A DNA stretch of 48,696 bases, taken from assembly GCA_937911345.1 (NCBI GenBank), contig CALDPP010000197.1, positions 1 to 48,696 on the forward strand, written 5' to 3'. The stretch comes from an uncultured euryarchaeote. Lineage in GTDB: Archaea; Thermoplasmatota; Poseidoniia; Poseidoniales; Poseidoniaceae. Below, in pieces: positions 1-48,696 of this stretch (its first letter is position 1; each line of letters starts with the position of its first letter). The translations under genes were made by a program, and so were the position numbers. The notes under the pieces are model-generated. The model was given only the letters and a program-made list of their open reading frames with translations, did no database searches and was not told the origin of the DNA.

Positions 1-1089
1 GCCAGGAGGACCGCCTCGTGATGGTCCTCTAGGAGGGCCGCCTCGTGATGGTCCTCTAGGAGGGCTTCTTGACGGTAATTGAGGTTCCTCGTCATCTTCA
101 TCTTCGAAAATGGCTCCACAATGTGGACACTCATTATCACTTTCTTTGACTAATCCATCACATATTTCACAAGCAAACATTTCTTCATCATCTTGTTCTT
201 CCTCTGATAGATTCTCTATTTCACCATCTTTTGAACGGTAGAGGTTGATTTCTGCTACAAAATCAAAGCCTTTGAGGGCAATCTCCGTTTGCACCGCATG
301 CTCAAATGCCTGCGTTAGTTCTTCTGGAGTGTCAAGCACCCGGCCATCATCAATGTAAGTGATATTTACTGTTAAAATTCCATCATCTAGTTTAGCTTGT
401 GGAGTTTCAACAGCGACTCCTCTTTTTCTTGCAACTCTTCTGACCGCAACCTCGCACATTCTTCTTAGAAAAGCATCGTTAGGTGCATCTTTTTGACCAC
501 CTAAGGCACCAGATAGGATTTCTTGTGCAGCATTAGTTTCATTTCTCAGGTGACCAGGTAGGTCTGCTCCAAGATTTGAAAGCACATTCGATGCAGAAGC
601 CTGATTCATGTTGAGCCATTGGTTACGCCTTTCACTTTTCATGGCTTTTTCAGCTTCTGCAAGTCGGTTTACCATTTCATCTGTTGGGGATGTAGATGGA
701 TTCATTGGAGTAACATTTTGAACATTTGAAGGAGGTATATTTTGCAGATTATTCATTGGCATTTGTTGATTCAACTGGTTTTGGTATCCTTGCGGAGGAA
801 AGTTTCCAACTGGAGGTATGTTTTGCTGATTTTGCATACTTTGAGCAATTTGTCTCATCAACTCGGGTGAAACTGCGTTTGGATCGGTGACAGACATCTC
901 TCTCTGATGTCTTATTGCTTCACCAGACACAACGCCGAAACTTCTGCCACCCGTTACTTCTTGACCGGAAAGACCCACTGCATTTGGGGCGGTGAAGCCT
1001 CCTGCTCTGGACAAGTCTTGACGAGCACCACATTCTGGACAAAATATACTGTCTGCTGGTATCTCTTCACCGCAAGAGCCGCACTGCAT
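1..1089 (-). CDS. Zinc-ribbon protein with N- and C-terminal Cys pairs and a C-terminal RGPSRGGPP repeat tail (partial, runs off window start)
   Basis: Own translation of the minus strand from ATG at 1089: MQCGSCGEEIPADSIFCPECGARQDLSRAGG... with CxxC/CxxC; later CEICDGLVKESDNECPHCGAIFEDEDEE then RGPSRGGPP x2. Not in the ORF track because no stop is reached in the window. Confidence 0.85.
   Translation of the reverse strand, partial: MQCGSCGEEIPADSIFCPECGARQDLSRAGGFTAPNAVGLSGQEVTGGRSFGVVSGEAIRHQREMSVTDPNAVSPELMRQIAQSMQNQQNIPPVGNFPPQGYQNQLNQQMPMNNLQNIPPSNVQNVTPMNPSTSPTDEMVNRLAEAEKAMKSERRNQWLNMNQASASNVLSNLGADLPGHLRNETNAAQEILSGALGGQKDAPNDAFLRRMCEVAVRRVARKRGVAVETPQAKLDDGILTVNITYIDDGRVLDTPEELTQAFEHAVQTEIALKGFDFVAEINLYRSKDGEIENLSEEEQDDEEMFACEICDGLVKESDNECPHCGAIFEDEDDEEPQLPSRSPPRGPSRGGPPRGPSRGGPPG
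4..57. repeat. 27-bp tandem repeat (2 near-identical copies) encoding RGPSRGGPP
   Basis: aggaggaccgcctcgtgatggtcctct / aggagggccgcctcgtgatggtcctct, directly adjacent with one mismatch; may continue beyond the window edge. Confidence 0.9.
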
Positions 1090-1280
1090 ATTATCCCCTC
1101 ATTCTAACGGTGGGTTAATTCCCAATAAAGCCTTACTATGATTTACCCCCTCAATTAACCCGATTGTTTATGAAAAATGATGATGTTAATTTTGTCTGTT
1201 AATTGATAGTACAGTAATTATACAATCATTCTACCATAGGGTCAAAAACGATTACTTTGTGGCACTAATCGAGGGATTTA

Positions 1281-2300
1281 ATGTCAGTACTTATCAATGA
1301 AAAGATTGACAACTTGCTAAAAAACACATCTAGGTCATTTTATCCCACCCTCAAGTACCTACCAAAAAAAGTTCGAGGCCAGATAGGACTACTGTACCTA
1401 TTGGCAAGGGTTGCAGATACGATTGCTGATTCGAAACATGGGGTAACCCAAGAACTTCTAGAATGCTTGAAAGAGTACAATCAGGTAGCGCAGGGTAACT
1501 CTTCACAACTTCCTGATTTTACAAAGTTAGCCGAAATTCAAGAAAATCCAAATGAGGCTGAACTGTTGATGAATGTAAGTGATGTCATTGAAGGATTACA
1601 GGTTTACGATGAAGGTGATAAGCAGCGAATGCTGGAATGTTTGGATATAATTATTGGTGGTCAAATACTTGACTTAGAAAGATTCGGTATAGCAAAGGAG
1701 GGTGGTAAAATATCTGCATTGAATGATAATGTAGAGATGGATGATTATACCTACAGGGTTGCGGGTTGCGTCGGAGTATTTTGGACTAAAATGTCGTTAG
1801 CTCATTTGATTTCGATGCCCGAAGAAAAGCAAGAAGTGTTTTTTGAGAGAGGCATTAGATTTGGTAAGGCATTACAAATGATCAACATTCTAAGAGACAT
1901 CCCTGAGGACTTGAGGTTTGGCAGATGCTACATACCCAAGCAAGATTTAGACAAATATGGATTGAATCCTGAAGATTTACTGAACCCAGAAAACATCGAT
2001 AAATTTAGGCCATTATATGACCAATACCTAGATTTAACCAACGAACATCTTGATGAAGCAATTGAATATATCAAGATGCTCCCTGAAACACAATTCAGGC
2101 TGAAAGCTTCTTGCATGTTACCAGTTTTAATTGGCCAAAGAACTGTTACTTTACTTAGAGAAGGTAATATCCTTGATTCTGCAGACCGAATCAAAGTTAC
2201 TCGTGATGAAATAAAATCATATGCTAGAAAATTACTCAGGGCATTGATTATTCCTGGCGGCGTAAAAAGGTTGTTAGAGAAAAATAAAGATGTTAAATAA
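1281..2300 (+). CDS. Squalene/phytoene synthase family (head-to-head prenyl synthase, squalene synthase-like)
   Basis: TSRSFYPTLKYLP, ARVADTIADS first Asp motif, INILRDIPEDLRFGRCYIP second Asp motif. Confidence 0.85.
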   Translation: MSVLINEKIDNLLKNTSRSFYPTLKYLPKKVRGQIGLLYLLARVADTIADSKHGVTQELLECLKEYNQVAQGNSSQLPDFTKLAEIQENPNEAELLMNVSDVIEGLQVYDEGDKQRMLECLDIIIGGQILDLERFGIAKEGGKISALNDNVEMDDYTYRVAGCVGVFWTKMSLAHLISMPEEKQEVFFERGIRFGKALQMINILRDIPEDLRFGRCYIPKQDLDKYGLNPEDLLNPENIDKFRPLYDQYLDLTNEHLDEAIEYIKMLPETQFRLKASCMLPVLIGQRTVTLLREGNILDSADRIKVTRDEIKSYARKLLRALIIPGGVKRLLEKNKDVK

Positions 2301-2445
2301 TGCTTTCAACAGCCTTAGTAAAGTAATACTTACATATTTCAAAAACCTGCAAATGCGATTTTTCAACTGCAATTTTTTATGTTATTTACTGATGCTTTCT
2401 AACAAAGCAATAAAAAAGGAGGACTAGCACATATGACTGATAGGG

Positions 2446-3741
2446 ATGTTGGAACGCCGGAAACCTTTGGATTTGTTGTTTCCTCTACAAGGAAATGCAA
2501 AATCCAGAGAAAACGGTGATGAAGCACCAAAAATGACTACTCTAGACAGGTTGCGTGCTGGTGTTGTTCTAGCCCGTGATGCTGTGAAAGCTGTTAGTGT
2601 GACAGCAATGGAAGCCCTAAGAGAGGGTGTTGCTTTCATAGGAATCACCGAGAAGAATGAGTTAGTAGATCCTTTTCAAAACCTTGACGCACCTATTTGG
2701 TCTGAACAACCTCCGCAAGAATTACTAAAATTAGCATACCAGTATTGCGAGAAATTGACCATTCAAGAGGCTGGAAACTTCTATCATTCGTTCAAATATT
2801 TACCTGACGAACAAAGGCTAGCAATGTGTGCAGTCTACGCATTTTGCCGAAGAGCTGATGACATTGCAGATGGCGACTGGGCTGATAGATTCCCGGGCAG
2901 TAATGGTCAAACAGACCCAGAAGCTGTGGCTTACAGACAACAATTAGAAGCACTGCAAAACAGAGGCACAATTCTCGATCAAGAATCTTACCTAAACAAA
3001 ATCACTCAACTATTTTTCTTTAGGAAGAAACTGTCAACCTGCTACACAGAAGTTTATTCTACAGACCCGGTATTTCTAGCATTGAAAGACACCGTAGACA
3101 GGTACGGAATACCAAGAAGTGTATTTGATGACTTGATATCAGGAATGGAAGATGACCTGTACAATAACAGGTATCGAACCTTTGATGAATTATACGATTA
3201 CTGCTATAGAGTTGCATCTGTTGTTGGTTTGATGTGTATTGAAATATATGGTTACAGTGACCCAATAGCAAAGAAATATGCTGAGTCTTGGGGGATTTTT
3301 ATGCAACTGACCAATGTCTTGAGAGATGTTGGAGAAGACATAGAAAGAGATAGAGTCTATCTACCACTCGACGAACTTGAAAAGAACGGTATCCAAGAAG
3401 TAGAACTAGATGGTAAAGTAGTGCTAAACAAAACTTGGGAACCTTATTGTTACCACTATGCAAGAAGGGCTAGAACCTACCTTGAAGAAGCTAGACAATT
3501 GTTACCTCTATTGCCACGTAGGACAAGATATTCTCCTGCAGCAATGATTGCTTTTTACGATAAAATCTTGCGCCAAATTGAGAAGGAACAAGGTGACGTT
3601 TTCACAAAGAGAGTAAAACTAAACAAGATTCAGAAAATGAGTCTAGCAGCGGCCGTTTATGTAAGGCACAGAATGTTGCCTAGAATACTAGATCCTATCT
3701 GGAATGGTCTAGCAAGGATAGGTCTACTACCATCAGTATGA
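2446..3741 (+). CDS. Squalene/phytoene synthase family (phytoene synthase-like)
   Basis: FYHSFKYLPDEQRLAMCAVYAFCRRADDIADGD and QLTNVLRDVGEDIERDRVYLP motifs; N-terminal extension, exact start uncertain. Confidence 0.87.
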   Translation: MLERRKPLDLLFPLQGNAKSRENGDEAPKMTTLDRLRAGVVLARDAVKAVSVTAMEALREGVAFIGITEKNELVDPFQNLDAPIWSEQPPQELLKLAYQYCEKLTIQEAGNFYHSFKYLPDEQRLAMCAVYAFCRRADDIADGDWADRFPGSNGQTDPEAVAYRQQLEALQNRGTILDQESYLNKITQLFFFRKKLSTCYTEVYSTDPVFLALKDTVDRYGIPRSVFDDLISGMEDDLYNNRYRTFDELYDYCYRVASVVGLMCIEIYGYSDPIAKKYAESWGIFMQLTNVLRDVGEDIERDRVYLPLDELEKNGIQEVELDGKVVLNKTWEPYCYHYARRARTYLEEARQLLPLLPRRTRYSPAAMIAFYDKILRQIEKEQGDVFTKRVKLNKIQKMSLAAAVYVRHRMLPRILDPIWNGLARIGLLPSV

Positions 3742-3749
3742 GTATGATT

Positions 3750-4925
3750 TTACTGAGTTCGGGTGAATGCCTGAATACCTGTGATGTATCTACCTAGAAT
3801 CAAGTTGTGGATATCGTGGGTTCCTTCATAAGTCTTAACTGACTCTAGATTAGCCATGTGCCTCATAACTGGGTATTCATCTAGTATACCATTTGCGCCG
3901 TGAATGTCACGTGCACTTCTAGCAATTTCTAGAGCGATATCGACATTATTCATCTTTGCTAGTGAGATTTGTTCATTGAACCATGTACCATCGTCTTTCT
4001 TTTTACCTAAATGGTAAGCGAGAAGTTGACCCTTAGTAATCTCTCTTAACATCCAAGCTAACTTGTTTTGTACTAATTGATAAGATGCTATCGGCACATC
4101 GAATTGTATTCGTGATAATGCGTAGGTCTTTGCGCTGTGGAAACATGCCATTGCGGCTCCAAGAGCACCCCAAGAGATTCCATAACGAGCATTGTTCAAG
4201 CATGAAAATGGCCCTCTAAGACCCTTGACTCCCGGCAAAATTCTGTCCTTAGGAATCTTGCAGTCTTGGAATACTAATTCACTTGTAACTGATGCTTTTA
4301 GGGAATGCTTTCCTTTCATTTCTGGAGCGGAAAAACCTTCATCACCTTTTTCGACAATGAATCCCTTAATCACACCATCTAGTTTTGCCCACACTACTGC
4401 GACATCAGCAATAGTGCCGTTCGTAATCCACATTTTTGCTCCGTTCAAAAGATAATGGTCACCCATATCTTCTGCTTTAGTAATCATGTCACCAGGGTTA
4501 GACCCATAATCCGGTTCGGTAAGTCCAAAACAGCCAATCATTTCACCTGAAGCCATTTTTGGCAGATAGTGATTCTTTTGTTCCTCACTGCCAAAATCCC
4601 AAATTGGATACATAGCAAGAGACCCTTGCACTGAGGCAAAAGAACGCAGACCGGAATCTCCTCTTTCAAGCTCTTGACAGATTAAACCGTATGCAACATA
4701 TGAAAGTCCCGGGCACCCATATCCCTTCAACGGTGCGCCTAGGACACCCATCTCTCCTAGAGCAACTCGCCACTCATCGGGAAATATCCCTTTTTCACAA
4801 GCATGCTCAATTTTTGGCAAGACTTCCTCGTCTACCCACTCCCTGACCATATCTCTGATCATTATTTCTTCTTCTGTTAGTAGGCTTTCTATATCGTAAA
4901 AATCGAGCCCTTCGAACTGCTCCAT
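3750..4925 (-). CDS. Acyl-CoA dehydrogenase, glutaryl-CoA dehydrogenase-like
   Basis: LTEPDYGSNPGDM, ARYGISWGALGAAMAC, ARDIHGANGILDEYPVMRHMANLESVKTYEGTHDIHNLILGRYITGIQAF, which closely resembles GcdH. Confidence 0.9.
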   Translation of the reverse strand: MEQFEGLDFYDIESLLTEEEIMIRDMVREWVDEEVLPKIEHACEKGIFPDEWRVALGEMGVLGAPLKGYGCPGLSYVAYGLICQELERGDSGLRSFASVQGSLAMYPIWDFGSEEQKNHYLPKMASGEMIGCFGLTEPDYGSNPGDMITKAEDMGDHYLLNGAKMWITNGTIADVAVVWAKLDGVIKGFIVEKGDEGFSAPEMKGKHSLKASVTSELVFQDCKIPKDRILPGVKGLRGPFSCLNNARYGISWGALGAAMACFHSAKTYALSRIQFDVPIASYQLVQNKLAWMLREITKGQLLAYHLGKKKDDGTWFNEQISLAKMNNVDIALEIARSARDIHGANGILDEYPVMRHMANLESVKTYEGTHDIHNLILGRYITGIQAFTRTQ

Positions 4926-4988
4926 GTGTTCTCCCCAATGTTACGGGGACATAGGCGCTTCAATAACCTAACTACAACCAAGAAAAAA

Positions 4989-6164
4989 TTATTTTTTCTT
5001 TTTCCTGACAAATTGATTATATTTTCTTTGTAAAAATGGACTGTTCATGTATATTAACCCTAAAATTACTCCCGGTACAGAAACGGAGACTGCGATTAAA
5101 ATAGCCGTCGTAAGCATGGTATTTTCAATCTCAATTTGATATGGTTCAAAAGATATCAAATTGCCGTTGGAGGTAATTACAAAACCGCTATTGAAACTAT
5201 TTTCCCAAACATAGGATATTTGTCTCCCTGCAATTACTGAGTCCCAATCAGCCATTTGCTCGGAAGATATTTGCACTTTTGCAACATCGTTTAGCGGCTC
5301 ATATCTTACTGTCGCAGAAGGTGCAAGGTGAATAATTGAGGTACTGGAATAACCTCTTGACGATGAAATAAAATCACCATCAAGGGTTCGATATTCAACC
5401 ATACTTCCTACATCGGACCTAGTATGATCTATGGTGTTCAGTAGAATAGATATCATTCGCAAACCGCTTCCAAATGCAACACATTCATTCAGAGCGACAT
5501 CTGGACAATCGACATCAACCCAGGTATCTGTTTTTGTCCCGCTTATCCATGAGATATTATGTGCTTGCCCAATCACTCCCAAACCACTGGAGATAGTCGA
5601 TACTACACACAAGTCATAATTCATGTGACATGAAATTCCAGTTATTTCAGAGTCGGCATCATTACCTAGGTTCATGAATCCAGTACCTTCTGAAAATCGC
5701 CAAATTGAACCATCTTTACCTCCGAAGTATGCGTAATCACCTGCGCTTCTCCATTCTACAGAACTCATATCGCGTCCTAGAATTGCGCCTGTTCCATTTA
5801 CGATTGTGACACTATGATCTACTTTTTCATATCTCATCGCGGTACCAAAATCTCCTGCAATCAAGGCCGCCTCGCTTCTAGGATGCCACGAAATATCATT
5901 GAAATCGTTGTCTCTGGCACTATTGAGTTCTATATCTAAAGAACGATCTCCAGCATTTTTTGCAGATACTAAGTGTACATATCCTTCATTCCCCACCAAT
6001 AAAACTGATTTGCCATCGGGTGACAAGGCTCCGGTTGAGATTCCAACGTCATACTCCGCAATCGATGATTCAAGTGACAAATCGACTTGCTTGCTTTCAG
6101 CGATTACTATTGGAAGTAGTAAAATTAGTATCATGGATACTGGTAAAAGATAGTTAACTCGCAC
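4989..6164 (-). CDS. Secreted or membrane-anchored beta-propeller-like protein
   Basis: N-terminal hydrophobic signal (YLLPVSMILILLLPIVIAES), WD/propeller-like repeats, C-terminal TM (TTAILIAVSVSVPGVILGLIYM) and basic tail RKKKK. Confidence 0.65.
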   Translation of the reverse strand: MRVNYLLPVSMILILLLPIVIAESKQVDLSLESSIAEYDVGISTGALSPDGKSVLLVGNEGYVHLVSAKNAGDRSLDIELNSARDNDFNDISWHPRSEAALIAGDFGTAMRYEKVDHSVTIVNGTGAILGRDMSSVEWRSAGDYAYFGGKDGSIWRFSEGTGFMNLGNDADSEITGISCHMNYDLCVVSTISSGLGVIGQAHNISWISGTKTDTWVDVDCPDVALNECVAFGSGLRMISILLNTIDHTRSDVGSMVEYRTLDGDFISSSRGYSSTSIIHLAPSATVRYEPLNDVAKVQISSEQMADWDSVIAGRQISYVWENSFNSGFVITSNGNLISFEPYQIEIENTMLTTAILIAVSVSVPGVILGLIYMNSPFLQRKYNQFVRKKKK

Positions 6165-6227
6165 ATTCCTTCCACAAAGTGCTCAATCAAAACATTTCTC
6201 TAAAACCTTTTTTTGACGGTGAGCCTT

Positions 6228-6779
6228 ATGTTCGATGGTGTTTTGGCCGTACTCATGGAGAAATTCTCAGTTAAGCGTGGCCTAGTTAAACAGATTGGTG
6301 GAAATGCAGGACTTGCAAAATTAGCAACAGAATATTTTGACAATGTGAACGCAAATTCCGATGGTGAATTCACTGCATCATTCGGAATTTTGACCAAAGT
6401 TTCAGGACAATTTGACAGTGATGGGAAACTGGCTGTTGATGTTGAGCAATTGAAGGGCGAAGCATTATCCGACTTTCTAAGCAGTGATGGTGGAAGAGAG
6501 CAGGCAATGGAATCTCGAAAGCGGTGGTCTGGTTTTCTTGACCAAGCTACTGGCTACAACGCCAAACAGAGAGGCGACAAAGCCAAAGAGGAAGCAAAGA
6601 AATTCTCCAAGGCAAAGTCCGCTATCAAAATGGCTCACAAATCTATGGAAATGAGTACTAAATTAACCGATGAAGTAAAAGAAAAAGCACTATCGATGAT
6701 CGCTGAACTTGAATCAATGATTGAGAGTGGTGACGCCCCATCTGAAGGTAAAGTGAAGAAACTCAACGATTTGTTTTGA
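6228..6779 (+). CDS. Conserved hypothetical protein, helical C-terminus
   Basis: ATG at 6228 preceded by GGTGAG; ORF (tracked from 6213) tightly upstream of tyrS, probably co-transcribed. Confidence 0.7.
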   Translation: MFDGVLAVLMEKFSVKRGLVKQIGGNAGLAKLATEYFDNVNANSDGEFTASFGILTKVSGQFDSDGKLAVDVEQLKGEALSDFLSSDGGREQAMESRKRWSGFLDQATGYNAKQRGDKAKEEAKKFSKAKSAIKMAHKSMEMSTKLTDEVKEKALSMIAELESMIESGDAPSEGKVKKLNDLF

Positions 6780-6788
6780 GGTGAAATA

Positions 6789-7940
6789 ATGGATATTGAA
6801 CAAATGTTGATTCAATATCAAGAACATTGTCCAAGATTAGCCGAATTAGATGATAATCAAAAGGCAAGAGTACACAAAATAATTGGTTCAGTTGAAGAGA
6901 CGGTTGGCCTAAATTATCTAGTTGACTGTATCGCTGACGGAGTTAGTGCTGGAGGAGATGGAGTATTGAGATGTTATGTCGGTTTTGAACCATCGGGAAA
7001 GGCTCACATTGGATGGAAGGTTTTGTCATTACAACTAAAAAGAATGCTTGATGCAGAAGTTAATGTTTTGATTTTCTTGGCTGATTGGCACGCATGGATA
7101 AACGATAAATTCGGCGGCAATATGGCACACATTCAAACGACTGCGAAGTATATGGAAGACACTTTTAGGGCTTTACTTGATTACCCTCCAGAAGGAGATG
7201 GGCCTGGTGAATTAAGGTTCTTCTATGCTTCAGAACTCATGGATAATGGTGATTATTGGGCAAGGGTATTAAGATGTTCGAAAGGTGCTACCTTAGCAAT
7301 GGTTAGGAAAACATTCACCATAATGGGAAGAGATGAAGCATCATCAGACCATGACTTGTCTAAATTCTTCTATCCTGCAATGCAGGCAAGTGACATATTT
7401 GAATTAAAAATGGATATTGCAATAGGTGGCATGGACCAAAGAAAAGCACACATGTTCATGAGAGATGTTGCGAGTAAATATGGCTGGAAAAAAGCTACAT
7501 GCCTACATACACCAATAATATCATCCTTGAAATCAAGCGGTTCAAGGATGGAAAGTTTTGACCACAAAATGAGTAAATCAGATCCTGGTGGAGCCATACT
7601 AATTCACGATGAACCAAAACGTCTAAGGAAGAAGATGCAGAAACATGCTTACCTAAACACTGAGGATGAAAATTCTCCGATATACGAACTTGCAGAACAT
7701 GTGATTTTGCCTGAATTTGGAGAAATAATTGTAACTCCTAATCCTAAATTTGGGGAACCATCGACTTGGACTAATGTTGAGGAATTTAGGAATGCTGTAA
7801 TGGATGGAACCCTTCACCCACTTGATGCCAAATTTGGAATTGCAGATGGAATTTCAAGAGGACTTGAAACAGTTGCAAACCATTTTGATGAAAATCCAGA
7901 GTTGCTTGACAGAGTCAATGAATTGATAAACAACAAATAG
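6789..7940 (+). CDS. tyrS: Tyrosyl-tRNA synthetase (archaeal/eukaryotic type)
   Basis: YVGFEPSGKAHIGWKVL (HIGH-like), LADWHAWINDKFGG, KMSKSDPGGAI (KMSKS). Confidence 0.93.
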   Translation: MDIEQMLIQYQEHCPRLAELDDNQKARVHKIIGSVEETVGLNYLVDCIADGVSAGGDGVLRCYVGFEPSGKAHIGWKVLSLQLKRMLDAEVNVLIFLADWHAWINDKFGGNMAHIQTTAKYMEDTFRALLDYPPEGDGPGELRFFYASELMDNGDYWARVLRCSKGATLAMVRKTFTIMGRDEASSDHDLSKFFYPAMQASDIFELKMDIAIGGMDQRKAHMFMRDVASKYGWKKATCLHTPIISSLKSSGSRMESFDHKMSKSDPGGAILIHDEPKRLRKKMQKHAYLNTEDENSPIYELAEHVILPEFGEIIVTPNPKFGEPSTWTNVEEFRNAVMDGTLHPLDAKFGIADGISRGLETVANHFDENPELLDRVNELINNK

Positions 7941-8025
7941 AGTTGTGACTCGTATTGTTTTGCTCTAATAAATTAATACAAATGTTCATCAATTGAATTC
8001 CCTAGGAGTAAATATTGGTGAGACC

Positions 8026-8763
8026 GTGGTCAACATTGCTGTACTAGTTAAACAAGTTCCAGATACTAATTCAAAAATTCAGATTTCAGGTGACAGAGTT
8101 GATTTGTCTACTGTCAAGATGGATATTAGCCCTTATGACGAGTTTGCAGTTGAAAATGCTCTGCAACACAAAGAATCGGGTGGTGGTACCGTTACTGCGA
8201 TTACCGTTGGCTCCGCTGGAGCAGACAAGGTATTGAAAGGCGTCAAGGCACTAGGTGTTGACAATATAATCAGATTAGACTGTGACAGTTACATGGACTC
8301 GAATGCACTTCAATCAATCCTAGCACAAGAGATTTCATCGGGCGGCTATGACGTTGTGTATTGTGGCAAATCCGCAGCAGACACAGGCGCTGGCTCAACC
8401 GGACCCGGTTTGGCAGAGAGACTCGGATGGGGATCTGTCTCAAACATCACAGACATCACATTTGACGGTGGTTTAACTGTTACATCTCCATCTGAAGGAG
8501 GTAACGCAATAATTTCCGTTACACTTCCAGCTGTTGTTAGTTGTGACAAAGGTTCCACAAAGGTAAGGAAATCTAATGTTAAAGGTATAATGATGGCAAA
8601 GAAGGCACAAGTCGATGTTAAAGCAGTTGCAGCACCAGTATCATCTGTTTCAATTGTTTCACACATGATGCCTCCTGCTAAGCCTGCCGGTAAGAAATTT
8701 GAGGGCGGAGAATCCGCTCAAACAGTCGCACAGCTTCTTAGAGACGAAGCAAACATAATTTGA
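8026..8763 (+). CDS. etfB: Electron transfer flavoprotein beta subunit
   Basis: VNIAVLVKQVPDTNSKIQI, SPYDEFAVENALQ, GKSAADTGAGSTGPGLAERLGW. Likely GTG start at 8026 with upstream GGTGAG (tracked ORF starts 7993). Confidence 0.92.
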   Translation: MVNIAVLVKQVPDTNSKIQISGDRVDLSTVKMDISPYDEFAVENALQHKESGGGTVTAITVGSAGADKVLKGVKALGVDNIIRLDCDSYMDSNALQSILAQEISSGGYDVVYCGKSAADTGAGSTGPGLAERLGWGSVSNITDITFDGGLTVTSPSEGGNAIISVTLPAVVSCDKGSTKVRKSNVKGIMMAKKAQVDVKAVAAPVSSVSIVSHMMPPAKPAGKKFEGGESAQTVAQLLRDEANII

Positions 8764-8773
8764 GGTGGAAAAA

Positions 8774-9706
8774 ATGTCAGACACAATAGTAATCGCAGAA
8801 TTATCAAAAGGAAAAATGAGCCATACTACCAATGAATTGGTAACTGCTGCAAATAAACTCGGAACCAGTTGTACAGTTATTGTACCATGTTTAGATTCAT
8901 CTGTTGCTACTGATGCAAGTAAGATTTCTGGCGTAACAAAAGTTATTGCTGCAAAATCCGATGTTTTCGCCAGCTATGATGCGGCTGCATGGGCTGAAGC
9001 AATAGATACCGTTGCTCCATCAGGAACAATGATTACATCAGCATCAGCACAATCAAAAGACCTAGCTGCGAGAATTGCCGCTAGACGTTCAATATCTGTT
9101 GTTCAAGATGTCATCTCAATCGATGGCACTACACTCTCAACTCCAATTTACTCCGGTAAAGCAATCCAGAATGTTTCAATTAACGGCGATGCAGTCATCA
9201 GTGTGAGAGCAAACATATTCCCACCATCAGACAACAACGGAAACTGTGAAATGCAAGTCATCGACACAACTGGAAATGTTTCAACTGCAATTAAAGAAAT
9301 GGTACAACGTGCTTCACAGAGACTCGATGTCTCTGAGGCAAACATAATCATCTCTGGAGGGAGAGGTATGGGTACACCTGCAAACTTCAGCCATCTGGAA
9401 GAAATTGCAGATAAACTAGGAGCCGCAGTTGGAGCATCGAGAGCAGCTGTTGATACTTGGGATGAAATCCCACACTCAATGCAAGTTGGACAAACTGGCA
9501 AAACAGTAAATCCAAATTTGTACATTGCAGTAGGGATTTCAGGAGCAATACAGCACCTTGCGGGAATGCGATCTTCAAAATATATCGTTGCAATCAATAA
9601 AGATGCAGATGCACCAATATTCCAACATGCAGACTATGGAATTGTCGCAACTTGGGAAGAAGCACTCCCTGTGTTAAGCAGTTCATTGTCCAGTTTACTA
9701 GGCTGA
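8774..9706 (+). CDS. etfA: Electron transfer flavoprotein alpha subunit
   Basis: DLAARIAARRSISVVQDV, IISGGRGMGTPANFSHLEEIADKLGAAVGASRAAVDTWDEIPHSMQVGQTGKTVNPNLYIAVGISGAIQHLAGM. ATG at 8774 after GGTGG. Confidence 0.93.
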   Translation: MSDTIVIAELSKGKMSHTTNELVTAANKLGTSCTVIVPCLDSSVATDASKISGVTKVIAAKSDVFASYDAAAWAEAIDTVAPSGTMITSASAQSKDLAARIAARRSISVVQDVISIDGTTLSTPIYSGKAIQNVSINGDAVISVRANIFPPSDNNGNCEMQVIDTTGNVSTAIKEMVQRASQRLDVSEANIIISGGRGMGTPANFSHLEEIADKLGAAVGASRAAVDTWDEIPHSMQVGQTGKTVNPNLYIAVGISGAIQHLAGMRSSKYIVAINKDADAPIFQHADYGIVATWEEALPVLSSSLSSLLG

Positions 9707-9712
9707 ATTAAA

Positions 9713-10468
9713 TCAATGATACTTTCCAAACGCAGGATTACTAGAACCAACGTAAGGGTTAGTAGATTTCTCTATACCTATTGTTGTTGTTGGACCATGC
9801 CCAGGATGGACCACTGTATCATCGTCCAAGGGCCATAGTTTACTTATGATTGAATTTGACAGGACATTAAAATCACCACCTGTATTAGGTAGATCAGTTC
9901 TTCCAACCGAACCAGCAAATAATGTATCACCAGCAAATAATTGATTAGGACCACCTTCAACTTCTACCAATATACAACATCCACCTAAAGTGTGTCCTGG
10001 GGTATGTAATATCTTGAATTTAAGTGTGCCAAGTTCCAAATTCATATTATCCTCTAGCAATTTATCAGCGATTGCTGGTTCTGGTAGAACAAAACCCCAC
10101 CTCATCCCCGATTCTTGAGCAAGACTTTGTAAAAAGAAATCGTCCTTATGTAAGTACCAACTAACATCGTATTCATCAAGCAGTAATGGTATCTCTCCTG
10201 AATGGTCAAAGTGTGCATGGGTGTTAACCAAAGCTACTACTCTTCTTTTCTTTACACCTACCTGCTCCATTTCTTCAAAATTATTAGGCCCATTAGACCA
10301 ATCCGGACCTTTTCCACTGAATTCATTTATCCACGAAATTATCCTAGCAGATTCAGAACCCCCGTCTATAATTACTGTATCACCACTTGACAAGTCTGTA
10401 ACAACAGAACACCTCATAGCAAGTGCTCCAACAAAGAATGATTCTACCCATAAATCAGTAGAGTTCAT
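9713..10468 (-). CDS. MBL-fold metallohydrolase (glyoxalase II-like)
   Basis: NTHAHFDHSGEIPLL, HTPGHTLGGCCI, FAGDTLFAGSVGRTDLP, VHPGHGPTTTIG. Confidence 0.88.
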   Translation of the reverse strand: MNSTDLWVESFFVGALAMRCSVVTDLSSGDTVIIDGGSESARIISWINEFSGKGPDWSNGPNNFEEMEQVGVKKRRVVALVNTHAHFDHSGEIPLLLDEYDVSWYLHKDDFFLQSLAQESGMRWGFVLPEPAIADKLLEDNMNLELGTLKFKILHTPGHTLGGCCILVEVEGGPNQLFAGDTLFAGSVGRTDLPNTGGDFNVLSNSIISKLWPLDDDTVVHPGHGPTTTIGIEKSTNPYVGSSNPAFGKYH

Positions 10469-10469
10469 A

Positions 10470-12020
10470 TTAAATCACATCCACTTGTATTGTATCAGAG
10501 GTTGAGTTACCTTCGTCATCAGTTATTCTCAGTTCGAAACGATATCTACCTTTGTTTAATTTTACCCTAAGCTTTGGTAAATCTGATATTTCTTTTCCTG
10601 TTTCATCGACCCAAGAGTAACTTACAATACGATTTTTATCTCCTTTTGTCTCACTACTATCAAGAATAATTATTGATGATTCATCTAATCCAGCATCGTA
10701 AATACGATCTTCTCCAGCACTTGCTACAGGCATACTACTAACTGTTATTTCTTCATGTAAATCCTCTAGAATTACATCTCTATCTGAAATGTCAACAGTA
10801 TCATTATTTGGCATCGATTCAATATCATCTTCCAAAGCAGACAAAAGATTACTGAGATCTCCATCTTGTAAGTCGTTTCCAGAATTTGAGTTAGACAATA
10901 ATTGTTCAAATTTATCATCTTCAGAGTAAATATCCTCTGCATTTACAGATTCTATTGCATTAGGTGAATCAAACCACTCAGTTAATTCAGACTTATCTTT
11001 TTCAATTAACTCAGTCGACAGGTCAATAACTCCTATCGGTTCAATATTTGTGTAATCATTTTGATCGTCTCCTGCAAAATAAAACACATCTCTAAATTTG
11101 GAATATGCTGAATATTGGACAATTCCTTGGTGTTCTACCATCCAATTAGTACCATCGTTCATTATACCATGAACATAAAACCAAGACCCTGCAATTATTC
11201 CTCCATCTGTGACATTGAGGGTTTTAACAGGAAATTTACAGTCAAATATGACATCAGAAATTTCAAACTCGATGCCATCAGTTGTCTGAAGTCTACGGAT
11301 ACTACCGTTATCAAATCCCAAAAAGGAACTATTAGATGCTGGTGAAATCTTGGTTAATCTATTTTTTATTTCATTGCGCATAAGCAATTTGTTATTTTTT
11401 ATATCCCATACCTCTATTTCTAGTGCCTCTTCATCACCTGGAACTAAAGCATAACCTTCCCTACCGATAACAAGTTCACCAGACAAATTACTTCCAACAC
11501 AAGTTATAGATTCACCAACTTCTCCCCTAGGTGGCCGATTCCATATGATTTTTCTACCGTCGAAGCAGAAAACTGAACCGTCTTCCTGAACAATAATCAA
11601 TCCTAAATCACTCCGTAGAATATTGATTATTGAAGTAAATGGTAGATTATTGCTTACGATTTTCCCAAGATAGTCTACGATCACTAATCTTCCTAAATTA
11701 TCTACTACAGCGACAAATTCATCGCATTGTTCAATTATTGATGTTCCGCCGTTTATTTGGCATTCCCAAATCGCCTCAAGATTTTCATCGAAGCATCTTA
11801 TACCAAAATTATCATCTCCAGCATAAAGATGTTTTTTTCTAAAAAACAATCCTTGTACCTCACCTTCTATAGAAAATGATTTGATTTTTATTCCGTCGAC
11901 TGAAATATTTAACAATCCCATTTTCTCTGCCCATGCAAGAGAATTACCATCTTTTGAGATTGCCAGATCAACTACCGTAGATTGAGGTGTGAAAGCAATC
12001 CTCACATCATGGGTAAACAT
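10470..12020 (-). CDS. Beta-propeller-like protein with C-terminal PKD-like domain, no evident signal peptide
   Basis: Repeating propeller-type blades; C-terminus SAGEDRIYDAG...IILDSSETKGDKNRIVSYSWVDETGKEISDL...YRFELRITDDEGNSTSDTIQVDVI fits a PKD pattern. Confidence 0.7.
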   Translation of the reverse strand: MFTHDVRIAFTPQSTVVDLAISKDGNSLAWAEKMGLLNISVDGIKIKSFSIEGEVQGLFFRKKHLYAGDDNFGIRCFDENLEAIWECQINGGTSIIEQCDEFVAVVDNLGRLVIVDYLGKIVSNNLPFTSIINILRSDLGLIIVQEDGSVFCFDGRKIIWNRPPRGEVGESITCVGSNLSGELVIGREGYALVPGDEEALEIEVWDIKNNKLLMRNEIKNRLTKISPASNSSFLGFDNGSIRRLQTTDGIEFEISDVIFDCKFPVKTLNVTDGGIIAGSWFYVHGIMNDGTNWMVEHQGIVQYSAYSKFRDVFYFAGDDQNDYTNIEPIGVIDLSTELIEKDKSELTEWFDSPNAIESVNAEDIYSEDDKFEQLLSNSNSGNDLQDGDLSNLLSALEDDIESMPNNDTVDISDRDVILEDLHEEITVSSMPVASAGEDRIYDAGLDESSIIILDSSETKGDKNRIVSYSWVDETGKEISDLPKLRVKLNKGRYRFELRITDDEGNSTSDTIQVDVI

Positions 12021-12093
12021 AATACAACCACACGGTTAAACATCATTAAGTTCACTACTTATTGATTATTTTTACAAACTCAACTTTGCTAAA

Positions 12094-13632
12094 TTAATTT
12101 GAGTCATTATGGATATCGAGTATTTGGTCATCATCATCGAAAGAAGATTTAGCACCATCATTGCGCTGGTTATGGAGTTCAGATAGATATTCTTCAGATA
12201 TATCTCCGGTGACATAAATTCCATTGAAGCAACTCGAATCAAATTCAATACCTTGCGAATCTATGTCCTGAGTAGATTGGATCAAATCTTCTAGAGTCTG
12301 ATAAAACAATCTATCAGATTTTATGTGTTGGTTTATTTCATCAATTGTTCTGTCATTGGCAACAAACTCGGATGTTGCAGGCATGTCAATACCGTATACG
12401 TTTGGATACCTTACTGGAGGAGCTGCAGACGCAAAATATACCTTTGAAGCACCTGATTCTCTAGCCATCTCAATAATTTGCTTACTAGTTGTACCTCTTA
12501 CAATAGAGTCATCGACTAGAAGCACATTTTTACCTTTGAATTCATTTTCTATTGTGTTTAACTTACGTCTTACAGATTTCTCTCTGAGCGCTTGGCCAGG
12601 CATTATGAATGTCCTGCCAACATAACGATTCTTAACAAATCCCTCTCTGTATGGAACATCTAATGAATTGGCCATCTGGAGAGCTGCAATTCTACCCGAG
12701 TCAGGAATTGGTATTACTGCATCTATATCGTGATCTGGCCATTCATCTAATATCCTCTCTGCTAAAATTTTACCTTGATTTAGTCTTGCTTGGTACACCG
12801 AGATACCATCAATCACTGAATCTGGTCTAGCAAAATATACATACTCAAAAATACAAGGATTACGACTTGTTTCTTCTGCGCAAATTCGAGAAAATAAATG
12901 CCCACTTGAAGAGATAAATATTGCTTCACCTGGCATCAAATCTCTTTCAATTTCGAATCCTAAAGCAGTAATTGCAACTGATTCACTACCAACTATCCAT
13001 TCTGTTCCTTCATCAGATTCTCTCTTTCCAAAGATTAACGGCCTTATGCCATGAGGATCTCGAAAAGCCAGTAGACCATATCCTGAAATCATTGATACAC
13101 AAGCATATCCTCCTTTGACATAACTATTCAACGCTGAAATAGCATTGAAAACTGTTTCAATGTCCATGTGAGGCTCGCCTTCTATGGATAAATCTGAAGA
13201 ATATTTTGTCAATTCAACTGCTAAAATATTTAGGAGAATTTCTGAATCACTTTTAGTGTTCATATGCCTAAAGTACTTATCGCGTAGAATGGTACGAAGT
13301 TCAGCAGCATTAGTAAGATTACCATTGTGAGCGATTGAGAGACCATAAGGAGAATTAACGTAAAATGGTTGAGATTCTGCTTTGGAAGAGGTTCCTGCCG
13401 TAGGATATCTAACATGGCCAATTCCAATATGACCCTGTAATCTTTGCATGTGACGAGTGTAGAAAATATTTGGAACCAGACCATTTGACTTTCTTAGCCT
13501 AAATTGTCCCTCATGTTCGGTCATTATCCCTGCAGCATCTTGACCTCGATGTTGAAGTACTGTTAATCCATCGTAAATCAATTGATTAACGTGATAACCC
13601 TTCTTACCGACAACTCCGATAATGCCGCACAC
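12094..13632 (-). CDS. purF: Amidophosphoribosyltransferase
   Basis: [39 protein letters not shown] site [20 protein letters not shown] at 13632 immediately before the catalytic Cys, GGTGAG upstream (tracked ORF starts 13650). Confidence 0.95.
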
Positions 13633-13700
13633 AATCTCACCACAAGTCAATTAGCAAATGATTGTTTGCTAGAATAATAACATCAAATTTGTGAGAAAAT

Positions 13701-13880
13701 TCAAGCTTTAGGGCGGTGAGTTTTCTTTGACCAACCGAACTTTCGCATCTTTGCAGTGGCTCCGTATCCACATGACGCACAGACACCTTTTTGCTTGTGG
13801 TAAGCATTTCTTCCGCATCTTCTACATCGAATGTGTGTAGTCTTTTGGCGGCGGCCCATAGACGGTGTACCCTTTGACAT
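13701..13880 (-). CDS. rpl37e: 50S ribosomal protein L37e
   Basis: Own translation: MSKGTPSMGRRQKTTHIRCRRCGRNAYHKQKGVCASCGYGATAKMRKFGWSKKTHRPKA*; zinc ribbon CRRC/CASC. 59 aa, below the ORF track size. Confidence 0.95.
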   Translation of the reverse strand: MSKGTPSMGRRQKTTHIRCRRCGRNAYHKQKGVCASCGYGATAKMRKFGWSKKTHRPKA

Positions 13881-13940
13881 TAACTCACCTCAGCGTCTTG
13901 GCCACCTACCAATACTTTATGAAATAAACGGAAACTAATC

Positions 13941-14426
13941 CTATTCCTCTTCAACCACTAAATAAGATTTTGATATTTTTGATGGGGCATGAGTAATTGA
14001 TGAAAATAACAACCCTAGAGCAATAAATAGAGAAAGAATCAATGCAGAAAGAGATACTATTGTATGGGCAATGTTGTAGACCATTTGAGCCCTTACAGAA
14101 CCATTGCCTTCTAACAGCATTGGACCTTGATTTATGAAAAATATCGTGGCTAATACACCGACTAAAACTGAAATTATCATAGCAAAAATTGGAGCCATTG
14201 GGCGCTTTCTCGATTCTCCATAAAAGAACATATTGCCCAGTAAAACCGTAGAAGCCAAAATGTAAGCCGTTAATGCAGAGTTAGCAATTCTGGGATTTAT
14301 TTGATCAATTCCAAAGTTCGGAATCGTACCATTAACAGAATAATCTATTGCAAATACAAGAATTATCGGAAAAATTAGACCGATTAGAACAATCTTACTA
14401 CCTGGTTTGTTCTCATTTTCAGCCAT
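13941..14426 (-). CDS. Hypothetical multi-pass membrane protein
   Basis: Four hydrophobic segments; directly abuts the next membrane protein gene. Confidence 0.6.
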   Translation of the reverse strand: MAENENKPGSKIVLIGLIFPIILVFAIDYSVNGTIPNFGIDQINPRIANSALTAYILASTVLLGNMFFYGESRKRPMAPIFAMIISVLVGVLATIFFINQGPMLLEGNGSVRAQMVYNIAHTIVSLSALILSLFIALGLLFSSITHAPSKISKSYLVVEEE

Positions 14427-15218
14427 TTAGTCCTCACCTCCAATATTTTGTTTTACTACTTCAGAAACTGTCGACAATTCATCTTTTGTTGGTGGTGAAA
14501 TGGATTCAGGCTTAGGCAGACTCTTTTCATAGACGAAAATGACTAGAGCAAATGATAGAATTGCTAGGATTGAACCTATTGCAATTCCAATTAAGTCTGC
14601 TATCGACAACCAAACATATTCTCTAAATTCATCAGCCGAAACATTTGATGAATCTAAATTCATAGCACATATTAGAAATAAAAACGATGATACAGACATT
14701 GCAAATAGATAACGTGATTCTTTCCTACGTGAGTCGCCAAATGCTAACATAGCAAGACCGCCAGCCATCGAGATTGATGATAGAGACAAGACTAGGTTTG
14801 GTAAGAATATTAACCAGTAGGGGTTTACTTCACCAGAACTCATGGTAGGAGTTATTTCCCACCAATGCATTAGTGAAAACCAAATTAATCCTAAAAGAAA
14901 AAGCAATGCGCCGAAATTTCGATCGCTTGACGGTAGTCTTCCCACAGGAACATTTCCAGAATAAGCAACCTTGAACAGGCCAATCAAAATCATAATTGTT
15001 GGCCCGGCAATAAAACCAAGTAAGTGACCCACTGCACTAGATGGTGACTCGGGGACAGTCCACGGACTAGCCAAGACTAGTGCAAGCCCAATAAGTGAAA
15101 CAAAGGTTCCTATTTTTGCGCCTATGGATGGAGGTTTAATTTGAGAAAACCATAGACCCAACGGGATAAATGCTAGTGGCAGCCAGAATAGTAAAGCTGC
15201 CTCAAGTATTTCATCCAT
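14427..15218 (-). CDS. Hypothetical multi-pass membrane protein
   Basis: Approximately seven hydrophobic segments; no recognised family. Confidence 0.6.
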   Translation of the reverse strand: MDEILEAALLFWLPLAFIPLGLWFSQIKPPSIGAKIGTFVSLIGLALVLASPWTVPESPSSAVGHLLGFIAGPTIMILIGLFKVAYSGNVPVGRLPSSDRNFGALLFLLGLIWFSLMHWWEITPTMSSGEVNPYWLIFLPNLVLSLSSISMAGGLAMLAFGDSRRKESRYLFAMSVSSFLFLICAMNLDSSNVSADEFREYVWLSIADLIGIAIGSILAILSFALVIFVYEKSLPKPESISPPTKDELSTVSEVVKQNIGGED

Positions 15219-15349
15219 GACCTTTGGAAGACCAACGGATTAATTACTTCATCCCTAAATTTAAGGTTCAGTCGTCTGTTTTTAAATTCAATAACATACG
15301 GAGTTTCTAAATACCCGACCTTAGTGGGTCGAATGCTTAAGGTGATACC

Positions 15350-15634
15350 ATGGTCAAGATGCCTCGTCAAATAAAGCGATACAGCCCCTCGGCTGGTAAG
15401 CACACCATGCACACAGTTGAGCGCGTAAAGAAAAAGCGTGCTTCAGAACTGAAGTGGGGTCAGAGAAGGTTCCGTAAGGTTATGGCTGGTTACAGAGGTT
15501 TCCCTCGTCCAAAGCCAGACGGCAGAGAAAAGCCAACCAAGAGAGTCAACATACTGTTTAGATGCACAGAAACCGGCAAAGCACACTATGCACCGTGTCA
15601 AAGAGCCAAGAAATTCGAACTAGTCGACAAATGA
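15350..15634 (+). CDS. rpl44e: 50S ribosomal protein L44e
   Basis: KMPRQIKRYSPSAGKHTMHTVERVKKKRASELKWGQRRFRKVMAGYRGFPRPKPDGREKPTKRVNILFRCTETGKAHYAPCQRAKKFELV. Confidence 0.93.
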   Translation: MVKMPRQIKRYSPSAGKHTMHTVERVKKKRASELKWGQRRFRKVMAGYRGFPRPKPDGREKPTKRVNILFRCTETGKAHYAPCQRAKKFELVDK

Positions 15635-15643
15635 GGTGATTAA

Positions 15644-15814
15644 TTGTCTGGAAATTTTATCAAAGTATCATGCAAAGACTGTGGTTCTGAATCTGTAATA
15701 TTCTCTAGAGCAACTACTGTGATAGCTTGCTCTGTTTGTGGCGCAACACTTACTGCGCCATCCGGTGGAAAAGCAAAACTTGTCGGCTGCAGAATGGTCG
15801 AAGCAATTGAATGA
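15644..15814 (+). CDS. rps27e: 30S ribosomal protein S27e
   Basis: Own translation from TTG 15644 (GAGGTGAT upstream): (M)SGNFIKVSCKDCGSESVIFSRATTVIACSVCGATLTAPSGGKAKLVGCRMVEAIE*. Short, missed by the ORF track. Confidence 0.92.
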   Translation: MSGNFIKVSCKDCGSESVIFSRATTVIACSVCGATLTAPSGGKAKLVGCRMVEAIE

Positions 15815-15829
15815 GGAGGCTGAGCCTCC

Positions 15830-16615
15830 ATGAGCGACCAACTAAATACGCCTGAAGAAGGCGAACTTGTTGTTGTTACAGTAAAGAATGTAAAACAAAA
15901 CGGAGTCTACGTCGATTTCGACGAATACCCTGGTATTGAAGGGTTCATTTTTATTGGTGAAATTGCCAGTGGGTGGGTAAAGAATATTCGTACATTTGTC
16001 CGTGATGGTCAAAGATTAATTTGTAAAGTTATGAGAACTAAGAAAGATGGTTCTTCATTAGAACTGTCATTAAAATCTGTATCTGAAGAACGCAGAAGAG
16101 ATAGGTTACAAGAATGGAAGAATGAACAGAGATCTATCCAGTTGCTGAAAGTATTAGGAGAAAAAGTTGGATGGGATGATTCTGAAAGAGAATCCATTGG
16201 AGAAGATTTAGTATCTGCTTTTGGCACCCTGTATGCATCTTTTGAAGAAGCAGCAATGAATGAGGGCGCAATAGTTGACGCTGGTTTTGAGGGAGGATGG
16301 ATCAAAGAATTCGTTGAGATTGCGATTGAGAATATAATTCCACCATTCGTAGAAATCAAAGGCAGTCTAAATCTATCAATTAATGTTGAAAATGGAGTAC
16401 AGATAATTAAGCAGGCTCTCGAATCTGCTGAAGAATACACATCAGAGAAGGATGAAATATCCGTTATGTGCTTTTATGACGGTGCACCAGAATATAGAAT
16501 CGTGCTGAAAGCACCTGACTTCAAAACCGCAGAAGATCTATGGCAGGAAGTTTCCGATTCAATTGTTACCAAGATGGAAGAAAATGGTGGACAAGCAACC
16601 ACTTTTAGAGATTAA
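15830..16615 (+). CDS. Translation initiation factor aIF2 subunit alpha
   Basis: S1 domain PEEGELVVVTVKNVKQNGVYVDFDEYPGIEGFIFIGEIASGWVKNIRTFVRDGQRLICKV; position in the S27e-aIF2alpha-Nop10 cluster. Confidence 0.95.
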   Translation: MSDQLNTPEEGELVVVTVKNVKQNGVYVDFDEYPGIEGFIFIGEIASGWVKNIRTFVRDGQRLICKVMRTKKDGSSLELSLKSVSEERRRDRLQEWKNEQRSIQLLKVLGEKVGWDDSERESIGEDLVSAFGTLYASFEEAAMNEGAIVDAGFEGGWIKEFVEIAIENIIPPFVEIKGSLNLSINVENGVQIIKQALESAEEYTSEKDEISVMCFYDGAPEYRIVLKAPDFKTAEDLWQEVSDSIVTKMEENGGQATTFRD

Positions 16616-16655
16616 TACCGAGTTAATCATAAACAATAACTACCACGCCACTTAC

Positions 16656-16892
16656 ATGGCAAGGCAGTTACTACAGCAATGTACCCAGTGCAAGGCTTGG
16701 ACATTTCTTAGAGACTGCCCACATTGCGATGGCACAGCAAATGCTGCGGCTCCTATGAAATGGTCTCCGGAAGATCAAAGAGCTAATATCCGTCGTAAAA
16801 TGTACAATGTTGAATCTGAAGAGTGGTTAAATGATTTACCAGAACTAGAAAATATTTCAGATACACGAAAAAACATGTTAGAAGAAGAGTAA
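16656..16892 (+). CDS. nop10: H/ACA RNP component Nop10
   Basis: LLQQCTQCKAWTFLRDCPHCDGTANAAAPMKWSPEDQRANIRRKM fits Nop10; ATG at 16656 inside the tracked ORF 16563..16892. Confidence 0.88.
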   Translation: MARQLLQQCTQCKAWTFLRDCPHCDGTANAAAPMKWSPEDQRANIRRKMYNVESEEWLNDLPELENISDTRKNMLEEE

Positions 16893-16961
16893 CGGATTGT
16901 TTTATCCTATTGCCAAATCGAATTTTTTGTTTGCTATTAATGTCAAACATTATACTGCTTA

Positions 16962-17735
16962 TTGAATGATTCAATGATTATGAGTTTAATGATTGAGTGG
17001 CGGAATGGTCATGAAAATCTATTGGGTGGGAAAATTTGTTTGTTTTCGTTGCCTGGTGTCGGTAACATCGGCAAAGCAGCGATAGACGCTCTAAATTCGA
17101 CCAATGATGCCACTGAAATTGCTAGATTGCATCACACAGCATTGCCACCTCTAGCAACTTTGGATGAGGATGGTTTGTTATCTCCACCACACCTTTCTAT
17201 TCGAGCAATACCAATTAGCGAAGGTGAGTATTTACTTACATTATCAGGAAACTCTCAACCGCTGGAACCAAATAATCAAGGTGTATTGGCAAGGGAAATT
17301 CTTGAACTAATGCAGGAATACCAAGTCTCTGAATTGATTGTATTGGCAGGAATGGTTGATGACGCTGCTAGAAAAGAAATCTTCATTGTCCCAAGCAGTA
17401 GTTCTTACAGAGTAGATTTAGAATCCCGAGGAGCAAATGTTAGGAGAGATGAACCAAGTTCAGGTGCAATTGGACTTGCTGCATTATTGTCTTCATTGGG
17501 CCCAGTATATGGTATCGATTCCGCCTGTGCAATTGCCACCACAGTTGGCGCTAGTGGAGACATAATTGCATCCCAGAACTTATTGCGGTCAATAGATGAA
17601 TGGTTTGGGCTAAATCTCGTAATACCCAAAGATGCAAATGAAAAACTCTTTGAAAAGCTAAAACAGATATCTCCACAAAGACAGGATGACTTGGTTTCTG
17701 AATTGACACAATCCCATGATGCATTCTACATGTAG
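16962..17735 (+). CDS. PAC2 family protein (proteasome assembly chaperone-like)
   Basis: LFSLPGVGNIGKAAIDAL..., SELIVLAGMVDD, GAIGLAALLSSLGPVYGIDSACAIATTVG; conserved neighbourhood after Nop10. Start may be a downstream ATG. Confidence 0.82.
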   Translation: MNDSMIMSLMIEWRNGHENLLGGKICLFSLPGVGNIGKAAIDALNSTNDATEIARLHHTALPPLATLDEDGLLSPPHLSIRAIPISEGEYLLTLSGNSQPLEPNNQGVLAREILELMQEYQVSELIVLAGMVDDAARKEIFIVPSSSSYRVDLESRGANVRRDEPSSGAIGLAALLSSLGPVYGIDSACAIATTVGASGDIIASQNLLRSIDEWFGLNLVIPKDANEKLFEKLKQISPQRQDDLVSELTQSHDAFYM

Positions 17736-17818
17736 GCGCCGAGAGAGGGATTTGAACCCCCGTGTCTGACGACAGTGGATTTCGAATCCACCGCAATACC
17801 GGGCTATGCGATCTCGGC
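17736..17818 (-). tRNA. tRNA-Ser(CGA)
   Basis: Minus strand gccgaga...gtggattCGAaatccac...ggggttcaaatccc tctcggc; 7-bp acceptor stem, anticodon loop TTCGAAA, variable arm between anticodon and T arms, class II length. Terminal A of CCA is not encoded (GCC then T). Confidence 0.9.
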
Positions 17819-17870
17819 CTATTCCCGCCTTAAGCGCCATAGTCATAAGCATGATGCTATACGCATAATC

Positions 17871-18071
17871 ATGCAGATTAGGTTCTACGGTCGAGATTAT
17901 GATACGACGTTGAATTTTGAAAATGAAATCAAATTGAGGGATGCTTTGGTTGAAAGTAAAATTTTACCATCTACTGTTGTAGTTAGTTTCGAAGAACAGA
18001 TTTTGCCTCTTTCAACGATAATCAAAAATGATATTGAGTTATTAGTTACAACAGTTTCTTCTGGTGGCTAA
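17871..18071 (+). CDS. Small ubiquitin-like protein (ThiS/MoaD/SAMP-type) with C-terminal Gly-Gly
   Basis: ATG 17871: MQIRFYGRDYDTTLNFENEIKLRDALVESKILPSTVVVSFEEQILPLSTIIKNDIELLVTTVSSGG*; size, beta-grasp-like pattern and terminal SGG. Confidence 0.8.
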   Translation: MQIRFYGRDYDTTLNFENEIKLRDALVESKILPSTVVVSFEEQILPLSTIIKNDIELLVTTVSSGG

Positions 18072-19945
18072 CTAGATACTACATCAAGTCGAGAATTTCT
18101 ACCAATTTGGCCGCGTAATTGGTCTGCCCAAGCATCAAGTTCTATGTTTGATAATAGTACATAGTCGCCTTCATTTGCCATATCGTACTGGTGACCCCAA
18201 TCGTTTGACCAACCTGAAACCTTGATAGATTGCTTGCTATCGAAAATTACGAGGCCTTTACGGTGCCATTCTCGACCATTTTTGCCTATTCCTGAACGTT
18301 GGAATTTATACGCTAATTTACCAACAATATCCCATCTTGCTCTAAAATTGAGCAAATTATCAGAATAATCGATATCACCAGCAACATTAGTTAATTTACC
18401 AAGAGGATCTAACTTTACCGTTAATTCACCTCTATAATTTGAGGTAATTATTACATTTTCAAGATATATCAGATCATTTTTCTTTAATCCGTTAGGATAA
18501 TTCTGCTCCCCGTCTTGATTCATTGTAACTCTAAAATCTACTGTTGCGCGATTACCATCTTGAATTATTTTAATTTCTGGAGAGTCATTTTCTCGATAAT
18601 TTATCGAATCAATATTGGCACTAAGATTGAACCTTACAGTAAGTTGGTCAAATGGCACGGTATTGGTCTCTGTTGTTTTACCAGGAAGTTGGTAAAAGCC
18701 ATTAGGTTCTACATATTCAAGACCTTGACCTCCGGAACAAAATGAATTCCAATCACATCTGTCACACCTTTTTTCCTCTTTTGGCGACGCAGTTGGCACC
18801 CCACCTTCACTAAAACCCCTAACCGGCGAGGGATTAGCAGGATGCTTTTCTATAGACGTTTTTTGACCTTTTAATCGATGCCATAATTGCTCTAATTCGG
18901 CTTCCATGTTAGCCATCTCAATCTCCGTTGGATTCTTCACTGATTTTATGACGCCTGCACCGAGGTACCAAATTTCTAAGTCGGAAACCGTTTCTTTTTT
19001 GCCATGAGTTATCCACCAAAGCATAGCGTACATTCGAAGTTGTTCAACATAATCTCCGGATCTATCTCCAATTCCCTTACTTGCTTTGATGTCAACAATT
19101 TTAATCGAACCGTCCCATCGGTAAACCAAGTCATACTCGCCCTGAAACCAATAATTTGGATGTATTGCGTTCATACTAAATTGTCCTGATTCCGGTTCTA
19201 CAAACCAAGGCCTCGCAATCTCCCAAGCCTCAAGAATTGAAATTTTACCTTCTTTTGCTAACGGATGCTTGCTATTAATGGTAAATCCAAAACCATCAGG
19301 TGCCGGCCAATGTTCACGATGACCCGCACGCCATTTGGATAATACGGATTCATCAATACTCAAAAAGCACCTATTTACCTCATCTAAATGATATTTCAAA
19401 GCATTAAAACACATCTCAAGACAGTAATCAAACTTAACATCTGACCAATCACCAAATTTTCTCTCCTGCCTCTCCCAATCCTTCTGTGCAGCTAAAAGCG
19501 CAGATTTGAGATGCAATTTCATTCTTTCTTTTGCCCATATCTCAATTTCTTCCAATGTCCCTGGAATCTGATTTTCAGGTAATGGAATAATTCGATTTGC
19601 TGGCCAAGTTAGGTTCAATTCTCTAGAGGGTTTTCCATCCATGCCAATGGGGATTTTTGACAGCGTGTCTTGTGATGCATTTGACAGCAATAGAGATGGT
19701 GATTCCTTGAATGTTCGGCATATCGCTTCCTCTACTGCCCTGCCAACATATAGCACTGGAATTTGTTTAATTTTTAATTTCAAAACCTTCTCATAAAACC
19801 ACATTCTATTGCACGAATTATATGTGTTTACTTGACTCGCTGATAATCGATTGTAAGGACCAACCCCGTCAAGTTCAGAATTGATTTCAGACACCGGCAT
19901 AGGGATATGTTGATGCCTAACCCATTTCAATTCTACCTTAGTCAA
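18068..19945 (-). CDS. PD-(D/E)XK nuclease, Cas4/AddB-like with putative Fe-S cluster, C-terminal OB-like region
   Basis: SASQVNTYNSCNRMWFYEK; GEYDLVYRWDGSIKIVDIKAS...VEQLRMYAMLWW; CDRCDWNSFC (CxxCx5C). Confidence 0.8.
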   Translation of the reverse strand: MTKVELKWVRHQHIPMPVSEINSELDGVGPYNRLSASQVNTYNSCNRMWFYEKVLKLKIKQIPVLYVGRAVEEAICRTFKESPSLLLSNASQDTLSKIPIGMDGKPSRELNLTWPANRIIPLPENQIPGTLEEIEIWAKERMKLHLKSALLAAQKDWERQERKFGDWSDVKFDYCLEMCFNALKYHLDEVNRCFLSIDESVLSKWRAGHREHWPAPDGFGFTINSKHPLAKEGKISILEAWEIARPWFVEPESGQFSMNAIHPNYWFQGEYDLVYRWDGSIKIVDIKASKGIGDRSGDYVEQLRMYAMLWWITHGKKETVSDLEIWYLGAGVIKSVKNPTEIEMANMEAELEQLWHRLKGQKTSIEKHPANPSPVRGFSEGGVPTASPKEEKRCDRCDWNSFCSGGQGLEYVEPNGFYQLPGKTTETNTVPFDQLTVRFNLSANIDSINYRENDSPEIKIIQDGNRATVDFRVTMNQDGEQNYPNGLKKNDLIYLENVIITSNYRGELTVKLDPLGKLTNVAGDIDYSDNLLNFRARWDIVGKLAYKFQRSGIGKNGREWHRKGLVIFDSKQSIKVSGWSNDWGHQYDMANEGDYVLLSNIELDAWADQLRGQIGRNSRLDVVSS

Positions 19946-21662
19946 TGAGTGTGACTCTTGTTGAACGTTGGTCTATTCTCAATTGTGGCAAACCTGAACG
20001 CCAACCCAATTCTGCGGAGACTATCTTCAATTTATTTCCCGGCCTAATAGTAAGCATTTGACTAGTTATGCTGGAACCAAAGGCGACGACCTCTGCTACA
20101 TGTTCTCCATCCCAGATGTGTAAATTTAGCATCGACCATGGTTTTTCATCAAGCCTTACACCCTCTCGAAGCCCTATAGAAAGGACTACTCCTTCCACAT
20201 TTGCCCTAGTCCTCATCAGACCGATTCTAGTAATTTGATATTTGTCTGATTGATCATTATCGCTTGATTTTATTGAAATAATTTTACTCTTATTGTCCAA
20301 ATATAATCTGGGATTACCTCGCCAGACTCCTGGAAGAGCATCAATAATCATTACTTCACCATCTGAATAATCATGCAGTGAAGGATAAGCATTTGGCTCG
20401 CTCTCTTCGATTGTTATCTGCGTGCCTGAAACGCTGACCATTGCACCTAGGACAGGTTCTGAGTAATGATTTGGTAAAGGTCCCCATTGACCTGTAAATT
20501 TACCTTTAACATTGACTCGTGACTGAATCTCACCGATTTTTTGGCTTGGTGGAGAAAGGTTAACAGTAACTTCTTCCAAACTATTCAGAAATTCTATTCC
20601 AGAGTCCTCATCTCCAAATTTACACCAAAAACAGCCAGCTGAATCATTGCATGGTTCGGGATATTCATCTGGAAGTTTGGCTGGACCTTCACCTAAATCG
20701 AGCATTAACCTGTGTGTCTGTAAATACATATCTCCAAGTTTATCCATCTCCTTTTCAGTCGGAACCTCATATTGTATTCGAGAAGAATTATCTAGGTACC
20801 ATCCCTCTATACAATCAACCATTTCCTTTTGATGGGTTTCACGCCACAACCAAGCGTAGAAGTTTAACTGATGCTTTAGAGATTCAGCAAATTTTGAGCT
20901 TGGATTACCCGATTTGATATCAACTATTCTCGTTTTACCATCCCATCTTAGAACTAAGTCTAGTTCTCCTGCAGCCCAACCATCTGGATGAAACAATCTC
21001 TGTGGTTGATGTACTCGTGGATCCTTTACCCAAGGTCTAGCAATCTCCCATGATTCTATCCAATCTACTTCACTACCAGCTTCCTGCCATTGCATTGGTT
21101 CATCTTTTGACCAATTCCTCATTCCGAAATTCCTTACTTTGTCTGGAATAGGAAACAGGGGTTCTTCCCCCCATGCCGGACTAGGGACTGAGAATGGTGG
21201 TTTTCCAGATCTAAATTGTTCTAGGTACGGACCTCCGCCGGATTCATGACAACTTTCAACCTCTTCCAAAAACATATCAAGTCCATTTTTTATTTTCCTT
21301 GATAGTTCGGCGACATCCACATCATCCCAATTTTGTCCATCTTGTTTCCACAAGGTATTGTCCCAGTCATCTTTTCCATTATGATAACATTGTTCTGCTT
21401 CATGCTCAGCCAAACTGTAGCACCAATCTCTTAACTCTTCAAGTGAGCAAATACTTACAGGCCTCCTCATTAAGATTGAGCACAGTGAATCTTCAATTAC
21501 GATACCTAAAACTTGGGAGATAGACCTTGGTGAAGATAATCCTAACTTGTTGGATAGGAAAAATTGCCGTTTACAACGTAAGAACTTAGTCAGCGAAGAT
21601 GCAGAAATCCTTGTCCTTGTTCTGCTAAGTGGACCTCCAGAAGGCGGTGTTCCCATTGGCAT
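19938..21662 (-). CDS. PD-(D/E)XK nuclease, Cas4/AddB-like with putative Fe-S cluster, C-terminal OB-like region (paralogue of the neighbour)
   Basis: SASSLTKFLRCKRQFFLSNKL; GELDLVLRWDGKTRIVDIKSG...LKHQLNFYAWLWRE; CNDSAGCFWC; 8-bp overlap with the downstream paralogue. Confidence 0.8.
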   Translation of the reverse strand: MPMGTPPSGGPLSRTRTRISASSLTKFLRCKRQFFLSNKLGLSSPRSISQVLGIVIEDSLCSILMRRPVSICSLEELRDWCYSLAEHEAEQCYHNGKDDWDNTLWKQDGQNWDDVDVAELSRKIKNGLDMFLEEVESCHESGGGPYLEQFRSGKPPFSVPSPAWGEEPLFPIPDKVRNFGMRNWSKDEPMQWQEAGSEVDWIESWEIARPWVKDPRVHQPQRLFHPDGWAAGELDLVLRWDGKTRIVDIKSGNPSSKFAESLKHQLNFYAWLWRETHQKEMVDCIEGWYLDNSSRIQYEVPTEKEMDKLGDMYLQTHRLMLDLGEGPAKLPDEYPEPCNDSAGCFWCKFGDEDSGIEFLNSLEEVTVNLSPPSQKIGEIQSRVNVKGKFTGQWGPLPNHYSEPVLGAMVSVSGTQITIEESEPNAYPSLHDYSDGEVMIIDALPGVWRGNPRLYLDNKSKIISIKSSDNDQSDKYQITRIGLMRTRANVEGVVLSIGLREGVRLDEKPWSMLNLHIWDGEHVAEVVAFGSSITSQMLTIRPGNKLKIVSAELGWRSGLPQLRIDQRSTRVTLID

Positions 21663-21670
21663 GCTATCAC

Positions 21671-23452
21671 TTACCGGGAGTCAAATGAGTAGTAATCACC
21701 TGATGATTGTTGTTCTCGATCCTTTCTACTTTCTGGCTTGTTTATTCTTGGACGTTTAGAGTCGTGATCTCTTCTAAATGTAATATTTACATCTTTCAAA
21801 AATTGGTTCATCCCCTCACGCAGTGGGAATGGGCCATTGGCGGTGCCTTGTTCACCACCAACTCCATCAAAAACCAATAATGAATCACTCAAGATATCGA
21901 TAAAGTATACGTCGTGATCAATAACAAATGCCGACTTTTCGTTTGACTCCATAGTTCTGCGAATTGCTTTCGCAGCTTCCATTCTTGCATTTGCATCTAG
22001 ATGAGCCGAAGGTTCATCCAAAAGATATAGGTCAGCTTCCCTGCCTAGACAAATAGCAATTGATACAGCTTGTCTTTCACCACCTGACAATTTCTTGACC
22101 CGTTTCGCCAATAACTGATCAACCCCCAATGCTTTGATTACATTTACATTGAATTCGCCACTACGCCATCGAGCACCAATTTCACTGTCAAGCCATAACT
22201 GGACACTACAATCTATGTCAACATCAATGTGTTGAGGCTTGTAGGAAATTGTTGGTTGTTGTCCAACCCAACCCGAATCATATTCCATTTCACCGGCTAG
22301 TATCTTTATCATGGTGGATTTTCCAGTACCATTTGGACCTACAACGCCAACAACTTCCGAACGGTGGACTTTACCCTCGCCGCTTGAAAATTTAAAATCG
22401 CCAAGTTGCTTTTCCAAAGAGTTCCAAGAAATTATCTCGTTACCAATTTCTGGAACACGGTCTCTATGATTAAGAAACTGAATAGGTTTACTTCTTATTC
22501 TGACATTTTGTTCTGGTAGGAATCCATCTAGATATGTGTTTATTGCTTGTCTAGTAGATCGTGCCGGCGTAAATATACCAAATGCTCCTTTTTTACCATA
22601 AACAATGTGAATTAAATCTGCTAGAACGTCTAAAACGGCAATGTCGTGTTCAATAACAATTACCCGTTTAGATTCTGATAACTCTTGAATTATCTTTACC
22701 ATTCTCATTCGTTCATGTATATCCAAATAAGATGAGGGTTCATCAAAGAAATAAACATCTGCTTCTCTAAGAATTGTTGCACAAATCGCCATCCGTTGTA
22801 ATTCACCTCCAGACAACTGTTGTATCTGACGATCAAGTAGGTGGTATATGCCTAATTTTTGCGTCATTTGATCAAGAATTTTTCGCTCATCAACTTTTGA
22901 AAGCAAGTCCTTTACGCTACCTTTGACTCTTTTTGGCAATTTGTCTACGTTTTGGGGTTTTACTGCAACTTTTATTTTACCATCCTTGACAGCAATAAGG
23001 AAATCTCTTAATTCGCCCCTGGGCAATGATTCAATAATATCATCCCAATCTGGATCTTTGTTTGTCCAGTCACCGAGATTTGGCACAACTCTTCCTGATA
23101 GTGAATTAATAGCTGTTGATTTACCCATTCCGTTAGGACCTAAAATTCCAACAACACTATCCTTTGACGGTGTAGGAAGTCGAAATAATCGAAACCCATT
23201 GAGTGAGTATCTGTGAACCATATCAGTTTCCAATTCGCTTGGTAACTGCTCAATGATTAATGCATCATGTGGACATTTATTGATGCAAATACCACAGCCG
23301 ATGCAGAGACTTTCAGAAATATGAGGCTTCCCCGTCTTTTCGTCCATTACGATACATTCTTGTCCGTTTCTAACAGGTGGACAAAATACTTGACATTCGT
23401 CATTGCACTTCTTAGGTTGACAATTGTCCTCCTTTAGTACAGCAACTCTCAT
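21671..23452 (-). CDS. Ribosome recycling ATPase ABCE1/Rli1
   Basis: N-terminal ferredoxin domain (CPPVRNGQECI...CIGCGICINKCPHDAL), two ABC domains (GPNGMGKST, QLSGGELQRM; GPNGTGKST, KLSGGERQAV). Confidence 0.96.
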   Translation of the reverse strand: MRVAVLKEDNCQPKKCNDECQVFCPPVRNGQECIVMDEKTGKPHISESLCIGCGICINKCPHDALIIEQLPSELETDMVHRYSLNGFRLFRLPTPSKDSVVGILGPNGMGKSTAINSLSGRVVPNLGDWTNKDPDWDDIIESLPRGELRDFLIAVKDGKIKVAVKPQNVDKLPKRVKGSVKDLLSKVDERKILDQMTQKLGIYHLLDRQIQQLSGGELQRMAICATILREADVYFFDEPSSYLDIHERMRMVKIIQELSESKRVIVIEHDIAVLDVLADLIHIVYGKKGAFGIFTPARSTRQAINTYLDGFLPEQNVRIRSKPIQFLNHRDRVPEIGNEIISWNSLEKQLGDFKFSSGEGKVHRSEVVGVVGPNGTGKSTMIKILAGEMEYDSGWVGQQPTISYKPQHIDVDIDCSVQLWLDSEIGARWRSGEFNVNVIKALGVDQLLAKRVKKLSGGERQAVSIAICLGREADLYLLDEPSAHLDANARMEAAKAIRRTMESNEKSAFVIDHDVYFIDILSDSLLVFDGVGGEQGTANGPFPLREGMNQFLKDVNITFRRDHDSKRPRINKPESRKDREQQSSGDYYSFDSR

Positions 23453-23534
23453 ACCCTCTCACCTAATCTTCGCTAACGCTATCACTTATTGAATCAATGC
23501 AACAAAGCTGCTAAAATGCAGCCTTTTAATTTGC

Positions 23535-24074
23535 TCAAACCAAGCCCTTTAGATGCTCTCGGCCCTTGACAAGTTTGATACTACAAGGTGTTGGGAACTT
23601 CATACTAGCCTTTCTAAGTGCGTCTCTAGCCGTTAGATAGAATTCTGGTGTTACTTGTATAGAAATGACTCTCTGCCCTCTTTTTACCCTTGCTGCTGTT
23701 CCAACATTCTTACCAAATGCGCACCTCATACCTTGGGAAACACGGTCTGCACCTGCACCGGTGGCTTGCTTGTTCTCTCTTAGAACATGATGGGGGTAAG
23801 TGTGTACTCTCAAAGCATAACCCTGGGCACCTGCACTCTTTCTTATTGTCGAGTTGGAAATTACACGAGCCGCTTCCAGTGCAGTGTGTCTAATCTGACA
23901 GTCATTATCTGCAGTCAATTCGATTACTACTTCAAACTGACCTGTCTCCGCAGCACGGCGGTTTCCAACGTGAAACTGATGAATTCTGTTATTTGGGACA
24001 CCGCCGATATACTTGCGTCTTGTATATGCAGGACCCTTCAATCTTCGGTACATTGATGCTGGTTTACGTGCCAT
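23535..24074 (-). CDS. rpl10e: 50S ribosomal protein L10e
   Basis: MARKPASMYRRLKGPAYTRRKYIGGVPNNRIHQFHVGN...GMRCAFGKNVGTAARVKRGQRVISI; start at ATG 24074 with GGAGGT upstream (tracked ORF starts 24128). Confidence 0.95.
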   Translation of the reverse strand: MARKPASMYRRLKGPAYTRRKYIGGVPNNRIHQFHVGNRRAAETGQFEVVIELTADNDCQIRHTALEAARVISNSTIRKSAGAQGYALRVHTYPHHVLRENKQATGAGADRVSQGMRCAFGKNVGTAARVKRGQRVISIQVTPEFYLTARDALRKASMKFPTPCSIKLVKGREHLKGLV

Positions 24075-24222
24075 GTGATACCTCCAAGCATCCTTCCGAA
24101 TCATGCTCCCTTTATGATTTCTCCGCATGACTATATCTCAAGAAATAAGTAAAAATTCCCACATCCTCTGCAAGAATAAAATGCTAGATATTCCAACAAT
24201 GGTTTGAGGGGAAGTAATTTTC

Positions 24223-25410
24223 ATGTGGCGTAATATGCTGAAGCAGGAATCTGAGCATCAGTGGATTGCTATCGCAGGATTTTTTGTATTCATCATTATT
24301 GGAGCCATATTCATCAAAGGAACCAGTCACATACCTGGTGTGGATTTAATTGAAAACGAACTGGGTACAGAATATAGAATAATGGATTCTAAGTACGCTG
24401 ACGAAGACAATTCTTTCATGCTAACATACACAAGCGGAGAATTTGAGTATCTCGCTGTTAATTCAGGAAACAAGGAAGTGTTAATTGATTCAAATTCAGA
24501 CATTGATGCAGGCAGCATTTCCGGAATTACAATGATTGATAATGGTAGTGTGTTGATTGCTAACGGAGGAAATAACGCCTATTTGATTGATGATTCAAAC
24601 ATATCTACCTTTGAAATAAACTTTGGTCAAGATAATTTTTCCTTGGCTCAAATAGAACAATCTAATGATTACTCTGACCTATTTCTCTTGATAACCACAG
24701 AAAACGATAACCTTCAAGGCATTAGAGGATTGAATGCCTCAGGCATTACCAGTTCCAGCACTCCAAACAACGAGAATGTTCGTTGGGATAGCGTATCTCA
24801 TGTATCAACTGGCAAGTGGATAGCTACTGGAGTTTACAATACTCCAGTGACATCAGGTGACCAAAGTCCAGCTGCTCCAGACATGAAGCCTGTATGGGCA
24901 ACCATTCTTTGGGATGGCGGTCACACCGCACCAATGATTGAAAACATCAAAATTGGCCTATTTGGTGAATATCATTCAATGATAAAACTCAATCATAATC
25001 ATGTAATAATCGCCGGAACGCATGAGACTATTTTGTTAAATCATAGATCTGGAAGCGCGATAAATATCGACTATTCTAGCGTTGCGGGCCTATCTGACAA
25101 CTGCAACAGTGCTTGGTTATTCAACGGTAAAGATTCAAATTCTGTATTAAGATTTGAAGGCACCTCGTGGGATATTGAAGAACTCCCTCATCAGATTCCA
25201 ATAAACATAGAGGCCAGTGGCTTTGATGGAAATACCATCTATTTGCATGGAATGGACGATAACGGAAATTCAAAAACATTAACATTTGATACTTCTGCAG
25301 TTGGTTCTATAGAATCTGGTAGTGGATTCATAAATTTAGCATTCATTATTGTTTCATTGATAATGTTCACCATAATGGCAGTAAATGTTCTAGACAAATT
25401 TAGAAAGTAA
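24223..25410 (+). CDS. Membrane-anchored beta-propeller-like protein
   Basis: N-terminal TM (WIAIAGFFVFIIIGAIFI), propeller-like repeats, C-terminal TM (FINLAFIIVSLIMFTIMAVNVL). Confidence 0.65.
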   Translation: MWRNMLKQESEHQWIAIAGFFVFIIIGAIFIKGTSHIPGVDLIENELGTEYRIMDSKYADEDNSFMLTYTSGEFEYLAVNSGNKEVLIDSNSDIDAGSISGITMIDNGSVLIANGGNNAYLIDDSNISTFEINFGQDNFSLAQIEQSNDYSDLFLLITTENDNLQGIRGLNASGITSSSTPNNENVRWDSVSHVSTGKWIATGVYNTPVTSGDQSPAAPDMKPVWATILWDGGHTAPMIENIKIGLFGEYHSMIKLNHNHVIIAGTHETILLNHRSGSAINIDYSSVAGLSDNCNSAWLFNGKDSNSVLRFEGTSWDIEELPHQIPINIEASGFDGNTIYLHGMDDNGNSKTLTFDTSAVGSIESGSGFINLAFIIVSLIMFTIMAVNVLDKFRK

Positions 25411-25493
25411 TTATCACTGAAACACTGATTATTTGTCAAATGTCTTGACAACCTTCATTTGCTATGGTCTGTGACCACTAAACCCTGCGATGT

Positions 25494-28148
25494 GTGGTGA
25501 CTCAATTGTCGAAGAGAACTATGATGGATCAATTCATGGAAATTAAGCATGAAAATCCGGGTACAATTCTTTTCTTTCGCATGGGAGATTTTTATGAATT
25601 ATTTCATGAAGATGCAGAAATCGCAGCCCCCGTACTAGGTCTTGCCCTCACCTCTCGCGATAAAAACGCAGAAAATCCTATCCCAATGGCTGGTTTTCCA
25701 TGGCATGCTTTAGAAGATAATCTTAGAATTATGCTAAAGTCAGGATTTAAGGTAACCGTTGCAGAACAAGAACAAGAGTTGAGGGAAGGTGCAAAATTAC
25801 TAGAGAGAGTTGTCACTAGAATTTATACCCCTGGTAGTTTGTATGAGGAATCCTTACTTTCTACAAATGACCGTTCCGTTCTTTGCTCAATAGTATTAGC
25901 TAAATCGTCTCTAGGCATGGCTATTATAGACTCATCAACTGGTGAGTCATGGGCCTCTACTTGGAATGATGATACACGATTCAGCAGCTTAGAAGATGAA
26001 TTGTTGCGATGGAATCCCGCAGAAATAATCATTTCACCAAAAGACTCAGAAAATGATAACTTATGTGCAATTTTCGCTAATCTAACTAATTGTGTTATCT
26101 CTCAACATAACGTAAACAAAAAGCGCAGAATAGAAAGATTAGAAACTATGCTCGAAGTTTCTGATCTGGGACACCTTGATCTAGACAGTTCACCACTGTC
26201 AATTGACGCTGCAGGGTTTGCTGCTGATTATCTTGCTCAAGTCCATTTCAAGGAAGACATACCAATCAGAGATTTACAGATTGTTGAAGATACTGGGCAC
26301 CTTGTAGTCGACCAAACAACACTTAGAAATCTTGAGATTACCAGCACGCTTTCGGGTGAATACGAAGGCAGCCTAATATCCAGCATGAATTATTGCCGAA
26401 CTGCTATGGGTAGAAGACAACTGAAAACTTGGTTACTTAGACCATTATATCAAAAAGAAGCAATAGAATTACGTCATAATGCCGTAAAAATACTGAAATC
26501 ATCATCAAAGAGATTAGATATGCTCCGTCAAAATTTAACTGGTTTAAGGGATTTAGAAAGACTAGCGACACAACTAGCATACAACAGAAGTAATGCAAGA
26601 GATTTATTGGCAACTGCACTTGCTCTAGAAAGAATGCCTGCAATTATGCAAATCTGCTCAGAGACTAATGATGTACTCCTTTCACATTTGAGCGATGAAC
26701 TTAGTTGTTTATCAGATATGGCTGAAGATATATTTAGAACATTAAATGATGAATTACCACTAAGTCTGAGAGATGGTGGTCTGATTAGGAATGGAGTGAA
26801 TTCAGAACTTGACGAGTTGAGAGTTGTTTCTTCTGGTGGCTATGAATGGTTCAAAGAACTTGAGAATAAACTTCGCAATGAATTAGAAATACCATCTCTA
26901 AAAGTTAAGTCTAACCGTCAAATTGGTTGGTTTATTGAAGTGACTAATTCTCATCTTGAGAAAGTACCAAAAGAGTGGATAAGAAAGCAACAGATGACTA
27001 ATGGGTCAAGATATACCACCGAAGAAATTGTTGAAAGAGATGATCTTTTGATGACGGCTGATTCAAAAATAAAGCAGATAGAATATACCTTGTTCCAAAA
27101 TTTAAGGGATTCATGCAGAAAAAACTCTGCAACCCTAGCAACTATTGCTGGAAAGGTTGCTGGAATCGACGTTCTGCAGTGCTTTGCAACAGTAGCAAGA
27201 AAAAGAAACTGGAGTAAACCGAAAATAGTAACAGAATCTATAATTCAAATAAAACAATCAAGACACCCTGTTCTAGAGCAGGTTCATGGTTTTGTTGCTA
27301 ATGATATCAACATGGACAAGAAGAATAGGTTTTTGTTAATCACTGGCCCCAATATGGGTGGTAAATCGACCTACCTAAGAACTGCTGCACTAATTTCAAT
27401 ACTGGCACAATCTGGAAGTTATGTTCCAGCTGAGAGTGCTAAACTAGGCCTAGTTGACCGAATTTTCACAAGAGTAGGGGCAAGTGACGACCTAAAGAGG
27501 GGGCGTTCTACTTTCATGATGGAAATGATTGAGGTTGCTCATATCTTAAAGAAAGCAACAAATAACTCCCTTGTTTTACTAGATGAGATAGGTAGAGGAA
27601 CCTCAACTTTTGATGGATTATCAATCGCATGGTCAGTAACAGAGGACATATCCAAGAGAATTAACTCGAGAACTCTATTTGCTACACACTATCATCAACT
27701 TGTTGGGTTAGAAGACGATATTGAAACACTAAAGAATGTTCATGTTCAAGTCTCTCAGGTAGATGGAAAATTGAAATTCCTACACACCATTGCTGATGGT
27801 CCATGTGACGATTCTTACGGAATTCAAGTTGCCGCTTTAGCCGGCCTTCCAAGAAGTGTAGTTGAAAGGGCTACTGACCTTTTGCAGTTTCTAGAAAAGC
27901 AGGCTAATGGTGCAAAAGCAGGAGAATCTGGTTCTCCAACTGCTAGAGATATTGGACAAACTAGTTTGATGAGTTATTTTGCTGCAGCATCATTAGCAAA
28001 CAATCAAAGTAAGGAAACACCTACATCGCTAGAAGATACGGAATTATTTAGTTACATAAAAACATTGAATTTGGACGAAATGTCACCGAAGCAGGCAATT
28101 GATGCTCTTTATGAAGCAAAATCTTTGTTGGAGGATTCTTATGATTAA
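25494..28148 (+). CDS. mutS: DNA mismatch repair protein MutS (MutS1 type)
   Basis: TILFFRMGDFYELFHEDA (Phe-X-Glu), ITGPNMGGKSTYLRT, LLDEIGRGTSTFDGLSIAW, FATHYHQL. Confidence 0.96.
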   Translation: MVTQLSKRTMMDQFMEIKHENPGTILFFRMGDFYELFHEDAEIAAPVLGLALTSRDKNAENPIPMAGFPWHALEDNLRIMLKSGFKVTVAEQEQELREGAKLLERVVTRIYTPGSLYEESLLSTNDRSVLCSIVLAKSSLGMAIIDSSTGESWASTWNDDTRFSSLEDELLRWNPAEIIISPKDSENDNLCAIFANLTNCVISQHNVNKKRRIERLETMLEVSDLGHLDLDSSPLSIDAAGFAADYLAQVHFKEDIPIRDLQIVEDTGHLVVDQTTLRNLEITSTLSGEYEGSLISSMNYCRTAMGRRQLKTWLLRPLYQKEAIELRHNAVKILKSSSKRLDMLRQNLTGLRDLERLATQLAYNRSNARDLLATALALERMPAIMQICSETNDVLLSHLSDELSCLSDMAEDIFRTLNDELPLSLRDGGLIRNGVNSELDELRVVSSGGYEWFKELENKLRNELEIPSLKVKSNRQIGWFIEVTNSHLEKVPKEWIRKQQMTNGSRYTTEEIVERDDLLMTADSKIKQIEYTLFQNLRDSCRKNSATLATIAGKVAGIDVLQCFATVARKRNWSKPKIVTESIIQIKQSRHPVLEQVHGFVANDINMDKKNRFLLITGPNMGGKSTYLRTAALISILAQSGSYVPAESAKLGLVDRIFTRVGASDDLKRGRSTFMMEMIEVAHILKKATNNSLVLLDEIGRGTSTFDGLSIAWSVTEDISKRINSRTLFATHYHQLVGLEDDIETLKNVHVQVSQVDGKLKFLHTIADGPCDDSYGIQVAALAGLPRSVVERATDLLQFLEKQANGAKAGESGSPTARDIGQTSLMSYFAAASLANNQSKETPTSLEDTELFSYIKTLNLDEMSPKQAIDALYEAKSLLEDSYD

Positions 28149-30123
28149 AGTTAACAGAATACAACAACTTGATGATGAAACAATCGGCCATATTGCTGCG
28201 GGAGAGGTCGTCGAGAGGCCGGCTCAAGTCGTAAAAGAGTTGTTAGAGAATAGTCTAGATGCTGATTCTACACATGTGGAAGTTATAATCGAAAGAGGGG
28301 GTTTTGATTCAATTCTTATTATCGACAATGGATCAGGTATAAGCAGCGATGATATTCAACTATCAGTGGATAGACATGCAACCTCGAAATTATCTAATTT
28401 TAATGACCTTAATGAAATATACACTATGGGTTTTCGCGGCGAAGCATTAGCAAGTATTGGTATGGTTTCAGAGTTAACCGTCGCCAGTAAAACACGTGAT
28501 GGTGACGGTAATAGTATAACGGTAAACTTTGGGAAAAAGGGAGATGTCACATCTCATGGCATGTCATATGGCACCACGGTATCTGTTAGAGATATCTTCA
28601 AGAATACTCCAGCGAGATTATCTTTCCAAAGAAGGCCTGCCACTGAGAGCGCAAAAATTGTTGATGTTATGATATCCCACGCAATCTCAAATAACAAGGT
28701 TGGATTTAAACTGGTTTCAGATGGAAAAACCATTCTGAACATTCCTGTATCAAATTCAACATCAGACAGATTGTATGACATTCTAGGAGGACAAGCATCA
28801 CAACTAATTGAATTAAATTCTCCAAGCCAAGATTTAGATGTACCAGGTGGAGAAAGTTGGACTGGTTGGATTAGTACTCCCGACATCACCAGAGGTAAAG
28901 GAGATGAAGTATACATCTTGATCAATGATAGACCCGTTGCATCCGGACCTTTTCATCAAGCAATCAGAAGAGGCTACAAGACGAGACTAATGCAAGGCAG
29001 ACACCCTGTTGCGGTTCTCTCCCTCAAGATACCTGCTTCTGAAGTCGATGTAAATGTGCATCCAACAAAAAGAGAAGTTCGGTTAAAACATTCATGGAGA
29101 GTTTTGGAAAGGCTTGAAAGATCAATAGCATACACATTGGAAAATGTTGCTACGGAACCAGAAACAGATGGCAGTATTATTGGATTATCATCGCTTAATC
29201 CAAATGTCAAGCCAATTCAAGATTCGCTATTTGTGAATGAAAAAGAGAAAGAAAACGAAGCAGGAGATAATATTGCAAATCCCCCTCAATCATCAGTTCC
29301 TGCATGGGCTTTAGCCGCAGGAACACAATTGAACTTGACTGGAATCAAAGCTAAAGAAGCGAAGCCATTAGCAAAACTACGCCCGATTTCACGCTCTGAG
29401 ACGCCACAAGAGACCCTGCCAGGTTTACCAGAAAAACCGATTTCAGCAGCCCTTTCTAGCGCTGAAAGGGATTTACACAGGCATTCACACAATGGAATAT
29501 CTACATCACCTTTGGAAGAAGAGAAATTACGCGGAGAGGAGAATTCTCTTGGCATCATGGAACCATTAGCCCAATTCGCTGATTCTTACATTATTGTTCA
29601 ATCTAGTGAGGAATTGTTACTGATTGACCAGCATGCCCTGCATGAAAGGGTTAGATATGAAAGACTCAAACAATCAAAAAAGGAATGGGTTGCTCAAAAT
29701 TTAATCTCACCAATCGAACTAATTCTAAATCCAGTTCAAAAACAGATTGTAATTGGGTCTATAGAACAATTATCTGAGATGGGTTTCACAATATCAATAA
29801 ACGATTCATCAATTACCCTATTATCTCATCCATTATTTATCAGTGGACAAGACATTGAGAAGGTTTTCAAAGATTTATTACAAGATTTGTCTGAAGACGG
29901 AGCACCTCTCGAAACTATTGAGAAACTAATGGATCATATGGCTTTCATGAATGCATGCCGTGGTGCGGTAAAAGCAAATCAAAGATTATCAATTTCTGAA
30001 ATGCGTAGACTAATTGAAGATATGAGAAAAATACCCAACCCATGGGCTTGTGTTCATGGCAGACCTACTGCATTGAGAATAGACATAGACTCGCTTGACC
30101 ATCATTTCGGTCGTCATGGATGA
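28141..30123 (+). CDS. mutL: DNA mismatch repair protein MutL with endonuclease motif
   Basis: IAAGEVVERPAQVVKELLENSLDA, DNGSGI, GFRGEALASI; C-terminal DQHALHERVRYE matches DQHA(X)2E(X)4E. ATG 28141 overlaps the mutS stop. Confidence 0.95.
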   Translation: MIKVNRIQQLDDETIGHIAAGEVVERPAQVVKELLENSLDADSTHVEVIIERGGFDSILIIDNGSGISSDDIQLSVDRHATSKLSNFNDLNEIYTMGFRGEALASIGMVSELTVASKTRDGDGNSITVNFGKKGDVTSHGMSYGTTVSVRDIFKNTPARLSFQRRPATESAKIVDVMISHAISNNKVGFKLVSDGKTILNIPVSNSTSDRLYDILGGQASQLIELNSPSQDLDVPGGESWTGWISTPDITRGKGDEVYILINDRPVASGPFHQAIRRGYKTRLMQGRHPVAVLSLKIPASEVDVNVHPTKREVRLKHSWRVLERLERSIAYTLENVATEPETDGSIIGLSSLNPNVKPIQDSLFVNEKEKENEAGDNIANPPQSSVPAWALAAGTQLNLTGIKAKEAKPLAKLRPISRSETPQETLPGLPEKPISAALSSAERDLHRHSHNGISTSPLEEEKLRGEENSLGIMEPLAQFADSYIIVQSSEELLLIDQHALHERVRYERLKQSKKEWVAQNLISPIELILNPVQKQIVIGSIEQLSEMGFTISINDSSITLLSHPLFISGQDIEKVFKDLLQDLSEDGAPLETIEKLMDHMAFMNACRGAVKANQRLSISEMRRLIEDMRKIPNPWACVHGRPTALRIDIDSLDHHFGRHG

Positions 30124-30130
30124 TTTCGGT

Positions 30131-31447
30131 TTAAATTCCAAGACGATTTAAAAAGTCAAAATCTGCTACACTATGCAGCCCCTTACCAATTAGATCTCCA
30201 CCATATTTGGTCATCAAAATTGCTGCAGTCATGAATATCCTGTGATCATGATAACAATCCACAGGTAAAACTGGCTTAGTTAATTTTTGACCGCCTTCGA
30301 TAATTATTTTTTGACCATCAAAAATACCTTTCAAACCAAAACTATCCATCAATCCTAGAGTACTTTCAATCCTATTACTTTCCTTGTATACAGTATGTGA
30401 TATTCCAATAATTTCACCACCACCAGCTAAAGAAATTGTAACCGCTAATGGAGTAATCAAATCATTACAATCGGTCAAATCATAACTTGCATATTCTCCT
30501 TTGTTTAGAGATTTTATTGCATTGTCATCCCAACTTATTCCCAAATATTTTGCAGAATATTGTAAGATTTCATTACCAAGTGTATCATTATTTTCGGGCC
30601 AATTCGATAACTCCAAATTACAGGTATGTAATTTGCACAATAATATTGCAAAACTGGCCATAGATGAATCTCCTGGAATGGTTATTTCATCCGGTAATGA
30701 CACTTCCCACTTATTCAATCGATAACCGTAATCTGTTGCTAAAATATCTGCTCCATACCTATTACACAACTCTTTTGTTAATATATAATGGCGATTAGAT
30801 ACCGTTGGACCTAACAACTTCAAATCAACATTACATGGGAATAAAGCACTAGAAATCATCCAAGAACTGAGAGGTTGACTTGATTTACTACAATCAAGCG
30901 TAATTAGTTTGTTAGTATCACTATCTCCAAACCATGGACCTTTAATCTTCAATGGCAGATTACTATCAGTAGTTTTCTCGACAAATACATCTGCATCCAT
31001 TAGTGAATTAATCATTGATTGATTATATCTCTTTGAGAGTGATTCATCTCCAAATAAAGTTATTTCATCCCGCATTGAGGATATTAACCCCATAACAATT
31101 CTTAGTGCTGTTCCAGAATTTCCGCAATCAACACTTGAGTTTACAGATGAAAAACCATCTTTGCCAACTCCATAAATTGTCACTATCGTAACCCGTTTGT
31201 CAAATTGTTTTGTGATATTTACACCAATCGATTGAAGTGAGCGAATCATAGACTCAATATCATCGCCCAAAATACCATTCAGTCGGATTTTGCAAACCCC
31301 TTGATTAATTGCTGCTAAAGCAAGGATTCTAATCATGTGACTTTTTGATGGTGGTAAGTAATAATTTATCGAATTGAACTCAAGTTTTGGAATATGTTGC
31401 AACTCGTCAAACGATTTGCTGAGCGTCCCACTTTGATACTCAGTCAC
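30131..31447 (-). CDS. aroA: 3-phosphoshikimate 1-carboxyvinyltransferase (EPSP synthase)
   Basis: LPPSKSHMIRILALAA, DCGNSGTALRIVMGL, GDSSMASFAILLC, DHRIFMTAAIL. Confidence 0.92.
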   Translation of the reverse strand: MTEYQSGTLSKSFDELQHIPKLEFNSINYYLPPSKSHMIRILALAAINQGVCKIRLNGILGDDIESMIRSLQSIGVNITKQFDKRVTIVTIYGVGKDGFSSVNSSVDCGNSGTALRIVMGLISSMRDEITLFGDESLSKRYNQSMINSLMDADVFVEKTTDSNLPLKIKGPWFGDSDTNKLITLDCSKSSQPLSSWMISSALFPCNVDLKLLGPTVSNRHYILTKELCNRYGADILATDYGYRLNKWEVSLPDEITIPGDSSMASFAILLCKLHTCNLELSNWPENNDTLGNEILQYSAKYLGISWDDNAIKSLNKGEYASYDLTDCNDLITPLAVTISLAGGGEIIGISHTVYKESNRIESTLGLMDSFGLKGIFDGQKIIIEGGQKLTKPVLPVDCYHDHRIFMTAAILMTKYGGDLIGKGLHSVADFDFLNRLGI

Positions 31448-31475
31448 ATGTGCCCCAGCAACTCATTTATCATCA

Positions 31476-32522
31476 ATGCTTGTAAAACAGTTGAATAACC
31501 TCAAACACTTAGTTCAAGATATGACGGAGGACTCCCTTGGTAGACCTCTCAAAGATTTACGCATTTCTATAACCGATCGCTGTAACTTTCGCTGTAATTA
31601 CTGTATGCCTCCAGATCAATTCTCAAATAACCATGAATTCCTGCCGCGCAGCGAAATATTGAGTTTTGAAGACATAACACTAATTGTCAAATCAATGTTA
31701 AGTCTAGGATTAAAAAAAGTAAGAATAACTGGTGGTGAACCATTACTTAGAAAAGACATCTGTACGCTTATATCCATGATTAGAGAATGTGATTCTGATC
31801 TCGATATTGCCTTAACTACAAATGGCAGTTTACTCAGTAAATTTGCTGATGATTTAGCAAAATCAGGATTAGATAGAGTTACCGTAAGTATTGATGCAAT
31901 TGATGACAAGATGGTTAGGGAGATTTCAAACTCAAACGTATCCTCACAAGAGATTGTCGATGGAATTATCGCTGCTAAAAATTCCGGGTTGAAAGTAAAA
32001 GTCAATACAGTTGTGATCAAGGATTTTAATGAAAACCAAATCATCCCGCTGGTGGAATTATTCTATAGAATGAGAGTTACTGTTAGGTTTATTGAATATA
32101 TGGATGTTGGCGGGACAAGAGACTGGAACCCTAATCAGGTTGTTTTTGGTGAAGAAATGAGACGCATTATTGAGCGAGGAATTGGAACGCTTAGTCCGGT
32201 AAAAGATTCTCAATATGGAGAGGTAGCAAACCGTTGGTGTTTAGAAGATGGTTATCAAATTGGCTTTATTGAATCAATCTCAAAACCGTTTTGTAACTCA
32301 TGTACAAGAGCACGGATTTCTGCAAATGGTAGTATCTATACATGCCTGTTCTCAGAACACGGACACGACTTGAAATCACTGATAAAAATGGGCGCTGAAT
32401 CAAAGGATTTGACTGATGCAATTGCAGCAGTATGGGGCAAAAGAGAAGATAGGTACTCGGAAATTCGACAAACTATAACCTCTAAATCAAAGCCTGTGCA
32501 AATGCACTTTATTGGTGGTTAA
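31476..32522 (+). CDS. moaA: GTP 3',8-cyclase MoaA (radical SAM)
   Basis: DLRISITDRCNFRCNYCMPP (CxxxCxxC), VRITGGEPLLRKD, CNSCTRARISANGSIYTCLF, C-terminal GG. Start could be ATG 31521. Confidence 0.94.
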   Translation: MLVKQLNNLKHLVQDMTEDSLGRPLKDLRISITDRCNFRCNYCMPPDQFSNNHEFLPRSEILSFEDITLIVKSMLSLGLKKVRITGGEPLLRKDICTLISMIRECDSDLDIALTTNGSLLSKFADDLAKSGLDRVTVSIDAIDDKMVREISNSNVSSQEIVDGIIAAKNSGLKVKVNTVVIKDFNENQIIPLVELFYRMRVTVRFIEYMDVGGTRDWNPNQVVFGEEMRRIIERGIGTLSPVKDSQYGEVANRWCLEDGYQIGFIESISKPFCNSCTRARISANGSIYTCLFSEHGHDLKSLIKMGAESKDLTDAIAAVWGKREDRYSEIRQTITSKSKPVQMHFIGG

Positions 32523-33013
32523 TCCTCAATTAGAATTAGTTTTACGTCAAACAACAAACGGTTTGAACTTTGATCGATAAGTTTCATGCTCCAGGTGCCA
32601 TCCTTTGAGCCAATGGTTTCTGAATCAATTACGAAGTAATCTCCTTGGGTTACTGAATAACCAGCATCCCTATCGTGGAATGAAACATTGGAACCAACTA
32701 CTCCATAGACATCTGGGTCATCAACAAATCCACTATGTTCCCTAGAATTCAAATCATTTTCATTGTATATTTGGTATTCTAATCGAGCTGGATCTAAAGA
32801 TTGGTCTAGGTTGGTAATTCTCACAACATGAAATCCATTATCTAACCCTTTAACGCTAACTGAAACCTCTGGCTCTGCTTTTTCTACAGAGTTAATAGCA
32901 CCCTGCATCATAACGAAAACCATACTTGAAAGCATTACAGTAATTGCTAGTAGCAGAACTGTGGCAATAACCGGACTGACCGCTTCACAATCTCGGGTGC
33001 GGTAATTGTCCAT
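32519..33013 (-). CDS. Archaeal type IV pilin-like protein (class III signal peptide)
   Basis: MDNYRTRDCEAVSPVIATVLLLAITVMLSSMVFVMMQG typical archaeal pilin N-terminus. Confidence 0.85.
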   Translation of the reverse strand: MDNYRTRDCEAVSPVIATVLLLAITVMLSSMVFVMMQGAINSVEKAEPEVSVSVKGLDNGFHVVRITNLDQSLDPARLEYQIYNENDLNSREHSGFVDDPDVYGVVGSNVSFHDRDAGYSVTQGDYFVIDSETIGSKDGTWSMKLIDQSSNRLLFDVKLILIED

Positions 33014-33093
33014 GCATTAGCCTGTACATCATCTAACTTGAATCAACCGGCTATTTCAGTAGATAATTTGGCAATTGTTGTCGAATTATCGAT

Positions 33094-34071
33094 TTACAAC
33101 TTACGAGTTGTGGCATATTCAGCAACATTTTCAAGCAACAATTTCGCATTGCAATCTGGAAAGATGCTGAGATGATTAATCGCTCTTTCGAAATGATTGT
33201 TGATTAATATCTTAGTGTAATTAAAGCTATCAGATTTTTCTAGCAGTCCAATTAATTCATCAAATAGTTCATCACTAAAATTATTGATTATTTCTGCTAA
33301 CCTCTCCCTATTTTTCCCATGAGACAAAGTTAACGAGTGGATAAGTGGTAAGGTCATCTTGCCTTCATGAACATCTGTACCACGTGGTTTACCAATTTGG
33401 TCATCACCGAGTAAGTCAAGTAAATCATCAACTAATTGGTAAGCTATACCTATCTCGTTACCAAATTCTTCGAGAGCCTCTAGTTGTTCTTGATTTGCTC
33501 CTGCTACAATACCTGCGCTTCGACAGCCTGAAGCAAAAGGACCGGCAGTTTTTCCTTTCACGATGCTAATATAATCCTCTGGAGACGTTTTCAAATTCTG
33601 AATGTGATCTATTTGAGAGAATTCCGAAACCGCGATACTAGAACAACAGTTTGCAATATTAGTCACAATGTCTTGATTATACTGGCCCCCCAAGGCGTAG
33701 CCTTGGACAAATAACCAATCGCCAGCGATTATCGCTTTTGATAAACCAGATGTTTCGTGAATCGTTGGTATTCCTCGCCTGTGAGTTGCCCCGTCGTTGA
33801 TATCATCATGAACCAAAGTTGCAGTGTGAAGGAATTCAAAGGCCATGGCTAATGGCATGATTTTTGATAACTCTTGACCACCAGCGATTTCGTATGATAA
33901 ACACATCATTATTGGCCTTAGACGTTTACCTCCAGCCAAGAGTACCCTCCCGGATAATTCGACTACTTCTCCAGAATCTATTCTAGAAGCAATCATCTCT
34001 TCTAAGGCAATATCGATCTGTTGACGTAGAGATTCTAGACCATGTTCGACAGCCGGCTTAATCTGCGCCAT
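33094..34071 (-). CDS. Polyprenyl (geranylgeranyl/farnesyl) diphosphate synthase
   Basis: GGKRLRPIMMCL, TATLVHDDINDGATHRRGIPTIHE, QLVDDLLDLLGD; start MAQIKPAVEHG at 34071 (tracked ORF starts 34134). Confidence 0.92.
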   Translation of the reverse strand: MAQIKPAVEHGLESLRQQIDIALEEMIASRIDSGEVVELSGRVLLAGGKRLRPIMMCLSYEIAGGQELSKIMPLAMAFEFLHTATLVHDDINDGATHRRGIPTIHETSGLSKAIIAGDWLFVQGYALGGQYNQDIVTNIANCCSSIAVSEFSQIDHIQNLKTSPEDYISIVKGKTAGPFASGCRSAGIVAGANQEQLEALEEFGNEIGIAYQLVDDLLDLLGDDQIGKPRGTDVHEGKMTLPLIHSLTLSHGKNRERLAEIINNFSDELFDELIGLLEKSDSFNYTKILINNHFERAINHLSIFPDCNAKLLLENVAEYATTRKL

Positions 34072-34145
34072 GAACCATCCACCTAGGGTGCCCTTCTTAA
34101 CCAATGGTCTACGCCCACAAATTGTTCGGAGCAATCTGAGCCGAG

Positions 34146-35309
34146 GTGTTGGAGATGGAAGAAAAGCCTAGATTAGAGGTTTTAACTACTCCATCAAACT
34201 ATGATGGTGTTAGGCTTCAGGTCGAAAATTTGATTGTGAAAAATCGTGACTCATTTAATTTCAAAATGACTGAATTACCCCACATGGAGGTAGCAATTGA
34301 GAGTCTTAAATCTGGTACTGCTGATATGTTAGCAATGAGCATTGAACAGTGGAAATCTTTGGATGTTGAAGGCCTCAAAATTTCTGCCTTTTTACCAAGA
34401 AGAGAGCCAACTTGGGTCCTTGTTGGCGATGATAAACCGGAGTATTTACCACTGAATGCGACGGTTATATGTCCAAAAAAATTGATCAAGAGACAATTGA
34501 TAAGAATGAGACCGGATCTCTTGGTATATGACTTGAGAGAGTTTCTCGAGTTAGAAAAATTATCCTTGGATAGTGAAGTTGTTGATGATGGAGGAGGGCT
34601 TGAACTCCTGGAAAAATTGCGAAACGATGGCTTGATTGACGGATATGTGATATCACGCGGCCAATTTAGTCAGATTAAGTCTAGAGTCAGGCGTCACACA
34701 TTAGGAATGCAAAGAGAGAAACCCTCTCAAGAATTTGAACGTTCAACATTTATTTCTCCTCCTTTGGAGGGATTTACCGTCCTTGTATCTAGAGAAGGAT
34801 TTCCGATTTCAGTGGTTAAAAATCTCAATGATACTGCTGCAGAGACTTGCTATACTGTTGAAAACGCAATCTTTGAATCTCTGTCGGATGAGTTGAAGGA
34901 GATTTGTGGGATTTTTGTAGAACAAAAGAAATTATCGACTATCTTGAAACAATATGTCAAACTAATTGATGATTCATACGCTTTGAAAATTGGCGAGAAT
35001 TATTTGATTCCAAGTAAGAAAAAAACTAGAGATTTAAGAACTAAATGGAATCCATCAAGAAACATAATCCAAGGACCTAGAATCTGTATTTACTTTGAAT
35101 TACTCAGTAAAAACAGCAATGTATCCCTAGAATTAGTCCGAATTGAACCAATTTTGGAAAACCGATATGATAGGGGTAAAAATGTCCTAATTCAAGAAAT
35201 AAAGTTCCTAGTTGAATTATTACAACAAGATCATGATGAGTTGAAGAGGTTAATCAATGGATTGCCTGAAGAATATCGACTAGCAAGGTCCGGCCTACTG
35301 GAATTGTAG
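34146..35309 (+). CDS. Protein resembling hydroxymethylbilane synthase (HemC), probably divergent or inactive
   Basis: AIESLKSGTADMLAMSIEQWKSLDVEGLKISAFLPRREPTWVLV...LPLNATVICPKKLIKRQLIRMRPDLLVYDLREF resembles HemC blocks by eye; key residues differ. Confidence 0.5.
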   Translation: MLEMEEKPRLEVLTTPSNYDGVRLQVENLIVKNRDSFNFKMTELPHMEVAIESLKSGTADMLAMSIEQWKSLDVEGLKISAFLPRREPTWVLVGDDKPEYLPLNATVICPKKLIKRQLIRMRPDLLVYDLREFLELEKLSLDSEVVDDGGGLELLEKLRNDGLIDGYVISRGQFSQIKSRVRRHTLGMQREKPSQEFERSTFISPPLEGFTVLVSREGFPISVVKNLNDTAAETCYTVENAIFESLSDELKEICGIFVEQKKLSTILKQYVKLIDDSYALKIGENYLIPSKKKTRDLRTKWNPSRNIIQGPRICIYFELLSKNSNVSLELVRIEPILENRYDRGKNVLIQEIKFLVELLQQDHDELKRLINGLPEEYRLARSGLLEL

Positions 35310-35310
35310 G

Positions 35311-35910
35311 TCACTCGGATTCTGCATTGGACTTATTTTCGACTAGTTTGTCGAATCCTTGATTTGAGATGTATGTTTCTAAATCGATTAATTCTGAAGG
35401 GGTTTGGTCATCACACAAATCGGTTATTGATTGGTCAATATCTCTAGCAATCCTTTCCCAAGTACCAGCAAACCTTTGCAAATCGGAAGCAAATCTTTCG
35501 ATTGCTTCAACAGCTGACATGTTTGGATGTAAGACCAATGAGATGTCATTAGAAATTCTTTCATTTGCTTTTTTCAAACGATTGATATCACCAAACAAAT
35601 CTACCATTGTCAGACGCAATTCATCTAGGTTGTTTGTCTTGGAGAATCTTCTCTGGGCCTTTTCGACTGATTTCTTCATGCTTCCAATTCCCGCAACCAT
35701 CGCTTCTCTAGCCTTGGAGGATTCTAAAATCGCAGTTTCTGCCTCAGAAATCCGTTGATTTAATGCTTCTTCTAAGCCACTAAGATTTTTCTTGAAATCA
35801 TTCTTGACTGTCTCTGACAGAGATTCTACTAACATATTCGTTTCTTTTAAGGCACTTTTTGCAGATTTGTAACTCCTACTCATAGCGCTCACCAATGTGC
35901 CTCTGTGCAA
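35311..35910 (-). CDS. Coiled-coil hypothetical protein
   Basis: Heptad-rich charged sequence KSALKETNMLVESLSETVKNDFKKNLSGLEEALNQRISEAET... Confidence 0.65.
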   Translation of the reverse strand: MHRGTLVSAMSRSYKSAKSALKETNMLVESLSETVKNDFKKNLSGLEEALNQRISEAETAILESSKAREAMVAGIGSMKKSVEKAQRRFSKTNNLDELRLTMVDLFGDINRLKKANERISNDISLVLHPNMSAVEAIERFASDLQRFAGTWERIARDIDQSITDLCDDQTPSELIDLETYISNQGFDKLVENKSNAESE

Positions 35911-36039
35911 GGTTAAATGTCAAGTATACAATACCTTTGCGGAAGTAAAAAAACACCTCAAAAACCAAAAGAAAACTTGCTCATGATAGCGAAACCACAT
36001 ATACTGCTTTGTACGCATATCGAACAAGGTGGTAAGATT

Positions 36040-37803
36040 ATGGACAAGGTAGACCTTCTTTGCGAGTTATACCAAGCCAAATTTGATCGCTTGAAAGAAA
36101 TGGCATCTGTCAGCGATTTACCGAAGAATGGCCCAGTTGAAGTTGTTAGAGCAAGGCTGATAAAAAATCTAGTCTTATCTGAATGGGATTTATCAAAAGA
36201 AAGTATAAAATCAATAAAAAATAAACAACTCGGAGAGATTTTGGGTGTGTTTGGCCTAAAGAAGTCTGGTTCAATAAGAGAACGCCGACAGAGGTTATAC
36301 TTGCACTTATACCAAGATCCAAAACAATTAACTGCAGAAAATCTTGACAAAATGAATAAACAAGAAATACATTCTCTTTGTAAAACTCTCGAACTACCAC
36401 TGACTGGTGACAAACAAACTCTGCTCGTTAGAGTGGCTGGTGTCTTAGCTTCACAACAGGGTTCATGGGGGAAAGTGAAAAAATCTCTAAAGCGGAAAAA
36501 TGACAATGCTAAATCAAAAATCATAATTCCAAATCCTTCAGATGATGAAGATTACAATTCAACTGACATTCATGATTCAGTTGAAAAATTCATCGAAGAT
36601 CACCCGGAAGGTTGGAGTTTCGAGGATGAGTCTGAATTAAGAAATAATCTAGCTGAAGAGGGACTTGATATTTCTAGAGTCGAGGTCTCCAATACCATAG
36701 ATGATGCTTTGAAAAATGTTCACGCTAATCACGAAACTCCTGCTCCTATCCCGCAAATGAACCAAACTGCTCCAAGCATTGTAGGAGAAGATGATATCGA
36801 CACATTAGAAAAAGAGGCTGCAATCATTGAAGTTGAGTCTAGATTAGCAGAAATAGAGGCTGCTGCACGTGATTTCTTAACTGTAAGTTCATCAGCAAAC
36901 AGTGAGGACCTTGAGTTGTTTATATCTAGTTTAGGCAATCATGGATTGCCTGTTGATGTAAAGTCAGTACGTTCTTACTTGGCAGACTTAGTGATGAAAA
37001 TTGAGTTCAAAATAGAATCAGAAAATAATGCAATAAATAGCATGCCAAATTCATGGTCCGAACGTGAAGCAGTAAGACAATTTGAAAATTCTAGGAGTTC
37101 TTTAAGAGACCAATTATCTAACACAATTGATTTGCATAACGGTGACTTAGTCAAAGCTAGAATGGCTTTCGAAGAAATTGCCAAGTCAATGGGTCTTGAT
37201 TTAAGGATACCAAGTATTTCGGGAAGATTACATGCTTTATTCGACCTGCATATAGATTTGTCAGAGGCAGAAGGTTTGCAAGACCCAAATATCGCTAGAA
37301 GAAATCGTGTCTTGAAAATATTACATCATGGTTCAGTTCATGTAACACCGGAAGAAAGGCGAGTTATTGCTAGACTTGAGAGAAATATTGTTGCATTTGA
37401 ACAACTAGTTGAAACAGTTATGGAATCATCCGAGGGAACATTCACAGAATCACAACAAGCACTAATAATTAGGTTCCTTGAATCTAGAGGTTATGATGTT
37501 AACACTCCGGATTTAAGGCCGAAAGTTCTTGCTGCATCCGGAATAATTGGTGCTGAGTTAGGATATTTGTCACCATCAGAGATCCCAAAAATTGCACCAG
37601 GTGTTGTGGTATCGGATAGTGAAGTGGATTCAATAATTACTGAACTTAAATCACTTGCTAGCAGTTTCAAGCCAAAAAGTGATGACAAAACTGAGGATGT
37701 TATAGCTGCAGATGAAAATCTAAATGATGCAGGAGAAAGAGTAAAATCTGCTAGAGAAAAGATCAACCATATCGATGATATCTTAGCACGCCTAAGAGGC
37801 TAA
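36040..37803 (+). CDS. Multi-repeat protein with SAP-like N-terminal motifs
   Basis: ATG 36040 after AAGGTGG; SAP-like segments (SVSDLPKNGPVEVVRARLIKNL, LGEILGVFGLKKSGSIRERRQRLYLHL, IHSLCKTLELPLTGDKQTLLVRV) followed by repeated G-L/Y-D/P modules. Confidence 0.65.
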   Translation: MDKVDLLCELYQAKFDRLKEMASVSDLPKNGPVEVVRARLIKNLVLSEWDLSKESIKSIKNKQLGEILGVFGLKKSGSIRERRQRLYLHLYQDPKQLTAENLDKMNKQEIHSLCKTLELPLTGDKQTLLVRVAGVLASQQGSWGKVKKSLKRKNDNAKSKIIIPNPSDDEDYNSTDIHDSVEKFIEDHPEGWSFEDESELRNNLAEEGLDISRVEVSNTIDDALKNVHANHETPAPIPQMNQTAPSIVGEDDIDTLEKEAAIIEVESRLAEIEAAARDFLTVSSSANSEDLELFISSLGNHGLPVDVKSVRSYLADLVMKIEFKIESENNAINSMPNSWSEREAVRQFENSRSSLRDQLSNTIDLHNGDLVKARMAFEEIAKSMGLDLRIPSISGRLHALFDLHIDLSEAEGLQDPNIARRNRVLKILHHGSVHVTPEERRVIARLERNIVAFEQLVETVMESSEGTFTESQQALIIRFLESRGYDVNTPDLRPKVLAASGIIGAELGYLSPSEIPKIAPGVVVSDSEVDSIITELKSLASSFKPKSDDKTEDVIAADENLNDAGERVKSAREKINHIDDILARLRG

Positions 37804-37804
37804 G

Positions 37805-39043
37805 TTATCTCGTAGCGTAGAAGTTCTGGATTACTTGGGTTACGGTTTGTATGTCTCTTATATCTCTACCAACTAAGTCTTCCAATATCTTTTGCCTTTG
37901 ACTTACATGCTTTTCAAATACATCTGGTGTTATACCTGCTGCTTGACAAATAGTCTCTCTCATCTTCGATGGAATTCCTGTTTCCTCAATTCGGTCATTG
38001 GCGGGATTGTATTTCCAAATTATGTTTAATCTTGGTTTAGTTCCTTCCATACCCGCAATTTCAGCAACTTCGGTTATCTTTCTTGCTGTTTTTCCATTGA
38101 CATGTAACCTTGCTTGAATAATAATTAAATCCAAACCAGTAAGCATGATAGGTGGCACCAACATCGGAGGGTTGATCATTCTGGTCACTGTCTCTTGAGC
38201 CGTATTTGCGTGGAGTGAACCAAACGATCCATCGTGACCTGTATTCATTGCAGTAAGCAAAGTCGCAGCTTCAGGACCTCTAACTTCACCAACAATTATC
38301 CTATCTGGTCGCATTCTCAAGCTTGACTTAAGACAGTCATTCATGTCTACCTCAGGAGTTCCATCTGGTCGCTCTCGACGGGTTTCCATCCTAAGCCAAT
38401 GGTCGTGATATACTTGCAATTCAGCAGTATCTTCTACCGTTAATAATCGCCTGTGCCATGGTATGTACATACCCAAACAATTCAGTGTTGTGGTTTTACC
38501 GGAACCAGTTCCACCTGCAATAACAAAGTTTGCTGGACGACTGTCAAGACCTTCTATCCAAACCCACATCATTGCAGCAAGTCTAGAATTTACTGTACCA
38601 AATTTGATTAGATCAAGCATAGTCAAAGGGTCTTCTCTAAATTTTCTAATTGTTAATGTTGGGCCGTCAGGTGAAATTGGGGGTATCGTTCCATTAACCC
38701 TTGAACCATCTGGCAATCTGCCATCAAATATTGGTACCAGTCCCGGTCCATCACCGAGTGGGACATTGGTAAATGATGCAATGTTTTTGGCGATTTGGAT
38801 TCCACTATCATCATCAATCCAAACATTGGTTCGGCACATGCCGTGGTTTCTATGAGCAACTTTGACACATTGAGTTCCACCGTTATACATAACTTCCTCA
38901 AGATTATCATCCTCGAGTAAAACCGCTAAATCGCCATAGGGGTTAGGATCGATTGAACCATCAACGTGGTAAATTGGCGATGGGTGATTTGGTTCTGTGT
39001 ATATTGTTACTCTTCCATATTGTTCTAATATTTTTTCAGACAT
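37805..39043 (-). CDS. Type II/IV secretion-type ATPase (TadA/FlaI/VirB11 family)
   Basis: FVIAGGTGSGKTTTLNCLGMYIPWHRRLLTVEDTAELQ (Walker A), SLRMRPDRIIVGEVRGPEAATLLTAMNTGHDGSFGSLHANTAQETVTRM. Confidence 0.93.
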   Translation of the reverse strand: MSEKILEQYGRVTIYTEPNHPSPIYHVDGSIDPNPYGDLAVLLEDDNLEEVMYNGGTQCVKVAHRNHGMCRTNVWIDDDSGIQIAKNIASFTNVPLGDGPGLVPIFDGRLPDGSRVNGTIPPISPDGPTLTIRKFREDPLTMLDLIKFGTVNSRLAAMMWVWIEGLDSRPANFVIAGGTGSGKTTTLNCLGMYIPWHRRLLTVEDTAELQVYHDHWLRMETRRERPDGTPEVDMNDCLKSSLRMRPDRIIVGEVRGPEAATLLTAMNTGHDGSFGSLHANTAQETVTRMINPPMLVPPIMLTGLDLIIIQARLHVNGKTARKITEVAEIAGMEGTKPRLNIIWKYNPANDRIEETGIPSKMRETICQAAGITPDVFEKHVSQRQKILEDLVGRDIRDIQTVTQVIQNFYATR

Positions 39044-39046
39044 GAA

Positions 39047-39778
39047 TTAACCTCCAATCATTTTTACTGCACCTAGATAGAGTAACATCGATGTTGACAT
39101 CCAAAATGGCACCCACCATAGCATATCCCTCATTCGTCCCATCATCCTTCCTGAAACTAATGCTCCTACTGCAGAAGCAACAGCAAAGAAGTTAGAGAAT
39201 GTTGAATTAAAATCATTGATCTGATAACCTGATTTTGCTGGAGCAAACAAACCAACAATGAATGCAATCAAAACCGGTAGCCCTATACAAACAAACATTA
39301 CAATCAAGATTCCTCTACCTGCAAGTTCTGATTCCCTTTTATTCATCAAATCATTAAGCCGTTCATAGTCCATGGCTAAGTCTGATAGTATGTTTTGTAG
39401 AGGAGCATCCTGTTGAATCGCTGTATCAATCAATACTACAACCCTTTGAACTTGGGATGAACGAGTCTTTGAAGCGAATGCAGATAATGCTGCGTCAAAT
39501 GATGAAGCATGGCTACTCTCTAGTGTTTCAGTTAGTAGTTTACCTAGGACTCCTGGGGTATTTCTGCCTTGTTCAAGCATAGCTTCTTGCAGACCTCTAC
39601 CTGCACCAACTGCGTCTGATAATGACTCTAGGAGGCCAGGAAGTTGATTCTCGATTCCTCTTCTACGACTTCTCTCAATTATTGGCGGTATTCCGCCAGC
39701 TGCACATGCAATACCAATGACAAAAAGGAATAAAACAAACATATTGTCATTAAATGCTTCCATAAAATCGAAAATCAT
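39047..39778 (-). CDS. TadC/GspF-like pilus assembly membrane protein
   Basis: QLPGLLESLSDAVGAGRGLQEAMLEQGRNTPGVLGKLL..., multiple C-terminal TMs, adjacent to the ATPase. Confidence 0.82.
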   Translation of the reverse strand: MIFDFMEAFNDNMFVLFLFVIGIACAAGGIPPIIERSRRRGIENQLPGLLESLSDAVGAGRGLQEAMLEQGRNTPGVLGKLLTETLESSHASSFDAALSAFASKTRSSQVQRVVVLIDTAIQQDAPLQNILSDLAMDYERLNDLMNKRESELAGRGILIVMFVCIGLPVLIAFIVGLFAPAKSGYQINDFNSTFSNFFAVASAVGALVSGRMMGRMRDMLWWVPFWMSTSMLLYLGAVKMIGG

Positions 39779-39779
39779 G

Positions 39780-40361
39780 TCACAACCCCGGATCTTTTGT
39801 ATGTGCTTTCAGGCCAATTAACATCATTCCAATCACAGTAAATATTAATCCACCGTTAACTATTGAATTTATCATACCTTGGTCTATAGAACCTATTATT
39901 GCTTCGGCACCATCACCAAGTATCTGTGGCACGAGCCCTACAATGGCCAAGATAATTGGGCCAATCATGCCAATTGAGAGTAGTGTTTCTGGAACCCCGC
40001 CTAAATCTTCAATGTACTTGTTAACAGATTCATTTCTGTCTTCTTCCATTCTTTTACCTTGTTTTCTTAATGTTTCAACCAAATCCGTATTTTGTGTTAA
40101 GTTGGTGTACATTGTATTCAGTAATCTACGATAGCCTTCTGATTCTGCTTTATTCATCATGGCTTTCACTTCGTATTCAAGACCTCTAGATTTCCCGGAA
40201 CCTAACTTTTCCATTATTGAAGAAAAATCTTTAGAAATTATACCATAGCCTCCCTTACCTATTGTGTGTAGCGCTGCCTCAAGCCCAACACCTGATGACA
40301 TTAAGACATCTAAGGTTCTAATAACATAGAGAATTTCTTTCTTCTCATCTAATTTCCTCAA
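39780..40361 (-). CDS. TadC/GspF-like pilus assembly membrane protein (second copy)
   Basis: LYVIRTLDVLMSSGVGLEAALHTIGKGGYGIISKDFSSIMEKLGSGKSRGLEYEVKAMM..., C-terminal TMs; TTG start. Confidence 0.8.
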   Translation of the reverse strand: MRKLDEKKEILYVIRTLDVLMSSGVGLEAALHTIGKGGYGIISKDFSSIMEKLGSGKSRGLEYEVKAMMNKAESEGYRRLLNTMYTNLTQNTDLVETLRKQGKRMEEDRNESVNKYIEDLGGVPETLLSIGMIGPIILAIVGLVPQILGDGAEAIIGSIDQGMINSIVNGGLIFTVIGMMLIGLKAHTKDPGL

Positions 40362-40370
40362 GCCAATCCC

Positions 40371-40745
40371 TCAGACTATATCTTCAATAAATTCAAAAGT
40401 AAACATTTCATTTGATCCGTCATATTCCATAGAAGCAAAAACCACTTTCACATCTCTTTCTTCGAATGGGTCATGAATACATGGCTGCCCAGAGCGATAC
40501 ATAGATAGAATTTTTTTGTATTCATCAATCTTCATTTCACCAGATACGGTGTACAGAGTCGATTCAGAACCCTCGTCATGTAAGTTATCTCCTTCTTGAC
40601 CTCTAACAATAGTTCGAGTTATTCTTCTTGCAGACTTCACTTTGATATCTGCGTTTGGTATTCTTATCCAGTCTGAACTACTTGTTCCGGTTGCGGGGCG
40701 AATAAAAAAATCCATTCCAGCCATTGCTCCACCTAAATTAGCCAC
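40371..40745 (-). CDS. Small protein with a sequence pattern reminiscent of phage tail/baseplate-type proteins
   Basis: RRITRTIVRGQEGDNLHDEGSESTLYTVSGEMKIDEYKKILSMYRSGQPCIHDPFEERDVKVVFASMEYDGSNEMFTFEFIEDIV. The gene is well supported; the functional assignment is weak. Confidence 0.55.
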   Translation of the reverse strand: MANLGGAMAGMDFFIRPATGTSSSDWIRIPNADIKVKSARRITRTIVRGQEGDNLHDEGSESTLYTVSGEMKIDEYKKILSMYRSGQPCIHDPFEERDVKVVFASMEYDGSNEMFTFEFIEDIV

Positions 40746-40786
40746 AGACGATAGGGAACTTGAATGTGTTGGGAGAAAAGAATTGT

Positions 40787-41713
40787 CTAGACTAATCTAA
40801 ACCAACCAAATGCGGGTTCATGAACCGTGCCATCATCTGATAATTCTTCCAGTTTTTCTTCCGCAATTGTACGTTGAAATCCTCGAGCCTCCGCATTAAC
40901 TAAAATTGTCTCAAACTCAACACCATCACCTTGATCTAACTTTGTAATGATATCAATAATTGCGGTTTCTAAGTCCGACTGGCCTTCGCTTTCGCCATCA
41001 TCTTGAGATGATTCCTCAACTAGCATCCTTTGTGGAGCAGGTTTTGTTGCCGCCTCTAACTTCCCTTCCGCAATATCAAGAGCTTGCATTACATTCAAAC
41101 GATAATGTTCCAAATCAATATCACCATAATGGTTTCTTGAAGATACCAAACCTAAAATTTGATTCTCAGTGAAATCTGACTTAGATAGAGATTCAATATT
41201 AGCATCGAAATCTAAACTTGATACATAAATTGACATTCTTTCCATCAAAGATTGAGAGGTTTTTGCTAACCAAGATGCATATCTTTGTGCATCGATTACG
41301 CACATTTCTTCAGGCCTTAGTGATGTGTAAATTGCACCCTCTTCCGTTTGGTAAAGCCTGGTCTTAGCGACCATCAAAACCAACACCGGCTCACCTGATT
41401 CTAGTCTTGCAGATAGCTGAATGGTCATTTCTTTGACAGAATCTGAAACATAATCACCGACTGAGAAATAATTTATTCCTGATGGATCCCTTAATTGTCC
41501 TTGATAAATTACTGAGCCATTAGCAACATCTCTGCCTTCAATTCTCTCAAGCAAACCTGCAACAATTACTCGGTTGACCCGAGAACCAAGTTTTGTTATT
41601 ACAAATGATGGGTCAAATTCCCCGGAACCTTTCTCGGACAATGTAGATTCACCATATTCTGATGCAAACATGTGTAGCGCAGATTGGCGCTTTACTGACC
41701 TCGTTGGTTGCAT
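40787..41713 (-). CDS. RPA-associated (RPAP/COG3390-like) OB-fold protein
   Basis: RQSALHMFASEYGES...VNRVIVAGLLERIE...YQGQLRDPSGINYFSVGDY; translationally coupled (TGATG) to the upstream RPA gene. Confidence 0.8.
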   Translation of the reverse strand: MQPTRSVKRQSALHMFASEYGESTLSEKGSGEFDPSFVITKLGSRVNRVIVAGLLERIEGRDVANGSVIYQGQLRDPSGINYFSVGDYVSDSVKEMTIQLSARLESGEPVLVLMVAKTRLYQTEEGAIYTSLRPEEMCVIDAQRYASWLAKTSQSLMERMSIYVSSLDFDANIESLSKSDFTENQILGLVSSRNHYGDIDLEHYRLNVMQALDIAEGKLEAATKPAPQRMLVEESSQDDGESEGQSDLETAIIDIITKLDQGDGVEFETILVNAEARGFQRTIAEEKLEELSDDGTVHEPAFGWFRLV

Positions 41714-43410
41714 CAGTTAACCCCCCATTGCGCTCTTACTTCTGTCGCAAGCATGGCTCCATCATCTGGCTTTAAACCTGCATAGTCAGCTAAAATCATA
41801 GCTCCCTGCTCATCGACTATTGTTCGACCTTTTACTTCTAGTTCTCTTCCAAGAAGGAAATCTCTCAAAGATTGGACAAATTCCATCTTTCCCTCTGAAT
41901 CTATGTCTGAAGCCATCTTTTCTTCGGTAGTATTGATTAATTTGAGTGCAGCATCTTTGTTAATCAAAAGAGATGCCGTTACTTGACCATTATCGACCAC
42001 TAACCGAAGCCTAACATCTTGTTGTGATTCTACCTTACCATGTATGCTACATTCTCCGTCCCTTAGCACCCTCCTACATTCCGAACAACGCATAATGATT
42101 CCAGAATCTTCTCGAACGCTGACAACTGTCCCAGATGTTGAAATCCCGACTCTGCTAGATGAATTAACCAAATCAGTAAGTTCAACTTCTACCACATGAT
42201 CTTGTAGGTCTAGGTCATCATCCCATGGCGGAGACTCCAAAATTTCAATCTGTTCGGCTTTGTCAACGGTTATGTCTGGTATACCTTGCCAAGCCCTAAC
42301 TCTTACCCCGGTTAGCTTAACAGTTATCGGGAGGTCTTTATCTGAAATAGGTAATTCTTCCCAAGCACTCATCCTGCATCTACCAGTTGGGTCAGCAATT
42401 TGTCCGGACCAGAGAAATCTTTCTTCACCATCTTTAGTGAAACTTCTCTTTTGCCATTCAGTAATCTGTACTATTGCTTCTACATCTCTTGAACCGTCAG
42501 TCAATTGAGATATTGTTTTCATATTGTGCGAATTTAATTTCTCAATGTTAGCAAAATTAGCATCGTGAAATGATTCTATCTTGGTAGTCCTGCCAAAATT
42601 AAGTTCTGGAGTATCGCGAAAAGTCCTTACCTGAGCGCCATCAATCTTGATTAGGCTACCAACTTCATGGCTAAATGGCTCCCAAGATAGGAACCCAATC
42701 GTTCCTGTTTCGTCGGCAATTCGACCCCTTACGACGTCTATAGAACCAGAACCGTCTTTTCGATGTATTTGGTCTGGCCTAGAAGATAGTACTCTTCCAA
42801 CTACGCAGATATATCCGTCATTTGGTATACTATCTATGTCAATAGGCTCTCCTGGTTGATGCACTGGCCTAGTACCTTCTCGTAATACAGCAACTCTTGC
42901 TCCTTGGTTTATGTTTAGCGACATTTTTCCTTGATACTCATTTACCGATGCACCCTCTATTCTGATGACAGATCCGGGTGTAATGTTTGTATTGGGACCC
43001 CAATCCTTGTATTCCCATCTAACTCTACTACCACCTTCTTCCCATGGATTATCTTCGATTAATCCAAAAGCGATCTGCTTTTGTTCACCTCTGATTGTTT
43101 GTTCTCTGAGATTATGTGATACTACCTCAACTTCAATCTCTATGTCTCTGTCAGTTCCAGATAGTTCGGATAATGAACTCACCTTCTTTGTCTGTCTAGT
43201 AGTTTGACTACTTGACTTAGTTGAGTTTGCTGGAGTTTTATCTCCTTGAAATCGCCTGATTATAGACCTGAGTGCATCTTGTGGAGGTATGTAAAATTCT
43301 TCCTCATATTTCACAAAAGCAGCCTTTATCTCATCAGTATCTGCTTCAGGGCATTCTGATAATACTGCTTTGATATGAGATTCATACTTGTCATCTGACA
43401 AATAAAACAC
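41713..43410 (-). CDS. Replication protein A (multi-OB-fold ssDNA-binding protein)
   Basis: Repeated OB domains (GRIADETGTIGFLSWE, GQIADPTGRCRMSAWEELP), zinc-finger-like CSECRRVLRDGECSIHG. Confidence 0.88.
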   Translation of the reverse strand: MFYLSDDKYESHIKAVLSECPEADTDEIKAAFVKYEEEFYIPPQDALRSIIRRFQGDKTPANSTKSSSQTTRQTKKVSSLSELSGTDRDIEIEVEVVSHNLREQTIRGEQKQIAFGLIEDNPWEEGGSRVRWEYKDWGPNTNITPGSVIRIEGASVNEYQGKMSLNINQGARVAVLREGTRPVHQPGEPIDIDSIPNDGYICVVGRVLSSRPDQIHRKDGSGSIDVVRGRIADETGTIGFLSWEPFSHEVGSLIKIDGAQVRTFRDTPELNFGRTTKIESFHDANFANIEKLNSHNMKTISQLTDGSRDVEAIVQITEWQKRSFTKDGEERFLWSGQIADPTGRCRMSAWEELPISDKDLPITVKLTGVRVRAWQGIPDITVDKAEQIEILESPPWDDDLDLQDHVVEVELTDLVNSSSRVGISTSGTVVSVREDSGIIMRCSECRRVLRDGECSIHGKVESQQDVRLRLVVDNGQVTASLLINKDAALKLINTTEEKMASDIDSEGKMEFVQSLRDFLLGRELEVKGRTIVDEQGAMILADYAGLKPDDGAMLATEVRAQWGVN

Positions 43411-43553
43411 CTCTACATACTCTGTTTGTTCTTGGTTTTCCTAATGTTGGAAAACATGCGGGCCTTTGTGCGGTTTGGTTAAGACAATACACTCCCTTTT
43501 CCTCCTGTAACTCCTCACCGAAGCCGAAAGGAAATAAATTATGCTATCGAATA

Positions 43554-44957
43554 TTATGCTGGATTTACTCGTAAGCCTTGATTTAGCAACACGCTTGGAA
43601 GATACATTGTTCCTGAAGAATAAGACCCTTGGGGCCTTACATCATCACCAAGAATTACGTTTTCAGAGAGTGCTTTTGCCATGTTTCCTGATAATCCAGC
43701 TTGTTTTACCGAACCGATTATTTCCCCGTTTTCAACCCTAAGGATTGAACTTGTTGTAACAGAAAAATCGCCGCTTGTTGGATTAGCAGTGTGAGCCCCC
43801 ATCACGCTATTCACTACGTAACCATCAGCCATTGATTCTACCATAGCATCAAATTGTTGGATTTTACTATCTGTTGTAAGGAATAAATTACTACATCCTG
43901 ACACAGGTGGAGATTGATGCCCAGAACGTATTGCTGAACCTGTAGTCGTTGCATCAATTATTCTACCCTCTGCAATCTGTTGTGCAGCATCTCTAGTTGA
44001 CCAAAGAGAACCGAGCAACTTACCAGACTCAATCAACAAATTTTTCCTAGTTGGTACGCCCTCATCATCTCTTGAACCCGAAGACCGGCAACCATCTACT
44101 GTTGCATCATCTATCAAACTAAGATCTGAGGAGATTACTGTTTGATTCATTTTTCCAGACCAAAAGGATTCACTTCTGGCTAATTTTTCACCCTTTACCG
44201 CGTTTGGGACTACGACCGAAAATAATGGTGAAAAGCCCTCACTTGTCATCAGCACTGGCGATTCATCTTTTACTGAATCTACCTTAATTGGGTCCCTTGT
44301 TAGTTTGGCCCATTCTACTGCTCTAGCAACACAACTTGGTATTTCAGGTAACTTACTACGAGAAGAATTACTTTGCCAGGAACTAGTCAGTTGTCCATTT
44401 TCCTCTATAGAAACTTGTACTCCAACTCCATGAGAGGTTGTTAGACCCGCAGACTCAATTCCTTCACTGGTCAAAATTGCACTGGCACTGGCGCTAACAC
44501 CAATCCCCCCTCCGGTCACAACAGCTCGATTATCGAGCGATGCTACTTCTGAAATAATCATATCAGCCTGAGTAAGTAGACTCTCTGAATCCATTTGAAC
44601 TATAGATTTGTCATAAAGTCCACCAACCTGATTTGCTTTTTGCTCTGATGGTAAAACAAAACCCTCAATTGAAGGAGACATTCTTGCAATAGATAACGCA
44701 CTGCTGATTGCTTTGTCAGCTGATTTTACATCCACAAGGTATGCAAAACCAAACTTGCCGTCTTCAATTACTCTGATTCCGTAACCTCCCTCGCCACCGC
44801 CTGCGGCTAGGGAAATTTTCCCGCCCTCGATATCTATTTGGTGGCCGTATGATTGAGTAGCGACAATTTCCCAACTAGAGACTCCGAGAGATTGACATCT
44901 TTCACCAATTGATTTACAGCCAGACTGGAGTCTGTCCAGAGCGTCATTTGGTAGCAA
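43554..44957 (-). CDS. TldE/PmbA-family protein
   Basis: YGIRVIEDGKFGFAYL, GCRSSGSRDDEGVPTRKNLLIESGKLLGSLWSTRDA, paired with TldD. Confidence 0.87.
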   Translation of the reverse strand: MLPNDALDRLQSGCKSIGERCQSLGVSSWEIVATQSYGHQIDIEGGKISLAAGGGEGGYGIRVIEDGKFGFAYLVDVKSADKAISSALSIARMSPSIEGFVLPSEQKANQVGGLYDKSIVQMDSESLLTQADMIISEVASLDNRAVVTGGGIGVSASASAILTSEGIESAGLTTSHGVGVQVSIEENGQLTSSWQSNSSRSKLPEIPSCVARAVEWAKLTRDPIKVDSVKDESPVLMTSEGFSPLFSVVVPNAVKGEKLARSESFWSGKMNQTVISSDLSLIDDATVDGCRSSGSRDDEGVPTRKNLLIESGKLLGSLWSTRDAAQQIAEGRIIDATTTGSAIRSGHQSPPVSGCSNLFLTTDSKIQQFDAMVESMADGYVVNSVMGAHTANPTSGDFSVTTSSILRVENGEIIGSVKQAGLSGNMAKALSENVILGDDVRPQGSYSSGTMYLPSVLLNQGLRVNPA

Positions 44958-44959
44958 AT

Positions 44960-46402
44960 TTATCCCACCAATGCTTCACTAATTCTCATTATTGGGCCGC
45001 CATCTCCAACCGGTACGGTTTGTCCTTTACCGCAAAAACCCGGTGCTGCAAGTCTGGAATCTTTTGTAAGACCATCAACATCTTTGAGGATTTGGAGGGT
45101 TAAGCCACTAACACTGACATCTTTTAATGGAGCCGTTATTTCGCCATTCTCGATTAACCAAGCCTCTTGAGCTGCAAATTGGAACGATCCTCTTCCCGTG
45201 TCAACTTGTCCGCCTCGTGAGCCACAAGCATATACTCCATACTCAATATCCTCAACCAGTTCGTCCAAATCTGAATGAGTCCCACCGTGAATTAGGGTAT
45301 TTGACATTCTAACCAATGGATGATGTAATCCATCTTGTGCTCTAGCCCCTGCATTCGGTTTTATGCCAAAGTGTTCTGCGGTTTCTCTATGGTTTAGATA
45401 TTCGGTTAATACACCGTTTTTTATTAGACATTTCTCAGTTGTATCGAGTCCTTCATCATCGATAGGGTGTGCTCCATAGCCTCCTCTGATAGTCGGGTCA
45501 TCGATTACTGTAACTATGTCACTTCCAATCTTCTGTCCAAGTTTGCCATCAAGACATGAATCCCCTGCTGCGACTAGGTCTGCCTCACATGGATGACCTA
45601 ATGCTTCGTGTATGTAGACTCCTGTTAAGTCTCTGTCAGCAATCAACGGCATCTTTCCTGATGGCGCTCTTGTTGCTTTTAACAATCGCAATGCTGAAAC
45701 TTTTGCATTATCTCCGAGTTGGTTGATATCACACGATTCGATTAACTCTAATCCTCCCTCTCCACCAAATCTAGTACGGTATGAGACTACTTCTGATCCA
45801 TCTCTTGCTGTAACCATACCATTAATCAAGGATCTTTGGAAACTCCAAGTACGATTCATACCCTCGGTACTAAGGAACTCAGTGTGAATATGTTCATCAT
45901 GCCAGCCACAATTGACTGAAACGATATTGTCATGGCCTGAAGCAGAAGAACTGAATAGTTTCATATGCTCCAATCTTTCGTTTAATTCCGTATTTCTTAC
46001 ATCTTTCTTGGGCTTCCAGTGAATTGTGTCTTCTATTATTGGAACCTCGGCCAAGCTGATTGGCTTATCTTTTGGAGAACGTCTTGCGGCAACTGACCTT
46101 GCTAACTTAAGGGTTGGATTCATTTGTTGTTCAAGTGAAGCAATATCAGTGGTAGAATGAACACCCCAAGCCCCATCAGCAAGTACCCTTATTGTTGCGC
46201 CAATTTCTTGACCTGGGATAGCCTTCTCTAGTTTTCCATCCCTCATAGACACAGAGTAGTCTGTGTAAGCAACTAGTCTCACTTCTGCATATGTCGCTCC
46301 GTTTTTGGCTACATTATCCAAACTCTTGTTAATCTTGTCAACATTTAGATATCGACTACTCGCATCTTGGACATTCGAATCGGGAGATTTAGCAATCACC
46401 AT
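44960..46402 (-). CDS. tldD: TldD-family metalloprotease
   Basis: GVYIHEALGHPCEADLVAAGDS (HExxxH), DDEGLDTTEKCLIKNGVLTEYLNHRETA. Confidence 0.92.
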   Translation of the reverse strand: MVIAKSPDSNVQDASSRYLNVDKINKSLDNVAKNGATYAEVRLVAYTDYSVSMRDGKLEKAIPGQEIGATIRVLADGAWGVHSTTDIASLEQQMNPTLKLARSVAARRSPKDKPISLAEVPIIEDTIHWKPKKDVRNTELNERLEHMKLFSSSASGHDNIVSVNCGWHDEHIHTEFLSTEGMNRTWSFQRSLINGMVTARDGSEVVSYRTRFGGEGGLELIESCDINQLGDNAKVSALRLLKATRAPSGKMPLIADRDLTGVYIHEALGHPCEADLVAAGDSCLDGKLGQKIGSDIVTVIDDPTIRGGYGAHPIDDEGLDTTEKCLIKNGVLTEYLNHRETAEHFGIKPNAGARAQDGLHHPLVRMSNTLIHGGTHSDLDELVEDIEYGVYACGSRGGQVDTGRGSFQFAAQEAWLIENGEITAPLKDVSVSGLTLQILKDVDGLTKDSRLAAPGFCGKGQTVPVGDGGPIMRISEALVG

Positions 46403-46447
46403 AATTAAGCCAGTTATTGGTGGTGTTTGAATGCTTCTTACAATTGA

Positions 46448-47026
46448 CTATGAATTCAAGTCCGATGAAATGACAAAACCAATGATGATGTCCTCTGTTA
46501 TTTCATCTAATTTTGTAACTTCTATGCCTAGTTTATCTAATCCATCTAGAGTTATTTCCGGTCGACTTTCAATCGGTTGAATTCCTAACTTTTCTGCGAT
46601 TTCAACAAATATTTCTTTCGATTGGACGAAATCAATAACCGGGTATAACTCATCATCGTTTTCTTCATATTCTGGTAAATAGACAATCCATGCCCTATCA
46701 TGAGATTTCTGTATTCCTACTTTTTTGAACGCTTCCGATACGTGATGAGTGCCAGCGATATAACGCAAAAATTCTGCATCTATCGAGCGAGCAAGTGCCT
46801 TACCTTTTGCAAATGCTCGCTGAGATAATAACCATGCAGTCCACAGTTGATGATCGGTCAGTGCTGCATAATCAGCCAACATTAACCAATTTTGACTAGG
46901 CCTTTTCGTTAGAAAATCACCTATCAAGTCATCTTGTCGTGTTGAGATATCAACCATGAAACAAGGGAATGGCGGCATCTCCATGTTACCCGCTATGGCA
47001 ATTGGTTTTTCAATAATCCGTTTCAT
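46448..47026 (-). CDS. KEOPS complex subunit Cgi121-like
   Basis: HQLWTAWLLSQRAFAKGKALARSIDAEFLRYIAGTHHVSEAFKKVGI; neighbour of Hel308 as seen in other archaea. Start at MKRII 47026, overlapping hel308. Confidence 0.82.
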   Translation of the reverse strand: MKRIIEKPIAIAGNMEMPPFPCFMVDISTRQDDLIGDFLTKRPSQNWLMLADYAALTDHQLWTAWLLSQRAFAKGKALARSIDAEFLRYIAGTHHVSEAFKKVGIQKSHDRAWIVYLPEYEENDDELYPVIDFVQSKEIFVEIAEKLGIQPIESRPEITLDGLDKLGIEVTKLDEITEDIIIGFVISSDLNS

Positions 47027-48696
47027 TTTCACTCTCGAGGGGAATGTCATCCTGTCTTTGCTTGATACTTGATTTTCCTGACTTTCTCATGACCTTATTC
47101 ACTTCATGCATTATTTTATCAAGCAACTGTGGACCCCAACCCCTCATTCTTAGAACCTCGGATTTTTGCTTTTGGGACATATTTGCCACATCTGTAGGAT
47201 TCCTTATACCCTTGGTAGACAACTCTCTTGCCCGCATTCTGCCAACGTTTGGAATATTTACCAATGATAGCAAATCTTGCTTACATCCATGTCTCACTCT
47301 TAATCGTAAAATATCAAGCATTTTTACTATCTCTGCTATGTCTTTCATATGTTCATCGGAAAAAACATCATCTGTCAAAATTATTTCTCTTGACGCATGA
47401 ATTAGCCATTCCATTATGTCAACTCGATAATGTATGTCACCTGGATTAACATCAAGTTCTTTCTCTATAGAACGTATGTTATCTTCATTAGCCCACATCT
47501 CAACCATCCAAGCAGACTTAACATTACCAAGTAGCATTTCATCATAACTAGCATCAGAAAGTAATTCCTTTTCCACTGAATTTGTTTTAATCCATAAATT
47601 TGAATTGGCATCCATCTCAGAGTTTTTAGCCCACAGAGAAGTAAAATCCGGAGTTGACGTTGCGAGATGGAGTAGTCCAAAGTTAGTTACTGGCCCAATC
47701 TCTCTAACCTTTCTTCTAACAGCCCTTCGAAGACCGGTCCTAATCAAGGAAGCTGATAATGGATCTAAATAGAGTTGAGTTATTCTCTCTCCCATTGTTG
47801 TTGATTCATATTTCATACCTTCCGGATTTGATTTAGTTTCATGATGCCAAGCACCCGTATTACTGAGATTAGTTGCAATTGAAAAACCAAAGGCAGGTTT
47901 TGTGAAGGCAGATTTTCTGATTTTCTTCTCTGGTTGATTATTTTCTAAAATCTCTACACCTGGGACATTCTGAGCAGTGGTGGCCCAAATTGGAATATTA
48001 TCATCCCAGTCATCTGCGCCATCAACTCTTGAATCGGCTCGTTTTGCAGTATAAACTTCGTCAATACCCAGTTTACGTATGAAGCGTTCATCAATTAACC
48101 AGTTTAGCGTTTGGTCGATTTTTTCGGTCAGAATGTGTTTTGGAGTTGAATGACCTAAAAATGTTGATTCGAGAAAATCTCCAATCTCTCCCCGATGATT
48201 AATTCCCCCGGTAGATATTATTGACAATATATGGGTTCTAAGTGCTGGCTCACCGGAGAGTTTAGAGATTATCGGTTCTACATCTCCAAAGAAGTATTTC
48301 TCACTAACTAAATCTGCAACTTCCCAGCCATCTGTGCCTTTGCAAAGTATCCATGCTTCCCCGTAATCATCATACTTTGGCCGACCGGCTCTGCCAAGCA
48401 TTTGTCTTATTTCCATAACAGGCAATGGTCGGCTCATACCGTCATCCCATCGTTTTATGTCTCTAACTAGAACCCTTCGTGCAGGTAAATTTACGCCAGC
48501 TGCCAGTGTAGGGGTTGCTGTTAAACAATAGATAATGCCATCCTTAAACGCCTTTTCGATTGTCTTTCTTTGGCTGTGAGTTAACCCTGCATGGTGAAAT
48601 GCAGTACCGCCTTTCAAACATTCGACCAATTTATCAGCCATTGCAGATTGCCTATTACCCTCTATAGATGCGGCTAAAGAGTTTAGTTCCTGTAAT
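47010..48696 (-). CDS. hel308: Hel308-type DNA helicase (partial, extends past window end)
   Basis: FHHAGLTHSQRKTIEKAFKDGIIYCLTATPTLAAGVNLPARRVLVRDIKRW, QMLGRAGRPKYDDYGEA, C-terminal LVNIPNVGRMRARELSTKGI HhH. Reading frame stays open to the window edge (LQELNSLAASIEGNRQSAMADKL). Confidence 0.93.
   Translation of the reverse strand, partial: LQELNSLAASIEGNRQSAMADKLVECLKGGTAFHHAGLTHSQRKTIEKAFKDGIIYCLTATPTLAAGVNLPARRVLVRDIKRWDDGMSRPLPVMEIRQMLGRAGRPKYDDYGEAWILCKGTDGWEVADLVSEKYFFGDVEPIISKLSGEPALRTHILSIISTGGINHRGEIGDFLESTFLGHSTPKHILTEKIDQTLNWLIDERFIRKLGIDEVYTAKRADSRVDGADDWDDNIPIWATTAQNVPGVEILENNQPEKKIRKSAFTKPAFGFSIATNLSNTGAWHHETKSNPEGMKYESTTMGERITQLYLDPLSASLIRTGLRRAVRRKVREIGPVTNFGLLHLATSTPDFTSLWAKNSEMDANSNLWIKTNSVEKELLSDASYDEMLLGNVKSAWMVEMWANEDNIRSIEKELDVNPGDIHYRVDIMEWLIHASREIILTDDVFSDEHMKDIAEIVKMLDILRLRVRHGCKQDLLSLVNIPNVGRMRARELSTKGIRNPTDVANMSQKQKSEVLRMRGWGPQLLDKIMHEVNKVMRKSGKSSIKQRQDDIPLESENETDY

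Follow-up and report, generated by a model that had tools for sequence, protein, structure and literature searches.

What does a gene encode that looks like hydroxymethylbilane synthase (HemC) but appears to lack its active site? HemC is a normally conserved enzyme of tetrapyrrole synthesis, and the Poseidoniales (Marine Group II), in which the gene occurs, rank among the most abundant archaea in surface ocean waters. The window analyzed here is a stretch of 48,696 nucleotides from an uncultured member of this order (assembly GCA_937911345.1, contig CALDPP010000197.1). An initial annotation, made from the sequence alone, described an open reading frame at 34146-35309 as a HemC-like protein that appears to have lost catalytic residues and that could be a repurposed substrate-binding-like fold. 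We confirmed the observation and, as far as it can be tested, our results support the interpretation. We consider it likely, with good confidence, that the protein descends from HemC, makes no hydroxymethylbilane, and uses its fold for another ligand or partner.

Gene start and intergenic region

The features of the locus are listed in Table 1. Judging from an alignment of 26 upstream regions, the HemC-derived gene most likely starts at the ATG at 34155, because the motif GAGGTG precedes this ATG in most relatives. The GTG at 34146, taken as the start in the initial annotation, overlaps this Shine-Dalgarno-like motif; protein residue numbers given here are counted from that GTG. The divergently transcribed polyprenyl synthase gene probably starts at the ATG at 34071, not at the TTG at 34134. 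Between the two genes, GGGTGCCCTTCTTAACCAATGG is the sole copy of its kind in the window at up to three mismatches, and a second family of genomes carries a related form, GGGTCGCATATATCAACGGGTG, at the same intergenic place. The element may be a promoter, TATA-type in look in the case of GGGTCGCATATATCAACGGGTG. By the HemC-derived protein, the nearest relatives are Candidatus Poseidoniaceae and Euryarchaeota metagenome-assembled genomes.

Table 1 Features of the HemC-derived locus, in window coordinates
Feature	Position	Strand	Basis and remarks
Divergent polyprenyl synthase (GGPP-synthase type)	33094..34071	-	Pfam PF00348, E=3e-61; adjoins in 26/26 loci
Promoter-like element GGGTGCCCTTCTTAACCAATGG	34086..34107		Conserved; inside the 83-bp divergent intergenic region
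Shine-Dalgarno-like GAGGTG	34143..34148	+	Precedes the ATG in most of the relatives (26 upstream regions aligned)
HemC-derived protein, coding sequence	34155..35309	+	384 aa; listed ORF begins at GTG 34146; relatives in 60/60 Poseidoniales genomes
Segment matching HemC domains 1-2 and start of domain 3	34299..34937	+	hhalign P 1.5e-13; Foldseek; residues 52-264 (from GTG 34146), E. coli HemC 68-256
C-terminal region of HemC-derived protein	34938..35306	+	No significant profile match
Small convergent gene	35311..35910	-	Between HemC-derived and SAP-like genes; 12/26 loci; part of first family only
SAP-like, partly helical protein	35917..37803	+	Weak Pfam SAP matches under cut-off; next conserved neighbour in 26/26 loci

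The protein is a very distant relative of HemC

Taken singly, the window protein gives a weak indication of HemC. It matches NCBIfam TIGR00212 over residues 53-131 with E=6e-4 and 18.9 bits, which does not reach the family cut-off of 164 bits, and Pfam PF01379 with E=0.024. Among 26 relatives, 12 match PF01379 (best E 3.4e-5) and seven match TIGR00212 (best E 7e-7). When a 66-member alignment of the family was compared by hhalign with an alignment of 23 HemC sequences from E. coli and archaea, the two were collinear over 184 columns, reaching E. coli HemC 68-256, with a score of 103 (probability 98%, P 1.5e-13). As controls, 200 HemC profiles shuffled by column or by block scored no higher than 38.5, and reversing the profile gave 17.8. 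Because the observed score lies far above these controls, the product of the open reading frame is a very distant relative of HemC (overall identity about 17%) that shares common ancestry with it across two lobes.

The part corresponding to domain 1 (family positions 1-110) aligns with HemC on its own (P 1e-9), as does the domain 2 part, less significantly (P 1.7e-5). In the profile comparison, no significant HemC alignment was obtained for family positions 1-48 or beyond residue 264, so that only the beginning of HemC domain 3 is covered. By its sequence pattern, the remaining C-terminal region could represent domain 3 with an insert. The initial annotation had pointed to blocks in the order and spacing of hydroxymethylbilane synthase; all of the peptides it quoted are present in the frame, and its four block pairings are those of the computed alignment. 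Matches to PDB sequences of a fucosyltransferase and a haemagglutinin (E 0.04-0.3, in single-sequence and profile searches) were regarded as noise, and Pfam matches to YlzJ, Nup54, BCCIP and Cas_GSU0053 were set aside as they occurred in single members and were not common to the family.

Structure prediction points in the same direction, with models of low to medium confidence from shallow alignments that serve as supporting evidence. The full-length AlphaFold model, from nine close sequences, was poor (pLDDT 46), and the two-lobed core was therefore folded alone, from eight close sequences (pLDDT 69, pTM 0.53). In Foldseek, the first 31 PDB matches of the core model were all porphobilinogen deaminases, followed by other type 2 periplasmic-binding domains, and the full-length model had the same leading matches. 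The TM values to HemC were about 0.45-0.49, from models of pLDDT 46-69. Together with the profile comparison, the models thus favor the type 2 periplasmic-binding fold that the initial annotation had suggested.

Catalytic and cofactor-binding residues are lost, and a new set of arginines is conserved

In E. coli HemC, the dipyrromethane cofactor is linked to an invariant cysteine, and the roles of the residues considered here have been described (PMC3945110, PMC3949521). The D84A and D84N variants are inactive, as are R131L and R132L, in which cofactor binding fails (PMC3945110). The window protein has Gln at the catalytic D84, in agreement with the earlier reading of MSIEQ in place of the SLKD motif, and this position is variable in the family, with Asp in 19 of 66 sequences. 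The adjacent K83 column is also variable and holds Glu in the window protein. At R131 and R132, where TSSLRRR had been read as degraded to CPKKLIK, aliphatic residues are found across the family. None of R149, R155, R176 and Q198 is conserved, and R11, which lies in a weakly aligned part, is replaced by Thr or other residues. In place of the cofactor cysteine C242, most members have Leu, Ile or Met, with no conserved Cys nearby, and a deletion of about 19 residues has removed the region of the active-site loop. The proposed loss of catalytic residues therefore holds family-wide and extends to the cofactor cysteine and to arginines that bind cofactor or substrate.

Judged by these residues, the HemC-derived protein does not work as any known type of HemC. 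Annotation as hydroxymethylbilane synthase should be avoided, because the defining catalytic features are missing despite its descent. This is also a warning to annotators that weak HemC matches in Poseidoniales are not to be taken as haem synthesis.

Other HemC positions are mostly kept, namely D76, R101, R140, D142, G199, E231 and G247 in E. coli numbering. These scaffold positions lie mostly outside the catalytic set. In addition, R116, Q117, R120, R122, R171, R182, R183, H184 and R216 are near-invariant in the family (97-100% of the 66 sequences, from both families of genomes). Seven of the nine are arginines, and most of these have no arginine counterpart in HemC. One of them, R171, aligns with V171 of E. 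coli HemC, a residue that touches the polypyrrole chain in simulations (PMC3945110). The invariant arginines may form a new ligand site; any placement of them in a cleft would be tentative, as the models are built on 8-9 close sequences (pLDDT 46 and 69).

The family thus shares with HemC (porphobilinogen deaminase; TIGR00212, PF01379) a collinear, probably two-lobed core and most scaffold residues, but differs from it in having lost the catalytic Asp, Lys and Arg residues, the cofactor Cys and the active-site loop. It differs further in its extra C-terminal length, its own arginines, and the absence of any tie to the tetrapyrrole pathway.

The gene is universal in Poseidoniales and decoupled from tetrapyrrole synthesis

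A profile search found the HemC-derived family in all 60 Poseidoniales genomes, including 26 of the 26 best genomes and all 17 genera, with one match per genome except for one genome with two fragments. In a sample of 194 genomes from the one phylum that the search covered, 48 of 48 Poseidoniales were positive. The family was not found in the other 146, five of which belong to the other family of the class, barring six weak local matches; the strongest of these (E 7.6e-4, in a 311-aa frame) is probably an ordinary HemC. A scan of viral contigs returned no relatives. Between close relatives dN is 0.11-0.25 and dS is saturated, so that no dN/dS ratio is given; values of this kind indicate purifying selection.

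Ten of the 60 genomes have a true hemC: nine with a match above cut-off, and the genome of the window with a contig-truncated copy. The hemB gene occurs in exactly these 10 genomes, and both genes are missing from the other 50. As the HemC-derived gene is present in all 60, it is decoupled from tetrapyrrole synthesis. Whether the genome of the window holds another hemC or further tetrapyrrole genes, a question raised in the initial annotation, has a direct answer: contig C120 carries a true HemCD fusion, distinct from the present gene, with hemB after it, and the HemC-derived protein is therefore not the HemC of this organism. The HemCD fusion, the true HemC of the order, is of the same superfamily and found in the same organisms, but it has canonical catalytic motifs and a fused HemD, adjoins hemA and hemB, and is limited to the 10 genomes. 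In an exploratory tree, poorly supported, the HemC-derived family forms a separate long branch outside the fusion. An origin from the Poseidoniales HemCD fusion thus finds no clear support in this tree.

The gene for the haem-copper oxidase subunit COX1 was detected in 58 of the 60 genomes, compared with hemC and hemB in the same 10. From this gene content, most Poseidoniales look unable to make haem yet seem to need it. A short literature search found no paper naming missing haem synthesis alongside COX1 in Poseidoniales.

A catalytically dead relative of HemC is therefore a core gene of Poseidoniales, retained in genomes without the pathway. Its persistence without catalytic residues, also in genomes that no longer make haem, makes a new use of the fold probable, and the repurposing proposed in the initial annotation appears well founded. 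In the explanation that we prefer, this HemC lineage would have lost hydroxymethylbilane synthesis and kept the two-lobed periplasmic-binding-type fold. A different, probably anionic, ligand or partner would be bound through an arginine set including R116, R120, R171, R182 and R183, and the protein would act in binding, regulation or scaffolding, not as an enzyme of tetrapyrrole synthesis.

We know of no described non-catalytic branch of HemC, and a limited literature search found no description of the HemC-derived protein or of such a branch. The family, as one gene that is universal in its order and fixed in its neighbourhood, offers a defined target for studies of enzyme-fold reuse. It may be among the 199 protein families reported as associated with Poseidoniales (PMC9258230).

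A conserved neighbourhood and alternative roles

The order of divergent polyprenyl synthase gene, HemC-derived gene and, on the same strand as the HemC-derived gene, SAP-like gene is fixed in all 26 loci, from both families of genomes. A geranylgeranyl-reductase-type gene lies nearby in 20 of them. The outer flanks vary between groups of loci, and the three-gene block has therefore survived rearrangement on both sides. In the sister family of the class, the best-matching synthase gene is located elsewhere, with neither a HemC-derived nor a SAP-like gene beside it; in four of five genomes it directly follows a gene that reads as isopentenyl-diphosphate isomerase-like. The conservation of the block suggests a possible functional link between its members.

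A specific form of the repurposing explanation makes the protein a regulator or ligand sensor for the isoprenoid lipid branch. It would bind a prenyl diphosphate or a similar anion and exert control over the divergent synthase gene, possibly with the SAP-like neighbour as partner. The constant synthase, the frequent reductase, and the conserved element in the shared intergenic region are all consistent with this role, and the same fold forms the effector domains of regulators such as OxyR. However, no DNA-binding domain was recognized in the HemC-derived protein, gene order alone is weak evidence, and the SAP match lies below cut-off. We regard this role as tentative and on balance unlikely. 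Its broader implication, that an enzyme of the haem pathway became, throughout an archaeal order, a non-catalytic ligand sensor in control of the synthesis of membrane isoprenoids, possibly with the SAP-like protein as a DNA-binding partner, is doubtful to the same degree; to our knowledge, no HemC-derived regulator is known as a use of this enzyme fold.

Less likely still is a tetrapyrrole or haem carrier that lost catalysis and retained binding of a pyrrole chain or haem, which could be useful where haem is not made but a haem-copper oxidase is kept. Its HemC ancestry and the excess of COX1 (58/60) over hemC and hemB (10/60) would fit such a carrier. Against it, the arginines and the lysine by which HemC binds the pyrrole carboxylates have been exchanged for other residues, genomes with the complete pathway carry the gene just as regularly, and no haem genes lie beside it.

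It is improbable that the protein is a non-HemC member of the type 2 periplasmic-binding fold, such as a LysR-type effector domain or a transporter-binding protein, that is HemC-like in fold only. The general fold class appears to be shared and an identity of about 17% would allow it, and OxyR/LysR-type, SsuA and MetQ domains, with a two-lobed fold of this class, are the next-best structure matches after HemC. Against this, HemC is the sole family with consistent Pfam and NCBIfam support, its structures fill the 31 best PDB matches ahead of the others of the fold, and HemC positions away from the active site are conserved. The HemC-derived protein also differs from OxyR/LysR-type, SsuA and MetQ domains in having no helix-turn-helix domain and no evident signal peptide, and their sequence families are unmatched. 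Finally, an enzyme that still makes hydroxymethylbilane with an unusual active site and stands in for lost hemC would explain its presence where hemC is absent, but is extremely improbable given that the 50 genomes without hemC also lack hemB, whose product would be the substrate, that neither the catalytic Asp nor the cofactor Cys nor the Arg residues for cofactor binding have been retained, and that D84A/N and R131L/R132L inactivate E. coli HemC (PMC3945110).

Other genes around the block

A type II/IV secretion ATPase gene followed by genes for two probable membrane proteins occupies 37805-40361 of the window, and an archaeal type IV pilin gene lies at 32519-33013. Together these are probably a pilus or archaellum-type cluster, which several second-family genomes lack in the stretch that was compared. 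Two genes at 40787-43410 have weak similarity to single-stranded-DNA-binding proteins (OB-fold, RPA-like) and are found near the block in most loci.
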